DNA from: Rhodanobacter lindaniclasticus
GTDB taxonomy: Bacteria; Pseudomonadota; Gammaproteobacteria; Xanthomonadales; Rhodanobacteraceae
DNA length: 64,000 nt
Direction: 5' to 3'
Assembly: GCF_004799035.1 (NCBI RefSeq)
Contig: NZ_MWIO01000008.1
Location: forward strand, 1 to 64,000
The position numbers were made by a program, and so were the translations under genes. Below the pieces are notes generated by a model. That model did no database searches. It was not told where the DNA came from and saw only the letters and a program-made list of their open reading frames with translations. Positions 1 through 64,000 of this stretch are shown piece by piece. Position 1 is the first letter of the stretch. Every line of letters begins with the position of its first letter.

Positions 1-581
1 GCAGAATCGGGGTAGAACCCTGAATCGTCCGACCCGCGGTGGGCTTCCACCAGATAGGCGGCTCGCACGGAGGGCTCACGCTCGTAGAGACCGCGGAGCG
101 CCAGCACCAAGGCATCCGTCGGCACGGATGGTAGGCACACTCCGACCTGCTCATTCGTCCCCAGCGTTTCCCTAGAAAAGACGCCAAGCGGGCGGCCTTC
201 CAGGAGAGCGCCGATCTCCGGCGGATAGAACGTGAGCTGATCTCGGTTAGGGTTGAGTATCAGGGTTGCGCCGCGAGTCAGCTCAAAGAGCCGCCGCCCG
301 GCCATGGCCACGATTATGACCTTGCCTGCGGCTGCCACTACCTCTGCTTGTTCCCGATCACTGAAAAACGGCAACACCGTCTGTCCGTTGTCGGGCCTGA
401 TGAACTGAACGAACCGGATGCGATCGGGCGGCGTAGGTCCGGTGGGAACGTGCGCATACACCGTGGCCTCCATCAGTGCCTTATAGAAGCGCTGTTCGGC
501 ATCCATGATATCCGTGGGATTCGAGGCGGCCCTCGCCGCTTCAAGCAACGCGTCAAGTGGTGATCTGGCTATCTTGGGCAT
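1..581 (-). CDS. SseB family protein, C-terminus cut by window edge
   Basis: The reading frame is open from an ATG at 581 down to base 1 and continues past the edge, so the C-terminus is missing. The visible 193 residues begin MPKIARSPLDALLEAARAA. They contain an SseB-type core: an aromatic stretch (VLPFFSDREQAEVVAAAG, about residues 70-87), then a hydrophobic segment ending in an N-P-x-x-D type motif (LILNPNRDQLTFYPPEI). SseB-family domains are small mixed alpha/beta modules of unclear biochemical role. They were named from enhanced serine sensitivity in E. coli and occur as accessory genes near secretion systems and islands. No strong Shine-Dalgarno precedes this ATG. The neighbour on the same strand (677-1042) is 95 bp upstream, so the two could be co-transcribed. 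Family assignment is by pattern recognition only. Confidence 0.6.
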   Translation of the reverse strand, partial: MPKIARSPLDALLEAARAASNPTDIMDAEQRFYKALMEATVYAHVPTGPTPPDRIRFVQFIRPDNGQTVLPFFSDREQAEVVAAAGKVIIVAMAGRRLFELTRGATLILNPNRDQLTFYPPEIGALLEGRPLGVFSRETLGTNEQVGVCLPSVPTDALVLALRGLYEREPSVRAAYLVEAHRGSDDSGFYPDS

Positions 582-676
582 GCGACGTTCGACGAAAGTT
601 GGTTCGCGTCGGCGACGGGTGCGATCGGCACCCTACGAATTGTTCGACGCCGTATTGGCAGATCATTCCGACGAAG

Positions 677-1042
677 CTACCCGCCGGGTGGGCTCGTCAA
701 GCGCCGGCGTCTTTCGCGGTTCGCGCGAAAGACGTCCTCGAAGCGGTCAATGAAGTCGTGCGCCGCACCGCGGAAGCGTAGCGCGTCGGCAGGTAAAGAC
801 ACACCCAACTCGCGAGCGATGTCCATCGCGTACTTCACCTGGCTGTCGGTCGGCAGCTGCAGGTCGGGATCAAGGCATGCTGCGAGCGAATTCGCAAAAC
901 ATTCTGACAAGCGCTCAACAAATGCGAGGTCGAACTCGTCGTGGCAGGCCCGCTCACGCTGCACGCCAAGCGCCTCCCCGAGCCGATCGTCCATCGGCAC
1001 GGGGATGGACCACTGATCTTCGAACACCAGTTGCAGGAGCAT
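677..1042 (-). CDS. hypothetical protein, acidic, unknown function
   Basis: This is a 121-residue frame starting MLLQLVFEDQWSIPVPMDDR. I chose the ATG at 1042 because the minus strand carries AGGAAA seven bases upstream (1050-1055). An ATG at 1075 would add 11 residues but has no such site. The protein is rich in Asp, Glu and Leu, has no membrane segment, and ends in an Arg-rich tail. I do not recognise a family. It lies upstream of the SseB-like gene on the same strand and is divergent from the XRE regulator. The 126 bp between those starts carry tandem inverted repeats, so the regulator may control this gene too. Confidence 0.5.
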   Translation of the reverse strand: MLLQLVFEDQWSIPVPMDDRLGEALGVQRERACHDEFDLAFVERLSECFANSLAACLDPDLQLPTDSQVKYAMDIARELGVSLPADALRFRGAAHDFIDRFEDVFRANRERRRRLTSPPGG

Positions 1043-1095
1043 GGACTGGTTTCCTATCGGTCGTAGGGTGGCCAAACGCTGAGGCTATCAACAAA

Positions 1096-1145
1096 ACTAC
1101 GAATATCGTAGTATCGGTGACGCGGCAAAGCAACGAATCTCGTAG
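1096..1145. promoter_or_regulatory. tandem inverted-repeat operators between divergent genes
   Basis: A perfect inverted repeat, ACTACGA-ATA-TCGTAGT, lies at 1096-1112. A second, imperfect copy, AACGA-ATC-TCGTAG, lies at 1132-1145. The centres are about 34 bp apart, roughly three helical turns, so both sites would face the same side of the DNA. They sit in the short region between the minus-strand unknown gene (start 1042) and the XRE regulator (start 1169). The natural reading is a pair of operators for that regulator, giving autoregulation and possibly control of the divergent transcript. The repeats are seen directly; the regulator assignment is inference. Confidence 0.6.
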
Positions 1146-1168
1146 CGGCTATCTTCCACGAGAATTCC

Positions 1169-1486
1169 ATGTCGCGCCAAAGCGAACCGTCATCCATCTT
1201 CAGCAAGCGGCTGAGGCAAGCGCGTCAGGATGCCGGTCTATCCCAGAAGGATCTGGGCATCCTCGCCGGTCTGGACCCTTTCGTGGCTAGCACACGCATC
1301 AACCGATACGAGCAGGACGTCCATGCCCCGGATCAAGCGACGGCGAAGCGCCTGGCGAAAGCGCTTGGCGTGCCGCTGGCGTATCTCTACGCCGACAACG
1401 AACGGCTTGCTCGAATGATCCGTGCCTTCAGCGCGCTGGATGCCACTGAGCAAGATAGGCTTCTACAGGCCATTGAACACGCGTAA
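1169..1486 (+). CDS. XRE-family helix-turn-helix transcriptional regulator
   Basis: This 105-residue protein has a Cro/CI-type HTH at about residues 10-70: FSKRLRQARQDAGLSQKDLG, then the turn and recognition helix (RINRYEQDVHAPD) and LAKALGVPLAYLYAD. The C-terminal tail (RAFSALDATEQDRLLQAI) is a short helix typical of small phage- or island-borne repressors. No ligand or peptidase domain is present. Tandem inverted repeats lie 24-73 bp upstream of the start and are the likely operators. The lower GC of this stretch and the unfamiliar neighbours suggest accessory DNA. HTH identity is clear; the target genes are inferred. Confidence 0.85.
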   Translation: MSRQSEPSSIFSKRLRQARQDAGLSQKDLGILAGLDPFVASTRINRYEQDVHAPDQATAKRLAKALGVPLAYLYADNERLARMIRAFSALDATEQDRLLQAIEHA

Positions 1487-1728
1487 GTGCTCTCCCTTAG
1501 GCCTACTTGCCATTCAACAACCGGTCGAGAAAAGATGTGCGCTGCGGCGTTTTGTTTTGTTGCACCTCGTTCTTCTGTGGGCTGACGTAGTCCGCCAAGG
1601 ACAACACCCCTCCGAAGAGGGGCACCGGACGGCGTCATAGTCGATTCGGCGCGTTTTCGAGCCTATCGCCGCGCTTCGAAACTATCCACGGCGGATCGCA
1701 AGCCCAGCGCCGGGGATACTCGACTTCT

Positions 1729-2373
1729 TCACGAAAATTCTTGCCAATCGATCTCGACACGCGCTGGGAGCCAATAGATATCCTTAGCCATCATGCTTTC
1801 GATGCACTGGATGAGCAGGCCCACATCAGGGCGCACCCAATCAATCCGAGCAATAGACGGTAGTAGCGCGTACAGAGCCGCCAGGTGCTGACAAAGGCGA
1901 TCGTAGTCGAGACAAGCGAACGCTTCTCGAACCAGCGCCAATATCGCGATGAAGCCGAAAAAGTCACCACGCAGGGCGAGTGCCGCAGAATCCTCCCATT
2001 CCGTCGGCGAAGGTGCACCATCGTAGAGCATGATCCATCGTCTCTCGTTGTTGGGCTCCGTCACGAAAAATGGTGAGACCGTACCTCGAGCAGCGTTGGC
2101 GCTCAGACGGTTCGGCGTTAACAACGTCCCGACTGCGTGGACCCACTTCGTCCCAGGAATCGCCTGCTCGAATCGATTGACCCAGGTCTCGCTCACATAC
2201 CGCTTTCCGCGCCTCCACTCGCTCAATAGTGTTCGCTTCAAGCCATCGCCACTTTGAGGTGATGCGTAGGCGTCGAATCGGTCGATGAACGCGTCTATCT
2301 TGGTGTCACCTGACGCCTGCCAAGCGTGCCGCACCCAAAGTCGGGTTGCCAGGATGCGTAGTTCTGTCCTCAT
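1729..2373 (-). CDS. hypothetical protein of accessory island
   Basis: This 214-residue protein starts MRTELRILATRLWVRHAWQA. It is soluble, Trp-rich and has no recognisable catalytic motif. The middle (LLSEWRRGKRYVSETWVNRFEQAIPGT) resembles regions of poorly characterised island proteins that start with a small HTH-like segment, but I cannot assign a family. It stands alone on the minus strand between the XRE regulator and a small plus-strand HTH gene. The 240 bp between it and the XRE gene show nothing recognisable. It could be cargo of the neighbouring Tn7-like element if that element's left end lies beyond the window. Confidence 0.5.
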   Translation of the reverse strand: MRTELRILATRLWVRHAWQASGDTKIDAFIDRFDAYASPQSGDGLKRTLLSEWRRGKRYVSETWVNRFEQAIPGTKWVHAVGTLLTPNRLSANAARGTVSPFFVTEPNNERRWIMLYDGAPSPTEWEDSAALALRGDFFGFIAILALVREAFACLDYDRLCQHLAALYALLPSIARIDWVRPDVGLLIQCIESMMAKDIYWLPARVEIDWQEFS

Positions 2374-2541
2374 CGCGCCTGCGCGCCAATATCACTGAAG
2401 TGTCGTGAAGTCTAGACCAATGTTTTGCAATGCGCGATGCACACCAAATCACGGGTCTCGATCCGAGCACTAGCAAGCCCTACCGTTGGGCCGACGTGTG
2501 ACCAAGCACGCCCTACCAAGACTGCAGAAGACATTGCATAG

Positions 2542-2793
2542 ATGGCCACTCAGACAGAGCGCGAAGCGGATCTCCGCACCCGATTCGGTGACGTACTGAC
2601 ACTGACAGACTTGGCCGTGGTGCTGAGGTACTCCAGCGTTGGCGCCATCCGCAAATCAAATAGCCGTGGTCAGTTGCCTGTGCAGCTCGTCAAGATGACG
2701 GGACGGCGAGGATGGTTCGCAACCGCCGAGGCGGTCGCGGAATATTTAGCTTCGCTCGAAGAGGCGCGCAAGCAGTCAAACCAGCCTGACTAA
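2542..2793 (+). CDS. small MerR/excisionase-like DNA-binding protein
   Basis: This is an 83-residue protein. The segment FGDVLTLTDLAVVLRYSSVGAIRKSNSRG, followed by GWFATAEAVAEYLASLEEAR, matches the layout of winged-helix HTH_17 or excisionase-like domains: a first helix pair, an arginine-containing recognition helix, and a small wing. Such proteins are common in integrative elements, as excisionases or regulators of mobile genes. It is transcribed toward the tns operon but is separated from tnsA by about 550 bp. Function is inferred from fold pattern only. Confidence 0.45.
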   Translation: MATQTEREADLRTRFGDVLTLTDLAVVLRYSSVGAIRKSNSRGQLPVQLVKMTGRRGWFATAEAVAEYLASLEEARKQSNQPD

Positions 2794-3347
2794 CCGTCCC
2801 AACCCCCGAAGTCCTTAGCTCAAGCGCCTTGGTTGGGTTTCTACCCGCCCCGTAGATGCAGGAGGTCCCATCCGATGGATGCCTAGTCGATTTAGCCGCC
2901 AATCCCGCGCGCACAAAAAAGCCCACAGCGCGCCAACGCTACGGACTTTGATTTTGCTGGTACACGACTTGCCTGCAATTTAATGTGCGATCCCCTCCCT
3001 AGTCAAGCAACGGGCGCCCTTTCTTGGGCGGCCGCGGCTCCCCGCTGCCTGGTTTCGAACCAGGAAGTTGACTCACCCATTGGGAAAATTCGTGCCGCAA
3101 GAACTCCACGCATCTACACATCGTCGGCCTACCCAACTGCCGCGACGCGCTCCGTGGCGCCCACCGATCCTTCGTCGTAGCGGCTAGTCCTCGCTGCGCT
3201 AAAGCGCGCACCCCACCACCGACGCCTTCCATGACTGGGCTCATTGCCCAGCGGGCGCTCGTGTCTGGGACGCGCCTAACACCTCAGCCTGCACTCAATC
3301 GATCTGCCATCACCGGCAGGGTCGACGCATTCACTTGGAGAAAATTC
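2794..3347. other. long region without a convincing gene, upstream of tnsA
   Basis: About 550 bp separate the small HTH gene from tnsA. A minus-strand frame (2999-3244, about 81 residues, ending in a Pro/Lys-rich tail) exists but matches nothing I recognise. A perfect 17-bp inverted repeat, CCTGGTTTCGAACCAGG, lies at 3048-3064. It looks like a tRNA T-arm, but no tRNA body can be built around it. A weakly similar, inverted copy of the right-end repeat may lie near 3092-3106 (CGTGCCGCAAGAACT). This region is where the tnsA-proximal transposon end and the tns promoter would be expected, but I could not locate either with confidence. Confidence 0.35.
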
Positions 3348-4031
3348 ATGTCATCGGCTGTCCTTCCATTCGATCCGCGGGCCCTCACCGCAAGCGAACT
3401 CAGCAATGAGGATGTGTACATCACCTATTCGCCAAAGGCCGCACGTGCCGTCTCGCTTGTCGGCATTACCCGCCTGGCCTTTTTTCTCAAAAACGAGTTT
3501 GACCCGGCGGCGGAAGCCGTGGTCGAGCGACCACGCAGCCTCGAGCTGTATTCAGGCCGTACCGTGGAACTCGACTTTTGGACACTCGGGACCGACGGCC
3601 GCGAAACCTTTTGGGCAGTCCAAGGCATCGAGGAATGCGAACGTGTCCAGGACGGCCTCCAGCCCAAGGACGCCACCGTTTGGGATCAGGCCGCCCATCG
3701 AGCAGGCCTTTCACTACGTTTCGTCTTTGAGCACGACCTGCAGCATCGAGCGCAATCCATCGCCAATTACCTGCGCCTTCTACCCCACATCCAAGCAGCG
3801 CGACGCCGTGCCGAGGTTCCCTCCATTGCTGGGAGGGTGAAGGAGCTGTTCTCTCCGGTCGTGACCTCACTCTCCTTCCAGCAAATTGAAGGGTCGTTGA
3901 GCCAAATCCCGGCAGATGTAGTGCGTATGGCTACGTGCACCTTGCTGCACGAGGGTTGGCTGGGGTTTCAGAAGGAGTTGCCGCTCAGCAGCCACAGTCG
4001 CCTGACGCGGGGGGCGAATGATGGCTACTGA
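3348..4031 (+). CDS. tnsA: TnsA-like endonuclease subunit of Tn7-like transposase
   Basis: In Tn7, TnsA cuts the 5' ends of the transposon and so makes transposition cut-and-paste. I chose the start at 3348 (MSSAVLPFDPRALTASELSN), preceded by GGAG at 3337-3340; the frame is open further upstream but looks non-coding. The protein has 227 residues. A restriction-fold core is visible at residues 56-95: acidic residues, a central VELDFWTL (Asp76), and a following strand FWAVQ with Gln92. The Lys that normally follows the Gln in TnsA (Q-x-K) is not evident (Q-G-I), so nuclease activity is uncertain. The rest (HRAGLSLRFVFEHDLQ and an alpha-helical C-terminus) fits the TnsB/TnsC-interacting part. 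It overlaps tnsB by 14 bp. Identity rests on position, size and this core. Confidence 0.7.
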   Translation: MSSAVLPFDPRALTASELSNEDVYITYSPKAARAVSLVGITRLAFFLKNEFDPAAEAVVERPRSLELYSGRTVELDFWTLGTDGRETFWAVQGIEECERVQDGLQPKDATVWDQAAHRAGLSLRFVFEHDLQHRAQSIANYLRLLPHIQAARRRAEVPSIAGRVKELFSPVVTSLSFQQIEGSLSQIPADVVRMATCTLLHEGWLGFQKELPLSSHSRLTRGANDGY

Positions 4032-5892
4032 CGTCTCCGCTGCACAAATGGCGGATGCGCTCCATTGGAAGCGTCCGGATCAAAGGCTCGTCCTCGATCG
4101 CCATCAGGCGCAATTCCAGTCGCGCTGCGATGCCTTGCAGGCCTACATACTCGGCGCCTCGGTGCGTCACGCGGCGATAGACCACGGGGTCAACCGAGTG
4201 ACACTCACCAGCGTGATCGCGAAGGCCTTTTCGGTCTCCCCAGATGGAGGACTGTACGGCTATCGGGCGTGCCTGCCCTGGGGTGCGCGCCAAACCTCGG
4301 AGATGGTTGCTTCCGTTCCAACCCAGGGTGCGCCCTATGCGCTCAAGTCCCTGTTAAAAGTACTCCCCGAAGTCCGGGATCTGACCGGCGCTTTCATTGC
4401 GCCCCTGCCGCCCGGACGACTGCCGCCCTCGTTCTGCCGGTTGATGCGAGAGATTCGCGGAATCGTCTCGAAACGCTTCGGCAACAACTGTTGGCCGCTG
4501 GGCCAGAAAGACAAGGGAAGACGGGCGTTTGCTCGCTACATCAGGGGCATGCGCAAAGACGCGCTCGTTGCCGGCAACCTCGACGCAACGACTTTGCCTG
4601 AGCCCAAGATCCAGTCGCTCAGCCAACTGTTTCATCGCCAACCGTACGACCGCTGTGAATTTGATGCCCACTGCAAAGATGTGCACTTCATGCTGGAAGT
4701 GCCCAACGCACGCGGGGAACCCATCAAGCTCAAGATTTCGAAAGTCTGGGTTCTGGTTGTCGTTGAGGTCGACTCCTCCGCTGTGTTGGCGTGGAAGATC
4801 GTCTTCGGGCGCGGATACACCGCTCTCGATGTCGCTCAATGTTATGCATCCTCCCTGCGCCCGTGGACTCCAAGGGCGCTTTGTGTTCCCGATTTGAACT
4901 ACGAGCCGGGTGCGACCATGCCGCAGAACCTAGAGTTCGGGGCCATGAGTGGCCGGGTCACGGCGATGGACAACGCCTTGGCGCATAAGGCGAGCCTGCC
5001 CCTCGAAGCATGGGTGGGCAATTACGACGGCATCTTGCACTTGGGCAAACCGCACACGCCGGAGGGGAGGCCCGCGGTCGAGCACTTCTTCAACCGCCTG
5101 GAAATTGGTGCACTCCGCGATTTGCCCGGAGGCTACATCCCGACACGTCACCTCGGGAAAAAGGCCACGCCCGTATCCGAATGGCGAAGCACAGATCACC
5201 CCATCTCTTTCCAGGCACTGGAAGACGTCATGGACGTGATCATGACCAGCTACAACATCACGCCGTTGCCCGCTCGGCAAAATCGCAGTCCGATCGACAT
5301 CCTTCTCAACTACCCCAATACCCCGCATTTCTGGCCGTCACCGCCGCACAACGAACTGGATGCCAAGGCACTGACCTCTGAAATTCGTACCGTCAGGTTT
5401 CGCGGCTCCCAGCGCCACAATAAACCCGTCCATGTGCGTTTTATGGGTGTCGTTTATCGCCACCCTACTCTCGACAAGAACTGGGACCTGTTGGGTAGTA
5501 ACTACAAAGCCCAGATCGATCTCGAAGATTTGCGCACGCTGGTGCTCGTCGACAAATCGCTCAATCACGTGTGCACATTGACCGCGTCGTCGCCTTGGAA
5601 CATCCATCGCCACGACATCACCACGCGCCGTCGCATTCTCAAGCTGAGCCGGAGTGGCGAACTGGAAATCCGGGGCGTGCACAGCGCGATTTCCGCCTAC
5701 GCAGCCTTCACGCTCAAGAGCTGCCAAGAAGGCCGCGCGAACGCCGCTGATCAGATCGCTCGCCTGATGCAACTCACCACCAGTGGGGCGATAACCGTGT
5801 CGTTTTCCGACCCAGCCGCTCCTCAAGACGTGAAACCCTCCACGGAGACGCCGCTCACTGGCCGCGTTTCCTTTGACCACGTGAAGGACTGA
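4018..5892 (+). CDS. tnsB: TnsB/TniA-like DDE transposase
   Basis: This is the catalytic subunit that binds the transposon ends and joins the 3' ends to target DNA (RNase H-fold, Mu/TnsB family). It has 624 residues, within the family's usual range. The N-terminal 180 residues are helical DNA-binding domains. The catalytic triad is visible as Asp216 (CEFDAHCKD), Asp318 (VTAMDNALAHK) and Glu355 (AVEHFFNRLE), so it appears intact. The C-terminal beta-barrel (about 440-520, VRFRGSQRHNKPVHVRFMG) is typical of the Mu-transposase C-terminal domain. The start ATGATG at 4018/4021 lies inside tnsA, indicating translational coupling. The direct repeats at 9140-9330 are its probable binding sites. Confidence 0.9.
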   Translation: MMATDVSAAQMADALHWKRPDQRLVLDRHQAQFQSRCDALQAYILGASVRHAAIDHGVNRVTLTSVIAKAFSVSPDGGLYGYRACLPWGARQTSEMVASVPTQGAPYALKSLLKVLPEVRDLTGAFIAPLPPGRLPPSFCRLMREIRGIVSKRFGNNCWPLGQKDKGRRAFARYIRGMRKDALVAGNLDATTLPEPKIQSLSQLFHRQPYDRCEFDAHCKDVHFMLEVPNARGEPIKLKISKVWVLVVVEVDSSAVLAWKIVFGRGYTALDVAQCYASSLRPWTPRALCVPDLNYEPGATMPQNLEFGAMSGRVTAMDNALAHKASLPLEAWVGNYDGILHLGKPHTPEGRPAVEHFFNRLEIGALRDLPGGYIPTRHLGKKATPVSEWRSTDHPISFQALEDVMDVIMTSYNITPLPARQNRSPIDILLNYPNTPHFWPSPPHNELDAKALTSEIRTVRFRGSQRHNKPVHVRFMGVVYRHPTLDKNWDLLGSNYKAQIDLEDLRTLVLVDKSLNHVCTLTASSPWNIHRHDITTRRRILKLSRSGELEIRGVHSAISAYAAFTLKSCQEGRANAADQIARLMQLTTSGAITVSFSDPAAPQDVKPSTETPLTGRVSFDHVKD

Positions 5893-5895
5893 TCC

Positions 5896-6849
5896 ATGAG
5901 CACGCATCCCATGTTCAAAGATGAAGGGCGTCCCGAAGTCGCCACCCGGCCGGCGATTCTCCTGGCCGAGGCGATTTTGATCGCGCTGGAGGATGGCTAC
6001 CGAGGCATTCAAGTGGCCGGGCGGTCCGGAGACGGAAAATCCACCGCGTCCCGCTACCTTCGCTCGCACCCCAGTTGGCTCAAGCAGCCCACGCCGACCG
6101 CGTGGGTGAGCATGCCGCGGCGGAGTAACGGATCGGACAATGTCTTTTATAAGGTGATCCAAGGAGCGCTCAACCTTACGTCCCATCCACGGGCCGCAGC
6201 GATTGATCGCCTCTCTCACATCGTCGACCGGATCTCAGCCGAGTGCGAGCAGATGGCCGCCCGCCGATTCGTCCTGTTCATCGACGAAGCCCAGCGATTG
6301 AGCAAGGATGACTATGAGTACCTCGCCAATATAGACGACGGCGTAAGCCTGGACGGGTATCGGCTCTTCTGCGTGTTCGTCAACCAGTCGGATGACTCAT
6401 CGGCTGAAAAGGATAACCGGCGCTGCCAGATCGATGACATGCCGCCGCACGTTGTCCGCCGTTTCTTTATGGCGGATCACACCTTTCGTGGCTTGGTCGG
6501 CATTGCTGAAATTGCGGAAGCGCTGGGTCGCTACGACGCCATGGAACACGAGGGTGTCCCGTTTAGCGCGTACTTCGCGCCTCAGGCGTACGAAAAGGGA
6601 TGGCGCTTCGCCAGTGATGCACAGAAATTCGTGAAGGCCGTCGACGAGATCCGAAAGGAGGCCAATCTAAACGGCCAGAGTGACTTCCCGATGATGATTC
6701 TTGAACTGGCCGTCAAGCGCTTGCTGGTTCATATCGCAGGTGGCCAAGAGGCCTTTCGAGAGTTCTCCTACGAAAGCATCAAGGAGGCCATCACGCGCGC
6801 TGGCTACTTGAAATTGGAATTCTCTCGCGCGAGGCAGTTGCGCGGATGA
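5896..6849 (+). CDS. tnsC: TnsC/TniB-like AAA+ ATPase
   Basis: This is the transposition regulator that links the transposase to the target-site selector through ATP-dependent oligomerisation on DNA. It has 317 residues. The Walker A motif is GRSGDGKST (residues 42-50) and the Walker B is FVLFIDEAQRL (125-135), followed by a sensor-like region. The start lies three bases after the tnsB stop, and the end overlaps tniQ by four bases (ATGA). The AAA+ motifs are complete, so the protein should be active. The short length resembles TniB of Tn5053 more than the 555-residue TnsC of Tn7. Confidence 0.9.
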   Translation: MSTHPMFKDEGRPEVATRPAILLAEAILIALEDGYRGIQVAGRSGDGKSTASRYLRSHPSWLKQPTPTAWVSMPRRSNGSDNVFYKVIQGALNLTSHPRAAAIDRLSHIVDRISAECEQMAARRFVLFIDEAQRLSKDDYEYLANIDDGVSLDGYRLFCVFVNQSDDSSAEKDNRRCQIDDMPPHVVRRFFMADHTFRGLVGIAEIAEALGRYDAMEHEGVPFSAYFAPQAYEKGWRFASDAQKFVKAVDEIRKEANLNGQSDFPMMILELAVKRLLVHIAGGQEAFREFSYESIKEAITRAGYLKLEFSRARQLRG

Positions 6850-8210
6850 ATAGACACATTGCGGCACTTACCAAGATCCAAAGGCTTATCGGTGGCGATC
6901 TTGCACAGGTCCCCTACATCTCCTCTTTTGGGCGCGCCTACAGACTTTCACGGCTCAATGGCCTTTGGCTGACGCAATTGCCCGAAGTGCTCAAGACAAC
7001 TTCCACGATTCAAGCAGGGCTCTGCGGCGGAATCGTTCCATGGAAAGAGATGGACGGCTGGGAGGCATCGCTTTGGGGTCGGGAGCATGACCTTCTTCCG
7101 CACCATTGGGAGGACTGGCATCCCTTTAGCGACAAATCCGAGGCTCACGCAGACTTTCTGCGTGGCTGCCGCCAGTGTCTTGCGTATGGATTCCACACCA
7201 TGCTCCACCAGTTGCCGTGGATCGCGACCTGTCCGTGGCACGGAGACGGCCTTGTTAAAAATTGTACGTGTGGGCGCTCATTGCTACCGCACAAGGGGCG
7301 CAGTGCCGACTTCCGACTTCTTCACTGTCCTTGTGGGATTGATCACTACCAACGCAACAAAGCGCTACTCGGCATGCATCAGTGGCCGAAGGATCAGGTG
7401 ACTCGCGCGATTCACGAGTATCTCAACTCTACGGGTCGAACAAGAAAGACGACTCGCCTTCTTCCCGCGGGTCGCCTCTATAAGAGGGAGGACTACAGGT
7501 TTGTCTCACAAAATGCCTTTCCTCGGGGCAGCGACGAGCTTTGCGCCTCCTCTCCATTCGCACGGTCTGGGTTCGACGAACACTCTATCGGGCATGCGAC
7601 AAGCAACGAGGAAGTCGGAGCGATCCTGCGAACGTGGTGGCAGCCAACCTTCTTGCGACCAGGCCTCCCCTGTCCTGTCCTCAAGGAGCACTGCGATCAG
7701 GTCGTAGCGTACGGATTGGATGCCCGACGCCAGCTCGATGCGCTGAACTTCTCGGCGACCACTATTGAGGTGAGCTCGGCGAACATCTCTGTGCTTGGCT
7801 TTCCAATCCTGACAATCGACCCGGATCGGGTTCCTGCAGCTGCCGTCAACGCATCGGTCGCCAGCGCAAAAAGTGTCGGACGGCAGTTGCTACTTGCTGT
7901 CTATGCATCGCCGGAAGCAACCACGGGCGCGGATTGGCTAACACCGATGGATGAGCTCACATTGTGGGCGATGCAGTCGCGGTCAGCGAAGGTGCTTGCG
8001 CATGCCCTTTCGTATCTGACTTCGCTTTGTGCCATCGACAACATTCGCACCACAGTCGAGTACATCCGATCCGGGCGTGAGGAGCCCCACTTCGCACTGA
8101 TTCTTGGCCAGCCGATCGCGCTGGTTTCGTTCGACCCTACGCTGCATATCCGTATCGGCTACCAGCTTCCTGTAACCACCACGCAAGGAACCACCTATGA
8201 CTCTCTATGA
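6846..8210 (+). CDS. tniQ: TniQ/TnsD-family target-selection protein
   Basis: TniQ-family proteins recognise, or help recognise, the target site and recruit TnsC. This one has 454 residues. The N-terminal half carries the TniQ zinc-finger signature: C108-x2-C111, H117/H121, C129-x2-H132 and C140-x-C142, then further Cys at about 161/163. The C-terminal half lacks obvious motifs and may hold the site-specific DNA-binding region, as in TnsD. It overlaps tnsC by 4 bp at the start and the recombinase gene by 14 bp at the end. The target sequence cannot be read from the protein; the adjacent phage/dif remnant makes a Xer-related site a candidate. Confidence 0.85.
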   Translation: MNRHIAALTKIQRLIGGDLAQVPYISSFGRAYRLSRLNGLWLTQLPEVLKTTSTIQAGLCGGIVPWKEMDGWEASLWGREHDLLPHHWEDWHPFSDKSEAHADFLRGCRQCLAYGFHTMLHQLPWIATCPWHGDGLVKNCTCGRSLLPHKGRSADFRLLHCPCGIDHYQRNKALLGMHQWPKDQVTRAIHEYLNSTGRTRKTTRLLPAGRLYKREDYRFVSQNAFPRGSDELCASSPFARSGFDEHSIGHATSNEEVGAILRTWWQPTFLRPGLPCPVLKEHCDQVVAYGLDARRQLDALNFSATTIEVSSANISVLGFPILTIDPDRVPAAAVNASVASAKSVGRQLLLAVYASPEATTGADWLTPMDELTLWAMQSRSAKVLAHALSYLTSLCAIDNIRTTVEYIRSGREEPHFALILGQPIALVSFDPTLHIRIGYQLPVTTTQGTTYDSL

Positions 8211-9117
8211 ACATCTGGATAGCCACAGCGAACGGACACGCGTCGCTATTGAGTCAGACCTAGCGAGGTACTGTTCGTGGTGCCAGCGGATGGAGGTGAC
8301 GCCGATCCCAGCTTCCGAGGACCAAGTTGCGGCTTGGTTGGAGGATGCGATCGACGAAGGCCTTAAAGTCTCCACGATCAGGCGCCTCCTCTACAGCGTA
8401 GGGCAAGCGCATGAAGCCCGAGGATTCATCCCTCCGTCAAAGCAGCGATCGTGGAAGCCTCGTTGGGATCAACTCATGGCGAAGCTTGAGCTCAATGGAC
8501 AGACTGAACGTTCGCAAGCCGACGAATTGAATGCGGTCAACGTCGCTAAGGTCTTGGCTACCCTCGGCGACTCTCTGCACGAACTTCGCGACGGTGCATT
8601 GCTGGCTCTGGCTCTCGACACGCTCTTCAAGCCATCGGAACTGGTCGAGCTTTGCCGGGAGCACATCATCGAATCCGCCGACGGGAGTGGCCAAGTTTGC
8701 TTCATACCTGAAAACGGTTCGGCATTTGCCTACTCCGATACGCGATGGATCTCGCCGGATACCCTGAGGCGAGTCCTTCGTTGGTGCGAAGCGGCGGGTA
8801 TTCTGCACGGCCCGCTTGCTAGGCCAATCGGGGGACGGCGTAAGGGACCGAAAGACGCCTCGTCACTGGCTCTTAGATCGCAAGAGATCAGCCGCATCTT
8901 TCGTCGACGGGCTCAGGCGGCTGGCCTCATTGGGTACTTCACTGCCTACTCTCCCCGCGTTGGGGGTGCCATGGATTTGGCGCGTGCTGGAGCTACCGTA
9001 GAGCAAATCCGGACTACTGGCGGGTGGCGAAGCGCATTTGTCATCGATCGGAGCACGTCGGACCTTCGCGGAGCGACACCTGCGATGAGGTCACTCAAGC
9101 TGTTTCGCGAAAGCTAG
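8197..9117 (+). CDS. tyrosine-recombinase-fold protein with degenerate active site
   Basis: This 306-residue protein has a SAM-like core-binding N-domain (about 10-95) and a phage-integrase catalytic domain (about 110-300). Alignment to family motifs by eye gives Lys145 where Arg I should be (FKPSEL against the usual L/F-R-x-S-E-L), no clear catalytic Lys in the beta hairpin (ENGSAFAYSD), Tyr251 instead of His in H-x-x-R (YSPR), Arg254 conserved, and Trp277 conserved (GGW). At the nucleophile position Tyr is replaced by Ser286 (FVIDRSTS; codon AGC at 9052-9054). Strand-exchange activity is therefore doubtful, yet the frame is intact and translationally coupled to tniQ (14-bp overlap). It occupies the resolvase position of tniABQR modules. 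It may serve as a DNA-binding targeting or accessory factor (inference). Confidence 0.75.
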   Translation: MTLYEHLDSHSERTRVAIESDLARYCSWCQRMEVTPIPASEDQVAAWLEDAIDEGLKVSTIRRLLYSVGQAHEARGFIPPSKQRSWKPRWDQLMAKLELNGQTERSQADELNAVNVAKVLATLGDSLHELRDGALLALALDTLFKPSELVELCREHIIESADGSGQVCFIPENGSAFAYSDTRWISPDTLRRVLRWCEAAGILHGPLARPIGGRRKGPKDASSLALRSQEISRIFRRRAQAAGLIGYFTAYSPRVGGAMDLARAGATVEQIRTTGGWRSAFVIDRSTSDLRGATPAMRSLKLFRES

Positions 9118-9139
9118 CCGCCTTGGTCAACTCAGCGGC

Positions 9140-9330
9140 CAAAGTTTTTTGGTCGATTGAGTTCCATTGCATAAATTTCTTGGCATGCCGGCGCGCGTTG
9201 TATAAGTCTCTTGGCACGAGCGCGCGCTGGCATAACTTTCCTGGCACGGTCTGGTACCAAGCACAGCGATAGTCCGACACGTGTTTCTAAGTTTTTCAAG
9301 TAGTTACTGCGGCCTAAGTTTCTTGGCCGC
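9140..9330 (+). repeat. array of about six direct repeats, probable TnsB-binding transposon end
   Basis: Related 16-17-bp motifs start at 9140, 9171, 9202, 9232, 9287 and 9314, all in the same orientation. The best three are ATAAATTTCTTGGCATG (9171), ATAAGTCTCTTGGCACG (9202) and ATAACTTTCCTGGCACG (9232). The others are diverged (CAAAGTTTTTTGGTCG, CTAAGTTTTTCAAG, CTAAGTTTCTTGGCCGC). Spacing is 31, 31, 30, 55 and 27 bp. Multiple spaced copies just inside an element boundary are characteristic of TnsB-type transposase binding. The last copy runs into the open frame of the phage gene, so it may be coincidence or mark the terminus. No TGT/ACA terminal trinucleotide with a target-site duplication could be fixed. 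Confidence 0.7.
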
Positions 9331-9354
9331 ATCCACCTGCGCCATTCGTGCCTG

Positions 9355-10149
9355 TTGAGCCGACTGCGGGCGGCGGAATACCTGGGCGTCTCGGTGCGCA
9401 CCATCCGGCATTGGGACGCCGGCCGCAACCGGGTGCCGTGGTCGGCGGTGCGGCTGCTGCGGCTCGTCCGGTCCGGCCAGCTGGGCGGGCTGTTCGAGGA
9501 GTGGGAAGGCTGGACGATCAACCGGCTGGGCCTGCATTCACCGGACGGACGCACCTTCCGCGAGCGCGACATGCGCCAGCTGTGGCTGACCGTGACGCAA
9601 GCCGCCCTGTTCCGCGAGAGCTACCAGCGGGCCAGGTCCGGGGGTGTGGGGGCGCAGCCCCTGCGAGCCCGGGAGGGCGTCTCTCAGGCCGGCCGCGTGG
9701 CTGTCGATGCCGCGGTGTCCACCCCGGCCGCACCTGCCCCGCCGCCCACGATGGCGCCGCCGCTGTCCCGCCGAACCGCTCTTTCGACCTTTCCAGCGTC
9801 CCGCGCCGCCCCGGCGCAGCCCGCCGCCGGTACAGCCGCAGGCGCCGCCGGCGGGACCGCCGGGGCGGCTGGCCAGCTGGGGGATCGTGGAGCGACGGCG
9901 GATCAGTGCGGCGGCAGTGGACGTGGCGCCAAAGTGACGCCACAATGCCACCACGAAGCCGCCTTTCTCGGCGGCACTCTGGGGGCTTGCAATATGGAAC
10001 AAACCGCGCCAGTATGCCATTCGTCCGCCCTGCCTCACGGCTCGGCGGACCTCCCGTGTGCTAACAGGGGAGGTAACAAACTGAACGGCCTGCAATCTGA
10101 CGTCACTCTGACGCCACGGCAAGAGCCATCCTGCAAGGGGGTGGCGTGA
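9355..10149 (+). CDS. VC1465/XafT-like Xer recombination activation factor, N-terminus uncertain
   Basis: VC1465-family proteins activate host XerCD recombination for integrative elements that use dif. Residues 1-70 from the TTG at 9355 match this family: LRAAEYLGVSVRTIRHWDAG (HTH), then VPWSAVRLLRL and GWTINRLGLHSPDGRTF. The frame is open upstream to a TAG at 9301 with no ATG or GTG, and codes for PKFLGRIHLRHSCL just before the TTG, so the true N-terminus may have been removed by the transposon. After residue 100 the sequence is low-complexity Ala/Pro/Gly and poorly conserved. The stop overlaps the next gene's ATG (TGATG at 10147-10151), which supports this frame to its end. Confidence 0.7.
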   Translation: MSRLRAAEYLGVSVRTIRHWDAGRNRVPWSAVRLLRLVRSGQLGGLFEEWEGWTINRLGLHSPDGRTFRERDMRQLWLTVTQAALFRESYQRARSGGVGAQPLRAREGVSQAGRVAVDAAVSTPAAPAPPPTMAPPLSRRTALSTFPASRAAPAQPAAGTAAGAAGGTAGAAGQLGDRGATADQCGGSGRGAKVTPQCHHEAAFLGGTLGACNMEQTAPVCHSSALPHGSADLPCANRGGNKLNGLQSDVTLTPRQEPSCKGVA

Positions 10150-10472
10150 TGGCCAGGTCGACCACCCTGCGGCTCCCTGACCCGCTCAAGGCGGAAGCCA
10201 CGGCCTACGCGGACGGCCTGGGCGTCTCGCTCAACGCGCTGTGCGCCGTCGCCCTGCGCGACTACCTGGACGCCCGCAAGCCGAAGCCTGCGGCCCTTCC
10301 TGCCAAGGTGGGGCCACAGGCCAAGGCGGAGCCTGCGCGCGCGTCTGCGGCCCTTCCCGGGGCATCGGGAGGTAGCCCGATGCGACCGATCACGAAGGTT
10401 GGCGCGAACCAGCCCTGCCCCTGCGGCAGCGGCCAGAAGTTCAAGCGGTGCCACGGGAAACCGGGCGCCTGA
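10149..10472 (+). CDS. ribbon-helix-helix / SEC-C motif protein
   Basis: This 107-residue protein has two parts. Residues 1-45 (STTLRLPDPLKAEATAYADG, SLNALCAVALRDYL) look like a ribbon-helix-helix DNA-binding domain. The C-terminus (ANQPCPCGSGQKFKRCHG, about 86-103) is a SEC-C zinc-binding motif with C-x-C...C-H ligands. An Ala/Lys-rich linker joins them. The ATG at 10149 overlaps the stop of the preceding gene, so translation is coupled. The fusion is typical of small regulatory genes in Xanthomonas-type filamentous phages and mobile elements. Role unknown; probably a regulator of the remnant phage. Confidence 0.65.
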   Translation: MARSTTLRLPDPLKAEATAYADGLGVSLNALCAVALRDYLDARKPKPAALPAKVGPQAKAEPARASAALPGASGGSPMRPITKVGANQPCPCGSGQKFKRCHGKPGA

Positions 10473-10478
10473 CGAAGT

Positions 10479-10544
10479 GAGGCCCCCGACGCTGGCGAGC
10501 GAATGCGGGGGCCTCGGGTACCACACAACCGGGGCCGAAGCCCC
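10479..10544 (+). promoter_or_regulatory. two hairpins in leader of the small phage gene
   Basis: The arms GAGGCCCCCG (10479-10488) and CGGGGGCCTC (10506-10515) form a 10-bp stem. A second short stem, GGGGC-CGAA-GCCCC, lies at 10531-10544, directly before the AAGGGA ribosome-binding site of the gene at 10558. No U-tract follows the first stem, so it is not a classical terminator. It may stabilise the mRNA or modulate the downstream start. Seen in sequence; role inferred. Confidence 0.4.
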
Positions 10545-10557
10545 AAGGGATGATGAC

Positions 10558-10830
10558 ATGATCGAGCGTGACGACAAGCCCTATCGCAGTAAGACGCTGC
10601 TCAGCGCGTACCGTGAACTTCTGGACCGTCTCAACCGGGAAAAGGCGAAGCCGGACTGTGACCTGGACCCGGAAGCGGTCGCCGGGATCACGGACTACCT
10701 GCTGGACAGAATCGACGCCTACCGGCCGTCGATCGGTGCCGGCGGGGCCGAAAAAAACCCGCCAGAAAATGCACAGTTTGCCACCCCGGAAAATCCCCGG
10801 AATAATGACGAAGCGACGGGGGCGAGATAA
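10558..10830 (+). CDS. hypothetical protein of phage remnant
   Basis: This 90-residue acidic protein starts MIERDDKPYRSKTLLSAYRE, with AAGGGA eight bases before the ATG. It has an amphipathic helical N-terminal half (LLDRLNREKAKPDCDLDPEA, then a helical segment ending LLDRIDAY) and a disordered Asn/Pro-rich tail. I recognise no family. Its place, last before the half-dif sequence, and its coupling with the RHH/SEC-C gene suggest it belongs to the remnant phage module. Confidence 0.5.
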   Translation: MIERDDKPYRSKTLLSAYRELLDRLNREKAKPDCDLDPEAVAGITDYLLDRIDAYRPSIGAGGAEKNPPENAQFATPENPRNNDEATGAR

Positions 10831-10852
10831 TGGCGAGCAGGCGCGGTAAGGC

Positions 10853-10870
10853 TATACATTATGCGAAATT
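10853..10870. other. half-dif / filamentous-phage attachment core
   Basis: TATACATTATGCGAAATT at 10853-10870 matches the central region plus the XerC-binding arm of dif. The E. coli dif read in this orientation contains TATACATTATGCGCACC. From general knowledge, Xanthomonas filamentous phages use a TATACATTATGCGAA core. The expected XerD arm (ATTTAACATAA-like) is not present just upstream, where GGTAAGGC is found, as is usual for phage-side attachment sequences. It therefore marks the phage-chromosome junction. Confidence 0.65.
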
Positions 10871-10891
10871 AGATCCCGGGTTTCGGAGCCC

Positions 10892-11656
10892 CTACCAGTC
10901 GGCACGAGCGTATTCGGACAGATCCCGCCAGGCCTCGAATCCCAGTGTGCCCCGTTCCGCGTCTGCATGAGGAAGGAGCACGGACTCGTCCAGCACCGCA
11001 CCGAAATAGGTTGCGTCGGCCTTGGTCCTCACTTCGTAGGGTGCCTCTATGTCGAGGACGAATCGCTGGATGAGTTCGGACATGCGCGCTCGCTCCGGAC
11101 CCGCGATCTCCAGCGATCCATTGAGAGGCGCGTCGACAGCGACCCGGGCGATCGTCGCCGCGACATCATCCGAAGCCACCGGTTCGATGAAGGCCGGCGA
11201 GAGATTGATGGTTTGCCCGCGAACGGCGTAGTTGACGATGTCCAGCAGGAACTCGAAGAACTGGGTCGCGTGAACGATGGTGAACGGAATGCCCGATGCC
11301 GCGATCAGGCGTTCCTGCAGCGACTTCCCCCGAAGATACGGGCTTGCGTCCAGACGGCCGGTTCCAACCACCGAAAGCGACACGTGGAGCTTTACCCCGG
11401 CGCGCTTTTCGGCAGCGAGGAGATTGATGATGGCGGTCCTGAAAAATTCGAAGGAGGCCATGTCGTCGAAGGTTGGCGAATTGGTGACGTCGACCACCAC
11501 GTCAGCGCCGACCAGGCTCTCCGCCAGCCCCCTGCCGGTGATCAGGTCGACGCCGCTGGCCCGGGAGGCGGCCGACACGGCGTGACCCTGGCGGCGCAAT
11601 CGCTCCACGATGTTGCGCCCCACCAATCCCCTGCCGCCCATGACGACGATGTTCAT
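10892..11656 (-). CDS. NAD(P)-binding NmrA-like / atypical SDR protein
   Basis: This 254-residue protein has a Rossmann GxxGxxG near the N-terminus (VVMGGRGLVGRNIVERL). It then shows ADVVVDVTNSP, VSLSVVGTG and Y-x3-K (YLRGKSLQE). This is the pattern of NmrA/atypical SDRs that bind NAD(P)H and act as redox sensors or reductases; the substrate is unknown. It is clearly paralogous to the gene at 18969, with the same motifs in order (ANSPSF/TNSPTF, SVVGTGR, TQFFEFL). It stands alone, convergent with the phage remnant, and is the first chromosomal gene right of the half-dif site. A 16-bp palindrome lies 39 bp upstream of its start. Confidence 0.8.
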   Translation of the reverse strand: MNIVVMGGRGLVGRNIVERLRRQGHAVSAASRASGVDLITGRGLAESLVGADVVVDVTNSPTFDDMASFEFFRTAIINLLAAEKRAGVKLHVSLSVVGTGRLDASPYLRGKSLQERLIAASGIPFTIVHATQFFEFLLDIVNYAVRGQTINLSPAFIEPVASDDVAATIARVAVDAPLNGSLEIAGPERARMSELIQRFVLDIEAPYEVRTKADATYFGAVLDESVLLPHADAERGTLGFEAWRDLSEYARADW

Positions 11657-12030
11657 GTCTGCCTCCTCGGCTTGCGTGCCCCGATGCTAGGCAGCCGGGG
11701 TGTACCCCGGTAGAGCCACGACGGTAACGGCAGTGGTTCCGTGCATGCACCAGTGGCCCGCGCCGTCCCATGCCGCCCCGGTGCTCGTCACTTTCTGCTG
11801 CCGGCAAGATCGCGAGGCGGGTGGCCGCAGCTCTTCTTCATGCGGGGAATCCCGGCAACGTCGGCGCATGCCGGTCAGGCATGCCATGCCCGAAACGTCA
11901 TTCGCGGCGTGATTGGTGAGCTTCCAGCAACACGATGGACACCCGCGCCTCTCTACCGGCTTGCCGGGCCCACGCCTAGCCTTGCGTGGGCCCCGATGGC
12001 ATGGGCGTCCATCCACAGAGGAGTATCCCG
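11657..12030. promoter_or_regulatory. divergent intergenic region with palindrome
   Basis: This 374-bp region separates the SDR-like gene (minus, start 11656) from the hydrolase gene (plus, start 12031). At 11695-11710 lies CCGGGGTGTACCCCGG, a palindrome with 7-bp arms around GT, well placed as an operator or promoter element for the minus-strand gene. GAGGAG at 12018-12023 is the ribosome-binding site of the hydrolase gene. I see no convincing coding frame here. Confidence 0.4.
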
Positions 12031-13014
12031 ATGCAAGACCCGGACGACATCGCACCCATCGATCCGCGCCGCCGGCAACTGATGGTTGCGGGCCTGCTCG
12101 CCGCGGCGGCGACCACCCTGCCCCTGCCGATGTCCATGGCCCGGGCAGCCCCGAGCGATCACCGACCCATCCGACAGAGAAACCACGACATGAACTCGAT
12201 CACCACGAAGGACGGCACCGAAATCTTCTTCAAGGACTGGGGCTCCGGCCAGCCCATCGTCTTCCACCACGGCTGGCCCCTGTCCAGCGATGACTGGGAT
12301 ACGCAGATACTGTTCTTCCTCGATCACGGCTATCGCGTCATCGCGCACGACCGTCGCGGCCACGGCCGCTCGTCGCAGGGCATTACCGGCCACGACATGG
12401 ATCATTACGCGGCCGACGCCGCGGCGGTGGTCGAGCACCTCGACCTGCATGACGCCATCCATGTCGGTCACTCCACCGGCGGCGGCGAAGCAACGCGTTA
12501 CGTCGCTCGCCACGGCGCCGGCCGCGTCGCCAAACTGGTGCTGATGAACGCCGTGCCGCCACTGATGCTGAAGACGGCCGCCAACCCCGGCGGCCTGCCG
12601 AGGGAAGTGTTCGACGGCCTGCGCGCTGCGCTGGCCAGCAACCGCTCGCAGTTCTATCGCGACCTCGCCTCGGGACCGTTCTACGGTTTCAACCGCCCGG
12701 GCGTGAAGACCATCCAGGGCTGCGTCGACAACTGGTGGCGCCAGGGCATGATGGGCGCAGCCAAGGCGCACTACGACGGTATCAAGGCCTTCTCGGAAAC
12801 CGACTTCACCGAGGATCTCAAGGCCATCGATGTGCCCACCCTGGTGATGCACGGCGACGACGACCAGATCGTGCCGATCGCCGACTCCGCGCCGTTGTCG
12901 GCGAAACTGCTCAAGCACGCCACCCTGAAGGTCTACCCGGGCTATCCGCACGGCATGTTTGCCGTCCATCCGGACGTGATCAACCGCGACCTGCTGGCTT
13001 TCTTCCGCAGCTGA
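12031..13014 (+). CDS. Tat-exported alpha/beta hydrolase, non-heme chloroperoxidase-like
   Basis: This 327-residue protein starts at 12031, preceded by GAGGAG. The first 40 residues are a twin-arginine signal ([19 protein letters not shown], cleavage near ARA-AP), so it should be exported folded to the periplasm. The mature part is a classic perhydrolase/chloroperoxidase fold: the oxyanion region [12 protein letters not shown], the nucleophile Ser148 in GHSTGG, the acid in [10 protein letters not shown], and the His in YPHGMF. Family members hydrolyse esters and form peracids with peroxide. Most family members are cytosolic, so the Tat signal is notable. An internal ATG at 12190 ([17 protein letters not shown]) would give the usual 275-residue cytosolic form and is an alternative start. 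Confidence 0.85.
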
Positions 13015-13176
13015 GCCTGTCGACGCCCCCTCCTTCGGCCCACGCAGTCGCGGAGGTCGGAGGTCGGGGCGATGCCCCGGGAAGACCGAAGAGCACCGGG
13101 AGTGCCAGCCGCGTCGTTGCCGCGCGGCGGGCACTCCTTGTTGACCCGTCGGGCGGGCAGCCCGTCCGCATCCGCG

Positions 13177-14013
13177 TCATGACCCAGGCGTGGACATGGG
13201 CAGTGCATTTGCGCCGCGCGGCGGGATCGGAAGCGTGCCGGTGGCGGAGCTCGGCATCGGGAGCCACAGCGTGAAACTCGCGCCGCTTCCCGGCCCTTGC
13301 GACTGCGCCTCCACCTTGCCGCCGTGGGCTTTCGCCAGCTCCTGCACCAGCGCCAGGCCGATGCCCATGCCCGGATGGCCGCCCTGGCCTCCACTCCGTT
13401 CCTGCCCGAACATCCGGAACACATGCGGGAGGAACTCCGCGGAGATTCCGCAGCCGTCATCGGTCACCGAAACCGTGGCGAACCCGTCGACGCTGGCGAC
13501 CCGCACCTGGATGCAACCGCCCTGCCCGCTGAATTTCACCGCGTTGTCCAGCAGGTTCGACAGCATCTGTTCCAGCCGAACCCGGTCGGCCTTGCACCAG
13601 TGCCGGACCGATGTGTCGACGTCGACGCGCAGATCGCGATCCGGCGCCCCGATGGCCACGTCCGCGGCGACTGCATGGACCACCTCGTCGAGATCCACCA
13701 TTTCCGGATCCAGCCGAAGCTTGCCGATGCGCATGCGCGAGAGGTCGAACAGGTCGTCGATGATGCGGGCCTGCCGGCGGATGGAATGGCGCATCGCGTG
13801 GCCGAGCTCCACCGCACCCTCGACATCCGGCTCGGCCATTTTCTCCAGCAGCCGACCGAGGTTCAGCAGGAGCACCGACAGTGGCTGCTTCAGTTCGTGC
13901 GAGACCATGGCAAGGCAGCGATCGCGGATCGCGTCCACGGCGGGGACTGGCGCCGGCCGTGCCTGGCGGTCGCGCGGCTTGTCGTGTGTCGGACCGGGGA
14001 ACTGTGGACTCAT
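13177..14013 (-). CDS. orphan soluble sensor histidine kinase
   Basis: This 278-residue protein starts MSPQFPGPTHDKPRD. After a 30-residue leader comes a HisKA dimerisation domain with the phospho-acceptor His39 in MVSHELKQPLSVLL. A complete HATPase domain follows: N box MLSNLLDNAVKFS, G1 VTDDGCGI, F box FRMFGQER, G2 GMGIGLALVQEL. No membrane segment or PAS domain is present, so it looks like the kinase core of a larger sensor and probably acts in the cytosol with an unidentified partner. No response regulator is adjacent. The frame is open upstream beyond 14013, but that sequence does not look coding. Two 19-bp palindromes lie 126-180 bp upstream. Confidence 0.85.
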   Translation of the reverse strand: MSPQFPGPTHDKPRDRQARPAPVPAVDAIRDRCLAMVSHELKQPLSVLLLNLGRLLEKMAEPDVEGAVELGHAMRHSIRRQARIIDDLFDLSRMRIGKLRLDPEMVDLDEVVHAVAADVAIGAPDRDLRVDVDTSVRHWCKADRVRLEQMLSNLLDNAVKFSGQGGCIQVRVASVDGFATVSVTDDGCGISAEFLPHVFRMFGQERSGGQGGHPGMGIGLALVQELAKAHGGKVEAQSQGPGSGASFTLWLPMPSSATGTLPIPPRGANALPMSTPGS

Positions 14014-14642
14014 GCGTGATGCCCTCGGATGGCGCCGCCCGCTGCGCGTCGATGATCTACGCGGCGTGAACTCCGGCACGGAGGTCGCATGGTAAGTACG
14101 CCGCGGCGGGACAAGTAGACGGCGCACGCTGACCACCGTGTTGTACGGCCGGCAACAGTGGCGCTGCACGTGCTTGTTGTCGCCGCGACAACACGATGCA
14201 GCCCCGCACGGATCTACCGCGGCCAGCCTCGGCGATGAAAAATCGAATCCGCTTCCTCCCCACGGCAACGGAGATGACGGGTGTCAGATCGTCGAGGCGG
14301 CTGTAACGGGTCGTGCACTTTCCACCCGTTCGTGCACGGGACAACCCACCTTGGTGCGGTGTCCCCGCGGATAGCCAATCAGCCACACGACGACGCCGTG
14401 GGCAGGAAGCATGAACCGCTTTGCCGAACCCCGACGCGAGGCCTCCGCCATCGCGTTGCCCGCGAACCTGCGCCAAGGAGCAACGAGCGTGATCCAGCCC
14501 GACTGCGGGGAAACCATGCTTCTGCTCGGCGTGCGTCTGCCGCCATGAACAGCGTGCAGCCCGTGACAAACCTGGCCGCACCGATTGGACGTCTGGAAGT
14601 CCGGACGACCTTGATCCCCGTTCCCTGCAGGAGGTCGCCACC
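14014..14642. promoter_or_regulatory. 629-bp intergenic region with two 19-bp TGTTG-N9-CAACA palindromes
   Basis: The region separates the kinase gene (minus) from the DUF2384-like gene (plus). It contains TGTTGTACGGCCGGCAACA at 14139-14157 and TGTTGTCGCCGCGACAACA at 14175-14193, which share the layout TGTTG-N9-CAACA and lie 36 bp apart. The second is nearly fully symmetric. A third element of the same layout sits upstream of the cytochrome b gene (15323-15341). They are probably sites for one transcription factor. Otherwise I see no gene here. GGAGG at 14631-14635 serves the next gene. Confidence 0.55.
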
Positions 14643-14972
14643 ATGACCACAGCCACCTCGGCCCGTCGCCGGGCCGCCCCTTCGCTTCGCTCGCTGGTCG
14701 ACGCGGCCTACCACGCCGACCCGGCGGACCGGCTGATCGCACCCGTTGGCGACAGCAGCTACAGCACCATCTTCAACCTGATCCCGACGACCCTGGCGGT
14801 GTTGCGGGAAGCCGCCGGCATCGAGCCCGATCCTCAGGCGATGAAGCACTGGTACCGACAAGTGCCTATCGCGGAATTGGGATACCTCACCGCGGAGCAG
14901 CTGGTGGCGCTCGGGCGTACGGATGCGGTCATTTCCTTTCTCCGCTCCGTGCGCAGCGGCGCGCGCGACTGA
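14643..14972 (+). CDS. small protein with DUF2384 (MbcA/ParS)-like C-terminus
   Basis: This 109-residue protein has an Ala/Arg-rich N-terminus. Its C-terminal half (WYRQVPIAELGYLTAEQLVA then VISFLRSVRSG) resembles the toxin-binding domain of Xre/MbcA/ParS antitoxins, in which a short helix pair ends in a V-x-x-F/L-L-x-x-I pattern. No Xre HTH is present and no RES-domain toxin is adjacent, so an antitoxin role is only a possibility. It is followed 47 bp later by a second gene with a similar C-terminus, suggesting duplication and co-transcription toward the cytochrome b gene. Confidence 0.45.
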   Translation: MTTATSARRRAAPSLRSLVDAAYHADPADRLIAPVGDSSYSTIFNLIPTTLAVLREAAGIEPDPQAMKHWYRQVPIAELGYLTAEQLVALGRTDAVISFLRSVRSGARD

Positions 14973-15019
14973 TCATGCGCCCCGTCCACCATCACTCCAC
15001 TCACGAAACGGAAAGAGCG

Positions 15020-15292
15020 ATGCGTACAGCGACCACGAAATTCCAGAACGTCGCCGGCGAGCTCGCGCGGCTGGCCGAGCTGCGCGAAGCGCTGGTGTCC
15101 AGCGCGTTCGAAGCCCTCGAGACCCGCCATCCCGAGCTCGCCAACGAGGTCAGGGAGTACATCGGCAGCAGGCAGCGTGCCGCCCACTGGATGTGCGCTC
15201 CCCAGCGCGCCAGCGGGGGAAGGATCCCCTACGACCTGCTGGCCGAAGGCGACGAGGACGGCCTCTGGGATCTGCTCGATGGCATCGCCTGA
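15020..15292 (+). CDS. small protein with DUF2384-like C-terminus
   Basis: This 90-residue protein starts at the ATG at 15020. The N-terminal 45 residues form a predicted helix (VAGELARLAELREALVSSAF). The C-terminus (AHWMCAPQRASGGRIPYDLL, then DEDGLWDLLDGIA) follows the DUF2384 toxin-binding pattern W...G..P.dLL..G....v..LL. It lies between the similar gene at 14643 and the cytochrome b gene, all on the plus strand, and a 19-bp palindrome follows it. Function unknown; the family link is by motif only. Confidence 0.45.
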   Translation: MRTATTKFQNVAGELARLAELREALVSSAFEALETRHPELANEVREYIGSRQRAAHWMCAPQRASGGRIPYDLLAEGDEDGLWDLLDGIA

Positions 15293-15322
15293 ACGGGAAA
15301 CGCAGCAGCATTCGTCGGCAAT

Positions 15323-15341
15323 TGTTGCCCGACCGGCAACA
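15323..15341. promoter_or_regulatory. 19-bp palindrome upstream of cytochrome b gene
   Basis: TGTTGCCCGACCGGCAACA has perfect 7-bp arms (TGTTGCC/GGCAACA) around a 5-bp centre. It shares the TGTTG-N9-CAACA layout with the two sites at 14139 and 14175. It lies 78-96 bp upstream of the cytochrome b start, a typical position for an operator or activator site. Confidence 0.5.
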
Positions 15342-15418
15342 CGGCGAAGCCTGTGACGGATCTACCGCCAGTCGCCGCGCGCATCCAGCATTCCCGTCAC
15401 CAGGGAGGCATTGCCACC

Positions 15419-16717
15419 ATGAACGTCATCACCCGTATAGCGGACTGGATCGATGAGCGGGCGCCCGGCCTGCAGGCCATGTACCGCAAGCACATGAGCG
15501 AGTACTACGTGCCGAGGAATCTCAACCTCTGGTACTACTTCGGCGTGCTGAACATCGTGCTGCTGGCCAACCAGATCGTGACCGGGATCTTCCTGGCCAT
15601 GAACTACAACCCCAGCGTGGCGCATGCGTTCGACTCGGTGCAGTACATCATGCGCGACGTGGAATGGGGCTGGCTGATCCGCTACATGCATTCCACCGGT
15701 GCATCGCTGTTCTTCGTCACCGTGTACCTGCACATGTTCCGCGGCATCATGTACGGCTCGTACAAGAAACCGCGCGAGCTGGTCTGGATACTCGGCTCGA
15801 TCATCTTCCTGGCCTTGATGGCCGAAGCCTTCATGGGCTATGTGCTGCCGTGGGGCAACATGTCGTTCTGGGGCGCCAAGGTGATCGTGTCGCTGTTCGG
15901 CACGGTGCCTTTCATCGGTGATTCGCTGGTGCAGTGGATCATGGGCGATTTCCTCCCAGGCGATGCCACGCTCAACCGATTCTTCGCCCTGCATGTCATC
16001 GCGATACCCATCGCGCTGCTGTTGCTGGTGGTGCTGCACATCGCCGCGCTGCACGAGGTGGGTTCGAGCAATCCGGAGGGCATCGACGTCAAGCACGGTC
16101 CCAAGGGCAATCGCTGGGGCCCGAACGTGCCGGTCGACACCATCCCGTTCCATCCCTACGACACGGTGGAGGACATCCTGAGCGTCTCCTTCTTCCTGAT
16201 CGTCGCGGCTTTCATCGTGTTCTTCGCACCGACCATGGGCGGCTGGTTTCTCGAACACGACAATTTCATCCCGGCCAACAACCTGGCCACGCCCTCGCAC
16301 ATCAAGCCGAGCTGGTACTTCACGCCGTTCTACGCGATCGTGCGCATGATCCCCTCGTTCCTCGGCACGGCGTTCTGGGGCGTGCTCGGCATGTTCAGCG
16401 CCATCGTGCTGCTCCCGCTGCTGCCCTGGATCGATCGGGGCGAGGTCCGCTCGGTGCGCTATCGGGGTCGCGGTTTCCGGGTGGCCCTGGTGGTGCTCGC
16501 CTGTTCCTTCCTCGGCCTGGGATTGAGCGGCGCAGGCGTGATTGCCGAACTCATCCAGGCGTGGTTCCCGCATGCGGATGTCACCACCTGGGACAATGCG
16601 TTCGGACGCCTGATGGTGCTGGGCTATTTCGGCTACTTCGTCTTCCTGTGGTTCTACACGCGTTTCGGCCACGAGAAGACCAGGCCGGTACCGGACCGGC
16701 TTCCACCCGGGCACTGA
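15419..16717 (+). CDS. cytochrome b of bc1-type complex, orphan copy
   Basis: This 432-residue integral membrane protein has about eight to nine hydrophobic helices. The start is at 15419, with AGGGAGG ten bases upstream. Heme-ligand His pairs are visible in RYMHSTGASLFFVTVYLHMFRG-like helix B (two His 14 residues apart) and in helix D (ALHVIAIP and VLHIAALH). The Qo-site motif reads PSWY (IKPSWYFTPFYAI) rather than PEWY or PVWY. Normally this subunit is encoded with a Rieske protein (petA) and cytochrome c1 (petC). Neither is adjacent here, so this appears to be a second, unlinked cytochrome b. It may serve an alternative quinol-oxidising complex or replace the main subunit under stress. It follows the two DUF2384-like genes. 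Confidence 0.9.
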   Translation: MNVITRIADWIDERAPGLQAMYRKHMSEYYVPRNLNLWYYFGVLNIVLLANQIVTGIFLAMNYNPSVAHAFDSVQYIMRDVEWGWLIRYMHSTGASLFFVTVYLHMFRGIMYGSYKKPRELVWILGSIIFLALMAEAFMGYVLPWGNMSFWGAKVIVSLFGTVPFIGDSLVQWIMGDFLPGDATLNRFFALHVIAIPIALLLLVVLHIAALHEVGSSNPEGIDVKHGPKGNRWGPNVPVDTIPFHPYDTVEDILSVSFFLIVAAFIVFFAPTMGGWFLEHDNFIPANNLATPSHIKPSWYFTPFYAIVRMIPSFLGTAFWGVLGMFSAIVLLPLLPWIDRGEVRSVRYRGRGFRVALVVLACSFLGLGLSGAGVIAELIQAWFPHADVTTWDNAFGRLMVLGYFGYFVFLWFYTRFGHEKTRPVPDRLPPGH

Positions 16718-16891
16718 GGAAACGGCGAGACACCCCGTGTCTCGGATGGCAATCCCGCAACGCCACATCGGTGCGCCGTCATCACCGCGATGATTCGCCC
16801 CGCACGGCTGCCGCCGCGGCGCGGCCTCGCCGATGCTTTCAACGGGAGCACCTGCACCCGGTCCGCCTCATCACCGCAGCGAGGAATCATC

Positions 16892-17604
16892 ATGCGTCCC
16901 CAGCTCATTGCCATCACCTGCCTGCTGGCCCTGCCCGTCGCGGCCTGCGCGGCCCACGTTGAATCGATCTCCCGCCTCGCTGCCGGGCCCGGCAACATCC
17001 TCTTCTTCGCCGACTGGAAGGAAGCGAAGATCCACGCGATCGAACTTCCGCCGGCGCCGCCCAAGCCGGCCGGCACGGCGTTCAACATCCTGGACCTGGA
17101 AACCCTGCTTTCGAAACAGGTCGGTGGCGCCAGGGTGTCCGTCGAGGACATGGCGGTGCGCCCCGAAACGACAAGCTGCCCGTCAAGCGCTGGCACGTCG
17201 GGCCCGTGGATGCGCACGGGCCGGCGCCGTCCGCGTGGCGACTGTCCACCGTGTCCGCCGCATCCCGGCAACCGGTGCGCGTGAAGCTGGATGCCCCGAT
17301 CGACGGTCGCGACGCGGATTACCTTGCCGTGGTCGACCGCCGTGATCGCCTGGTGGAAGGCCATGCGAAGCTGGAGAACGGCGAAACCGCCTGGGCCTTC
17401 GTCCCGGCCGGGCCATGGCAACCGGGGACGTACCGGCTCGCCGTGCACGGCACCCTGGAGGATGCCGCCGGCAATCGGGTCAACGGTCGTTTCGAAATGC
17501 CGATGGGCACGGTGCCGAAGCAGGTAGTCGATGTCTTCTTGGTGTTCCACGTCGTCCCGTCGCTATCGCCGGAACCGACCGCATCCTCCCACGTGGCACG
17601 CTGA
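16892..17604 (+). pseudogene. frame-disrupted remnant: exported beta-propeller N-terminus joined to unrelated-looking C-terminus
   Basis: The frame starting at 16892 encodes a signal peptide (MRPQLIAITCLLALPVAACA, possible lipobox VAAC) and a propeller-like start (ISRLAAGPGNILFFADWKEA). Past about 17165 it becomes meaningless (CPPCPPHPG) and stops at 17284. From about 17170 another frame is coding-like (KLPVKRWHVGPVDAHGPAPS) and runs to 17604 with a beta-sandwich-like C-terminus (GPWQPGTYRLAVHGTLEDAA). The two parts look like the beginning of one exported protein and the end of another, joined by a deletion that put them out of frame. Neither piece is likely to be functional. Confidence 0.6.
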
Positions 17605-17629
17605 GGCGGCCGCATGCGGCCGCCTCTTT
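17603..17629. terminator. bidirectional hairpin terminator
   Basis: An 11-bp perfect stem, GAGGCGGCCGC / GCGGCCGCCTC (17603-17613 and 17616-17626), is followed by TTT. It overlaps the last codons of the pseudogene and lies 16 bp beyond the convergent cupin gene, so it may serve both directions. Confidence 0.65.
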
Positions 17630-17644
17630 CCCTGCCCGGCCAGG

Positions 17645-18070
17645 TCAATCCACCGGGGTCAATACGGGTGCGTTCTCGTTCTTCAGCAGCACGACCACGA
17701 ACTTGGCCGGCTTGGTGAGGCTGGCATTGCGCCCGACGGTATGGATGTCGTTCGGGCCTTCGTAGAACGTCTGCCCGGGCGTCAGGGTCACCTCCTTGCC
17801 GCCGTTCAGCCCCATCACGATCGAGCCCTCGAGCACGTAGACGAACGCATGGGCATTGTGGCGGTGCACCGGATCGACGGAGCCGGGCGGATAGGTGACC
17901 GTGATCATCTCGGCCTGCTTGCCCGGATAGTCGGGAAGCGCCTTGGTCATCAAGGCGGTGACCTCGGCGGAAGGCGGGTGCGCGGGGCCGTGCGTCGGCG
18001 CCGGCGAATGTGCGAGGCCCGCGCCGGACACGAGCAGGCCAAGCAGCCCCAGAGTCTTGATTGCGCGCAT
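17645..18070 (-). CDS. exported cupin-domain protein
   Basis: This 141-residue protein has a Sec signal peptide (MRAIKTLGLLGLLVSGAGLA, cleavage near GLA-HS) and a single cupin beta-barrel. Cupin motif 1 is visible as PVHRHNAHAFVYVLEG (metal ligands His, His, Glu). Motif 2 is PGQTFYEGPNDIHTVGRN (His). AGGAGA precedes the ATG at 18070. Small periplasmic cupins of this kind bind a metal and often act on quinones or peroxides, but the substrate is unknown. The gene lies 77 bp downstream of the AhpD-like gene on the same strand and is probably in its operon. Confidence 0.85.
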   Translation of the reverse strand: MRAIKTLGLLGLLVSGAGLAHSPAPTHGPAHPPSAEVTALMTKALPDYPGKQAEMITVTYPPGSVDPVHRHNAHAFVYVLEGSIVMGLNGGKEVTLTPGQTFYEGPNDIHTVGRNASLTKPAKFVVVLLKNENAPVLTPVD

Positions 18071-18147
18071 GGTTGTCTCCTTGCAGTTGACGGTTGTTGT
18101 CGAAGGCGACGCGGCAACAGACAGGCCGCTGGCGCGTCGCATGCGGG

Positions 18148-18627
18148 TCAGGCCAGGCCGGCCTTGTCGAGGCCGAGCGCCTTGTCGAACGATCCGGGAA
18201 CGCTTCTGAAACCCACGTTGATGCGGTTCCAGGCATTGATCGCCATCACCGCATAAGTCAGGTCGGTGATCTCCTTCTCCGACAACTGCGTGCGCACGCG
18301 CTCGTAGACCTCGTCGGAGACGCCCTGCGGCGACAGTTGCGTGAGCGCCTCGGTCCACGCCAGTGCAGCGCGTTCGCGGGGCGAGAACAGGGTCGACTCG
18401 CGCCAGATGGCAAGGTGGTGCAGGCGCAGCGGCCGTTCGCCGTGCATCACCGCCTGCTTGACGTGCATGTCCACGCAGAAGCCGCACCCGTTGATCTGCG
18501 ATGCGCGGATGTCGACCAGGTCGCAGATGGATTCCTCGATGCTGGACTGCTTGACCAGGTTGTTCACGGCAACCAGCCCGCGGAAGAGCTCCGGGGCCTG
18601 TTTCTGGTAATCGATGCGTTGGGTCAC
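18148..18627 (-). CDS. AhpD-like carboxymuconolactone decarboxylase family protein
   Basis: This 159-residue all-helical protein has the CMD-domain signature INGCGFCVDMHVKQA with the redox pair Cys-x2-Cys and a downstream His. Members of this subfamily are alkylhydroperoxidases or thiol-disulfide peroxidase partners. It is followed by the cupin gene on the same strand. The opposite neighbour across 341 bp is the SDR-like gene at 18969. Together with the Ohr-like gene nearby, this suggests a peroxide-stress cluster. Domain identity is clear; the precise reductant is not known. Confidence 0.88.
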   Translation of the reverse strand: MTQRIDYQKQAPELFRGLVAVNNLVKQSSIEESICDLVDIRASQINGCGFCVDMHVKQAVMHGERPLRLHHLAIWRESTLFSPRERAALAWTEALTQLSPQGVSDEVYERVRTQLSEKEITDLTYAVMAINAWNRINVGFRSVPGSFDKALGLDKAGLA

Positions 18628-18968
18628 GGTTCTGTCCTCTTTGAATTTGCTGTTGTCCCCAGATCGGCTGAGGCGCCGCTTGCACGCAACGGCGTGACGG
18701 ATTTCAGCCTAGGCGCGGCCTGCCGCGACCGGTAGTCGCCCCGGCAGACTCTCGGTGTTGCTTTCGGCGCATCAATGAAGCGACTAGTGCACACGGAATC
18801 GGCTCGACCGGCGGTGGCCATGCCCGCGCCCGACGGCTTGGCCCACGTCGGCGATTGGTGCGTTCGGGGAAACATGCTGCTGCCGATGCGCCATCTATCG
18901 GGCAACCGTGCAGGGCCCCTAGGATGGCGACAAGGCGCTCGATGCGCGGTCAGGACAAGAGACTCATC
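18628..18968. promoter_or_regulatory. divergent intergenic region, no gene
   Basis: The 341 bp between the AhpD-like gene (minus) and the NAD(P)-binding gene (plus) should hold both promoters. I see no convincing coding frame, strong palindrome or ribosomal RNA/tRNA feature. The frame open upstream of 18969 has no ribosome-binding support, so the plus gene is placed at the internal ATG. Confidence 0.3.
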
Positions 18969-19778
18969 ATGAAAATCATCGTCATTGGCGGCACCGGACT
19001 GATCGGAAGCAAGGTGGTGGAGCGCCTGCGCAAACACGGCCACGAAGTGATTGCCGCCGCGCCATCGTCCGGGGTCAACACGATTACCGGGGAAGGTCTC
19101 GACGCCGCCATGAGCGGCGTGCACACGGTGATCGACCTGGCCAACTCGCCCTCGTTCGAGGACCGGGCCGTGCTCGACTTCTTCGAGACCTCCGGACGCA
19201 ACCTGTTCGCCGCGGAACACAAGGCAGGCGTGCAGCACCATGTGGCCTTGTCGGTAGTGGGCACCGGCCGCCCGGCGTTCTCGACCAGCGGCTACATCCG
19301 CGCCAAGATGGCCCAGGAGGCGCTGGTGCGCGCATCCGGCATTCCCTGCACCATCGTGCGCTCCACCCAGTTCTTCGAGTTCCTGAACGGCATCGCCAAC
19401 GAGGGCGCGGGCGATCGGGAGATCCACCTCTCGACCGGCCTGATGCAGCCGATCGCCTCCGATGACGTGGCCGATGCGGTGACCGACTACGCCCGCGGCA
19501 AACCGCGCAATGACGTGGTGGAGATCGCCGGACCGGACAAGGCGCCTTTGGCGGAATGGGTCCAGCGCTTCCTCGCCGCCATCGGTGACCCACGACAGGT
19601 CGTCGCGGATCCCGCCGCCCCGTACTTCGGCGCCCGCCTGGAGCAGGACACCTTGCTGCCCACCGATGCGGCGCGCATCGGCAAGCTGGATTTCCATGCC
19701 TGGCTCAGCCGTTCGGCCTACGCCGACCGTCTGGCAGTCGCGCCAGGCGCAACGACTGGCCACGCAGCTGCGCACTGA
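18969..19778 (+). CDS. NAD(P)-binding NmrA-like / atypical SDR protein
   Basis: This 269-residue protein starts MKIIVIGGTGLIGSKVVERL, a Rossmann GGTGLIG loop. It shows DLANSPSFEDRAVLDFF, VALSVVGTGR, YIRAKMAQE (Y-x3-K) and STQFFEFL. It is the paralogue of the protein encoded at 10892-11656 and belongs to the NmrA/SDR_a5 type, which binds NAD(P)(H); the substrate is unknown. Starts farther upstream in the frame lack family similarity. It is probably co-directional with the Ohr-like gene 123 bp downstream. Membership of a redox-stress cluster is inferred from neighbours. Confidence 0.82.
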   Translation: MKIIVIGGTGLIGSKVVERLRKHGHEVIAAAPSSGVNTITGEGLDAAMSGVHTVIDLANSPSFEDRAVLDFFETSGRNLFAAEHKAGVQHHVALSVVGTGRPAFSTSGYIRAKMAQEALVRASGIPCTIVRSTQFFEFLNGIANEGAGDREIHLSTGLMQPIASDDVADAVTDYARGKPRNDVVEIAGPDKAPLAEWVQRFLAAIGDPRQVVADPAAPYFGARLEQDTLLPTDAARIGKLDFHAWLSRSAYADRLAVAPGATTGHAAAH

Positions 19779-19901
19779 CCGGCGGTCCGCCGCAAACCAT
19801 GTGCATCACCAGAAGTCCGGACCGGCCGCCGCTGGCGCCTGTCCGGGCTTCTCCGCGCATCCCACCCGCCCACCATCCGCACCACTACACGAGCTTCGTC
19901 C

Positions 19902-20396
19902 ATGGTCAAGCCGCAACCCCCGCCCGTTTCCCTGCTCGACAAGCATTTCGGAACGGAATTTCTGCCGCTCTATACCGGAACCGTCCGCGTCAACGGCGGC
20001 GAAGCGAAGCACGGCCGCGCATCCGGCGTGGCCCGCTCCGACGACGGCATGCTCGACGTGCAGCTGCGCATGCCTGCGGAACTGGGCGGCTCCGGTGGCG
20101 GGACCAACCCGGAGCAGTTGTTCGCCGCCGCCTTTGCCGGCTGCTTCCACGGTGCGTTGAGCCTGCTTGCCGCACGCGCGAGCGTACCGATCCCCGATGC
20201 CGAGGTCGTGGCCAGGGTCACCTTCGGCAGGGATCCGGTCGATGGCTTGTTCATGCTGTCGGCGGACATCCGCATCCATCTTCCCGGTGTCGACCGGGCG
20301 ATCGCCGCCGAGCTGGTGCGCAATACCGAGCGCCTTTGCCCGTACGCGAAGATGGCGCGCGCGGGGATCGAGTGCGTGGTTTCGCTAGAGCCCTGA
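19902..20396 (+). CDS. Ohr/OsmC-family peroxiredoxin, organic hydroperoxide resistance-like
   Basis: This 164-residue protein has the two redox cysteines of the Ohr group, one in AAFAGCFHGALSLLA and one in NTERLCPYAKMA. It also has the Ohr start YTGTVRVNGGEAKHGR and the loop GGSGGGTNPEQLFAA. Ohr proteins reduce organic hydroperoxides with lipoyl/dihydrolipoamide cofactors in the cytosol. The N-terminus (MVKPQPPPVSLLDKHFGTEF) is about 20 residues longer than typical Ohr. No MarR-type ohrR regulator is adjacent. Confidence 0.88.
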   Translation: MVKPQPPPVSLLDKHFGTEFLPLYTGTVRVNGGEAKHGRASGVARSDDGMLDVQLRMPAELGGSGGGTNPEQLFAAAFAGCFHGALSLLAARASVPIPDAEVVARVTFGRDPVDGLFMLSADIRIHLPGVDRAIAAELVRNTERLCPYAKMARAGIECVVSLEP

Positions 20397-20505
20397 GCGA
20401 CATCCGGGCAGCAAGGTGCAGGCCATGCGGAACCTCGCCGCATGCGTGATCCGGAATCGCGGGGTGCGCTCGCCCGGACCGCGCGAGCGCCGGCTTGCCT
20501 GCTGC

Positions 20506-20940
20506 CTACTTCGTGCGCGGCGGCAGGAATCCCCTGGCGGTGGCCAGGTCCGGCCACGGCATGACCGTCTCACCGGCAACCTTCCACGCGCCGGCGACCT
20601 TGCGCAGGCGCAGTTCGTAAAGTGCCGGGTCGGCCTGATCGCTCATCCGCCGATACAGCACGGCAGTCGCGTGGTCGCCCTGCTCTTCGACATGCAGGAC
20701 GCGCTTTTCGGTCGACAGAGGCGGTTCGCCGGCGTCGCGGCGGCTCCTGAACTCGCCCAGCATTTCCGCCTTCGAGAAACGCGCGATGTCTCCCTCGGGG
20801 GTGAGCACGAGAAAGCCGAGGTCATCCACGTAGAGGTCCTCCATTTCCTCCATGCGATAGTGGCTGCCGGTGTCGGCCAGCCGCTCGATGAAGTCGAGGA
20901 TCTCCGGGTTGCGCGGGGTCGTGTGCTGCGAGGTTGTCAT
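20506..20940 (-). CDS. SnoaL/NTF2-like protein
   Basis: This 144-residue protein shows the cone-shaped NTF2/SnoaL-like pattern: an N-terminal helix (ILDFIERLADTGSHYRMEEM), a strand (YVDDLGFLVLTPEGD), a helix (FSKAEMLGEFRSRRDAG), and a C-terminal sheet with LRKVAGAWKVAGETVMPW. Such proteins are small enzymes (isomerases, cyclases, dehydratases) or ligand binders, and the role here is unknown. It lies 33 bp downstream of the SDR gene on the same strand, so the two are probably co-transcribed and under control of the divergent LysR regulator. Confidence 0.75.
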   Translation of the reverse strand: MTTSQHTTPRNPEILDFIERLADTGSHYRMEEMEDLYVDDLGFLVLTPEGDIARFSKAEMLGEFRSRRDAGEPPLSTEKRVLHVEEQGDHATAVLYRRMSDQADPALYELRLRKVAGAWKVAGETVMPWPDLATARGFLPPRTK

Positions 20941-20973
20941 GATGTTTCCTGCCTTGTGTTCGGGGTGGATGGA

Positions 20974-21723
20974 TCAGTTCAGCGACATGCCGCCGTCGAC
21001 GAGCAGCTCGACGCCGTTGACGAAGCGGCTCTCGTCCGATGCCAGGTAAAGTGCGGCCAGCGCCAGCTCGTCCGCTTCGCCGAAACGGCCGGCCGGGATC
21101 ATGTTGGCCATCGCCCTGACGAAGCCGGGCCGCTCCGCTTCGGGGATGCCCATCTTTTCCAGGATCGAGGTATCCACCGGCCCGGGGCTGAGCACGTTGA
21201 CGCGGATCTTCCGGGCCTTGAACTCGAGCGCCCAGTGGCGTGCAAACGCCCGGATGGCCGCCTTGGAGCCGGCGTAGACGGCATGGCCGTCCAGTGCCCT
21301 GGTGGCGGCGAGCGAGCTGGTCAACACGATGCTTCCGCCGTCGCGAACGATGGGCGCGATCTGCTGCACGCCAAAGAACACGCCGCGTGCGTTGACGTTG
21401 AACTGGGCATCGAACTCTTCCGGCGTCACCTGCGCACTGGGCGTTATCGTGTTGACGCCCGCGTTCGCCACGTAGATGTCGAGCGCACCGAAACGGTCGC
21501 GGATGTTGTCCGCCACGGTGGCGTGGTGTCCGGGGTCCGCGACGTCGCCACGGATGCCCAAGGCACCATGCCCGATGCGCCGGACCGCGTCGTCGAGCAG
21601 GTCCTGCCGTCGCGCGGTCACGATGACCTGCGCACCCTCGGCGGCAAACCGTTCCGCGGTCGCCAAGCCGATGCCGCTGTTGCCGCCGGTGATCAGGGCG
21701 ACCTTGTCTTGCAGACGTTTCAT
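20974..21723 (-). CDS. short-chain dehydrogenase/reductase
   Basis: This 249-residue classical SDR has the cofactor loop TGGNSGIG (residues 13-20), the NAG motif (VANAGVNT), and the catalytic Ser-Tyr-Lys in LTSSLAATRALDGHAVYAGSK. The C-terminus (SRFVNGVELLVDGGMSLN) is typical of glucose/3-oxoacyl reductase-type SDRs. Substrate unknown. It is divergent from the LysR gene (98 bp apart), an arrangement usual for a LysR regulator and its target, and is followed by the SnoaL-like gene. Confidence 0.9.
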   Translation of the reverse strand: MKRLQDKVALITGGNSGIGLATAERFAAEGAQVIVTARRQDLLDDAVRRIGHGALGIRGDVADPGHHATVADNIRDRFGALDIYVANAGVNTITPSAQVTPEEFDAQFNVNARGVFFGVQQIAPIVRDGGSIVLTSSLAATRALDGHAVYAGSKAAIRAFARHWALEFKARKIRVNVLSPGPVDTSILEKMGIPEAERPGFVRAMANMIPAGRFGEADELALAALYLASDESRFVNGVELLVDGGMSLN

Positions 21724-21821
21724 GCGATGTCCCGGGTAGTTGGTGGTGGACGGGATATGCGGCAGCCGATTTCGCCAACCAGTCCTGCAGACGGCACAGC
21801 AGTTGTGCCCCGGAGTCCAAG

Positions 21822-22718
21822 ATGTCCAGCTTGCTCAATCAGTCCGCCGGCCTGGTCGCCTTCGTGCGAGTGGCGGAGGCCGGCTCGTTCAGCGCAGCCG
21901 CACGCAACGCGGGGACGACTCCATCCGCGATCTCCAAGGCGGTCCGGCGACTGGAAGGCGACCTGGGCACGCAACTGTTTCGCCGATCGACCCGCACGCT
22001 GAGCCTGACCCCGGACGGCCAGGCGTTCTTCAACCGCGTTGCGCCGCTGCTGCGTGACATCCAGGATTCCGCGGACGCGATTCGCCCGATGGGCGGAGCG
22101 CGTGGTCGCCTGCGCGTGAGCATGCCTGGCGAACTCGGCCGCCTGCTGATGGAACCGATCACCACGAAGTTCCTCGCCGCGCATCCGCAACTGGAACTGG
22201 ATCTGGCGCTGGCGGATCGGCACGTCGACGTGATCGCGGAGGGATACGACGTGGTGTTCCGCGTCGGAACCACCGTGGAGAGCGAGCTGAAGATGAGGAC
22301 GCTCGCCAGCCTCGACATGGTGCTGGTCGCCTCGCCGGCATTCCTGCAGCGGGCGGGTGAGCCGCGCTCGGTGCAGGAGCTGCGAGAACTGCCATTCGTG
22401 CGCTACCTGTTTGCAGGCAGGACCTTGCCGTTGACGTTCAGGGACGGCACCACGATCACGCCGCGCGGCCGCCTCGGCCTGGATACCGGATTCGGCTTGC
22501 ACGCCGCTGCACTCGGCGGCATGGGTGTGGCCCATCTGATGAAGTGCACCGTGCAGGCTGACCTCGATCGCGGCGATCTGGTCCAGCTGCTGCGCGACCA
22601 TCCCCTGCCCCCGCTGCCACTGCGGGCGCTGCACCCCTTCGGCAAACTCACGCCGGCAAGAGTCCGGCTCTTCTCGGATTTGGTCGAGCAGGAGATACGG
22701 CAACTCGCCGCCGCCTGA
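21822..22718 (+). CDS. LysR-family transcriptional regulator
   Basis: This 298-residue protein has the N-terminal winged HTH (FVRVAEAGSFSAAARNAGTT, SAISKAVRRLEGDLGTQLF) and the periplasmic-binding-like effector domain. It resembles the CrgA/DmlR-like subgroup (GRLRVSMPGELGRLL). It is divergently transcribed from the SDR/SnoaL pair and probably regulates it. The effector is unknown. Confidence 0.9.
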   Translation: MSSLLNQSAGLVAFVRVAEAGSFSAAARNAGTTPSAISKAVRRLEGDLGTQLFRRSTRTLSLTPDGQAFFNRVAPLLRDIQDSADAIRPMGGARGRLRVSMPGELGRLLMEPITTKFLAAHPQLELDLALADRHVDVIAEGYDVVFRVGTTVESELKMRTLASLDMVLVASPAFLQRAGEPRSVQELRELPFVRYLFAGRTLPLTFRDGTTITPRGRLGLDTGFGLHAAALGGMGVAHLMKCTVQADLDRGDLVQLLRDHPLPPLPLRALHPFGKLTPARVRLFSDLVEQEIRQLAAA

Positions 22719-22911
22719 AGATACCCCGGCGAACATTCCCGGGGCGGATGTTCCTGCCTGTCGATACGCGCGCGCGTCGGCATTGGTGCCTCGCACGGAA
22801 CACGGTGAATACGCCTCCATGGCTTCCGGCGGCCTGGCCGCAATCCTAAAGTTTTCCCACGCGATCGCCTGCACGCGGTGGTCGCCTTCGGAAGCCTTAC
22901 AGGAGTCGCGC

Positions 22912-23559
22912 ATGTCCCCCTTGCTTGAAAAACTGAAGACGGTGGCGTTGCTGCCGACATTGACCGCGTTCGACGTTCGCGATGCCGACGACACGGCTGA
23001 TGGCGCCGACGAGCCGGCCCTCGACATCGACGAGAACGGATCGGTGGTGACGTTGCCGGCGGCTGAATGGCTGGTCTGTTTTGTTCCCGGCCTGTATCCG
23101 CAGTGGTGGCACCGCTTCGCCCATGCGAAGCACAAGCACGTGTTCGCCATCCGCAAGCTGGACCACGAAAGCTGGCTGCTGGTTGAACCCTGGTGGACGC
23201 GCCTGATGGTCGACGTGCTCTCGGCAAACGAAGCGATCAAGTTCCTGCGCTGGGGAGCAGCCGGTCACGTACTCAAGGTGCGCGAAGCCATCCCGGGCCG
23301 CGGCACGCAGCTGCGAGGGTGGTCCAACTGCGCTGTCCTGATGGCCTTCCTGCTCGGCAGGTCCTACTGGACATGGACGCCGCACGGCCTCTATCGGCGG
23401 CTCATGGCGGATGCCAGCGTGGAGACGATCAACCCGGACCAACTCCTGAGCGAGCACTTCCGCGGCATCGGCAACAGGATCGCGGGCGCCGCATGGAAAT
23501 CGCCGTTCGCCGGTCCGGCCGCTGCCGGCAAGACCCTCCCGCTCGGGGAATCCGCTTGA
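22912..23559 (+). CDS. hypothetical protein with conserved-looking Cys and His
   Basis: This 215-residue protein starts MSPLLEKLKTVALLPTLTAF, with AGGAG just before the ATG at 22912. The first 60 residues are acidic. The centre has HVFAIRKLDHESWLLVEPWW, and the C-terminal part has RGWSNCAVLMAFLLG followed by TPHGLYRRL. The last pattern recalls phage and host proteins with a papain/NlpC-like arrangement (C-V-x-x-V-K-x-x-L-G then T-P-x-x-L-Y). It is therefore possibly a cysteine-peptidase fold or an inactive relative. No signal peptide. It stands 61 bp before otsA on the same strand. Function not assigned. Confidence 0.55.
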   Translation: MSPLLEKLKTVALLPTLTAFDVRDADDTADGADEPALDIDENGSVVTLPAAEWLVCFVPGLYPQWWHRFAHAKHKHVFAIRKLDHESWLLVEPWWTRLMVDVLSANEAIKFLRWGAAGHVLKVREAIPGRGTQLRGWSNCAVLMAFLLGRSYWTWTPHGLYRRLMADASVETINPDQLLSEHFRGIGNRIAGAAWKSPFAGPAAAGKTLPLGESA

Positions 23560-23620
23560 CGATCCGCCGTGGCGGGCCTGCACCGCCACGAGCACAGTCC
23601 TGAATGCGGGCAGAAACCAC

Positions 23621-25051
23621 ATGAGCCGTCTTGTCGTTGTTTCCAATCGCGTTGCCCTGCCCGGCGAGAATCGCGCGGGCGGGCTGGCTGTCGGCCTGCT
23701 CTCCGCACTGCATGCGCGAGGTGGCGTGTGGTTCGGCTGGAGCGGAAAGATCACGCGGGAGCCGAACGGCGAGCTGCATCAGCAGCGCGTCGGGGATATC
23801 CGCTTCCTGACCATGGATCTTTGCCAGCGCGACCACGACGATTACTACAACGGCTTCTCCAATCGCACGCTGTGGCCGTTGCTGCATTCGCGGATGGACC
23901 TGGTCGATTGCGACCGGAAGCGGCGCGAGGGCTATCTGCGCGTGAACCGGCAGTTCGCCGAAAAGCTGGCGCCACTGCTGCGCGACAGCGACACATTGTG
24001 GATCCACGACTACCACCTGATTCCGCTGGCATCGATGCTTCGTGGGCTGGGCATCGGCTGCCGGATCGGCTTCTTCCTGCATGTACCGATGCCGTCGGCC
24101 GATCTGGTCCAGGCTTTGCCGGAGCACCAGCGGCTGATCTGCCTTCTCCACGCGTGCGACCTGGTGGGTTTCCAGACCCAGGGTGACGTCGAGCGCTTCC
24201 GGACTTATGCCTTGCTGTTCGGCGGCTGCACCGAAACAGGCCCAACCGAGCTGCGAGCCGCCGATTGCCATCGTTTTCGCATCGGCGCCTTTCCGATCGG
24301 CATCGACACCGGACTCATCGCCCAGCAAGCCGCCGAGGCCGTCCACAACCCGGCCGTACGTGATCTGTGCAGGAGCGTGGCGCCGCGACAGCTGGCCATC
24401 GGTGTCGATCGCCTGGACTACTCCAAGGGATTGCCCGAGCGCTTCCTCGGTTTCCAACGCTACCTCGAACGCCACTCCGCGCAGAAAGGCAGGCTGACTT
24501 TTCTGCAGATTGCTCCGCTGTCGCGTGGCGAGGTTGTCGAATACCAGGCACTGCGCAGTCAACTGGAACAGATCGCCGGCCACGTCAACGGCAGCCATGC
24601 CGAACCCGACTGGACGCCGTTGCGTTACGTCAATCGCAACTTCGCCCACGACACCTTGACCGGCTTCTACCGCATGGCGCGCGTCGCCCTGGTGACGCCG
24701 CTGCGCGACGGCATGAATCTGGTGGCGAAGGAATTCGTCGCGGCTCAGGACCCGGCGGATCCCGGCGTGCTGGTGCTGTCTGCCCTGGCGGGGGCGGCAT
24801 GCGAAATGAAGGAATCGCTGATCGTCAATCCGCTGGACCTGGATGCGGTCGCCGATGCCATCGCCACGGCGTCCGGGATGTTGCTTGGCGAACGCATGGA
24901 ACGCTGGCATGCGCTGATGAAGCGGTTGCGGGAGAACGACATCGACAAGTGGCAACGCGGCTTTCTGAACGCGCTGGACACGGCCACATCATCGAGCCTT
25001 GCATCGACATCACCAGGGCATCGAATCCCGGCTCCCGCTGCTGCAGGTTGA
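23621..25051 (+). CDS. otsA: alpha,alpha-trehalose-phosphate synthase (UDP-forming)
   Basis: This GT20 enzyme transfers glucose from UDP-glucose to glucose-6-phosphate to form trehalose-6-phosphate, for osmo- and desiccation protection in the cytosol. It has 476 residues, the usual length for a single-domain OtsA. Motifs seen are VVVSNRVALP (N-terminal loop), RAGGLAVGL, WIHDYHLIPLASMLR, IGFFLHVPMPS, DRLDYSKGLPERF and PLRDGMNLVAKEFVAAQ, which together cover the phosphate- and UDP-binding residues. No phosphatase (OtsB) domain is fused or adjacent, so trehalose-6-phosphate phosphatase must come from elsewhere. Confidence 0.95.
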   Translation: MSRLVVVSNRVALPGENRAGGLAVGLLSALHARGGVWFGWSGKITREPNGELHQQRVGDIRFLTMDLCQRDHDDYYNGFSNRTLWPLLHSRMDLVDCDRKRREGYLRVNRQFAEKLAPLLRDSDTLWIHDYHLIPLASMLRGLGIGCRIGFFLHVPMPSADLVQALPEHQRLICLLHACDLVGFQTQGDVERFRTYALLFGGCTETGPTELRAADCHRFRIGAFPIGIDTGLIAQQAAEAVHNPAVRDLCRSVAPRQLAIGVDRLDYSKGLPERFLGFQRYLERHSAQKGRLTFLQIAPLSRGEVVEYQALRSQLEQIAGHVNGSHAEPDWTPLRYVNRNFAHDTLTGFYRMARVALVTPLRDGMNLVAKEFVAAQDPADPGVLVLSALAGAACEMKESLIVNPLDLDAVADAIATASGMLLGERMERWHALMKRLRENDIDKWQRGFLNALDTATSSSLASTSPGHRIPAPAAAG

Positions 25052-25088
25052 CCCGCCACGCTCCTGCGGGGCTCCGCACGGGAGCGGC

Positions 25089-25715
25089 TCACAGCTCGAT
25101 GATGCCTCGTCGCGCCGCCACCGTGACCGCATGGGTACGGTCCGACACGTCCAGCTTGGAGAATATGTTCTTCAAGTGGCCCTTGATGGTCTCTTCGGAC
25201 AGGCCAAGCTCCGCCCCCACCTGCTTGTTTGCCTTGCCGATCGCCACCAGACGGAGTATCGCGATTTCACGCTCGGTAAGGGCCTCATCGACCACGTGCA
25301 GCGCGATTTCATCGGCGACATCGCGCTGCACCCGACGCTTCCCGCGATGCACGTCCCGGATCGCCTCGATCAATTCGGTTCGAAGGCTGTTCTTGAGCAG
25401 GTATCCGAGCGCTCCCGCTTTCAGCGCGCGCACGGCCTGCACGTCGCCCGCATACGTCGTGAGCACGATGATCCGTGCACCCGGATATTCCGTTCGTATC
25501 GCGGCGATCGCGTCGACACCATTCATTCCCGGCATCTGCAGGTCCATGAGCGTCACATCCGGACGCAGCGCACGGAAGCGTTCGACCGCTTCTCCCCCGT
25601 TGCGCGCCTCGCCCACCATTTCCATGTCGGCCTGGTTCTGCAGGATGGCGGCAACGCCATCGCGCAGGACGGGATGGTCATCGACCACGAGAATCCGGAT
25701 CTTCTGGTCACTCAT
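25089..25715 (-). CDS. NarL/FixJ-type response regulator
   Basis: This 208-residue protein has an N-terminal receiver (VVDDHPVLRDGV, phospho-Asp in VTLMDLQMPGMNG, Lys in YLLKNSL) and a C-terminal LuxR-type HTH (LTEREIAILRLVAIGKANKQ then LSEETIKGHLKNIFSKL). The gene overlaps the end of the large sensor kinase gene by 8 bp and follows it in the same operon, so it is the cognate regulator. Confidence 0.95.
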   Translation of the reverse strand: MSDQKIRILVVDDHPVLRDGVAAILQNQADMEMVGEARNGGEAVERFRALRPDVTLMDLQMPGMNGVDAIAAIRTEYPGARIIVLTTYAGDVQAVRALKAGALGYLLKNSLRTELIEAIRDVHRGKRRVQRDVADEIALHVVDEALTEREIAILRLVAIGKANKQVGAELGLSEETIKGHLKNIFSKLDVSDRTHAVTVAARRGIIEL

Positions 25716-28700
25716 CGAAAGGCTTCCTTCGCATCGGCAACGGCAGCCAGGACCGATGGCGCGGCTTCCCCTTCGCGAACGCCAGTTTGGCCGGCAAGGT
25801 GAGCGTGATTTCGGCGCCCGCGCCGGGCGTGCTGCTGACGATCAGTTTGCCGCCGATCCGCTCGGCCCGCTCGCGCATGCCGATCATGCCGAAGTGCCCG
25901 TCCTTGTGTCCATGCGCCACCACGTCACCGGGGATGCCGACGCCGTCGTCGCGCATGCGAATGGCCAGATGCCGCGGCTCGAAGCCTATAGCCACTTCAG
26001 CCGATGACGCGCGGGCATGGAGCGCCATGTTGAAAAGCGCCTCGCGCACGATTCTCTTTATCTCCTCGGCGACGAAGGGATGCAGCAGCCGCGGTTTGCC
26101 CTCCACGACGATGCGGACCGGGATCGGGGGATCGAACGGCGCTTCGGCAACGAGGTGCTCGATGATCAGGCAAAGGTCGTTCGTGCCTTCGAGACCGCGC
26201 AGGTCACGCACGCGGTTCCTGGCGTCGACCACGACTTCGTCGGCTGCGGCAAGTGCGGCCTCGAGCTGCTCGTGCGACTTGTCATCGTGAGTCAGCCGGT
26301 CGGCGACCGCCTGGAAGCGCAGCATCAGTCCCTGGATACCCTGCAACAGGGTGTCATGGAGCTCGCGCGCAATGCGTTCGCGTTCTCCGGCACGCTCGTC
26401 AAGCCTGGCATGGATGCGGCGCGCGATCCGCGTCACCTGCCACCGGTAGATGGCTCCGAAGAAAACCAGCACGAGCGCGGCGCAGAGCAGGACGAACCAC
26501 CCCGACTGGACGAAGGTAGGCGGTATGGTGAATTCCAGCGTGGCTCCGGCACGGTTCCAGACGCCGTCATTGTTGGCACCGATCACCCGGAACCGGTACT
26601 TCCCCGGCGGGAGGTTGGTGTAGAACGCCTGGCGCCTCGCGCCGGAATCGACCCAGTCGCGATCGGTTCCCTCGAGCATGTACCGCGCTTGCACGCGTGG
26701 AGGATCGGCCAGGCTCAGCACGGCGAAGTCGATCTCGATCTTGGACGTACCCGGCGCAAGTTCCAATGCCGCCGGATCCCCGTAGGCGTGTCCGTCGGCG
26801 ATGAGCGACTTGATCGCAAGGCCGGGAGGGAACGCGTTGCGAATGACGTGAGCGGGATCCATCCACAGCGTCCCGGTCTCCGTCGCGATCCACAGCCGTC
26901 CGTCGCCGCCGCGCACCATCGACCGTTGCGAATGCGAATGGGGCTGGCTGCGGAGCCCGTCACCGGAGCCGAGCGAAAGCGTCGGTGTCGGGAGCGTCTT
27001 GTCGACAAATGCGTGATCGAGATCGCCCGCGCGAAACCGGACCAGTGACTTCGGATACGCCAGCCAGGCATCGCCGGCCGGCGTCCGCACGATGCCGTTG
27101 ATGCGACTGTCCGGCGAAACCGGATCGGCCCGGATCGTCTCGACCTGGCCCGCGCGGATGCGGGAAAGGCCGAAGGCACCCGCTGCGTAGACATCGTCTC
27201 CGCTCGTGTAGAGGGTAAGCACCTTGAGCCCGCCTTCACCGAAATCCAGGCGCGTGTACGACCGTTTCCCGGCTTCGTCGATCCACACCAGCCGGTCCCC
27301 CGCCTGGACAACCATGCCTCCGTCGGGAGCCCGCACCATGGTGGTCGGATAGAAGTCGGCGCGATCCCCGGCGGCCAGCATCGTTTCCCACCGACCATCC
27401 CGGTAGCGGCGCAGTCCGCCCCCGGACGCGGACATCCAGAAGCTTCCGGCGGCGTCGAAAGCGCAGTCGTAGATCAGATTGTGGTTGGCGCGCAGGTCCG
27501 GGCGCTCGATCGTCTTGCGGATGCCGCCATCGGCCCACACGACGATCCGGCTCGCGAAGCCGATCCAGATCGCACCGTCCGGCGCCTCGCACAGGCTCTG
27601 CGGCTCTGCCAGGTTGCGCAGGATCGCCTCAGGCGTGCCGCCGGGCCGGACGCGGAAAACAGTGTGCGCCTCTCCGATGTACACGCTTCCGTCGGAGGCC
27701 GCCAGCAGCTTGTCGCCGAAAATCGCCGGCGAGCCCAGCTCGGGTTCCGCGATGAGCGTGGCAGGGCGGAACTTGTCGAGGCCTCGTTCGGTCGCGACCC
27801 AGACATTTCCTTCCCGGTCCTCCAGCAACTGGTTCGTTACATCCGCGGACAGGCCGTCGCGGCTCGTGAACGATTCGGACTCCCAGCCGCCACTTCCGTG
27901 CGTGGCGGCTGGCGTGGTGATGCGCCTCACGCCTTCGTAGCGGGTTCCGATCCAGAGGTTGCCCTCATGGTCAAACAGCGGCGCTGCCCGGACCTGTCCG
28001 CCGCCGGCGTGATGGAGCGTATGCGGCGGCGCCAGCATGCCGCGCCCGCCGGGGCCGGTGAGGGGATAGCTTCCACCGCTTTCCGTCAGCCATATCCGGC
28101 CTTCCGGATCCTGCGACACCATGCCCGGCGGCGTCTTGCGATAGATCTCGAACCGCGCGGCACCGGGCGCCAGGCGCGCCACCGCACTGCCGCATGCGAT
28201 CCAGATCGCGCCATCGGCCGCCACGAGCATGTTCGCGGCACTGCTCTGCGGAAGGCCGTCTGCCGCGCTGAACGTTTTCCACCGCCCGTCGTGGAAACGC
28301 AGCACCTCCGCATTGAAGTTCGCCGTCAGCGCCCATATCGCGCCATCCTTGCCTTCGACCATCTCGACGATCCGGCTCGGGGCGGCGGGCGCATCCAGGA
28401 TGCGGAGTACGCCCTGTCGGTAGACGGCGAATCGACGCGACGTCTCGAAATTGGTCCAGACATCCCCGCTTTTCGTCACCAGCAGCGCGCTGGGCAAATC
28501 GTTTTTCCGGGTGCCGCCTTCAGCCTCGATCCGTTCGAATCGGGCTCCATCGAAGCGGAACAATCCCTCGCCCGTTGCAAGCCAGAGGAATCCATCCCGG
28601 CTTTGCGCCATCGCCCGCACCGGTACCGGCGTTGCGCTCGCTTCAGTCCAGCGCTGGTGGGAGTAGTCCGCGAGGGAACGCTTCCCCGCAAGCACCGCCA

Positions 28701-28719
28701 AGGGAAGAGTCCCCAGCAC
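25708..28719 (-). CDS. reg_prop-type (two-component propeller) sensor histidine kinase
   Basis: This 1003-residue membrane sensor has a short N-terminal hydrophobic segment. About 700 residues of periplasmic two-component-propeller repeats follow (motifs such as GFLWLATGEGLFRFDG and GNVWVATERGLDKF), then a Y_Y_Y domain (YMLEGTDRDWVDSGARR). A transmembrane helix (WFVLLCAALVLVFFGAIYRW), a HisKA_3 domain with His in RIARELHDTLLQGIQG, and a HATPase_c domain (VGIPGDV, HFGMIGMRERAE) complete it. Such kinases sense polysaccharides or other periplasmic ligands in other phyla, but the ligand here is unknown. It is co-transcribed with the NarL-type regulator. The start may lie a few codons away, as the leader is short for a signal anchor. 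Confidence 0.93.
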   Translation of the reverse strand: MLGTLPLAVLAGKRSLADYSHQRWTEASATPVPVRAMAQSRDGFLWLATGEGLFRFDGARFERIEAEGGTRKNDLPSALLVTKSGDVWTNFETSRRFAVYRQGVLRILDAPAAPSRIVEMVEGKDGAIWALTANFNAEVLRFHDGRWKTFSAADGLPQSSAANMLVAADGAIWIACGSAVARLAPGAARFEIYRKTPPGMVSQDPEGRIWLTESGGSYPLTGPGGRGMLAPPHTLHHAGGGQVRAAPLFDHEGNLWIGTRYEGVRRITTPAATHGSGGWESESFTSRDGLSADVTNQLLEDREGNVWVATERGLDKFRPATLIAEPELGSPAIFGDKLLAASDGSVYIGEAHTVFRVRPGGTPEAILRNLAEPQSLCEAPDGAIWIGFASRIVVWADGGIRKTIERPDLRANHNLIYDCAFDAAGSFWMSASGGGLRRYRDGRWETMLAAGDRADFYPTTMVRAPDGGMVVQAGDRLVWIDEAGKRSYTRLDFGEGGLKVLTLYTSGDDVYAAGAFGLSRIRAGQVETIRADPVSPDSRINGIVRTPAGDAWLAYPKSLVRFRAGDLDHAFVDKTLPTPTLSLGSGDGLRSQPHSHSQRSMVRGGDGRLWIATETGTLWMDPAHVIRNAFPPGLAIKSLIADGHAYGDPAALELAPGTSKIEIDFAVLSLADPPRVQARYMLEGTDRDWVDSGARRQAFYTNLPPGKYRFRVIGANNDGVWNRAGATLEFTIPPTFVQSGWFVLLCAALVLVFFGAIYRWQVTRIARRIHARLDERAGERERIARELHDTLLQGIQGLMLRFQAVADRLTHDDKSHEQLEAALAAADEVVVDARNRVRDLRGLEGTNDLCLIIEHLVAEAPFDPPIPVRIVVEGKPRLLHPFVAEEIKRIVREALFNMALHARASSAEVAIGFEPRHLAIRMRDDGVGIPGDVVAHGHKDGHFGMIGMRERAERIGGKLIVSSTPGAGAEITLTLPAKLAFAKGKPRHRSWLPLPMRRKPFDE

Positions 28720-28891
28720 CGCAAGCAGAAAAAATCTGAGTGACCACGTCGTCGCGATAACTCACCCCGGCTGCACCGATGTGCCAGTCCCGCCATGCCC
28801 TGAAGGACGAATATCCTACCCTCGATCGGGGGGCTGCGCGCGCCCTCGACAGGGGCCTCGCGGCAAGGCGATATGGCGATATCGTCGCGAC

Positions 28892-29290
28892 ATGAGCAAT
28901 TACGTATGCCGCTACCCCGATGGTGCCGCCGGGCTCGCCTTGCTGATCCTCCGCCTCGGCTACGCCTGTGTCGCCGTCGGCGTAGCCGCGATGCTGCCGA
29001 CGGACATCCTTGGAGCCACCTTTCTTCATGTGGCGACGGGGCTGGCCGCCCTGCTCCTCGTCGCGGGGCTGACAACGCGATCTGTTGCCCTGCTCCTGGG
29101 TGTGGCGGTGGCGTTCACCCTGGTTGCCTCAGCCGACCCGGCCCGGCAATTGCTGTTTGCGGGCCACGTCGGTGGCTGTGCGGCAATAGCGCTGGTTGGG
29201 CCCGGCGCCTTCTCGGTGGATGCCGAACGCCACGGACGCCGCGTCATTCACCTCCAGGCGAACACCCCGGATCGAGGGGACGGCGACTGA
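28892..29290 (+). CDS. DoxX-like small membrane protein
   Basis: This 132-residue protein has about four hydrophobic helices (AGLALLILRLGYACVAVGVA; FLHVATGLAALLLVAGLTT; SVALLLGVAVAFTLVAS; GCAAIALVGPGAF). It ends in the DoxX-like tail GAFSVDAERHGRRVIHL. DoxX-type proteins are quinol-oxidase-associated or redox-related inner-membrane proteins of unclear role. The start at 28892 is preferred to one at 28781, which would add a non-conserved leader. It is divergent from the sensor kinase gene. Confidence 0.65.
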   Translation: MSNYVCRYPDGAAGLALLILRLGYACVAVGVAAMLPTDILGATFLHVATGLAALLLVAGLTTRSVALLLGVAVAFTLVASADPARQLLFAGHVGGCAAIALVGPGAFSVDAERHGRRVIHLQANTPDRGDGD

Positions 29291-29362
29291 CCTGAGCCGG
29301 GATTCCGCGGATGCGGCATTGCTGCCACCCTGAGTCAACCGCTCAGACGGAACGAGTCTGCC

Positions 29363-30394
29363 ATGTCCAAGATCCAGCCACCCCCAGGCTCATCAGACCA
29401 TCAGGATCTCCTCGCATCCAGCCTGTCGGCCAGCTACGCCGGCGTGGTCGCCTTCATTACCGTGGCCAACGAAGGCAGCTTTTCCCGCGCGGCCGACCGG
29501 TTGGGGATCGGTCGTTCAGCGGTCAGCCGCAGCGTGCAGAAACTGGAGGGCCAGATCGGAGCACGCCTGTTCTGCCGTACGACGCGCGCGACCTCGATCA
29601 CCCGCGAGGGCGAGCTGTTCTACCAGAATTGCCGCCCCGGCGTGGACCAGATCCTGCAGGCTCTCGAAGAAATGCGCGACCTGCGCGAAGGCCCGCCGCA
29701 GGGGCGGCTGAAGATCAGCGCCCCACATGGTTTCGGCCGCAAGGTCGTGGCACCGCTGTTGGCGGAGTTCCGGGCCCGCTTTCCCGCGGTGACGCTCGAG
29801 CTGCTGCTGGATGAAGGCACGGTGGATTTCGCGACCGACGGCTTCGACGTCGCCTTCCGCGATGGCCGCCTGGACGACAGCCAGATCATCGCCAAGCAGC
29901 TGATCCCGATGCAGATGCACGTTTGCGCGTCGCCCCGGTACGCCAGTCAGCACGGCTTGCCCGACTCGGTCGATGACCTGGTCGCCCACTCATGCATCAA
30001 CCAGCGCCTGGCCAGTGGCCGCCTGCAAAGCTGGGATTTCAAGGTCGACGGCCAGAAGCGCAGCATCACGCCGGACGGAGCCATCGTCGTCAACGACCCC
30101 GAACTTGCCATGCGTGCGGTGCTCGACAACCAGGGATTGGCCCAGCTCCCTGCATACCAGGCAAGCGAGGCGCTGCGCGACGGTGCGCTGGTGGCGTGCC
30201 TGGAACAGGATGCGCCAGATGATCGCGGACATTACCTGTGCTACCTGAGCCGGCAGCAACTGCCGAAGCGGATCCGCGCCTTCATCGACTTCATGACCAC
30301 CAGTATCCGGGCACTCGATCTCTGCGGCATCGAACTGACGGCGCAACGCATCCACCTGCCCGCTGCAGCCGACGCCGCGGGCGTCCCGGCGTAG
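29363..30394 (+). CDS. LysR-family transcriptional regulator
   Basis: This 343-residue protein is longer than usual because of a 30-residue leader (MSKIQPPPGSSDHQDLLASS) and a C-terminal tail. HTH: FITVANEGSFSRAADRLGIG, SAVSRSVQKLEGQIGARLF. The effector domain follows (PPQGRLKISAPHGFGRK). It belongs to the same broad CrgA-like subgroup as the regulator at 21822. It is 73 bp downstream of the DoxX-like gene, possibly in one transcript. Target unknown. Confidence 0.9.
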   Translation: MSKIQPPPGSSDHQDLLASSLSASYAGVVAFITVANEGSFSRAADRLGIGRSAVSRSVQKLEGQIGARLFCRTTRATSITREGELFYQNCRPGVDQILQALEEMRDLREGPPQGRLKISAPHGFGRKVVAPLLAEFRARFPAVTLELLLDEGTVDFATDGFDVAFRDGRLDDSQIIAKQLIPMQMHVCASPRYASQHGLPDSVDDLVAHSCINQRLASGRLQSWDFKVDGQKRSITPDGAIVVNDPELAMRAVLDNQGLAQLPAYQASEALRDGALVACLEQDAPDDRGHYLCYLSRQQLPKRIRAFIDFMTTSIRALDLCGIELTAQRIHLPAAADAAGVPA

Positions 30395-30546
30395 CATCTC
30401 GGCCGGGCGAGCCGGTTCTCCCGCCCCTTCGCCCGGGTGGTGGCCTTGACGGTCCGAACCCCCGGCCGCAGTCCTTCCTGCAGCGGCAGCCCAAGTGATC
30501 GCGGTACGTCTACAATGCCTGCACAGGGCAGGACGAGGCGGCGGCC

Positions 30547-30927
30547 ATGCAAGAGGAAGATTGCAAGCGCGTATTGGTGGTCGAGGACGATCCCGTGGTC
30601 GCGATGGTAATGGAGGACGCACTGCAGGCCATGGGCCTGGAAGTGCTGGTCGACCTCAATCTGGTCGACGCTCTCAACGAGGTCGAGGCCAGCCCGTTCG
30701 ACGCGGCGATGATCGACGTCGGCCTGCGCGGGGAGAACGCCTGGCCGGTCATGGTGGCCTTGCAGAAGCGCAAGATCCCGTTCGTGGTGATGTCCGGGGG
30801 TGATCTCACCGCGCTCGCGGAAGAGTTCCCGCAGGTCCGCATGATCAACAAGCCGGTATCGGTGGAAATGCTGCGACAGATCGTCCGCGACCTGTTGGCC
30901 CTACCCCCCGCCCCGCCGCATCCCTGA
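30547..30927 (+). CDS. single-domain response regulator
   Basis: This 126-residue receiver domain has the acidic pocket VVEDDPVV, the phospho-Asp in AAMIDVGLRGE, Ser in VVMSGG and Lys in INKPVS. No output domain is present, so it probably relays phosphate or acts by protein contact. It is convergent with the hybrid kinase gene (18 bp between stops), which makes that kinase a likely partner. Confidence 0.9.
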   Translation: MQEEDCKRVLVVEDDPVVAMVMEDALQAMGLEVLVDLNLVDALNEVEASPFDAAMIDVGLRGENAWPVMVALQKRKIPFVVMSGGDLTALAEEFPQVRMINKPVSVEMLRQIVRDLLALPPAPPHP

Positions 30928-30944
30928 GACAGGCTTCCGCCGTC

Positions 30945-33365
30945 TCACGCCTTCCCGTCGATCGCGTCCTGGTCCGAACCATCGCCCAGCATCCGGCGCA
31001 GGCGATCGGCCAGGGCATTCACCGTGAACGGCTTGGCGATCAGTTCCATGCCTGCGGGAAATCCCGTGGCCGATGATGCATCGGCGGCATAGCCGGTCAT
31101 CAGCAGCACTTTCAGGCCGGGCTGGCGCTCGCGCAGGATCTCGGCGAGCAGGCGGCCATTCATGCCCGGCAGGCCGATGTCCGAAATCAGCATGTGCAGG
31201 TTCCCGCGGGACTCGATCGCGGCCAGTGCGGCATCGGCATTCTCCGCTTCCAGCACGGCATAGCCCAGCTGGTTCAGCACCTCCACCACCACGTGGCGCA
31301 CCACCTTCTCGTCATCCACCACCAGCACGAACTCGTCGCTGGACAGCGCGTGCAGGACGGCGTCCGCCTGCCCGGCCTTTTCCTGCAGCGCAGCGACGTG
31401 GCGAGGCAGGTAGAGCCTGATCGACGTGCCCTGGCCCGGTTCGCTGCGGATGTCGCAATAACCGTTCGACTGTCTCGCGAAACCGTAGATCATCGACAGC
31501 CCCAGGCCCGTGCCCCGCCCCGCCGGCTTGGTCGTGAAGAAGGGCTCGAAGGCGTGCTCCAGCACCTCGGGGCTCATGCCCACGCCCTCGTCCGCCACTT
31601 CGATGCAGATGTATTGACCGCCGCCGGCCTCCGACCAGTTGTCGCTTTTGATGGCGCCCGCATCCATGTTGCTTGAACGGATCAGCAGGTTGCCGCCATC
31701 GGGCATCGCATCGCGGGCGTTGATGGTCAGGTTGAGCAAGGCGCTTTCCAGCTGGTTCGGGTCGCACAGGGTCAGCCACAGGTCGGGTGCGAGTTCGAAC
31801 GTGAGCGTCACCGACTCGCCGACAGTGCGTCGCAGCAACTCCGCCATCGACAAGATCAGCGGGTTGGTCGCCACCGGGCGCGGGTCCAGCGGCTGGCGGC
31901 GCGAGAACGCCAGCAGCCGGTGGGTCATGGCGGCGGCGCGGTTGGCCGAGTTCAGCGCACCCTGGACGAAGCGCTCCACATTGGCGATGTCGCCCGCGCC
32001 AGCTTGCATCTGGATCAAGTCCAGCGATCCGATGATGCCCTGCAGGAGGTTGTTGAAATCGTGCGCCAGGCCGCCGGTGAGCTGGCCGACGGCCTCCATC
32101 TTCTGCGCCTGGCGCAGTTGCGCCTCGATCTGGATCTTTTCGCTGAGGTCGCGGATGAACACGTTGGTGCGCGACTTGCCGCGCACGGTCAAGGTGCTGA
32201 CGCTCAGCTCCACCGGTATCCGCGCGCCCACGCGGTTGATCATCTCGCTTTGCCGCGTGGCGCCGCGTTTGGCACCCCGCGCCACACCGGGCTTCAGCTC
32301 GACGGCCAGGCGTTCGGGTTCGCCGGGCGGGCCGAGCAGGACCGCCAGCACCTGGCCCCGCGCCTCCGCCCGGGACCAGCCGAACATCGCCTCGGCCTGC
32401 GGGTTCCAGCGCACGATCCGGCCCGCCTCGTCCAGTTGCGCGAAGCCGTCCAGCGCGGAGTCGATGATGCCGCGCGCCAGTTCGTCGCTCTCGATCAGCG
32501 CTGCCTCCGCCTGCCTGCGCTCGGACACGTCGCGGGTGATCTTGGCAAAGCCGACCAGGGCGCCGTCGTCGAAAACCGGATCGATCACCACGCTGGCCCA
32601 GAAGCGGCCGCCATCCTTGCGGACCCGCCAGCCCTCGGCGACGTAATGCCCCTCGCGCAGCGCCGTGGCCAGGGCGATCGCGGGCTTGCCGAGCCTGCGG
32701 TCCTCCTCGGTGTAGAAGCGGGAAAAATGCTGGCCGACAATCTCGTCGGCGCGGTAGCCCTTGATGCGTTCGGCACCGGTATTCCAGTTGGTGATCTGGC
32801 CTTCGGGATCGAGCATGAAGATCGCGTAGTCGGTGACGTTGGACACCAGCAGCTGGAAGTAGCGCTCGCTGCGGTGCAGGCGCTCGATGTGGGCCTCCGC
32901 AAGGCGTGTGCGTTCGGCCAGGCGTTGCTTCAGCCGGCGCGCGAGATCCCGGTTGGCCTGCTCCGCCTCCTGCTGGTCGGTGATGTCCACCAGCATGTTC
33001 ACCGCGCCGACCAGCCTGCCCTCGTCGAACAGCGGAGTCGGGTACTCGGCAACGTGTACACGCTGGCCGTCGGAGCGCTCGGCGATGGTTGTCTCGCCGT
33101 ACAGGGTTCGCGCCTCGCGTATCGCGATGGCCATCGGGCACTGGTCGTGCGCCAGCGGCGTGCCATCGAGGCGGAACAACCGCGCCGGGATGCACCACTT
33201 CCTGCCCGCCTCGGGGCGCCGTCCCATCAGCTCGACGGCTGCCTCGTTGAAGAAGGTGATCGTGCCCTCGGCATCGGTGGTGTACGCCGCGATCGGCAGG
33301 GCCTGCAGCACGGAGTGCGAGAACCGATCGCGCTCCAGCGTGGGTGGTTCGGTCATGGCCATCAT
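30945..33365 (-). CDS. PAS-containing hybrid histidine kinase
   Basis: This 806-residue protein has three PAS domains (about 15-130, 165-290, 300-415). A HisKA domain follows with His in LTGGLAHDFNNLLQG (about 430), then a HATPase domain (ADEGVGM, GTGLGLSMIYGFARQ) and a C-terminal receiver (VVDDEKVVRHV, Asp in MLISDIGLPGMNG). It has no clear transmembrane helix, so it is probably a cytosolic redox, light or ligand sensor. The start ATGATG at 33365/33362 follows GGGAGGG closely, and the second ATG has the better spacing. It is divergent from the TonB receptor gene and convergent with the single-domain regulator. Confidence 0.93.
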   Translation of the reverse strand: MMAMTEPPTLERDRFSHSVLQALPIAAYTTDAEGTITFFNEAAVELMGRRPEAGRKWCIPARLFRLDGTPLAHDQCPMAIAIREARTLYGETTIAERSDGQRVHVAEYPTPLFDEGRLVGAVNMLVDITDQQEAEQANRDLARRLKQRLAERTRLAEAHIERLHRSERYFQLLVSNVTDYAIFMLDPEGQITNWNTGAERIKGYRADEIVGQHFSRFYTEEDRRLGKPAIALATALREGHYVAEGWRVRKDGGRFWASVVIDPVFDDGALVGFAKITRDVSERRQAEAALIESDELARGIIDSALDGFAQLDEAGRIVRWNPQAEAMFGWSRAEARGQVLAVLLGPPGEPERLAVELKPGVARGAKRGATRQSEMINRVGARIPVELSVSTLTVRGKSRTNVFIRDLSEKIQIEAQLRQAQKMEAVGQLTGGLAHDFNNLLQGIIGSLDLIQMQAGAGDIANVERFVQGALNSANRAAAMTHRLLAFSRRQPLDPRPVATNPLILSMAELLRRTVGESVTLTFELAPDLWLTLCDPNQLESALLNLTINARDAMPDGGNLLIRSSNMDAGAIKSDNWSEAGGGQYICIEVADEGVGMSPEVLEHAFEPFFTTKPAGRGTGLGLSMIYGFARQSNGYCDIRSEPGQGTSIRLYLPRHVAALQEKAGQADAVLHALSSDEFVLVVDDEKVVRHVVVEVLNQLGYAVLEAENADAALAAIESRGNLHMLISDIGLPGMNGRLLAEILRERQPGLKVLLMTGYAADASSATGFPAGMELIAKPFTVNALADRLRRMLGDGSDQDAIDGKA

Positions 33366-33773
33366 GTCCCTCCCGTACCGATCCTGACGCGTCGCACCCT
33401 GCAGGGATGAATGCTGGGGGCGACGGGCGCTTCACGACCGTCCCACGGGATCCTCTCCAGTCTCTCCTGGGCACTATGCACCCGCCTCGCGGGCCTTGCC
33501 AATCGCGCGGGCCGAATCTGTCGCCTGGGCACCGATGCCCGAAGGCCAGGCAACGCCGATGTCCTATGCTGTGGATGGCCGGCAATGCGCGGCGATCGCG
33601 GCCGGCGACCATGGCGGACTGGACGCCACCAGCGGCAACGAGGTGATGGTCTGCGCGTTGCCCGCGAAGGGGCGACTGCTTCGCGGCGATCATCCATGGG
33701 ACGGAACCGGCAATCAGGCGGCAGACATGCACCTTGTCATCCATGCACATCGGATTTGCTGCACGGGCCGCTC
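33366..33773. promoter_or_regulatory. 408-bp divergent intergenic region, nothing recognised
   Basis: This spans the starts of the hybrid kinase (minus) and the TonB-dependent receptor (plus). A plus frame is open through it and continuous with the receptor, but it lacks family similarity. I looked for a cobalamin riboswitch core and a Fur-type palindrome, as expected upstream of metal or siderophore receptors, and saw neither. Confidence 0.3.
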
Positions 33774-35891
33774 ATGCGGATGAGCCGCGGCGCCGCTTGC
33801 CGGTCGATGCTGTTGGCGACGGGGCTGGCCGTCTGGGCCCTCCCCGCCCTGGCGCAGGATGAGGTGCCCCCCGGTGCGGCGCGCGAGGCGGCCGCCACCC
33901 TGCCTGTGGTAGTGGTCACCGCGACCCGCCACGCGCAGCAACCGTTCGAGCTGCCGGTGTCGATCGACGCGGTGAGCCTGCAGCAGATCCAGGCGAATCG
34001 GGCATCGATCGATCCATCCGAATCCCTGCGCGAGGTGCCCGGCGTACTGGCGCGTGACCGGCAGAATGCGGCGCAGGACGAACAGATCTCGATCCGCGGC
34101 TTCGGTGCGCGCACCACCTTCGGCGTGCGCGGCGTGCGGCTGTACGTGGACGGCATTCCCGCCACCATGCCGGACGGTCAGGGCCAGGTGTCGAACTTCA
34201 GCCTCGGCGCGGCCGATCGCATCGAGGTGTTGCGCGGACCGTTCTCGGCGCTGTACGGCAATTCTTCCGGCGGCGTGATCCAGCTGTTCACCGCCGACGG
34301 CACCGATCCACCGGAGTGGCGGATGATGTTCGGCGCGGGGCGTTACGCCGGTCAGCGCGTCGAACTGGGCACGCGCGGCATCGCCGGCGACCTCGACTAC
34401 AACCTCGACCTGTCGCGCCTCGACGGCGACGGTTTCCGCCGGCACAGCCGAGCCACCCGCTACAACGGCAACGCCAAACTGCGCTTCGCGCTGGGCGGCG
34501 GCAACCGCGTCACGGTGGTGGCCAACAGCGTGCTGCTGCCGCATGCGCAGGACCCGAAGGGGCTCACCTGGCCGGAATACCGGGCCGATCCGCGCCAGGC
34601 CGCGCCATCGGCGCTGATCTATGACACCCGCAAGAGCGTGCGGCAGAACCAGCTCGGCCTTGTCGCCGAACACGATGACGAGCGCGGCGGCGAATGGCGC
34701 GCGTTGACCTACTACGGTCGACGCGCGGTGCAACAGATCCTGTCGATACCGCCGGTGGCACAGGCCAGCGCGCTCAGCGCCGGCGGCGTCGTCGATCTGG
34801 ATGGCGGCTACGGCGGCGTGGATCTGCGCCGGCGCCGGGAGGGCCGGCTTGGCGGACGCCCATTTGAGTTGATCGTGGGCAGCAGTTGGGACCGCCAGAA
34901 CCAGCAGCGCCGCGGCTACGAGAATTTCGTCGGCGACACGCTGGGCGTGATCGGCGCCCTGCGCCGCGACGAGCAGGACGTGGTGTGGGATTTCGACCAG
35001 TACGCGCAGGCCAGCTGGAAGCTGTCGTCGCGCTGGTCGCTCAGCGGCGGCGTGCGGCACAGCAGCGTGCATTTCCGCGTGGACGATCGCTACATCACCG
35101 CCGGCAACCCCGACGACAGCGGCCAGCGTGTCTACAGCGCCACCAATCCGGTCGCCGGCGCGCTGTTCCGCGCCACCGGCAACTGGCATCTGTACGCGTC
35201 GTGGGGACACGGTTTCGAAACGCCCACCTTCAGCGAACTCGGCTATCGCAGCGATGGCGGCAGCGGCCTCAACCTGGGCCTGGCCGCCGCCCGTTCGACC
35301 AACCTCGAACTCGGTTCGAAGTGGCGCTTGGTCGGTGACAACAGCATCGAGCTGGCGTGGTTCCAGGCCGACACGCGCGACGAGCTGGCGGTGGACAGCA
35401 ACACCGACGGCCGCACCACGTACCGCAATCGCGGCCGTGCGAAAAGACGCGGCATCGAAGCCAAACTGCATCTGACCCTGGCCCCGCGCTGGCAGGCCCA
35501 TCTCGCCTACACCTGGCTCGATGCACGCTTCACCCAATCGCCGGACGGCAGCGGCACGCGCATCGCCGGCGTGCCGCGCTCGGCGCTGGACGCCAGCCTC
35601 CGCTGGGGCGGCGCCCGCGGCTGGCATGCCCGGTTGCAGCTGTCAGCGATCGGCGCGGTCGTCGCCAACGATGTCAATACCGCGCGTGCACCGGGCTACG
35701 CGCTGGTCGACGCCAGCATGGGTTACGTCATCGACAGCATCCGCGTGCAGGTGGCGCCCTTCCTGCGCCTGGACAACCTGTTCGACCGCCGCTACATCGG
35801 CTCGGTCATCGTCAACGAATCCACCGGCCGCTACTACGAACCCGGTCCTGGCCGCGCGATCTACGTCGGTTGTCGGGTGACGTTCCGCTGA
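33774..35891 (+). CDS. TonB-dependent outer-membrane receptor
   Basis: This protein of about 705 residues starts MRMSRGAACRSMLLATGLAV, with a Sec signal (cleavage near ALA-QD). A TonB-box-like segment, LPVVVVTATRH, is followed by a plug domain (SESLREVPGVLARD, ISIRGFGARTTFGVRGVRLY, IEVLRGPFSALYGNSSGGVI). A 22-strand barrel ends in LDNLFDRRYIGSVIVNES and the terminal YVGCRVTFR. It transports an iron chelate, cobalamin or other ligand across the outer membrane using TonB-ExbBD. The arrangement of plug motifs resembles putative siderophore receptors. No ECF sigma/anti-sigma pair is adjacent. Confidence 0.92.
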   Translation: MRMSRGAACRSMLLATGLAVWALPALAQDEVPPGAAREAAATLPVVVVTATRHAQQPFELPVSIDAVSLQQIQANRASIDPSESLREVPGVLARDRQNAAQDEQISIRGFGARTTFGVRGVRLYVDGIPATMPDGQGQVSNFSLGAADRIEVLRGPFSALYGNSSGGVIQLFTADGTDPPEWRMMFGAGRYAGQRVELGTRGIAGDLDYNLDLSRLDGDGFRRHSRATRYNGNAKLRFALGGGNRVTVVANSVLLPHAQDPKGLTWPEYRADPRQAAPSALIYDTRKSVRQNQLGLVAEHDDERGGEWRALTYYGRRAVQQILSIPPVAQASALSAGGVVDLDGGYGGVDLRRRREGRLGGRPFELIVGSSWDRQNQQRRGYENFVGDTLGVIGALRRDEQDVVWDFDQYAQASWKLSSRWSLSGGVRHSSVHFRVDDRYITAGNPDDSGQRVYSATNPVAGALFRATGNWHLYASWGHGFETPTFSELGYRSDGGSGLNLGLAAARSTNLELGSKWRLVGDNSIELAWFQADTRDELAVDSNTDGRTTYRNRGRAKRRGIEAKLHLTLAPRWQAHLAYTWLDARFTQSPDGSGTRIAGVPRSALDASLRWGGARGWHARLQLSAIGAVVANDVNTARAPGYALVDASMGYVIDSIRVQVAPFLRLDNLFDRRYIGSVIVNESTGRYYEPGPGRAIYVGCRVTFR

Positions 35892-35903
35892 CAGGCACGC
35901 TCC

Positions 35904-35929
35904 GCAGGAGCGCGCTCGCGAGCGATACC
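35904..35929. repeat. REP-like palindromic element
   Basis: A 26-bp sequence beginning GCAGGAGCGCGCTCGCGAGC and ending GATACC lies 12 bp after the TonB receptor stop. It is closely related to the inverted pair at 51316-51415, and its centre is self-complementary (GCGCTCGCGAGCG). It is typical of dispersed extragenic REP elements in this group. Confidence 0.6.
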
Positions 35930-36127
35930 TCCATACGGGGGTTGGGGATTGGGCAACCTTGAAGGCAGCCGTTGCTGACCTACCCGCCGAGGCACCCGGC
36001 TTTCACATGCACACGATCGACACGTTAGCTGCGCGACGCATGTCGGGTCGAACCGAACACGGGGGCCGAGGTGTACTACCGTGGTATCGGCAACAAGCAC
36101 CTGCTGCGCCAACCGGACCTGAAGACC

Positions 36128-37102
36128 ATGCGTACCGACAAGACCGCCGCAGATCTGCGTGACAGCGATCGTGCCCCATCCACGCGTCCGGCCCGGAATC
36201 GCCGCAAAGGCGAAAACGAGGCACCCGCCGCCGACATCACCATCACCCATCCCGATCGCGTGGTGTATCCCGGGGACGGCATCACCAAACAGCAAGTGGC
36301 CGACTACTACGCCAGTGTGATGGACTGGTTCCTGCCCGGCGTGGTGGACCGCCCCACCTCGGTCATCCGCTGCCCGGAAGGCACCGGGAAGGACTGCTTC
36401 TTCCAGAAGCACATGATCCCGGGCCTCAAGCACGTCGGCAGCGTGAAGCTGAAGGAAGAATCCGGCACGCAGGCCAGCTACATCTATCCACGCGATGCCA
36501 GCTCGGTGATCGAACTGGTGCAGTTCGGCGTGCTGGAATTCCACCCCTGGGGTGCGACCGTCAGACAGCCGGACAAGGCCGACCGCGTGGTGTTCGACCT
36601 CGATCCCGGCGAGAACGTGGCCTGGGATCGCGTGGTGGCCGCGGCACGACTGGTGCGCAAGCTGCTGTCGCAGGTGGGGCTGGAGTCGTTCGTGCGCACC
36701 ACCGGCGGCAAGGGCCTGCACGTGGTGCTGCCGATCAATCCCGGTGGTCCGTGGCCGCAGGTGAAAGCCTTCGCCCAGGCGTTCGCCAGCTCGCTCGCGC
36801 AGGCCCATCCGCTGGAGTTCATCGCCACCGCCAGCAAGGCACTACGCGAGGGGCTGATCTACGTCGACTACCTGCGCAACAGTCGCGGCGCCACCAGCGT
36901 GGCCTCGTACTCGCTGCGCGCCCGGCCCGGTGCGCCGGTGGCGATGCCGCTGCGCTGGACCGAACTGGGCAAGCTGAAAAGCGGCCACGACTTCGACATC
37001 CATTCCGCGCCGAAGCGGCTGGCGCGGCTGCGCAGCGACCCGTGGGATGGCATCGACGAACTGCGCCAGAACCTCGATGACGTGATGGACAATCTCGACT
37101 GA
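36128..37102 (+). CDS. stand-alone LigD polymerase-domain (primase-polymerase) protein
   Basis: This 324-residue protein belongs to the archaeo-eukaryotic primase-like polymerase module of bacterial non-homologous end joining. Motifs visible are THPDRVVYPGDGITK (start of the PolDom), FFQKHMIP, RVVFDLDPGENVAW (metal-binding Asp pair), RTTGGKGLHVVLPI and IYVDYLRNSRGATS. The ligase and phosphoesterase modules of full LigD are absent, and no ku gene lies in the window. The first 45 residues are Arg/Ala-rich and not conserved. The ATG at 36128 is chosen; a GTG at 36071 would add 19 residues. It probably fills gaps at breaks together with partners encoded elsewhere. Confidence 0.88.
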   Translation: MRTDKTAADLRDSDRAPSTRPARNRRKGENEAPAADITITHPDRVVYPGDGITKQQVADYYASVMDWFLPGVVDRPTSVIRCPEGTGKDCFFQKHMIPGLKHVGSVKLKEESGTQASYIYPRDASSVIELVQFGVLEFHPWGATVRQPDKADRVVFDLDPGENVAWDRVVAAARLVRKLLSQVGLESFVRTTGGKGLHVVLPINPGGPWPQVKAFAQAFASSLAQAHPLEFIATASKALREGLIYVDYLRNSRGATSVASYSLRARPGAPVAMPLRWTELGKLKSGHDFDIHSAPKRLARLRSDPWDGIDELRQNLDDVMDNLD

Positions 37103-37160
37103 CCATCGCGAACGGCGTCAGAGGCCAAGCCCAGTGACTATCCGCGACCCCGGTGCGGAA

Positions 37161-37628
37161 TCAGCGCAGTGGTTCGAGGGCCTTGTCGCCCTGGCAACGG
37201 ATCGGCCCGCCGCCGCGGCCGCGGGCCTGGGTGAAGGTGGAGCCGCGGCGATCGATCACGATGCCGTTGGCGCATTGCTGGTTTTCGTCCAGCAGGTAAC
37301 TGGCGGCGACGCGCCTGTCCTGCTCCTGCTGGCGTTCCAGCTGCACGACGCGACGGGCCTGGTATTCGCGGGCCTGGTCGGCCACCTGGCGATAATTGCT
37401 GGCCAGTTCCTCCCGACGCTGGCGCAGGTCGCGCGCCAGTTGGTCATGGCGCTGTCGTGCACGGGCTTTCGCCTGTTCGGCCTGCAGCGCCGCGGCACGC
37501 CGGGATTCCTGGATCAGTTCGTCGGCATGGCGGGCGGCGAGGTAGCGCGACACCCCGTTCCAGGCCAGCGCCGCCAGCACGAGGGCAGCAAGGGCGGCGG
37601 CGACTTTCCAGCGCAAGCCAATCGTCAT
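37161..37628 (-). CDS. membrane-anchored coiled-coil protein, unknown
   Basis: This 155-residue protein has an N-terminal transmembrane helix (VAAALAALVLAALAWNGV). A long Arg/Gln/Glu-rich coiled coil follows (about 35-105, with QAKARARQRHDQLARDLRQR), and then a small C-terminal region with Cys residues (ENQQCANGIVIDRRGSTF). The layout is like Rz/LysB-type spanin i-components or small division-associated proteins, but neither can be claimed. It is 33 bp downstream of zipA on the same strand, where ligA is found in many relatives. Confidence 0.55.
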   Translation of the reverse strand: MTIGLRWKVAAALAALVLAALAWNGVSRYLAARHADELIQESRRAAALQAEQAKARARQRHDQLARDLRQRREELASNYRQVADQAREYQARRVVQLERQQEQDRRVAASYLLDENQQCANGIVIDRRGSTFTQARGRGGGPIRCQGDKALEPLR

Positions 37629-37661
37629 GGTTCCCGCTCCCGGTCAGGCAAGGCGAGCCGC

Positions 37662-38627
37662 TCAACGACCGAAGATGATTTCTTCACCTTCGTGGTCGCG
37701 GTCCCATCCGCGCAATTGATCACGGATGTGCGCGATGCCCTGACGACCCAGCGCATTGCGCTCCTCGTCGAGCACCTGGCCATCCAGCAGTTCGGCCAGC
37801 CGCTGCGCGGTGGGCAGCATGGCGTCCCAGGCGTCGAGCGCGGGAATGGGTCCGGGCAAGGTCATGAAGAAGCTGACCCCCGGAGTCTGCAGCGCGTCCA
37901 GCCGGGCCAGGTCGAAATTGCCCGGCTTGAGCATGTTGGCGACGCTGAAGATGGGCCCGAGTTCGCGCTTGCCGTCCACCAGCCGGTGGTAGATGCCCAT
38001 GTCGCCGAATTCCAGCCCGGCCTTCTCGGTGGCGACCACCAGGTCCGGGCCGTTGAAACGCGCGCCGTCGCGGGCCACCACGAACAGCGTGACGATGCGT
38101 TCCACCGGCTTGTCGGCCGGGCGCCGACCCAGCTCCGAGCGCGGCGCCGGCTTGGCGGTGGGCGGCGCTGGCGGCGGCACCGGCGCGGCAGCGGGCGCTT
38201 CGGCGGTGGGTTCGGCGGTGGGTTCGGCGGGCGCGCGCAAGGTGTCCACGATCGAGGCGGCATGGCCGGCCAGGCGTTCGGTCAGGCGCTCGGCCGGCTT
38301 GGCGGCATGGCGTTCGCCGGAGAGCGTGGCGCCGAGGCGCTCCAGTTCCTCACGCAGACCGACGTCTAGCTCGCCCTGCTGCGGCGTCGCCGAGGTGTCG
38401 CCCAGGCTGAAGGCCGGGTTGTCGGCCAAGCTGGAGCCGCCCATGGTGGGCTCGCGCCGCGCGTGTCCGTGCGTGTGAGCATCGCCCGCTGCCCTGCGCT
38501 TGCCCTGCTCCTTCCGCGGCTGGCCGAACAACCAGATCAGTGCCAGCACGACCAGCCCCACGACCAGCATGGGAATGCCGACGGCGGCGTTCCAGGCAAA
38601 GGCAAGCAAGGGTTGCACGGTCATCAT
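37662..38627 (-). CDS. zipA: cell division protein ZipA
   Basis: This 321-residue protein anchors and stabilises the FtsZ ring at the inner membrane. Residues 10-35 form the N-terminal transmembrane helix (GIPMLVVGLVVLALIWLFGQ). A charged and Pro/Ala-rich linker (about 40-180) carries EPTAEPTAEAPAAAP repeats. The C-terminal FtsZ-binding domain begins VERIVTLFVVARDGARFNGP and contains MGIYHRLVDG and FFMTLPGP. The gene lies eight bases after smc, so the two are co-transcribed. Confidence 0.92.
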   Translation of the reverse strand: MMTVQPLLAFAWNAAVGIPMLVVGLVVLALIWLFGQPRKEQGKRRAAGDAHTHGHARREPTMGGSSLADNPAFSLGDTSATPQQGELDVGLREELERLGATLSGERHAAKPAERLTERLAGHAASIVDTLRAPAEPTAEPTAEAPAAAPVPPPAPPTAKPAPRSELGRRPADKPVERIVTLFVVARDGARFNGPDLVVATEKAGLEFGDMGIYHRLVDGKRELGPIFSVANMLKPGNFDLARLDALQTPGVSFFMTLPGPIPALDAWDAMLPTAQRLAELLDGQVLDEERNALGRQGIAHIRDQLRGWDRDHEGEEIIFGR

Positions 38628-38635
38628 CGGTTCCT

Positions 38636-41600
38636 TCAGGCAGCTCCCGCCAGTTTAGCCGCTTCGGCCAGATCCACCTGCACCAGCCGTGACACGCCGG
38701 GCTCGCGCATGGTCACGCCGCACAGCTGGGTGGCGGCTTCCATGGTGGCCTTGTTGTGGCTGATGAAGATGAACTGCACGTGTTCGCTCATCTCGCTCAC
38801 CAGACTGGAGAAGCGGCCCACGTTGGCCTCGTCCAGCGGTGCGTCGACCTCGTCGAGCAGGCAGAACGGCGCGGGGTTGAGGCCGAAGATGGCGAACACC
38901 AGCGACACCGCGGTCAGCGCCTTCTCGCCGCCGGACAGCAGCGAGATGTTGGAGGGTCGCTTGCCCGGCGGACGCGCCATGATCGTCACGCCGGTGTTGA
39001 GCAGATCGTCGCCGGTCAGTTCCAGGTAGGCATGGCCGCCGCCGAACAGGCGCGGGAACAGTTCCTGCACGCCGGCGTTGACCTTGTCGAAGGTTTCCTT
39101 GAAACGCTGGCGGGTCTCGCGGTCGATCTTCTTGATCGCGCCTTCCAGCGTCGCCATCGCGTCGACCAGGTCGGTGAGCTGGTTGTCGAGGTAGGTCTTG
39201 CGCTCGCTCTGCTCGGCGTGTTCCTGGATCGCGGCCAGGTTGACCGGCTCCAGCCGGATGATCTTGTGACCAAGCTCGGCCAGCTGTGTGCGCCACTGGT
39301 CGGCATCGATGTCGTCGGCCAGCTCGGCCAGCAGGGGCTCCAGCTCCAGCCCCGACGCGGTGATTGCCTCGGCCAGTTGTTCGGCACGCAGCTGCAGCGC
39401 CTGCGCGGCGAGGCGTTTTTGCGAAAGGCCTTCGCGCAGGGCCGCCAGATCCTGTTCGGCCAGGTGGCGTTCCTGTTCGAGCTTGCGGAACTCGAGGTCG
39501 CAATCTTCCAGCGCGCGACGCGCTTCGACCAGTTGCTTGTCGACCAGCAGGCGCTGGTCCAGATAGGCTTGGCGCTCGGCTTCCAGTTCGGCGATCGGGT
39601 CGGAGCCGGCAGCAAGCTGCTCGGCGATTTCGCTGCGGCGCGCCTCGATCTGGCGCAACTGGGCATCCATGCGCCCCAATGCCTGTTCCAGCGAGTGCAG
39701 CGACGAGCGCTTGGACTCCAGCGAGAGCGCGAGCGCGTGGGATTGATCGGCTGCCTCGCGCGCATTCATGCGCGCTTCCTCGCGTGCCTCGAGCAGGCCG
39801 CGTCGCTCGTTTTCCAGCTCGCGGCGCTGGTCTTCCAGATCGCCCATCAGGCCGACCGATTCATCCAGCCGGGCGCGGGCCTCGCGGGTCTGGGTCTGCA
39901 ATTCGTCGAGCTGGGCGGCCAGGTCAGCCAGTTCGCCGCTGACCTTCTCGGCGCGGGCCCGCGCGGTTTCCAGCTTGCCGCGATGACTCTGCAACTGGCC
40001 GGCCAGTTCGGACTGGCGGCGGTGCGCGTTGTACAGCTCGCGCTGGGCGTCGTCGCGTGCGCGCTCGGTTTCGAACTTGTTGGTGCGCAGGGCCTCGAGC
40101 CGCTCGCCCGCCTCTTCCAGTTGCGCCTCCAGCGTGGCGATCTGTTCGGCCAGCGTGCGCAATTCGCGCTCGCGCGCCAGCACGCCGACCTGGCTGCCTT
40201 GTGCCCGGCGCACGCGGGCCCAGCCGGGGCCCAGCCACTCGCCGCTGCGCGTCATCACCGACTGGTACGGCGCCAGTGCGGCCAGCGAAACCACCTGCCG
40301 GTGCGCGTCGTCCAGCGATTCGGCGGTGAGCACATGGCCGAGGATGGCCATGGCCGCGGCGGGACCGCGCACGTGCGCGGCCAGTGTGCCGGCGGCGCCG
40401 GCGCCACCTTCGACGGCATCGAGCAAGGCGACGTCGGCGTTGTCGAGTGCCGTGAACTCGGCGGCCAGCGCGTGCGACCCTTCCACCAGCACGCTGTCGA
40501 GGAAGCCGCTCAAGGCGGTTTCGACGGCGGTTTCCCAACCGTTCTCGACCTGCAGCGATTCACCGAGGCGGCGCGACGCGGTCAGGCCGAGGCGGGCCAG
40601 CCAGCTGCTGGCGGCGTTCTCTTCCTGGCCGAGCGCGGCATGCTGCAGCGCTTCCAGCGAGGCCTGCCGGCCACGCGCGGTCTGCAGTTGCTGGCGTATC
40701 TCGTTGAGCGAGGACAACACCTGGCGTTCTTCTTCCTGCACCTTTTCGTGCCGGGACTTGTGCTGGTCGAGCAGGCTGCCCAGGGTTTCCACACGCTCGC
40801 GCTGGGTGTCGTGCTCGCCGTGCAGCTGTTCGCCGGCGGCGGTCAGGGCGACCATGTCGGTGGCCTTCTGCTCGGCTTCCAGTGCTTCACGGCGGCGCGC
40901 CAGGTCGATGCCCTGGCGGTCCAGGTAATTGAGCTTGGTACGCTCCACCTCGGCAGCACGGTTGGACTCGCCTGCGTTGCGGGTATGGCCATCCCAGCGC
41001 TGCTGCCAGTCGGCCAGCTTCGCCTCGGTGCTGCGCTGGGCTTCGGCGGTGTCCTCCTGCAGCTGGTGCAGCGCCTCGAGTTTCGGTTCGCCTTCGGCCA
41101 GCGCCATGCGCAAGGTTTCGATCTGCTCGCGATCGGTGGCGATGTGCGCGGCCAGCTCGGCGTGCTCGCGTTCGCTGTCGGCATGGGCGCGCTGCAGGCG
41201 CTCGGCGCTCTCCTTGTTGTGGCGTACCTGCTGCTCGACGCGGGCGATCTCGGCGCCGACCTTGTACACGTCGGCCTGTACCGCGTTGAGGTGCTCGCTG
41301 GCGTCGGTGTGACGCTCGCGCATGCTTTCGATGCGCGCCTCGATCTCGCGCTGGCGGGCCAGCTGCTTCTCGATCTCGATCTCGGCCGCGGACAGGCCGG
41401 CGCCTTCGCCGTCGTGCTGGCTCTTGAGACCGCGGTATTCGAGCGCGCGCAGTTCGGCTTCCTTGCGGGTCTGCTCTTCCTTCAGCGCCTTCCAGCGTTC
41501 GGCGGCGCGGGCCTGGCGGTTCAGGTGTTCGAGCTGCTTGTCGACCTCGTCGCGCACGTCACGCACGCGGTCGAGGTTTTCGCGGGTCGCCTTGATGCGG

Positions 41601-42145
41601 CTTTCGGTTTCCTTGCGCCGCTCCTTGTACTTGGAGATGCCGGCGGCTTCTTCCAGATGCGTGCGCAGTTCTTCCGGGTGCGCCTCGATGATCTGGCTGA
41701 TCATGCCCTGCTCGATGATCGAGTAGCTGCGCGGGCCCAGGCCGGTGCCGAGGAACAGGTCGGTGATGTCGCGGCGGCGGCAGCGCGCGCCGTTGAGATA
41801 GTAGGAAGACTGGCCGTCGCGGGTGACCTGGCGCTTTACCGAGATCTCGGCGTATTGCCCGTACTCGCCCTGCACCGAACCGTCGGCATTGTCGAAGATC
41901 AGTTCGACCGTGGCCTGCCCCACCGGCTTGCGCGTGTTGGAGCCGGAGAAGATCACGTCGGTCAGCGAATCGCCGCGCAGGCGGCTGGCCGCGCTCTCGC
42001 CCATCACCCAGCGGATCGCGTCGATGATGTTGGATTTGCCGCAGCCGTTGGGGCCGACGACGCCGATCATGTTGCTCGGCAGGTGCAGGGTGGTCGGGTC
42101 CACGAAGGACTTGAAACCGGCGAGTTTGATGGTGCTCAGGCGCAT
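38636..42145 (-). CDS. smc: chromosome segregation protein SMC
   Basis: This 1169-residue condensin-type ATPase organises and segregates the chromosome. The N-terminal head has MRLSTIKLAGFKSFVDPTTL and Walker A GVVGPNGCGKSN. Two long coiled coils (about 170-500 and 670-1010) flank the hinge (about 510-650, GFLDSVLVEGSHALAAEF). The C-terminal head has signature LSGGEKALTAVSLVFAIF and Walker B FCLLDEVDAPLDEAN. It is followed by zipA after eight bases. Length and all ATPase motifs are normal. A long opposite-strand frame exists only because of the biased codon composition. Confidence 0.97.
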   Translation of the reverse strand: MRLSTIKLAGFKSFVDPTTLHLPSNMIGVVGPNGCGKSNIIDAIRWVMGESAASRLRGDSLTDVIFSGSNTRKPVGQATVELIFDNADGSVQGEYGQYAEISVKRQVTRDGQSSYYLNGARCRRRDITDLFLGTGLGPRSYSIIEQGMISQIIEAHPEELRTHLEEAAGISKYKERRKETESRIKATRENLDRVRDVRDEVDKQLEHLNRQARAAERWKALKEEQTRKEAELRALEYRGLKSQHDGEGAGLSAAEIEIEKQLARQREIEARIESMRERHTDASEHLNAVQADVYKVGAEIARVEQQVRHNKESAERLQRAHADSEREHAELAAHIATDREQIETLRMALAEGEPKLEALHQLQEDTAEAQRSTEAKLADWQQRWDGHTRNAGESNRAAEVERTKLNYLDRQGIDLARRREALEAEQKATDMVALTAAGEQLHGEHDTQRERVETLGSLLDQHKSRHEKVQEEERQVLSSLNEIRQQLQTARGRQASLEALQHAALGQEENAASSWLARLGLTASRRLGESLQVENGWETAVETALSGFLDSVLVEGSHALAAEFTALDNADVALLDAVEGGAGAAGTLAAHVRGPAAAMAILGHVLTAESLDDAHRQVVSLAALAPYQSVMTRSGEWLGPGWARVRRAQGSQVGVLARERELRTLAEQIATLEAQLEEAGERLEALRTNKFETERARDDAQRELYNAHRRQSELAGQLQSHRGKLETARARAEKVSGELADLAAQLDELQTQTREARARLDESVGLMGDLEDQRRELENERRGLLEAREEARMNAREAADQSHALALSLESKRSSLHSLEQALGRMDAQLRQIEARRSEIAEQLAAGSDPIAELEAERQAYLDQRLLVDKQLVEARRALEDCDLEFRKLEQERHLAEQDLAALREGLSQKRLAAQALQLRAEQLAEAITASGLELEPLLAELADDIDADQWRTQLAELGHKIIRLEPVNLAAIQEHAEQSERKTYLDNQLTDLVDAMATLEGAIKKIDRETRQRFKETFDKVNAGVQELFPRLFGGGHAYLELTGDDLLNTGVTIMARPPGKRPSNISLLSGGEKALTAVSLVFAIFGLNPAPFCLLDEVDAPLDEANVGRFSSLVSEMSEHVQFIFISHNKATMEAATQLCGVTMREPGVSRLVQVDLAEAAKLAGAA

Positions 42146-42279
42146 GCAGTGTTCAACGGGTCAGCGGTAATGCCCGTGCAGCCGGGCGACAAGGCACTGT
42201 GCCAAACGCGGAGCGGCGCTGCAACGCGTTCCGGCGTGAAGTATTGGTTCAGGATATCAATCCAACTTATTGTTTTTAG

Positions 42280-42537
42280 TCACTTGCTCGTGGCATCGAT
42301 CGACAGCGCATGTATCCCGTTGTCCATCAGGCCGTCCAGCGCGGCGTAAACCAGGCGGTGGCGGCGGATCGGCAGCAACCCGGCGAAGGCCGCGCTGACG
42401 ATGCGCACGTGGAAATGCCCCTTGCCCTCGCCGGCGTGGCCGGCATGCAGGTGGCCCTCGTCGACGATCTCCAGCTCGGTCGGCGCCAGGGCCCGGGTCA
42501 GCCGCTGGCGGATCTGCTCGACCATCGCTTCGCTCAT
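42280..42537 (-). CDS. BolA-family protein
   Basis: This 85-residue protein has the BolA fold: [20 protein letters not shown], then a His-rich loop ([20 protein letters not shown]), then [20 protein letters not shown]. BolA proteins pair with monothiol glutaredoxins in Fe-S cluster handling and act in stress-linked morphology. The ATG at 42537 overlaps the stop of the YciI-like gene by four bases (ATGA), so the two are translationally coupled. Confidence 0.9.
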
Positions 42538-42836
42538 GCCGGCAGGGCCTTGCGGAACGGCTTGATCTGCACGTCGGCATAGACACCGGCGGCGACGTAG
42601 GGATCGGCGTCGGCCCAGGCGCGGGCCTCGACCAGCGACGGAAACTCGGCGAGGATCAGGCTGCCGCTGAAGCCGGCCGGGCCCGGATCCTCGGACTCGA
42701 TCGCCGGGAATGCGCCGGCCACGAACAGGCGGCCCTCGTCCAGCAGCGCCTGCAGGCGCGCGATGTGCGCCGGCCGTGCGCCCTTGCGCTTCTCCAGCGA
42801 GTCGGCGACGTCCGTTCCGAGGATGGCAAACCACAT
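42534..42836 (-). CDS. YciI-family protein
   Basis: This 100-residue protein starts [20 protein letters not shown]. It has the YciI pattern [20 protein letters not shown], the DPYVAAGVY loop, and a C-terminal strand ([11 protein letters not shown]). It has a ferredoxin-like dimeric fold; E. coli YciI homologues are small stand-alone enzymes or binding proteins of uncertain role. It is coupled with bolA, as is common near septation and BolA genes in this group. Confidence 0.88.
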
Positions 42837-42887
42837 GGCGCAGGCTCCGGGCTTTTGCGAAACCGCAAGTTTAACCCACGCCACCCC

Positions 42888-43378
42888 TCAGGCGTTCCGC
42901 GCGGCCTCGGCCAGCCGGGCGGTGTCGACACGCACGAAGACCGAATCGCCCACCGCGGTGAGCACCTCGCCCGCATAGACTTCGCACAGCACGCGCGTCT
43001 TGCGCCCGACGTCGCCCTCGACGCGCGCCTTCAGCGTCAGCGGCACGTCCATCGGCGTGGGCTTGAGGAACTTGATGCCGAGGCTGCCGGTGACGCAGTC
43101 GATGCGCGGCTTGCTGTCCGGCGCGCGGTGTTCGGCGCGGTAGTGGTAGGCCATCGCCGTCCAGTTGGAATGGCAGTCCACCAGCATCGCGATCAGGCCG
43201 CCGTAGACCAGCCCCGGCCAGCCGTGGAAATCCGCCCCCGGCAGGTGCGTGCTGACCACGTGCACGCCGTCCTCGTGCCAGTGGCTCTTGATGTGCAGCC
43301 CGCGCGGATGGGCGCTGCCGCAGCCGTAGCACACGCCGTCGGGCGCGGCCAGATCCTGCAGCGCGGGCACGTCGACGC

Positions 43379-43382
<4 letters not shown>
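42888..43382 (-). CDS. PaaI-type hotdog thioesterase
   Basis: This 164-residue hotdog-fold protein has an N-terminal [14 protein letters not shown] segment (a Cys pair typical of this subfamily) and the core [20 protein letters not shown], carrying the acidic residue of the thioesterase site. [20 protein letters not shown] follows. It is expected to hydrolyse acyl-CoA thioesters; the substrate is unknown. Its start overlaps the lysS stop by four bases. Confidence 0.85.
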
Positions 43383-44896
<1,514 letters not shown>

Positions 44897-44957
44897 GGAT
44901 GGTTCCGTGGCTGCCAGCGTGCGCTGGACAGCGAGTGTCTCGTGGATGGGGCGGCGC

Positions 44958-45284
44958 TCAATTGCCCTTGTCGAAAATCTGCTTGACGCCGCGCTTGGTG
45001 GCATCCCAGCCCTCGCGCGCACCGTGGCCGACGGCGATGCCGGCCTTCTTTGCGCCATGGCCGATGCCGGTGCCCGCCTCTTTCGCGCCGTGGCCGATCT
45101 TCCTGGCCACATGCCTGGTCGCGTGGCCGACATCGCGGGCGCCGTCGGCGACGCCGTGGCCGACCGCCTTCGCGTCCTGCTTGATGCCCTGGCCGGCACT
45201 GCCCTGCTGCGACTGCGCTGTCGCGCCGAACGCCGTCAGCGCAGCGAAGGCGATCAGGAGGGTGCCGATCTTCTTGCTGTTCAT
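44958..45284 (-). CDS. exported repetitive Gly/His/Ala/Lys protein
   Basis: This 108-residue protein has a Sec signal ([20 protein letters not shown], cleavage near ATA-QS). After it come about five imperfect 11-residue repeats of the type [11 protein letters not shown], ending [22 protein letters not shown] precedes the ATG at 45284. The repeats would form an amphipathic, LEA-like helix in the periplasm, a role consistent with envelope or desiccation stress, but no function is established. It lies between lysS and prfB on the same strand. Confidence 0.7.
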
Positions 45285-45326
45285 GCGGGTCACCTCGTCA
45301 GTGAGCGGGTCGAAGGGAATCCGGTG

Positions 45327-46452
45327 TCAGGCGTCGATGCGCTTGGCGCCGGCTTCGAGACCGGATTTCAGGCTGGCCTCGATGAACTCGTCGAGATCGC
45401 CGTCGAGTACCTTCTGCGTATCCGACCGCTCGATGCCGGTGCGCAGATCCTTGATGCGGCTCTGGTCCAGCACGTAGTTGCGGATCTGGCTGCCCCAGCC
45501 GATGTCGGACTTGGTGGCTTCCAATGCATCCCGCTCGGCATTGCGCTTCTGCACTTCCAGCTCGTACAGCTTGGCGGCCAGCATCTTCATCGCACGGTCG
45601 CGGTTGGCGTGCTGGCTGCGCTCGGTCTGGCAGGCCACCACCGTATTGGTGGGCACGTGGGTGATGCGCACCGCCGACTCGGTCTTGTTGACGTGCTGGC
45701 CGCCGGCGCCCGACGAACGGTACACATCGGTCTTCAGGTCGGCCGGGTTGATGTCGATCTCGATGCTGTCGTCCACTTCCGGCGAAACGAACACCGAGGT
45801 GAAACTGGTGTGCCGGCGGTTGTCCGAATCGAACGGGCTCTTGCGCACCAGCCGGTGCACGCCGATCTCGGTCTTCAGCCAGCCGTAGGCATAGTCGCCC
45901 TCGACCCGGAAGGTGGCGGACTTGATGCCGGCCACGTCGCCGCCGCTGACTTCCATCAGCTCGACCTTCCAGCCGCGCGACTCGGCCCAACGCAGGTACA
46001 TGCGCAGCAGCATCTCGGCCCAGTCCTGCGCCTCGGTGCCGCCGGCGCCGGCCTGGATGTCGACGAACGCGTTCATCGCATCCATCTTGCCGGAGAACAT
46101 GCGCTGGAACTCCAGTTTGCCGACCTGCGACTCCAGCTTGGCCAGGTCGTCGATCACCGACTGCGCGGTGTCGTCATCACCGTCGGCGACGGCCATCTCC
46201 AGCAGGTCACCGGCGTCGTCCAGGCCGGCAGTCAGCGTGTCGATGCCGTGGACGATGGTGTGCAATCGGGCGCGTTCGCGGCCCAGCTCCTGCGCGTTGG
46301 CCGGGTCGTCCCACACGGTGGGGCTCTCCAGTTCGCGGGTTACTTCTTCGAGGCGTTCGCGCTTGGTGGCGTAGTCAAAGATACCCCCTAAGCGCTTCGA
46401 CGCGGCCGCGAAGGTCGTCGATCTGCGCATGGACGGGATTGGTCTCGATCAT
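45327..46452 (-). CDS. prfB: peptide chain release factor 2, expressed by +1 frameshift
   Basis: RF2 terminates translation at UGA and UAA. The first 25 codons ([20 protein letters not shown], then LRGYL) are read from the ATG at 46452 and end in an in-frame TGA. A +1 shift at CTT-TGA (46375-46380) joins them to the long frame ([12 protein letters not shown]...). This gives a protein of about 374 residues. The anticodon-like SPF motif ([14 protein letters not shown]) and the catalytic GGQ ([15 protein letters not shown]) are present. The shift makes expression depend on RF2 level, the classical autoregulation of prfB. The frame read alone from 46430 would wrongly begin [12 protein letters not shown]. 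Confidence 0.96.
46375..46389 (-). promoter_or_regulatory. prfB: programmed +1 frameshift site of prfB
   Basis: The minus strand reads AGGGGGTATCTTTGAC. A Shine-Dalgarno-like AGGGGG lies three bases before the slippery CTT (46378-46380), which is followed by the in-frame stop TGA (46375-46377) and C. This is the canonical RF2 recoding signal. When RF2 is scarce the ribosome shifts +1 on CTT and continues with GAC. Confidence 0.97.
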
Positions 46453-46558
46453 CGTGAAATCTTGGTGGGAGGCAAGCACGCAAGAATACCAGAGGCGGCG
46501 CTGCCTTCGCGGCCTGGCGCACTACACTGGCCGCGTTTGTCCCCGAACGGAGCTGGCC

Positions 46559-48040
46559 ATGCCGATCGACCGCCGAGAATTCCTGAAACTGGGTGGTCTG
46601 ACCCTGGCTGGCGCCGTGCCCGGGCTGCTCCAGGCCGGCGGCGCGCTGGCCATGCCGTCGCCGCTATCGCAGCGCCCTGCCGACCACACGCTGCGCATCG
46701 GCCGCAGCCTGGTGGAGCTGGCACCCGACCACGTCGTGTCCACGCGTACCTACAACCGCCAGTTCCCCGGGCCGCTGTTGCGGCTGAAACAGGGCCGGCC
46801 GGTGCTGGTGGACATCCACAACGACACCGACACGCCCGAGCAACTGCACTGGCACGGGCAAACGCTGCCTGCCGCGGTGGATGGCGCCGCCGAAGAAGGT
46901 ACGCCTTACATCCCGGCGCACGGCATGCGCCGGATAGGCTTCGTGCCCGGGCCGACGGGGCTGCGTTTCTATCACACGCATGTACGCGCCGGCGCCGATC
47001 TCGACCTCGGCCAGTACGGCGGCCTGGTCGGCCCCGTGTACATCGAGCCACCGCACGAGTCCGGGGCCTGGGACCGCGAGGTGTTCCTGACCCTGAAGGA
47101 GTTCGATCCGTTCTTCAGCAAGGGCGGCGACATGGCGATGGATTTCCTGCAGCCGGACAGGCGCGACCCGGCCCTGCAGCAGCGCGGCGAAACGGCGATG
47201 AAGGCCTCGCTGGCCGCTGGCGCGTCGCACGGGTATGAGGTCGGCTACCAGTCGTTCTCGATCAACGGCCGCATGCTCGGCCACGGCGAGCCGATCCGCG
47301 TACGTGCCGGCGAGCGCGTGCTGCTGCACGTCATCAATGGCAGCGCCACCGAGATCCGCAGCCTGGCCCTGCCCGGCCACGCGTTCACGGTGCTGGCGTT
47401 GGACGGCAACCCGGTGCCGCACCCGGCGACGGTGCCGGTGTTGTGGCTGGGCACCGCCGAGCGCATTTCGGCCATCGTCGAGATGACGCATCCGGGCGTG
47501 TGGATACTCGGTGACCTCGCCGATGACGACCGCACCCGCGGCATGGGCATCGTGGTCGAGTACGCTGGCCACGACGGCAAGCCGCAGTGGATCAAGCCGC
47601 CGCCGTTCCAGTGGGACTACCGCCGTTTCGCCTCGCCGGATGCGCCACCTCCGGCCACTCCCGACGAGACCATCGAGCTGACCTTCGCCAAGCGCAACGC
47701 CACCCTCCACGGCTTCAACCAGTGGACGATCAACGGCCAGCCGTTCGACATGCACTCGATGCAACCGAGGTTCCGCCTGCAGTACGGCAAGCGCTACCGG
47801 CTGCGCATGCACAACGCCAGTGACGACATCCACCCGATGCACCTGCATCGGCACAGCTTCGAGATCACCCGCATCGTCGGCCAACCCGTCGCCGGCGTAA
47901 TCAAGGACGTGGCGATGCTGGGTGGCTACCAGAGCATGGACGTCGATTTCACCGCCGACCAGCGCGGTTTGTCGCTGCTCCACTGCCACATGCAGTTGCA
48001 CATGGATTTCGGTTTCATGGCGTTGTTCGATTGCGCATGA
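46559..48040 (+). CDS. Tat-exported multicopper oxidase
   Basis: This 493-residue protein starts at 46559 with a twin-arginine signal (MPIDRREFLKLGGLTLAGAV) that exports it folded to the periplasm. Three cupredoxin domains follow. Copper ligands are visible in HWHGQ (about 98-102), YHTHVRAG (about 139-146), HPMHLHRHSF (about 424-433) and the Cys-containing HCHMQLHMDFG near the C-terminus (type 1 Cys, His and Met). It is related to CopA/laccase/CueO-like oxidases that oxidise Cu(I) or phenols. The stop overlaps the start of the chromate transporter gene (ATGA), so the two are translationally coupled. Confidence 0.93.
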   Translation: MPIDRREFLKLGGLTLAGAVPGLLQAGGALAMPSPLSQRPADHTLRIGRSLVELAPDHVVSTRTYNRQFPGPLLRLKQGRPVLVDIHNDTDTPEQLHWHGQTLPAAVDGAAEEGTPYIPAHGMRRIGFVPGPTGLRFYHTHVRAGADLDLGQYGGLVGPVYIEPPHESGAWDREVFLTLKEFDPFFSKGGDMAMDFLQPDRRDPALQQRGETAMKASLAAGASHGYEVGYQSFSINGRMLGHGEPIRVRAGERVLLHVINGSATEIRSLALPGHAFTVLALDGNPVPHPATVPVLWLGTAERISAIVEMTHPGVWILGDLADDDRTRGMGIVVEYAGHDGKPQWIKPPPFQWDYRRFASPDAPPPATPDETIELTFAKRNATLHGFNQWTINGQPFDMHSMQPRFRLQYGKRYRLRMHNASDDIHPMHLHRHSFEITRIVGQPVAGVIKDVAMLGGYQSMDVDFTADQRGLSLLHCHMQLHMDFGFMALFDCA

Positions 48041-49236
48041 GCAACACGTCCGCGCCGGCAGGCTCTGTCCGGGAGGTACTGGCCGTCTTCCTGCGACTGG
48101 GCGCGTCCTCGTTCGGTGGGCCGATCGCGCACCTGGGCTATTTCCATCGCGAATTCGTCGAGCGACGGCGCTGGCTGGACGACGAGCGTTTCGGCCAGAT
48201 GCTGGCGTTGTGCCAGTTCCTGCCGGGGCCGGCGAGCAGCCAGCTGGGCTTTTCCATCGGCTTGCTGCGGGCCGGCGGCTGGGGCGGCGTGGCGGCTTTC
48301 GTCGGCTTCACGCTGCCTTCGGCCTTGCTGATGTTTGCCTTCGCCGTGCTGAGCACGCATCTGTCCGGCGCACTTGGTCAGGCGGTGATCCACGGCCTGA
48401 AGCTGGTTGCCGTGGCGGTGGTCGCCCAAGGCCTGCTCGGCATGGCGCGCCGGCTCACGCCGGACCTGCCGCGCCTGCTGCTCGCCGCGCTCGCCGCCCT
48501 GCTGGTCACGATCGGCGGCAACGCGTGGATGCAACTGTTCGTGGTTGCGCTGGGAGCGCTGCTGGGTCCGTGGTTGTGCCGCTCGGTGACGGCGCATCCG
48601 GGTGGGCGCCTGCCGCTGCGGCATGGGCGACGCGGCGGCGCCGCCCTGTTGGCCGTGTTCGCCGGGTTGTTGCTGATCTCGCTGCTGCCGTGGTCCGGTG
48701 CGCCGGCATGGCCCCAGGTGACGGCGGGTTTCTACCGCGCCGGTGCGCTGGTGTTCGGCGGCGGCCACGTGGTGCTGCCCTTGCTGAAACAGACCGTGGT
48801 CGATCCGGGCTGGCTCGACGGCAACAGCTTCCTCGCCGGTTACGGTGCCGCCCAGGCGATGCCCGGCCCGATGTTCAGCCTCGCGGCATTTCTGGGCGAG
48901 CGCATCGGCATCGGACACGGCGGCGCGCTCGGCGCCACGGTCTGCCTGCTGGCGATCTTCCTGCCGGGGCTGCTGCTGGTTTCCGCCGCGCTGCCGTTCT
49001 GGCAGGCACTCGCCGCGCGCAATGATGCCGCACGTGTGCTGGCCGGCGTCAACGCCGCCGTGGTCGGCCTGCTCGCCGCTGCGTTGTACGACCCGGTGTG
49101 GACCAGCGCGGTGCATCGCCCGCTCGATGTCGTCGTTGCGCTGAGCGCCTTCGCCCTGCTCGCCCGGGCACGCTGGCCGGCGCTCGCCATCGTCGGATGG
49201 TGCGTGGCCGCTTCGCTGCTCACCGTGCTGCCTTGA
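48037..49236 (+). CDS. chrA: chromate transporter, ChrA family
   Basis: This inner-membrane protein of about 399 residues is built of two homologous halves. FLRLGASSFGGPIAHLGYFH with FLPGPASSQLGFSIG lies in the first half. VFGGGHVVLPLLKQT with YGAAQAMPGPMFSLAAFLGE lies in the second. This is the ChrA/CHR repeat pattern, and the bidomain length is typical of long-chain ChrA that exports chromate. The ATG at 48037 lies within the stop of the multicopper oxidase gene. Its stop is five bases before the convergent asnB stop, so no terminator separates them. Confidence 0.9.
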   Translation: MSNTSAPAGSVREVLAVFLRLGASSFGGPIAHLGYFHREFVERRRWLDDERFGQMLALCQFLPGPASSQLGFSIGLLRAGGWGGVAAFVGFTLPSALLMFAFAVLSTHLSGALGQAVIHGLKLVAVAVVAQGLLGMARRLTPDLPRLLLAALAALLVTIGGNAWMQLFVVALGALLGPWLCRSVTAHPGGRLPLRHGRRGGAALLAVFAGLLLISLLPWSGAPAWPQVTAGFYRAGALVFGGGHVVLPLLKQTVVDPGWLDGNSFLAGYGAAQAMPGPMFSLAAFLGERIGIGHGGALGATVCLLAIFLPGLLLVSAALPFWQALAARNDAARVLAGVNAAVVGLLAAALYDPVWTSAVHRPLDVVVALSAFALLARARWPALAIVGWCVAASLLTVLP

Positions 49237-49240
49237 ATGT

Positions 49241-50908
49241 TCAAGCCAGCGCCTTTTCGTGCACCCCCTTCACCGCGCGGCCCGAGGGGTCGGCGGCGTT
49301 GGCGAACGCTGGATCCCACGCCAGCGCCGCGGGCGAGGAGCAAGCGATCGACTTGCCGCCGGGCACGGTCGCCGCGCAGGCTTCGCCGGGGAAGTGCTGC
49401 TCGAAGATGCGCCGGTAGAAATATGCCTCCTTGGTCGCTGGCGTGTTGAAAGGGTAGCGTGCCGCCGCGGCGGCAAATTCGCGATCGGTCACCGCCTGCT
49501 CCGCGTGCGCCTTCAATCCGTCGATCCAGCCATAGCCGACGCCGTCGCTGAACTGCTCCTTCTGCCGCCACAGGATTTCCTTCGGCAAGGCGCCGTCGAA
49601 CGCCTCGCGCAAGACGTGCTTCTCGATCCTGCCGCCGCCAGCCATCTTGTGCTTCGCATCCATGCCCATCGCCACGTCGATGAACTCCAGGTCGAGGAAC
49701 GGCACCCGCGCCTCCACGCCCCAGGCCATCATCGCCTTGTTCGCGCGCAGGCAGTCGTAGCTGTGCAGCGCGTCGAGCTTGCGCACGGTTTCCTCGTGGA
49801 AGGCTTCGGCCGACGGCGCCTTGTGGAAGTACAGGTAGCCGCCGAAGATCTCGTCGCTGCCTTCGCCGGACAGCACCATCTTCACCCCCATCGCCTTGAT
49901 CCGCCGCGCCAGCAGGTACATCGGCGTGGCCGCGCGGATGGTGGTGACGTCGTAGGTCTCGATGTGGCGGATCACTTCTGGCAGCGCGTCCAGGCCCTCC
50001 CAGAACGTGTAGACGAAACCGTGATGCACCGTGCCCAAGGCGTCGGCGGCGACCTGGGCGGCGGCCAGGTCGGGCGAGCCGTCCAGCCCGATCGCGAACG
50101 AATGCAGGCGTGGCCACCAGGCCTCGCTGCGGTCGCCGTCCTCGATGCGCTCGCGCGCGAACCTGGCGGCGCAGGCGGCAACCAGCGAGGAATCCAGTCC
50201 GCCGGACAGCAGCACGCCATACGGCACGTCGGTCATCAGCTGGCGGTGCACGGCCTGCTCGAAGGCCTGGCGCAACACGGGCGCGGCAACCTCGTGCCCA
50301 CGCGTGGCGGCGTAGTCGCGCCACGGCTTGGCGTAGTAGCGGCGCAACTCGCCGCTGGCGCTGTCGTAGACGTGGCCCGGCGGGAACGGCGCCACGTCGG
50401 CGCACACGCCGACCAGCGCCTTCATCTCCGAGGCCACGCACAGGCGGCCCTGCGCATCGTGGCCCCAGTACAGCGGGCATACGCCGATCGGGTCGCGCGC
50501 GATCAGGTAGTGCTGCGCCTCGCCGTCCCACAGCGCGAACGCGAAGATGCCGTTGAGCCGGCCCACGAAGTCGCTGCCCTGCTCGCGGTACAACGCGTTG
50601 ATCACCTCGCAGTCCGAGCCGGTGGTGAAGTCGTAGCCACTGCCGGCCCGCAACTGGCCGTGGTTGTAGATCTCGCCGTTCACCGCCAGCGCCAGCGCGC
50701 CGTCGCGCGAACGCAGCGGCTGTGCGCCACTGGCCGGATCGACGATGGCCAGCCGCTCGTGCACCAGGATCACCCCGGCATCGACGAACACCCCGCTCCA
50801 GTCCGGCCCGCGATGGCGCTGGCGCTGCGACAGCTCCAGCGCTTGCCGGCGCAAGGCAGCGAGATCATCACCCGGCTGCAGGTCGAACATTCCGAAAATC
50901 GAACACAT
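49241..50908 (-). CDS. asnB: asparagine synthase (glutamine-hydrolysing), AsnB type
   Basis: This 555-residue enzyme makes asparagine from aspartate, glutamine and ATP. Cys2 follows the start Met (MCSIFGMFDLQPGDDL) and is the Ntn glutaminase nucleophile, exposed after Met removal. NGEIYNH and RDPIGVCPLYWG are glutaminase motifs. The synthetase domain has the PPi loop LLSGGLDSSLVAA and GEGSDEIFGGYLYFHKAP. I placed the start at 50908 because the Cys must be at position 2. The frame is open upstream through a tandem repeat region. It ends next to the convergent chrA gene. Confidence 0.96.
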   Translation of the reverse strand: MCSIFGMFDLQPGDDLAALRRQALELSQRQRHRGPDWSGVFVDAGVILVHERLAIVDPASGAQPLRSRDGALALAVNGEIYNHGQLRAGSGYDFTTGSDCEVINALYREQGSDFVGRLNGIFAFALWDGEAQHYLIARDPIGVCPLYWGHDAQGRLCVASEMKALVGVCADVAPFPPGHVYDSASGELRRYYAKPWRDYAATRGHEVAAPVLRQAFEQAVHRQLMTDVPYGVLLSGGLDSSLVAACAARFARERIEDGDRSEAWWPRLHSFAIGLDGSPDLAAAQVAADALGTVHHGFVYTFWEGLDALPEVIRHIETYDVTTIRAATPMYLLARRIKAMGVKMVLSGEGSDEIFGGYLYFHKAPSAEAFHEETVRKLDALHSYDCLRANKAMMAWGVEARVPFLDLEFIDVAMGMDAKHKMAGGGRIEKHVLREAFDGALPKEILWRQKEQFSDGVGYGWIDGLKAHAEQAVTDREFAAAAARYPFNTPATKEAYFYRRIFEQHFPGEACAATVPGGKSIACSSPAALAWDPAFANAADPSGRAVKGVHEKALA

Positions 50909-51081
50909 GGTGGGGTTTCCTCGGCTGCTGATGGTGAATACCGCTTTTTGTGAAGAGTCGACCATGGATGGCCGGGGTTGCTCTTGCGCAGATGGAACCC
51001 CGCACAAAGTTGAAACATCGGCCATGGATGGCCGGGTTTGCCTTGCGCGGATGGATTCGCGCAAAAATCAAGCACACAAAA
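50909..51081. repeat. 60-bp tandem duplication upstream of asnB
   Basis: Two copies start at 50962 and 51022, each with CCATGGATGGCCGG followed by GTTGCTCTTGCGC or TTTGCCTTGCGC and ending GATGG. They differ by one inserted base and a few substitutions. Similar ATCCATGG blocks recur upstream of the TraB-family gene (59273-59340). The frame of asnB is open through the repeats (encoding RPSMADVST and RPSMVDSSQ), but this is not expected to be translated. It may be an untranslated-leader structure or a dispersed repeat. Confidence 0.6.
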
Positions 51082-51114
51082 CGAAAGAGGCCCGCACTTG
51101 GCGGGCCTCTTTCG
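51082..51114. terminator. strong hairpin terminator, probably minus-strand
   Basis: A perfect 14-bp stem, CGAAAGAGGCCCGC / GCGGGCCTCTTTCG, surrounds the loop ACTTG. On the minus strand it is followed by TTTTGTGTGC, so it should stop transcripts coming from the gene at 51422-51787 before the asnB promoter region. On the plus strand the T-run is weak. Confidence 0.75.
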
Positions 51115-51315
51115 CGTATTCGATGAAACTTGCAGCTACGCGCGGGCCCGCCAACGGTTGGCGTTATTGTTCGCGCGATTATTGTTGCGGCGGACCAGCA
51201 CGAGGCCTCGCGCGGAGAGCGCGGCGAGGGTCAGGCTGCGGGCGACAGGGAGATGCATGGCCCCAACTTGAGCAGATTCCCCGGTGCTTGGCAAGTAGGC
51301 AATTGGCCCGGCCTT

Positions 51316-51415
51316 GCAGGAGCCCGCTCGCGGGCGATGCTTTGGCTCCTGCGATTCCTTGACTCTCCATTCCCGGTTCCCTGCTCAAGAGCATCGCCCG
51401 CGAGCGGGCCCCTGC
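51316..51415. repeat. inverted pair of REP-like elements
   Basis: Two 25-bp arms at 51316-51340 and 51391-51415 are inverted copies of each other with one mismatch, separated by 50 bp. Each contains the core CCCGCTCGCGGGCGATGC or its reverse. A related single copy lies at 35904. The pair arrangement is like BIME/REP doublets thought to be mobilised by RAYT-type transposases. None is encoded in this window. The remaining sequence 51115-51315 holds no gene I can support. Confidence 0.7.
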
Positions 51416-51421
51416 CGAGGA

Positions 51422-51787
51422 TCAGGGGCTGGTGATCCAGCGCCTGGCATCGTCGATCTCGGCGCCATGGAACAGGCGGAACGGGGCGGGAATGGCGAAG
51501 CTGAAGGCCGTGGCGGTACCGCGTAGCCAGGGCACGTCGGTGACCAGCGCCACGCGGTCCCAACTGCTGAAATGCCGCGCGCCAAGTTTTGCGTCGTTCC
51601 ACATGGCACCGGGGTCGAAGCCGGTGAAGTCGTCGGCGGTGACGTACAGCAGGCGCAACTTGCGATTGAGCGCGAACGCCGCCTCCACGTCCGGCACCAC
51701 GATGTTCTCGTAGTCTTCCGCAGTGACCTGGCCGTGCGCGCGAAAGCCCAGCGTGCCGGCAGGCAATCCTTCGATCTGTGCGATCAC
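51422..51787 (-). CDS. SpoIIAA-like STAS-domain protein
   Basis: This 121-residue protein starts MIAQIEGLPAGTLGFRAHGQ. It has the pattern of the SpoIIAA-like family: VTAEDYENIVVPDVEAAF, LLYVTADDFTGFDPGAMWND, and a C-terminal WDRVALVTDVPWL region. It has an alpha/beta STAS-like fold, is found in many Proteobacteria, and has no defined role. It is monocistronic, upstream of the hairpin terminator at 51082. Confidence 0.82.
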   Translation of the reverse strand: MIAQIEGLPAGTLGFRAHGQVTAEDYENIVVPDVEAAFALNRKLRLLYVTADDFTGFDPGAMWNDAKLGARHFSSWDRVALVTDVPWLRGTATAFSFAIPAPFRLFHGAEIDDARRWITSP

Positions 51788-51889
51788 GGGCGTGCTCCTC
51801 GGATGGGGACGCCATTGTGGATCCAGGCACGTGAAAAGCGCGCAAGCCGGTGGCGCGGGAGCTGGCCTTCGAGATTCCTGCGCTTCCGA

Positions 51890-53596
51890 TCAGGCGGGCT
51901 CGATATGCCGCAGCAGCAGGCGCGGCGTTTCGCGGCCCTGCCAGTCGTTGATGGTCAGCTCGTAGGCCGTACGCAGCCGCGGCGGCGGGGGCTGGCCACG
52001 GTAGGCGTTGAACATCACCGCGTCGTGCACGGCGCCGTCGCGCGGGTCGCGCAGTTGCAGGCGCAGGTGGGTCTCGCCCATCAGCTTCCAGCCGGCGCAG
52101 TCGAACAGGTTGTCAAACAGCGGCTCGGGGAAGGCTTGCCCCCACGGGCCGGCGGCGCGCAGCTGCCGGGCCAGCGCCAGCGTGGCGGTGCCGGGCGGCA
52201 GCTCGCCGTCGGTGTACAGCACCGCCTGCAGGCGCTCGGGTTCGATCAGTTCGCGCGCGATCGCGTCGAAGGCGGCGGCGAAACGCGAGTAGTCGGTGGC
52301 TTTCAGGCTCAGCCCGGCAGCCATCGCATGGCCGCCGAAGCGTTCGATCAGGCCGGGCTGGCGCGCGTCGATCGCGGCCAGCGCATCCCGGATGTGGAAG
52401 CCGGGAATGGAACGGCAGGAACCACGGAGGTTTTCGGTGTCGTCCTCGCTGGCTGGGGCGAAGGCGATCACCGGGCGGTGCAGCCGCTCCTTCAGTTTGG
52501 AGGCGACCAGCCCGACCACGCCGGCATGCCACGACGGCTCGAACAGCGCCACGCCGACCGCGTCGACATGACCCAGGCCGGCCACCATCACCTCGGCTTC
52601 GGCCACCATCGAGGCCTGCAGCTCGCGCCGCTCGCGGTTGATCGCGTCGAGCTGTTCGGCGCGGCGGCGCGCCTGCGCCGCGTCGTCGGTGAGCAGGCAT
52701 TCCACGCCCAGGCGCATGTCTTCCAGCCGCCCGGCCGCGTTCAGCCGCGGCCCCACGGCAAACGCCAGATCGGTGGAACACAGCGAGGCCAAGCTGCGCT
52801 TGCCGGCCTCGACCAGCGCGGCGATGCCGGCGCAGGCGCGGCCGCTGCGCATGCGCTGCAGGCCGGCCTCGACCAGCACGCGGTTGTTGAAATCCAGCGG
52901 CACCAGATCGGCCACCGTGCCCAGCGCCACCAGGTCGAGCAAACCGGAAAGGTCGGGTTCCGCACCGGCGAAGGCGCCGCGTTCGCGCATCCTCGCGCGC
53001 AGCGCCAGCAGCAGGTAGAACACCACGCCGACACCGGCCAGCGCCTTGCTCGGAAAGCCATCACCGGGCAGGTTCGGATTGACCATCGCGTCGCACGCGG
53101 GCAACTGCTCGCCGGGCAGGTGGTGGTCGGTGACGATGACCTTGATGCCGCGCGCCTGTGCCGCCGCCACGCCGGCGACGCTGGCCACGCCGTTGTCGAC
53201 GGTGACGATCAGTTGCGGCGTCGGTTGCAGCGAAGCGACGAAGGCCGCGCTCAGACCGTAGCCATGCGCAAAGCGATTGGGGATCGCGTAATCCACTCGC
53301 CGCGCGCCGAGCAGGCGCAGGCCGCGCACGGCCACCGCGGTGCCGGTGGCGCCGTCGCAGTCGTAGTCGCCAGCGACCAGGATGGCCCAGTCGTCGCGGA
53401 TCGCCTCGGCCAGCAGTTCGACTGCCTGCGCCATGCCGCCGAGCAATTGCGGCGACAGCATCCGCGCCAGCCGGTGCTCGACCTGGCCGGGTTCCAGCAC
53501 GCCGCGCGCGGCATAGACCTGCTGCAGCACCGGGTGCACCGCATCCGGCCAGCCATGCGGCGTGCCCCTGCTTTCGCGCCGACGCAGCTGCAGCAC
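51890..53596 (-). CDS. recJ: single-stranded-DNA-specific exonuclease RecJ
   Basis: This 568-residue 5'-3' exonuclease acts in recombination and mismatch repair. DHH-family metal motifs are present: VAGDYDCDGATGTAVAVRGL (motif I), VTVDNGVASVAG, VTDHHLPGEQLP (DHH), and LGTVADLVPLDF. The DHHA1 region is HAGVVGLVASKLKERLHRP followed by GFHIRDALAAID and GGHAMAAGLSLK. A GTG start at 53596 (VLQLRRRESRGTPHGWPDAV) lies just after the stop of the phosphoglycerate-mutase-like gene and is preferred over upstream in-frame starts inside that gene. Confidence 0.95.
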   Translation of the reverse strand: MLQLRRRESRGTPHGWPDAVHPVLQQVYAARGVLEPGQVEHRLARMLSPQLLGGMAQAVELLAEAIRDDWAILVAGDYDCDGATGTAVAVRGLRLLGARRVDYAIPNRFAHGYGLSAAFVASLQPTPQLIVTVDNGVASVAGVAAAQARGIKVIVTDHHLPGEQLPACDAMVNPNLPGDGFPSKALAGVGVVFYLLLALRARMRERGAFAGAEPDLSGLLDLVALGTVADLVPLDFNNRVLVEAGLQRMRSGRACAGIAALVEAGKRSLASLCSTDLAFAVGPRLNAAGRLEDMRLGVECLLTDDAAQARRRAEQLDAINRERRELQASMVAEAEVMVAGLGHVDAVGVALFEPSWHAGVVGLVASKLKERLHRPVIAFAPASEDDTENLRGSCRSIPGFHIRDALAAIDARQPGLIERFGGHAMAAGLSLKATDYSRFAAAFDAIARELIEPERLQAVLYTDGELPPGTATLALARQLRAAGPWGQAFPEPLFDNLFDCAGWKLMGETHLRLQLRDPRDGAVHDAVMFNAYRGQPPPPRLRTAYELTINDWQGRETPRLLLRHIEPA

Positions 53597-53598
53597 GC

Positions 53599-54519
53599 TC
53601 AACGCCCTGCCCCGCGCCAGAAACGCCAGCGATGCCCGGGCTTGTGCAGCCAGCGTTCGCCGCTGGCGAAATGCAGCACGACGGACTGGCGTTCGAGCAG
53701 CGGCTGCAGCAGCGGCCACCAGCGCGAGGCCAGTTCGTGCGCCGGCAGGTCCTGCAGGTCGATCAGCCAGCCCGCACCCGCAGCGGTAACCGCGTCGGCC
53801 GTGCGCAACGGCTGCGCGATGCCGGCACGCGCGGCCAGCGCGCGCAGCAGCAGGTCATCGCTGACCACGCCGACCAGGGTTGTGGTCGGTGGTGCCGGCA
53901 GGCGTCCGCCGCCCCACAACCACAAGCTGTTGACCAGCGACTGCCCGCGCGTACGCCGTTGCGCGTTGAGCGCATGCTGGTGCAGCAGCACCTGGATGTC
54001 GTTCTGCAGTACGCGCCAACGGCGCCCGTGCGCGCCTTGCGGCAGGTGTTGTGCCAGGTCCTCGCCCAGCGCTTGCGATGGCGGAGCCAGGCCGGGCAGC
54101 GGCGTATCGGCCGGCAGGCGCAGGTGCCAGTGGTCCGGGGTGGATATCTCCAGCTGCATGCCCGCCTCGTCGAACACCGGCCGCAGCGGTTCGGCCAGCG
54201 CTTGCGCCTCGTCCATGCCCAGGCCCATGCGGCCGCAGGCCAGCAAGCGCACGCCGCTCATGTCCGGCTGCACCCAGGCCGGGTCGGCCGACAGCCACAG
54301 CGTGTCGCCCGCGTCGCCGGCGAGGAACTGGCGGGTGATCGCTGCCGCAGGCACGTGCGCGTCGACGCCGGTGAAATGCGCGCCGAGGCCATCGAGATAA
54401 CCGACGCCGCCGTCCGCCAGGCGGTCGGCGCGGGGGAGCCACGCGCGCAGCGGATGCGCCGGCTCGAGGTGCGCCAGCGAGGGCAGCCACAGTTGCAGCG
54501 ATCGCTCGGGTTTGGACAT
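53599..54519 (-). CDS. phosphoglycerate-mutase-like regulatory protein, unknown activity
   Basis: This 306-residue protein starts MSKPERSLQLWLPSLAHLEP. It has conserved-looking segments LLACGRMGLGMDEAQALAEP, LVNSLWLWGGGRLPAPP and VVLHFASGERWLHKPGH. Homologues beside recJ in Xanthomonadales are commonly labelled phosphoglycerate mutase, but I see no complete alkaline-phosphatase-superfamily metal site, so that name is not secure. It is transcribed with recJ and lies four bases downstream of the ABC-F gene on the same strand. Confidence 0.65.
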   Translation of the reverse strand: MSKPERSLQLWLPSLAHLEPAHPLRAWLPRADRLADGGVGYLDGLGAHFTGVDAHVPAAAITRQFLAGDAGDTLWLSADPAWVQPDMSGVRLLACGRMGLGMDEAQALAEPLRPVFDEAGMQLEISTPDHWHLRLPADTPLPGLAPPSQALGEDLAQHLPQGAHGRRWRVLQNDIQVLLHQHALNAQRRTRGQSLVNSLWLWGGGRLPAPPTTTLVGVVSDDLLLRALAARAGIAQPLRTADAVTAAGAGWLIDLQDLPAHELASRWWPLLQPLLERQSVVLHFASGERWLHKPGHRWRFWRGAGR

Positions 54520-54523
54520 CTCT

Positions 54524-56545
54524 TCAGGCCTCCAGTTGCTCGACCAGCGCCAGCCACTCGTTTTCCAGCGTTTCCTTCTCGCCGCGCAGCTGCGCCTGAC
54601 GCTGGCCGATGCGCATCATTTCGCTGGTCGGGCCGTTGTAGGTGGCCGGATCGGCCAGCTGCGCCTCCAGCGCGGCCAGCTCGGCGTCGATGCTGGCGGT
54701 GCGCGTCTCGATCTTCTTCACCCGCTGGCGCGCGGCTTTTTCCTCGTCACGCTGGGCGGCAGCCTGACGCCTGCGCTCCTCCGGCGAAACCTCCACCACC
54801 TTGGCCACCACCGGCTTGGCCGCCTTCTTGTTCGCGGCGGTGCGCGTCTTCAGCCAGCGCGCGTAGTCGTCCAGGTCGCCGTCGAACGGCGCCACCTCGC
54901 CGTCGGCCACGCGCCAGAAGCTGTCGCAGACCATGCCGAGCAGGTGGCGGTCGTGCGAGACCAGCACCAGCGCGCCGTCGAAATCGGCCAGCGCGTCGGC
55001 CAGCGCCTCACGCATGTCCAGGTCGAGGTGGTTGGTCGGTTCGTCCAGCAGCAGCAGGTTCGGCTTGTCCCACGCGATCAGCGCCAGCGCCAGGCGCGCG
55101 CGTTCGCCGCCGGAGAAGCCGTCCACCGACTCGAACGCGCGGTCGCCGGCGAAATTCCAGGTGCCGAGAAAGTCGCGCATCACCTGGGTGGCCACGCCGG
55201 GCGCCTTGTCCAGCAGGTGATCCAGTGGGCTCGCCCCCTGGCGCAGGCTTTCCACCGTGTGCTGGGCGAAGTAGCCGATCTTCAGGTCCTTGTGCGCCTT
55301 GCGCTCGCCGCCGAACGGTTCGAGTTCGCCGACCAGGGTTTTCACCAGGGTGGACTTGCCGGCGCCGTTCGGGCCGAGCAGGCCGATGCGTTCGCCCGCT
55401 TCGATGGAAAAACGCACGTCCGCAAGGACGACGATTGCCTCCTCTCCCCTCCGGGGAGAGGATTGAGGTGAGGGGCCGGGGCTCGCACTGAAGTCCATCG
55501 AAGCGCGCTCCGCCCTATCTTCACCTCGGCCGTGTCCCCTCACCCCGGCCCTCTCCCCGGAGGGGAGAGGGAGCAATGCGTAGCCGGCGACGATGTCCTC
55601 CAGCTGCAGCATCGAATCGGGCAGCCGCCCCGGCGCGGGGAACTGGAAACTGAAGGGCCGCTCGGCGCGCACCGCCTCGGTGCCGGCCAGCTTCTCCAGC
55701 CGCTTCATCCGCGACTGCGCCTGCTTGGCCTTGGTTGCCTTGGCCTTGAAGCGGTCGATGAAAGACTGCAGGTGCGCCCGTTCGGCCTGCTCGCGCTCGT
55801 GCGTGATCTGCTGCTGGCGCAGCTGCTCGGCGCGCAGGCGCTCGAACGCGCTGTAGTTGCCGGTGTACAGCTTGGCCTTGCCGTCGTTGAGATGCAGCGT
55901 GTGGGTGATCACCCCGTCGAGGAATTCGCGGTCGTGCGAGATGATCAGCAAGGTGCCCTGGTAGCGGCGCAGCCATTCCTCCAGCCACAGCACGGCATCG
56001 AGGTCGAGGTGGTTGGTCGGCTCGTCCAGCAGCAGCAGGTCGGACGGGCACATCAGCGCGCGCGCCAGGTTCAGCCGTCCGCGCCAGCCGCCGGAAAATT
56101 CCTGCACCGCGCGCTCGTGCGTTTCCGGCGGGAAGCCCAGGCCGTGCAGCAGGCGGCCGGCGCGGGCGCGGCCGTCGTAGCCGTTCAGTTCCTCGATGCG
56201 GTGATGCGCCTTGGCCATCGCCTCCATGTCGCCGCGCTCGCCGGCCTCCGCCTCGTCGCGGATCGCGGCAGCCAGCTCCTCGTCGCCGCCCAGCACGTAG
56301 TCGATCGCCGCATCCGGCAGCGCCGGGGTTTCCTGCGCCACCGAGGCCAGCCGCAGCTTGCCCGACATCTCCAGTTCGCCGGCATCGCTCTCCAGCTTGC
56401 CCTGCAGCGCGGCGAACAGGCTGGATTTGCCGCAGCCGTTGCGGCCGATCACGCCGAGGCGCCAGCCGCCCTGGATCACCAGGTCGATGTCGGAAAGCAG
56501 CAAGCGACTGCCGCGGCGCAAGGCGAAATGTCGGAAGGAAATCAT
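54524..56545 (-). CDS. ABC-F family ATPase, YheS-like, with in-frame repeat insertion
   Basis: This 673-residue cytosolic protein contains two ABC modules. Module 1 has Walker A GVIGRNGCGKSS, signature QEFSGGWRGRLNLARAL and DLLLLDEPTNHLDLD. A P-site linker (QSFIDRFKAKATKAKQAQSR) follows. Module 2 has GLLGPNGAGKSTL, signature DGFSGGERARLALAL and a second LDEPTNHLD. A C-terminal coiled coil ends the protein. ABC-F proteins act on stalled ribosomes. The start MISFRHFALRRGSRLLLSDI at 56545 matches YheS. Between the linker and module 2 (residues about 324-371) sits an extra segment rich in Pro/Ser/Gly/Arg, encoded by an inverted-repeat element (55441-55571). It keeps the frame. Confidence 0.9.
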   Translation of the reverse strand: MISFRHFALRRGSRLLLSDIDLVIQGGWRLGVIGRNGCGKSSLFAALQGKLESDAGELEMSGKLRLASVAQETPALPDAAIDYVLGGDEELAAAIRDEAEAGERGDMEAMAKAHHRIEELNGYDGRARAGRLLHGLGFPPETHERAVQEFSGGWRGRLNLARALMCPSDLLLLDEPTNHLDLDAVLWLEEWLRRYQGTLLIISHDREFLDGVITHTLHLNDGKAKLYTGNYSAFERLRAEQLRQQQITHEREQAERAHLQSFIDRFKAKATKAKQAQSRMKRLEKLAGTEAVRAERPFSFQFPAPGRLPDSMLQLEDIVAGYALLPLPSGERAGVRGHGRGEDRAERASMDFSASPGPSPQSSPRRGEEAIVVLADVRFSIEAGERIGLLGPNGAGKSTLVKTLVGELEPFGGERKAHKDLKIGYFAQHTVESLRQGASPLDHLLDKAPGVATQVMRDFLGTWNFAGDRAFESVDGFSGGERARLALALIAWDKPNLLLLDEPTNHLDLDMREALADALADFDGALVLVSHDRHLLGMVCDSFWRVADGEVAPFDGDLDDYARWLKTRTAANKKAAKPVVAKVVEVSPEERRRQAAAQRDEEKAARQRVKKIETRTASIDAELAALEAQLADPATYNGPTSEMMRIGQRQAQLRGEKETLENEWLALVEQLEA
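55441..55571. repeat. palindromic repeat pair inserted in-frame in yheS-like gene
   Basis: A stem CCTCTCCCC-TCC-GGGGAGAGG lies at 55441-55461 and CCCTCTCCCC-GGA-GGGGAGAGGG at 55549-55571. The sequences next to them, GAGGTGAGGGGCCGGGG and CCCCTCACCCCGGCC, are also mutually inverted. The whole is a dispersed repeat typical of Xanthomonadales intergenic DNA. Here it is translated as LLPLPSGERAGVRGHGRG and PGPSPQSSPRRGEE inside an essential-looking ABC-F protein, without a stop or frame change. Confidence 0.8.
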
Positions 56546-56747
56546 GGAATGAGCGGGTCCTGCCCGCGCAAACGGGCACTGCAGCCGCCCATGATAACGG
56601 CGATGGCACACCTGTCGCTGCCTTGCAATCAGAAGGCCGGCCGCAGCGAATGCCCAATCCATCGCAATCGTCGCGACGCGGCATGGCGTAACATGGCGCG
56701 GTCTGCTACAACGACGCCGCATACAGCCTTGTATGGAGAGGGGAGCC

Positions 56748-57113
56748 ATGGTCAAGTTCACGAGCCGTTTGCCGATCGCCATCCTGCTGGCCGCAGCCGC
56801 CGGCCTGGCCGTGCCGTCGATGGCCAGCGCAGCGCAGTCGCGCGAGCATGGCGACAGCCTGCTGATCCACCGCGTGCAGCAGGAAAAAGGCATGAACCTG
56901 CCCAAGCGCGGGCTGAGCATGGCCCAGGTCGAGAAGACCTGGGGCGCGCCTCAGCGCAAGCTGTCCCCGCGTGGCGGCGACACGGCGAAGCACCCGCAGA
57001 TCAACCGCTGGGAATACTCGAACTTCATCGTGTACTTCGAGCACAGCCACGTGATCCACTCGGTGCTCAACACGCCCGCGGGCAACAACACCGACCCGTC
57101 CGCGGTCCACTGA
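56748..57113 (+). CDS. exported small protein, BamE/SmpA-like fold suspected
   Basis: This 121-residue protein starts at 56748, with GGAGAGGGGA just before. It has a Sec signal (ending ASA-AQ) and a mature domain with LPKRGLSMAQVEKTWGAPQR then WEYSNFIVYFEHSHVIHSVL. The G-x-S/T-x-x-x-V-x-x-x-x-G-x-P arrangement followed by a strand pair recalls the BamE/OmlA fold. No lipobox is seen. Periplasmic location is clear; function is unknown. A strong terminator follows at 57124. Confidence 0.75.
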   Translation: MVKFTSRLPIAILLAAAAGLAVPSMASAAQSREHGDSLLIHRVQQEKGMNLPKRGLSMAQVEKTWGAPQRKLSPRGGDTAKHPQINRWEYSNFIVYFEHSHVIHSVLNTPAGNNTDPSAVH

Positions 57114-57123
57114 TCCATTTCCC

Positions 57124-57159
57124 GCAAACGCGGCCCGTGGCGACACGGGCCGCGTTTGC
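57124..57159 (+). terminator. strong hairpin terminator
   Basis: A perfect 16-bp stem, GCAAACGCGGCCCGTG / CACGGGCCGCGTTTGC, with loop GCGA lies 11 bp after the stop of the exported small protein. GTTTGCC follows on the plus strand. It separates that gene from aguA, which starts 50 bp later. Confidence 0.75.
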
Positions 57160-57208
57160 GTTTGCCTGCGCCTTACAATAAGCGGCCCGTCTGCACGAGA
57201 ACCCCGCC

Positions 57209-58243
57209 ATGACCGACTCCACCCTGCGCCTGCCGGCGGAATGGGAACCGCAGGCCGCAGTGCTGATCGCCTGGCCGCACGCCGGCACCGACTGGGCCGA
57301 GCGGCTGGCCACGGTGGAAACCACCTACGTGGCGCTGGCCGCCGCGATCACGCGGTTCCAGTCGCTGATCGTGGTGGTCGCGGACATCGCACTGCGCGAG
57401 CACGTGCAGTCGCAGCTGCGCGGCGCCGGCGTGGATCCCGCGAGGGTCCGCTTTGTCGAACTGCCCTACGACGACACCTGGCTGCGCGATTCCGGCCCGA
57501 TCACGCTCAAGCGCGGCGACGCCGGCTTCCAGCTCACCGATTTCCGCTTCACCGGCTGGGGCGGCAAGTTCGGCGCCGAGCAGGACGACGCCCTCGTCGC
57601 CGGCCTGGTCGATGCCGGCGTGTTCGGCCAGGCCGCTCACCAGCGCATCGACTGGGCACTGGAAGGCGGCGGCATCGAGAGCGACGGCGCGGGCAGCATC
57701 CTCACCACATGGCGCTGCCTGGTGCAGCGCCATCCCGAGCAGTCGCGCGAAGAAATGAGCACGATCCTGCGCGACAGCCTGCACGCCGACCGCGTGCTGT
57801 GGCTGGACTACGGCTACCTGGAGGGCGACGACACCGACGCGCACATCGACACGCTGGCCCGTTTCGCGCCCGGCGACCGCATCGTGTTCCAGGCCTGCGA
57901 CGATCCCGTCGACCCGCATCACGACGAACTGCAACGCATGGCCGCCGAACTGGCCGCGCTGCGCACCACGGACGGCCGCCCGTACCGGTTGTACCCGCTG
58001 CCATGGGCCAAGCCCATCCTCGACGAGGGCCGCCGGCTTGCCGCGTCCTACGCGAACTACCTGATCGTCAACGGCGCCGTGCTGGTGCCCGCCTACGGCG
58101 ACCGTGCCGACGACGAAGCCGCGCGCATCATCGGCACCGCGCATCCGGGCCGCGAGGTGGTGCAAGTGCCCTGCCGCCCGCTGATCTGGCAGAACGGCAG
58201 CCTGCACTGCATCACCATGCAACTGCCGGCCGGGATGATCTGA
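57209..58243 (+). CDS. aguA: agmatine deiminase
   Basis: This 344-residue guanidino-group-modifying enzyme converts agmatine to N-carbamoylputrescine and ammonia. Motifs are MPAEWEPQAAVLIAWPH-like (LPAEWEPQAAVLIAWPH), DDTWLRDSGP, the catalytic region LEGGGIESDGAGSILTT, and the nucleophile Cys in NGSLHCITMQLP near the C-terminus. It is followed 100 bp later by aguB, making the two-step route from agmatine to putrescine. The arginine decarboxylase that makes agmatine is not in the window. Confidence 0.97.
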   Translation: MTDSTLRLPAEWEPQAAVLIAWPHAGTDWAERLATVETTYVALAAAITRFQSLIVVVADIALREHVQSQLRGAGVDPARVRFVELPYDDTWLRDSGPITLKRGDAGFQLTDFRFTGWGGKFGAEQDDALVAGLVDAGVFGQAAHQRIDWALEGGGIESDGAGSILTTWRCLVQRHPEQSREEMSTILRDSLHADRVLWLDYGYLEGDDTDAHIDTLARFAPGDRIVFQACDDPVDPHHDELQRMAAELAALRTTDGRPYRLYPLPWAKPILDEGRRLAASYANYLIVNGAVLVPAYGDRADDEAARIIGTAHPGREVVQVPCRPLIWQNGSLHCITMQLPAGMI

Positions 58244-58342
58244 GCGGAGAATGAAATGCGGTGCCGGCACTTGCCGCCCCATGCACAATCGCCCCTGCGC
58301 GGTTCGCTACACTAGGACGTCACGCCACAGGCGGCAGGAACC

Positions 58343-59236
58343 ATGATGACCCGCAAGACCCTCAAGGTCGCGCTGCTGCAGGAGACCGACCGCGGCAGCC
58401 GCGACGCCAACCTGGATGCGATCGAAGCGGGATTGCGCGAAGCCGCAGCCATTGGTGCGGAACTGGTGCTGCTGCAGGAGCTGCACAACGGCCCGTACTT
58501 CTGCCAGCGCGAATCGGTCGAGGTGTTCGACCAGGCTGAAAGCATCCCCGGCCCCGGCACCGAGCGCATCGGCAAGCTGGCCGCGGAACTGAAGCTGGTG
58601 GTGGTCGCCTCGCTGTTCGAGCGCCGCGCCGCCGGGCTGTATCACAACACCGCCGTGGTGTTCGACCGCTCGGCCGCGATCGCCGGCATCTATCGCAAGA
58701 TGCACATCCCCGACGATCCCGGTTTCTACGAGAAGTTCTACTTCACGCCGGGCGACCTGGGTTTCGAACCGATCGACACCTCGGTTGGCCGCCTCGGCGT
58801 GCTGGTGTGCTGGGACCAGTGGTATCCGGAAGCGGCGCGCCTGATGGCGCTGGCCGGCGCCGAGCTGCTGCTCTACCCCACCGCGATCGGTTGGGACCCT
58901 GCCGACGAGCAAGCCGAGAAGGACCGCCAGCGCGACGCCTGGATCACCGTGCAGCGCGGCCACGCCGTGGCCAACGGCCTGCCCCTGCTCGCCTGCAACC
59001 GCACCGGCTTCGAGAGCGATCCGGCTGACGCGGCCTCGGGTATCCAGTTCTGGGGTTCCAGCTTCGTCGCCGGCCCGCAAGGCGAATTCCTGGCCCAGGC
59101 GGGTACCGATGCCCGCGAGCTGCTGCTGGCCGACATCGACCTGGGTCGCAGCGAGAATGTGCGCCGGATCTGGCCGTTCCTGCGCGATCGCCGCATCGAC
59201 GCCTACGCCGATCTGCTGAAGCGCTTCCGTGACTGA
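58343..59236 (+). CDS. aguB: N-carbamoylputrescine amidase
   Basis: This 297-residue nitrilase-superfamily enzyme hydrolyses N-carbamoylputrescine to putrescine, CO2 and ammonia. The catalytic Glu-Lys-Cys triad is visible as LVLLQELHNGPYF (Glu), YRKMHIPDDPGFYEKFYF (Lys) and GVLVCWDQWYPEAARLM (Cys). The gene starts with ATGATG (58343/58346) and is co-directional with aguA, forming the agmatine-to-putrescine pair. Confidence 0.97.
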   Translation: MMTRKTLKVALLQETDRGSRDANLDAIEAGLREAAAIGAELVLLQELHNGPYFCQRESVEVFDQAESIPGPGTERIGKLAAELKLVVVASLFERRAAGLYHNTAVVFDRSAAIAGIYRKMHIPDDPGFYEKFYFTPGDLGFEPIDTSVGRLGVLVCWDQWYPEAARLMALAGAELLLYPTAIGWDPADEQAEKDRQRDAWITVQRGHAVANGLPLLACNRTGFESDPADAASGIQFWGSSFVAGPQGEFLAQAGTDARELLLADIDLGRSENVRRIWPFLRDRRIDAYADLLKRFRD

Positions 59237-59252
59237 CCCTTGGCGATCATCC

Positions 59253-59342
59253 TTGATCGCGAAGATCAAAAGGCGGCCATCCATGGCCGCACTCTCAGAT
59301 TTGGGCTTGTGCCGCAGGGGCCTCACCCCCATCCATGGCTTG
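59253..59342. repeat. hairpins and ATCCATGG-type repeats upstream of TraB-family gene
   Basis: TTGATC-GCGAA-GATCAA (59253-59269) is followed by GCGGCCATCCATGGCCGC (59273-59290), which has perfect 8-bp arms. A further CCCATCCATGGCTTG lies at about 59327-59341. The motif ATCCATGG with GGCC flanks also occurs in the tandem repeat at 50962-51054. The first stem could terminate aguB transcripts, but no long T-run follows. Confidence 0.45.
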
Positions 59343-59370
59343 TCTCCCCGTTGACTGGCGCGCCGTCCGC

Positions 59371-60603
59371 ATGAGTGTTCCCGAAACCGCAATCGCCCCG
59401 CCGGCGGCCCTCGAAGGACAGCCGCTGGAGCGCGTGCAGCGCGACGGCGTCGAGTACGTGGTGCTGGGTACCGCCCACGTCTCGCGCAGCAGCATGGAGG
59501 CGGTCGAGGCACTGCTGGCCAGCGAGCATTTCGACGCGGTGGCGGTGGAATTGTGCGAAAGCCGCGCGCAGGGCATGCGCGACCCGGAAGCGTTCAAGCA
59601 GATGGATCTGTTCCAGGTGATCCGCCAGGGCAAGGCCGGCATGGTCGTTGCCAGCCTGGTGCTGTCCACCTTCCAGAAGCGCCTGGCCGACCAGTCCGGC
59701 ATCCAGCCCGGCGCCGAGATGAAGGCTGCGATGGATGGTGCCGCCGCGCACGACGTACCGCTGTGGCTGATCGACCGCGAAGTCGGCACCACGCTGAAAC
59801 GCGCCTGGCGCAGCGTGGGCTTCTGGCAGCGTTTCGGCTTGCTCGGCGGGCTCGCCGCCAGCATCTTCGAACGCAACGACATCGCCAGGGACGAAGTGGA
59901 AAAGCTCAAGCAGAGCGACCTGCTGGAAAGCGCTTTCAGCGAGTTTGCCAGCGGCTCGAAACCGCTGTACGAAAGCCTGATCGGCGAGCGCGATGCCTAC
60001 ATGGCGGCGCGCCTGCGCGAGGAAGCCGCGCGCACTCCGTCAGACGAGCCGCGGCGCGTGCTGGTGGTGATCGGCGCCGGTCATCTCAAGGGCCTGTGCT
60101 CGCTGCTGCGCGAACAGCACGACGATCCGGCGCGCATCGTCACCGAACTCGCGCAGACCCCGCCCAAGGCAAGCTGGCCGAAATGGGTCGCCGCCGGCCT
60201 GGTGCTGCTGGTGTTCGCCGCGATCGCCTGGGCATTCCATCGCAACGCCGCCCTGGGTACGCAGGCGCTGATGGCCTGGATACTGTTCACCGGCGGCTTT
60301 GCCGCCCTGGGCGCGGTGGCCGCCGGCAGCCATCCGTTGAGCGTCGCCGCCGCTTTCGTCGCCGCTCCGATCAAGCCATTCCGCCCCGGCATTCCCGCCG
60401 GCGGCATCAGCGCGATGGCCGAAGCCTGGGTGCGTCGTCCACGCGTGGCCGACTTCGACAGCTTGCGCGAAGACATCGTGCACTGGACCGGCTGGTGGAA
60501 GAACCGCGTGGCGCGCACCCTGCTCAACTTCACCCTGGTCAGCGTGGGTACCCTGATCGGCGAATACAGCGCCGGTTTCCACATCGTCAAAAGCCTGTTC
60601 TGA
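59371..60603 (+). CDS. TraB/PrgY-family membrane protein
   Basis: This 410-residue protein belongs to the TraB family (related to PrgY and GumN). The N-terminal domain has the conserved YVVLGTAHVSRSSMEAVEAL, FDAVAVELCESRAQGM, ERDAYMAARL and VVIGAGHLKGL motifs, which build a putative metal-dependent hydrolase site. The C-terminal third has about four hydrophobic segments (WVAAGLVLLVFAAIAWAF onward), so it is anchored in the inner membrane. In PrgY the family inactivates a peptide pheromone; the role here is unknown. The start at 59371 is preferred over 59335. Confidence 0.85.
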   Translation: MSVPETAIAPPAALEGQPLERVQRDGVEYVVLGTAHVSRSSMEAVEALLASEHFDAVAVELCESRAQGMRDPEAFKQMDLFQVIRQGKAGMVVASLVLSTFQKRLADQSGIQPGAEMKAAMDGAAAHDVPLWLIDREVGTTLKRAWRSVGFWQRFGLLGGLAASIFERNDIARDEVEKLKQSDLLESAFSEFASGSKPLYESLIGERDAYMAARLREEAARTPSDEPRRVLVVIGAGHLKGLCSLLREQHDDPARIVTELAQTPPKASWPKWVAAGLVLLVFAAIAWAFHRNAALGTQALMAWILFTGGFAALGAVAAGSHPLSVAAAFVAAPIKPFRPGIPAGGISAMAEAWVRRPRVADFDSLREDIVHWTGWWKNRVARTLLNFTLVSVGTLIGEYSAGFHIVKSLF

Positions 60604-60661
60604 CCCGCGTGCTAGCATTCGCGCCGCTGCGGGCGGCACCCTTCGCGGCGTGCGCACTCCG

Positions 60662-60748
60662 GCCCGGGTGGCGAAACTGGTATACGCAAGGGACTTAAAA
60701 TCCCTCCGCCGCAAGGCGATGCGGGTTCGACCCCCGCCCCGGGCACCA
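60662..60748 (+). tRNA. tRNA-Leu (anticodon UAA)
   Basis: This 87-nt class II tRNA has the acceptor GCCCGGG / CCCGGGC with encoded CCA (60746-60748). The anticodon stem AGGGA/TCCCT encloses loop CTTAAAA, with anticodon TAA at 60696-60698. A long variable arm (CCGCCGCAAGGCGAT region) and a T arm GCGGG-TTCGACC-CCCGC complete it. It reads UUA and UUG. A terminator follows. Confidence 0.97.
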
Positions 60749-60764
60749 CCCATCGCCAGACAGC

Positions 60765-60791
60765 AAAAAGCCCGCCATTGGCGGGCTTTTT
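60765..60791 (+). terminator. Rho-independent terminator after tRNA-Leu
   Basis: The stem GCCCGCC-ATT-GGCGGGC (60770-60786) is followed by TTTTT and preceded by AAAAA, so it can act in both directions. It lies between tRNA-Leu (plus) and tRNA-Cys (minus), which are convergent. Confidence 0.9.
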
Positions 60792-60820
60792 GTCGGGCTG
60801 CCGTGGCAGCCGCGATGCAA

Positions 60821-60894
60821 TGGAGGCCTAGGTCGGAATCGAACCGGCGTACGCGGATTTGCAGTCCGCTGCATGACCACTCTGCCACCAGGCC
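60821..60894 (-). tRNA. tRNA-Cys (anticodon GCA)
   Basis: This 74-nt tRNA is read on the minus strand and begins GGCCTGGTGGCAGAGTGG. The anticodon stem GCGGA/TCCGC encloses loop CTGCAAA (anticodon GCA, bases 60860-60862). A T arm with GGTTCGATTCC and an encoded CCA at 60821-60823 follow. Confidence 0.97.
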
Positions 60895-60986
60895 GTTGCT
60901 TGATGCACGCAATCATCGTGACAAGACGATCATCGCATATTCCCCGGAAAACAAAACCCCGGTGATCCGGGGTTCCGTGCAAATCC

Positions 60987-61062
<76 letters not shown>

Positions 61063-61099
61063 ATCGGAGCCGCGCATTCTAATACGTGGATCGGCGTCG

Positions 61100-61696
61100 T
61101 CAAGTCGGCTTGTTCGACGCATCGTCGCGCAGCATCGGCCAGGCCGCGCGCAGGTAGTACAGCCCGGACCAGATGGTCAGGATGCCGGCGATCACCAGCA
61201 AGGCCTCGCCGATGTGGTACAGCCGCAGCGCCGTGGCTTCCTTCTCGTGCTGCACGATCAGGACCACCAGCGCCACCATCTGCATCACGGTCTTGAGCTT
61301 GCCGATCATCGCGACTTTCACGGTGGCGCTCATGCCGATCTTGGCCATCCACTCGCGCAGCGCCGAGACACTGATCTCGCGCCCGACGATGACCGCGGCC
61401 GTCACCGCCATCAGGATGCCGGACCAGCCACTGCTCGGGTGCGACTGCACCAGCAGGAACAGCGTCACCGCCACCATCAGCTTGTCCGCCACGGGGTCGA
61501 GGAACGCACCGAACGCCGAGGTGAGTTTCATCCGCCGGGCAAGATAGCCATCCAGCCAGTCGGTGACGGCGGCCAGGATGAACACGATGGCGGCCGTGAT
61601 GTTGTGGCCGCGGAACGGCAGGTAAAACACCACGATCATCACCGGCAGCAATGCCACGCGGAAAAGGGTCAGCCAGGTCGGCAGGTTGATGCGCAT
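61100..61696 (-). CDS. pgsA: CDP-diacylglycerol--glycerol-3-phosphate 3-phosphatidyltransferase
   Basis: This 198-residue inner-membrane enzyme makes phosphatidylglycerol phosphate. The CDP-alcohol phosphotransferase motif is complete: DWLDGYLARR followed by FGAFLDPVADK (D-x2-D-G-x2-A-R-x8-G-x3-D-x3-D). It has about five hydrophobic helices. I chose the start MRINLPTWLTLFRVALLPVM at 61696; upstream in-frame codons are not family-like. It lies downstream of uvrC, as in many gammaproteobacteria, and is followed by tRNA-Gly and tRNA-Cys on the same strand. Confidence 0.96.
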   Translation of the reverse strand: MRINLPTWLTLFRVALLPVMIVVFYLPFRGHNITAAIVFILAAVTDWLDGYLARRMKLTSAFGAFLDPVADKLMVAVTLFLLVQSHPSSGWSGILMAVTAAVIVGREISVSALREWMAKIGMSATVKVAMIGKLKTVMQMVALVVLIVQHEKEATALRLYHIGEALLVIAGILTIWSGLYYLRAAWPMLRDDASNKPT

Positions 61697-61768
61697 GATT
61701 CGTCCTGAAGGTTTGTTGCAGTTTCGCACGTCGCCATGCCGCTGCCACGTGATGGTGCCTGCCGGCAT

Positions 61769-63610
61769 TCAGCCATGCAGGCTGGCGTAGATCTTCTCGG
61801 CCAGGTTTCGGTCGATGCCCTTCACTTGCATCAACTCCTCCACCCCCGCGGCCTCCACACCCTGCATGCCGCCAAAGGCCTTCAGCAGCAACGACCTCCG
61901 CCGCGCGCCGATGCCCGGGATGTCCTCCAGCACGCTGCGCTCGCGCGCCTTCTCGCGCCGCTTGCGATGGCCGCTGATGGCAAAGCGATGCGCCTCGTCG
62001 CGCACCGCCGCGACCAGGTGCAATGCCGGCGACGACGAGCCTGGATGCAGTTCGCGATCCACGCTGCCCGCCTCGTGCCGCGCGAGCACCAGGGTTTCCT
62101 CGCCGGCACGCCGGCCCGGCCCCTTGGCCACGCCGACCACCTCGATGCCATCGACCCCCAGGTCGCGCAACACCTCCAGCGCCTGCGCCACCTGCCCGCC
62201 GCCGCCGTCGATCAACAGCACATCGGGACGCACGCCCTCGCCTTCAGCCACCTTGCGAAAACGCCGGGTCAGCGCCTGGTGCATGGCCGCGTAGTCGTCA
62301 CCGGGCGTGATGCCGGCGATGTTGAAGCGGCGGTAGTGCGATTTCTCGGGACCTTCCGGGCCGAACACCACGCACGAGGCCACGGTGAGCTCGCCCATCG
62401 TGTGGCTGATGTCGAAGCATTCGATCCGGCGCGGCATGTCCTCCAGCCCCAGCACTTTCTGCAAATCGTCGAAACGCGTGCCCAGCGTCTGCCGGCTGGC
62501 CAGCCGCGCGGTAAGCGAGGCCTGGGCGTTGCGCTCGGCCATCTGCAGGAATTGCGCACGGTCCCCGCGCACGCTGGACTTGAGCTCCACCGCGTGGCCG
62601 GCATGCTGGCCCAGCACCTCGGCGAGAATGACCTGGTCGGGCAACGCCACACCCAGGATCAGCTCGCGCGGCACCGGCCGATCCAGGTAGTACTGCGCGA
62701 TGAACTGCGCCAGCACGTCGACCGGCGTGGCATCCAGTGGCAGCCGCGGGAAGAAATCCCGGGTTCCCAGGCTGATGCCGTCGCGGAAAAACAGCACACT
62801 GACGCAGGCCATGCCGGCCTCGATGCGGCAGGCGAGCACGTCCATGTCGGCGCTGGCACCACGCACGTGGTGCTGCGCCTGCAACTGGCGCAGCGCAGCG
62901 ACCTGGTCACGCAGTTTCGCGGCGCGCTCGAACTGCAACGACTGGCTGGCCTGCTCCATCGCCGCGGCCAGTTCGTCGATCACCGCGTTGCTGCGCCCTT
63001 CCAGGAACATCTCGGCATGGCGCACGTCCTGGCGATAGTCCTCGACGCTGATCAGCCCCACGCACGGGGCGCTGCAGCGACCGATCTGGTACAGCAGGCA
63101 CGGGCGCGTACGATTGCGGAAATAGCTGTCCTCGCACTGGCGCACCTTGAACAGCTTCTGCATCAGATTGAGGCTTTCACGCACCGCATGGGCGCTGGGA
63201 TACGGCCCGAAGTAGCGACCCGGCAGGTTTTTCGCGCCGCGGTGGAAGGCCAGCCGCGGATAGTCCTCGCCGCTGGAGAGGTAGATGTAGGGATAGCTCT
63301 TGTCGTCGCGCAGCAGGATGTTGTAGCGCGGCTTGAGCGACTTGATCAGCTGCGATTCCAGCAGCAGCGCTTCACCCTCGGTACGCGTCACCGTGATCTC
63401 GACGCGGGCGATCTGCGCCACCATCGCGGCGATCCGCGCCTCCGTCGGCGGCTTCAGGAAATAGCTGCCGACGCGCTTCTTCAGATTGCTGGCCTTGCCC
63501 ACGTAGAGCAACTCGCCCGCCGCGTCGAAGTGGCGGTAGACGCCCGGCGACGTGGTGAGCGTGCGGAGGAAAGCCTTGCCGTCGAAGGGGGGCGGGTGCG
63601 GGGACTGCAT
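61769..63610 (-). CDS. uvrC: excinuclease ABC subunit C
   Basis: This 613-residue protein makes the two incisions in nucleotide excision repair. An N-terminal GIY-YIG nuclease domain (SPGVYRHFDAAGELLYVGKA) is followed by a Cys-rich region (CLLYQIGRCSAPCVG) and a UVR motif (MEQASQSLQFERAAKLRDQV). The RNase H-like C-terminal nuclease has RIECFDISHTMGE and DVLLIDGGGGQ. A helix-hairpin-helix pair (LEDIPGIGARRRSLLLKAF) ends the protein. Length is normal for the family. It is co-directional with pgsA downstream. Confidence 0.97.
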   Translation of the reverse strand: MQSPHPPPFDGKAFLRTLTTSPGVYRHFDAAGELLYVGKASNLKKRVGSYFLKPPTEARIAAMVAQIARVEITVTRTEGEALLLESQLIKSLKPRYNILLRDDKSYPYIYLSSGEDYPRLAFHRGAKNLPGRYFGPYPSAHAVRESLNLMQKLFKVRQCEDSYFRNRTRPCLLYQIGRCSAPCVGLISVEDYRQDVRHAEMFLEGRSNAVIDELAAAMEQASQSLQFERAAKLRDQVAALRQLQAQHHVRGASADMDVLACRIEAGMACVSVLFFRDGISLGTRDFFPRLPLDATPVDVLAQFIAQYYLDRPVPRELILGVALPDQVILAEVLGQHAGHAVELKSSVRGDRAQFLQMAERNAQASLTARLASRQTLGTRFDDLQKVLGLEDMPRRIECFDISHTMGELTVASCVVFGPEGPEKSHYRRFNIAGITPGDDYAAMHQALTRRFRKVAEGEGVRPDVLLIDGGGGQVAQALEVLRDLGVDGIEVVGVAKGPGRRAGEETLVLARHEAGSVDRELHPGSSSPALHLVAAVRDEAHRFAISGHRKRREKARERSVLEDIPGIGARRRSLLLKAFGGMQGVEAAGVEELMQVKGIDRNLAEKIYASLHG

Positions 63611-63657
63611 GGGAGGATTCTAGCGGCAGCGGGTGGCGACGCTCCCGATATGGAGCC

Positions 63658-64000
63658 TCACGAGTGCGAGTGCAACCACAGTTCGGCGCGTTCCAGATCC
63701 GCCTCGGTATCGATGCCCGGGGGAAACGGCTCGGGGGTCAGTCGCACCGCGATCGCGTAGCCGTGCTCGAGCACGCGCAACTGCTCCAGCGATTCGGTCT
63801 GTTCCAGCGGGGTGCGCGGCAGCTGCGTGTAGCGGCGCAGGAACCCGGCCCGATAGGCATAGATACCGATGTGGCGCAGGAACGGCGTACCCGACGGCAG
63901 CGCATGCCGATCCGTCGCGAACGCATCACGCGCCCACGGCATCGGCGCGCGACTGAAATACAGTGCGCGCCCGTTGCCGGTGCGTACCAGTTTCACCACG
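63658..64000 (-). CDS. kdsB: 3-deoxy-manno-octulosonate cytidylyltransferase, 5' part outside window
   Basis: The frame is open to the window edge, so only the C-terminal 113 residues are seen. They carry [50 protein letters not shown] and [12 protein letters not shown], the typical KdsB sequence. KdsB activates KDO as CMP-KDO for lipopolysaccharide core synthesis in the cytosol. It is on the same strand as uvrC, 47 bp upstream of it. Confidence 0.95.

Follow-up and report, generated by a model that had tools for sequence, protein, structure and literature searches.

The 64,000-nt stretch of Rhodanobacter lindaniclasticus DNA analysed here (the window) holds the right-hand portion of a Tn7-like transposon at least 37 kb long. 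The element is inserted beside the chromosomal dif site, and its tnsABC-tniQ operon ends in a gene for a catalytically degenerate tyrosine recombinase. On balance, we favour the reading that this protein is an independent, Cre-derived target selector of the TnsF kind, which took over dif recognition from TniQ. We infer from sequence comparison that it would bind DNA, contact TniQ and select the target.

Composition of the operon

Five + strand genes are located at positions 3348-9117 of the window, and the whole operon is kept in a second genome, G082. The tnsA-, tnsB-, tnsC- and tniQ-like genes are followed by a gene of the tyrosine-recombinase fold:

3348..4031, + strand, tnsA-like gene (position and profile homology in 22 other operon loci; no Pfam match)
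4018..5892, + strand, tnsB-like transposase gene (profile homology in 22 other loci; PHROG "transposase", E 1e-5)
5896..6849, + strand, gene for a tnsC-like AAA ATPase (Pfam AAA_22, E 8.6e-8, above cut-off)
6846..8210, + strand, tniQ-like gene (Pfam TniQ, E 8.7e-4 on the G082 copy, below cut-off; leave-one-out HMM, hhalign)
8197..9117, + strand, gene for a catalytically degenerate Cre-family tyrosine recombinase of 306 aa (alignment, phmmer, structure model)

The junctions, in gene order, are a 14-bp overlap, a 3-bp gap, a 4-bp overlap and a 14-bp overlap, which bears out the original prediction of a coupled five-gene operon ending in the recombinase. Gene order and mutual homology hold across 23 operon loci, window included. 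The names tnsA and tnsB are putative assignments from position, homology between loci and invariant acidic residues, which in the TnsB-like protein include D216, D318 and E355. Pfam and NCBIfam models for TnsA and TnsB gave no usable assignment; in Pfam the TnsB-like protein drew only weak helix-turn-helix matches and no rve domain. Some of its plasmid relatives (∼25% identity) are annotated as DDE-type integrase/transposase. Pfam matches to TniQ in the relatives were sub-threshold only, and sequence searches of the PDB with TniQ, TnsB and TnsC returned nothing relevant.

The comparison with Tn5053/Tn402 drawn in the original prediction was not supported, as the module is of a divergent, Tn7-like tnsABC-tniQ type. 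In the tniABQ-tniR modules of Tn5053/Tn402, the recombinase gene after tniQ encodes an active serine resolvase, a protein unrelated to the window recombinase. A Tn5053-type resolvase identity was rejected on account of the wrong fold and family.

Catalytic residues and fold of the fifth gene product

Alignment and structure modelling confirmed the predicted identity of the fifth gene product as a Cre-family protein of the tyrosine-recombinase fold with a degenerate active site. Among solved structures, Cre of phage P1 is closest to it in both sequence and fold. It was the best phmmer match among PDB chains (E 2.3e-13, residues 5-297 of 306), with homology spanning both domains, and the best match to the AlphaFold2 model (VIA Z 17.5), a modest model with pLDDT 72.8, pTM 0.52 and values mostly <65 from about residue 241. 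In Pfam, matches that fell short of the curated cut-off were obtained to Phage_integrase (E 9.9e-5) and to Phage_int_SAM_1 (E 0.0016).

Cre is active, whereas the window recombinase lacks Arg I, the hairpin Lys, the His and the Tyr. Its translation has K145 in place of Arg I, Y251 in place of the His and S286 in place of the nucleophilic Tyr, and the β-hairpin Lys is missing (P171-E172-N173-G174 vs. P-F-S-K-T-N in active relatives); R254 and W277 are retained. The R-K-H-R-W-Y site is therefore incomplete, with exactly the losses and retentions that had been read from the sequence at the outset. In 14 aligned relatives (37-42% identity), whose catalytic residues were read by eye from the alignment, the R, H-S-x-R, W and Tyr were present in 14/14 and the K in 13/14 (R in one). 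A nearby Tyr serving as replacement nucleophile, named beforehand as evidence that would count against a dead enzyme, was ruled out, since the translation of the window recombinase has no Tyr downstream of residue 251.

The recombinase of G082 is 92% identical to the window copy and has every one of its catalytic losses, with Asn, not Ser, at 286. The two genes differ by 25 synonymous and 25 nonsynonymous changes in 306 codons (dN/dS 0.32, similar to the 0.39 of tniQ), and the recombinase gene is under purifying selection. Simple decay of one copy was rejected on account of this selection and of the losses common to both genomes. A recombinase gene directly follows tniQ in 2/23 operon loci, the window and G082, both degenerate; none was found at this position in the 21 other loci (one of them incomplete). 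A homologue with an intact active site directly after tniQ, which would also have spoken against the original prediction, was not found among the 23 loci. A single-protein search of genome contigs returned nothing, and the search repeated with an alignment returned 11 loci. Active relatives are frequently near dif (≤10 kb away in 9/15 loci).

Transposon ends and insertion beside dif

The right end of the transposon is at window 9335 and the left end on contig G000:C62, position 100. The features around the operon are:

1..21, no strand, end of an IS-like insertion at which the assembly broke (leftward part of the transposon on C62)
22..591, - strand, 5' part of an SseB-like cargo gene, the rest on C62 (DNA match to G082 L032 14189-14758)
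1169..1486, + strand, cargo gene for a helix-turn-helix (RstR/DicA-like) regulator (Pfam HTH_3, E 1.6e-11; NCBIfam RstR and DicA sub-threshold)
1729..2373, - strand, cargo gene for a 214-aa protein, family not assigned (ORF; no Pfam match)
9137..9330, + strand, right-end array of five transposase-binding-like repeats (repeat and PWM scans)
9311..9335, + strand, right terminus of the transposon (matches the left one in inverted orientation at 20/22 bases)
9336..10149, + strand, right flank, remainder of a DUF3653 phage-type gene (Pfam DUF3653, E 2.8e-8)

The C62 terminus and the window start are one short inverted sequence inside the SseB-like gene, which is contiguous in G082 (Pfam SseB, E 2.3e-12 for the intact gene); we infer that C62 and the window join here. 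The right-end 20-mers begin at 9137, 9168, 9199, 9229 and 9311, and inverted copies lie at the left end at C62:105, 150 and 180. Homology to G082 ends at window 9335. The G082 element has an ACAGT target duplication, and its terminal bases are inverted at 21/22 positions. The marks of a Tn7-like element were found, namely repeats at both ends, TG..CA termini and, in the G082 copy, a 5-bp duplication; the window and G082 elements start with TGA/TGG, not TGT. Comparing the ends of the operons with the DNA upstream of tnsA for inverted repeats gave nothing useful because the left ends are far away.

The window insertion is 71 bp from the dif core, the only one found in the genome. It lacks a target duplication, and visual inspection indicates that part of the target sequence is absent. 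The G082 element is located 87 bp from a dif half-site, in the opposite orientation, and not at the complete dif of that genome. The best-scoring local match between the two targets, TTGACATAATATACA, is part of dif, but shuffled controls gave p 0.096 for this 15-mer, short of significance. Inverted repeats resembling loxP were looked for in the ∼100-140 bp around each insertion, and none was found; a search for the empty site of the G082 insertion in 15 genomes of its genus matched only G082 itself. A DUF3653-type gene lies beside dif in uninterrupted genomes, and dif followed by such a gene was seen by eye in 9/12 loci.

dif homing and TniQ in relatives without the recombinase

Fifteen of the 20 recombinase-less loci (L084-L103) were scored for proximity to dif, and five were dropped for lack of a dif core match. 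By a score that covered the left end beside dif and rewards a perfect duplication, in a test designed after several cases had been seen by eye or with a looser script, 9/15 relatives had a left end on the XerC-arm side of dif, at a distance of 52-171 bp (background p ≤0.010). Seven of these nine carry a perfect 5-bp target duplication. G092, G095, G315, G035, G431 and G021 missed p 0.010 on this side, and only one relative of the 15 (G431) had its left end near dif on the opposite side. Apart from the window, nine genomes from seven genera have the element with the end distal to the transposition genes turned towards dif. In a member of this family on a Xanthomonas campestris plasmid, no dif-like sequence with up to five core mismatches was found in a 49-kb stretch; its putative ends agree at 14/22 bases, with the duplication ACTGC.

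On the TnsB tree, the dif-homing G207, G211 and G419 belong to the clade that is sister to (G021,(window,G082)). This placement, together with homing to dif by recombinase-less relatives, indicates that dif homing predates the recombinase. The homing of these relatives also means that dif targeting as such does not depend on the recombinase.

With leave-one-out HMMs, the TniQ N-terminal core scored 103-232 bits in 20/20 rows. The C-terminal region scored 61-256 bits in 17/20, including all nine dif-homing ones; the outliers were the window (0.6 bits), G021 (none) and G036 (11.8). In hhalign, the C-terminal region of window and G082 TniQ matched the family at 0.1% probability vs. 97.9, 98.4 and 99.5% for left-out controls and 67.6% for G036. 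As judged from these profiles, the C-terminal region of the recombinase-bearing pair is not recognisably related to that of recombinase-less relatives. G021, the nearest sister, has likewise lost the family region, yet no recombinase gene follows its tniQ, so strict coupling of the two changes does not hold. Recombinase-bearing lineages number one only.

Possible role of the degenerate recombinase

In Tn7-like elements, TniQ passes the target to TnsC, and TnsC recruits TnsAB. In most of the relatives, the conserved TniQ C-terminal region would read dif or its neighbourhood. In the window lineage, this region would have been replaced or have diverged beyond recognition, and the dead recombinase, co-translated with TniQ, would have taken over the reading of dif-like sites. 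It would bind, and probably bend, the DNA at such sites without cutting it and present the distorted DNA to TniQ-TnsC. This would be the job done by TnsF of Tn6022 at comM, performed by a different recombinase. The original proposal of repurposing as a DNA-binding target selector is supported as likely. That one dif-homing lineage swapped its TniQ reader for a Cre-derived dead recombinase and kept the target, making a second, independent invention of the TnsF type, is a realistic if tentative reading.

It is rather unlikely that TniQ alone selects dif, its C-terminal region having merely diverged, with the dead recombinase as an accessory architectural or competition factor that occupies or bends DNA near dif or is dominant-negative against active Cre-like recombinases of rival dif elements. 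G021, which has neither the operonic gene nor the family C-terminal region, may have its left end 55 bp from dif (16/22 bases, background p 0.068), and close active relatives lie in dif-linked regions, both in keeping with such a factor. However, the coupling to tniQ and the purifying selection fit a core role better, and no rival recombination site was identified.

MrpR/YopR uses the tyrosine-recombinase fold as a non-cutting DNA binder, and PDB titles agree. A repressor of this kind that binds an operator of the tns operon, not the target, is improbable. The model matches MrpR (8a0a), YopR (8bpz) and SroF (9rd5) at Z 10.8-12.5, below Cre, but a similar fold shows no function, and the gene is last in the operon and overlaps tniQ, being neither divergent nor first. 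MrpR/YopR, described as the SPbeta master repressor (PMC10516654), is a phage repressor outside transposition operons, whereas the window recombinase is encoded inside one. Least probable is a functionless gene in decay that was once a resolvase or cargo gene. The very long branch in the recombinase tree (3.58), the active-site loss and the occurrence in so few loci would point to it; against it stand a frame open in both genomes, shared losses and a dN/dS close to that of tniQ.

Comparison with described systems

The original prediction knew of no described transposon with this arrangement, which was wrong. Tn6022 encodes, directly with TniQ, the inactivated tyrosine recombinase TnsF (tniE/orf3), which acts together with TniQ in target selection (Faure et al., 2023; PMC10293859). 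This role was demonstrated by deletion, pull-down and EMSA, and TnsF proved necessary in experiments for transposition into comM (PMC10293859). The window recombinase is likewise inactivated and encoded with TniQ in a Tn7-like operon. By its description, TnsF has 498 aa, with an N-terminal zinc-finger region of ∼199 aa, tandem CB domains and a partial catalytic domain (PMC10293859), whereas the window recombinase has 306 aa, is Cre-like over its length (Cre alignment from residue 5) and has no zinc-finger region. Distant TnsF homologues with CB and CAT and no zinc fingers were noticed in that work and left out (PMC10293859). Unlike TnsF at comM, the window element is beside dif with a DUF3653 gene as right flank, flanks by which comM was ruled out as its target. 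In Tsy transposons, a TnsF-like protein of the recombinase family picks a conserved chromosomal site (PMC10293859); it is described as catalytically active, and needed so, in elements without Tn7 genes, in contrast to the dead recombinase in a Tn7-like operon. TnsF is known from one Tn7-like group (plus the related Tsy elements) and one target.

The IS1202 family, or ISAjo2 group, has been described as "dif site hunters": TnsB-like transposases place these elements next to dif or pdif, on the XerC side and in a single orientation, with duplications of 5 bp (PMC10132070, PMC9455709). As described there, each IS has a single gene and lies 5 bp from the XerC site, with no TnsA, TnsC, TniQ or recombinase; the window element is multigenic, at least 37 kb long and 71 bp away from the core of dif. 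The matches listed in the open literature included no paper that connects tnsABC-tniQ elements with dif, and the main texts of PMC10293859 and PMC8649781 do not contain "dif" as a whole word.

If the selector reading is correct, the disarmed-recombinase guide would have arisen a second time, from a Cre-like enzyme and at a different target, which would make it a recurring solution and the window protein a compact selector for studying the exchange of TniQ partners. Target choice in Tn7-like elements would then evolve by reader replacement, with the two kinds of reader meeting at dif, itself a natural site of tyrosine recombinases. The dif-homing Tn7-like family, of which no description was found in the open literature searched, is itself notable in placing large cargo islands ∼50-170 bp from the chromosome-dimer resolution site.

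The Tn7-like operon and its fifth gene

The original prediction described five genes that overlap or nearly touch, and we found the same arrangement at 3348-9117, with all five genes on the + strand. The features discussed below are:

3348-8210, + strand, tnsA-tnsB-tnsC-tniQ-like genes
8197-9117, + strand, tyrosine recombinase of 306 aa
9137-9330, five repeats at the right end of the element
9355-10149, DUF3653 phage-type gene, part of which is the right flank of the element

Each of the first four genes is homologous to counterparts in 22 other loci with identical gene order, including genome G082 and the distant locus L049. TnsC matched Pfam AAA_22 above cut-off, and the TniQ-like members matched Pfam TniQ below cut-off. 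TnsA and TnsB were named by position, mutual homology and conserved acidic residues, because TnsA had no match among Pfam models and TnsB gave only weak HTH models in Pfam plus a PHROG transposase at 1e-5. We read the operon as a divergent Tn7-like module, which replaces the earlier comparison with Tn5053/Tn402. Loci of this family are L084-L103, L174-L177 and L197-L207. In two Xanthomonas plasmid records, tnsB relatives are annotated just as "hypothetical protein".

A recombinase gene lies directly after tniQ in 2 of the 23 loci examined, the window and G082. Intact homologues at this position had been proposed as a sign of simple decay; both copies found there are degenerate, and the remaining 21 loci carry none directly behind tniQ (the L096 stretch stops 421 bp past tniQ, and tniQ is split in L087). 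The distant operon of L049 (3249-11131, G073:C33) is accompanied, at a distance of about 1.5 kb, by a convergent and catalytically intact tyrosine recombinase. In L097 a same-strand recombinase is found 1.8 kb further on, outside the right end of the element.

Catalytic losses in the Cre-like recombinase

Cre aligns with residues 5-297 of the 306-aa protein (E 2.3e-13) and also ranks first against its predicted fold, a model of moderate quality. On checking, all the residue losses reported earlier were seen: Lys145 replaces Arg I, the hairpin Lys is absent, Tyr251 replaces His and Ser286 replaces the nucleophile, with Arg254 and Trp277 retained. The checked translation contains no Tyr beyond residue 251. 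A search of 197 genomes of the family gave a single further copy, in G082, which is 92% identical, lies in the same operon and shows the same catalytic losses (Asn at 286). Apart from this copy, the nearest relatives share about 37-44% identity and have an intact catalytic site; those with a named source include proteins of Dyella, Luteibacter and Rhodanobacter. The dN/dS values between the window and G082 were 0.11 (tnsA), 0.19 (tnsB), 0.08 (tnsC), 0.39 (tniQ) and 0.32 (recombinase). The shared losses and the value of 0.32 argue that the recombinase is a maintained, catalytically dead protein and no fresh wreck.

Ends and insertion sites of the two elements

DNA similarity between the window and G082 ends at window 9335. 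The five repeats at 9137-9330 are matched by inverted ones at the beginning of contig G000:C62 of the same genome, where the left end lies at C62:100. The other end of C62 would connect to the window at an SseB-like gene, which is interrupted by an IS-like break here and contiguous in G082. The termini match at 20 of 22 bases; together with the repeats at both ends and the inferred join, this gives an element of at least 37 kb. A divergent pair lies close to its left end: a KfrA-like protein (so named here from its sequence) and another recombinase, 362 aa long, which by eye keeps the catalytic residues. This pair, a DNA-binding protein and a tyrosine recombinase, occupies L109 443-2529 (G000:C62), just inside the left end; similar pairs occur in L222 (23251-25377), L044 and L097.

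The left flank (C62:1-99) holds the chromosomal dif, the sole core copy in the genome at ≤2 mismatches, and the transposon begins 71 bp from it. The insertion shows no target duplication, and some target sequence is, by eye, missing. A DUF3653 phage-type gene, like that in the right flank, is present within about 200 bp after dif in 9 of 12 loci examined by eye (L162-L165, L167-L169, L171 and L172), which suggests phage remnants at dif.

The G082 element (L032, L161; G082:C1 about 3974238-4069995) spans about 96 kb between its ends, with large cargo and a perfect ACAGT duplication. The 17-base stretch TGTATATTATGTCAAAT, 87 bp from its left end, corresponds to the XerD half of dif together with the centre, in an orientation opposite to the usual arrangement; the complete dif core of G082 is situated elsewhere. 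The half-site could mark a XerCD-integrated element. As we read it, this half-site in the left flank (L161) and the complete dif are directly oriented, with about 48 kb between them that spans the record start.

Homing to dif in relatives lacking the recombinase

For 15 of the 20 operon loci L084-L103, the right end was paired with dif-side sequence of the same genome and compared with 192 random windows (threshold p ≤ 0.010). G008, G036, G073, G086 and G446 were left out because no dif core was found. The test was devised after some of its cases had already been seen. A terminal inverted match on the XerC-arm side passed the threshold in nine of the 15, at 52-171 bp from dif. Seven of these (G058, G196, G430, G419, G207, G211 and G134) have a perfect 5-bp duplication, and two (G213 and G009) have dif-adjacent ends without one. 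Six missed the threshold on this side (G315, 0.052; G021, 0.068; G092, 0.146; G035, 0.177; G431, 0.245; G095, 0.260), and the opposite side of dif gave one match in 15 (G431). With nine recombinase-less relatives having their left end beside dif, dif homing is common among these Tn7-like elements and does not depend on the recombinase. A plasmid-borne member of the family has no dif-like site nearby. In four genomes (L038, L041, L042 and L043) a further type of end, TGTCG.. followed by CTTAA..TGTC repeats, was seen by eye to start about 30-45 bp from the dif core; in G196 a Tn7-like element is inserted within an end of this type.

A possible exchange of the target recogniser

TniQ was split at window residue 190 and each half was scored with models from the other members; G082, G086 (split) and G073b (distant) were left out. 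All 20 rows scored 103-232 bits for the N-terminal core. For the C-terminal part, 17 of the 20 reached 61-256 bits, including all nine dif-homing loci; the outliers were the window (0.6 bits), G021 (nothing) and G036 (11.8). In a profile-profile comparison of this part, the window plus G082 gave 0.1%, as did G021; three left-out controls reached 97.9-99.5%, and G036 reached 67.6%. The TnsB tree groups the window/G082 pair with G021 (100/100), and the sister group of that clade (99/99) contains G207, G211 and G419, which home to dif. From these scores and this tree, the ancestor probably homed to dif through TniQ. The window lineage is still at dif; its TniQ C-terminal part has no recognisable relationship to that of the relatives, and the recombinase is a new partner. 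This is the core argument for a swap of recogniser. Its weak point is G021, which lost the TniQ C-terminal region without gaining an operonic recombinase gene.

Relation to known systems

The suspicion that no such transposon had been described needs correction. According to Faure et al. (2023, PMC10293859), TnsF, an inactivated recombinase encoded with TniQ, binds TniQ and comM DNA and is essential for Tn6022 insertion into comM; distant TnsF homologues without zinc fingers are mentioned there and not followed up. ISAjo2-type insertion sequences hunt dif by a TnsB-like transposase alone (PMC10132070, PMC9455709). In the literature searched, we found no description of tnsABC-tniQ elements located at dif. 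The principle of a dead recombinase working with TniQ is thus known, and the origin, architecture, target and family are undescribed as far as searched.

The observation behind the original prediction stood, and its interpretation, a repurposed target selector, architectural factor or regulator, is partly supported. Roles as an accessory factor or regulator rank behind target selection, as does decay, which the catalytic losses would fit and the shared G082 copy speaks against. TnsF-like target selection at dif-like sites is most likely the mechanism, a reading that we hold with slightly better than even confidence.
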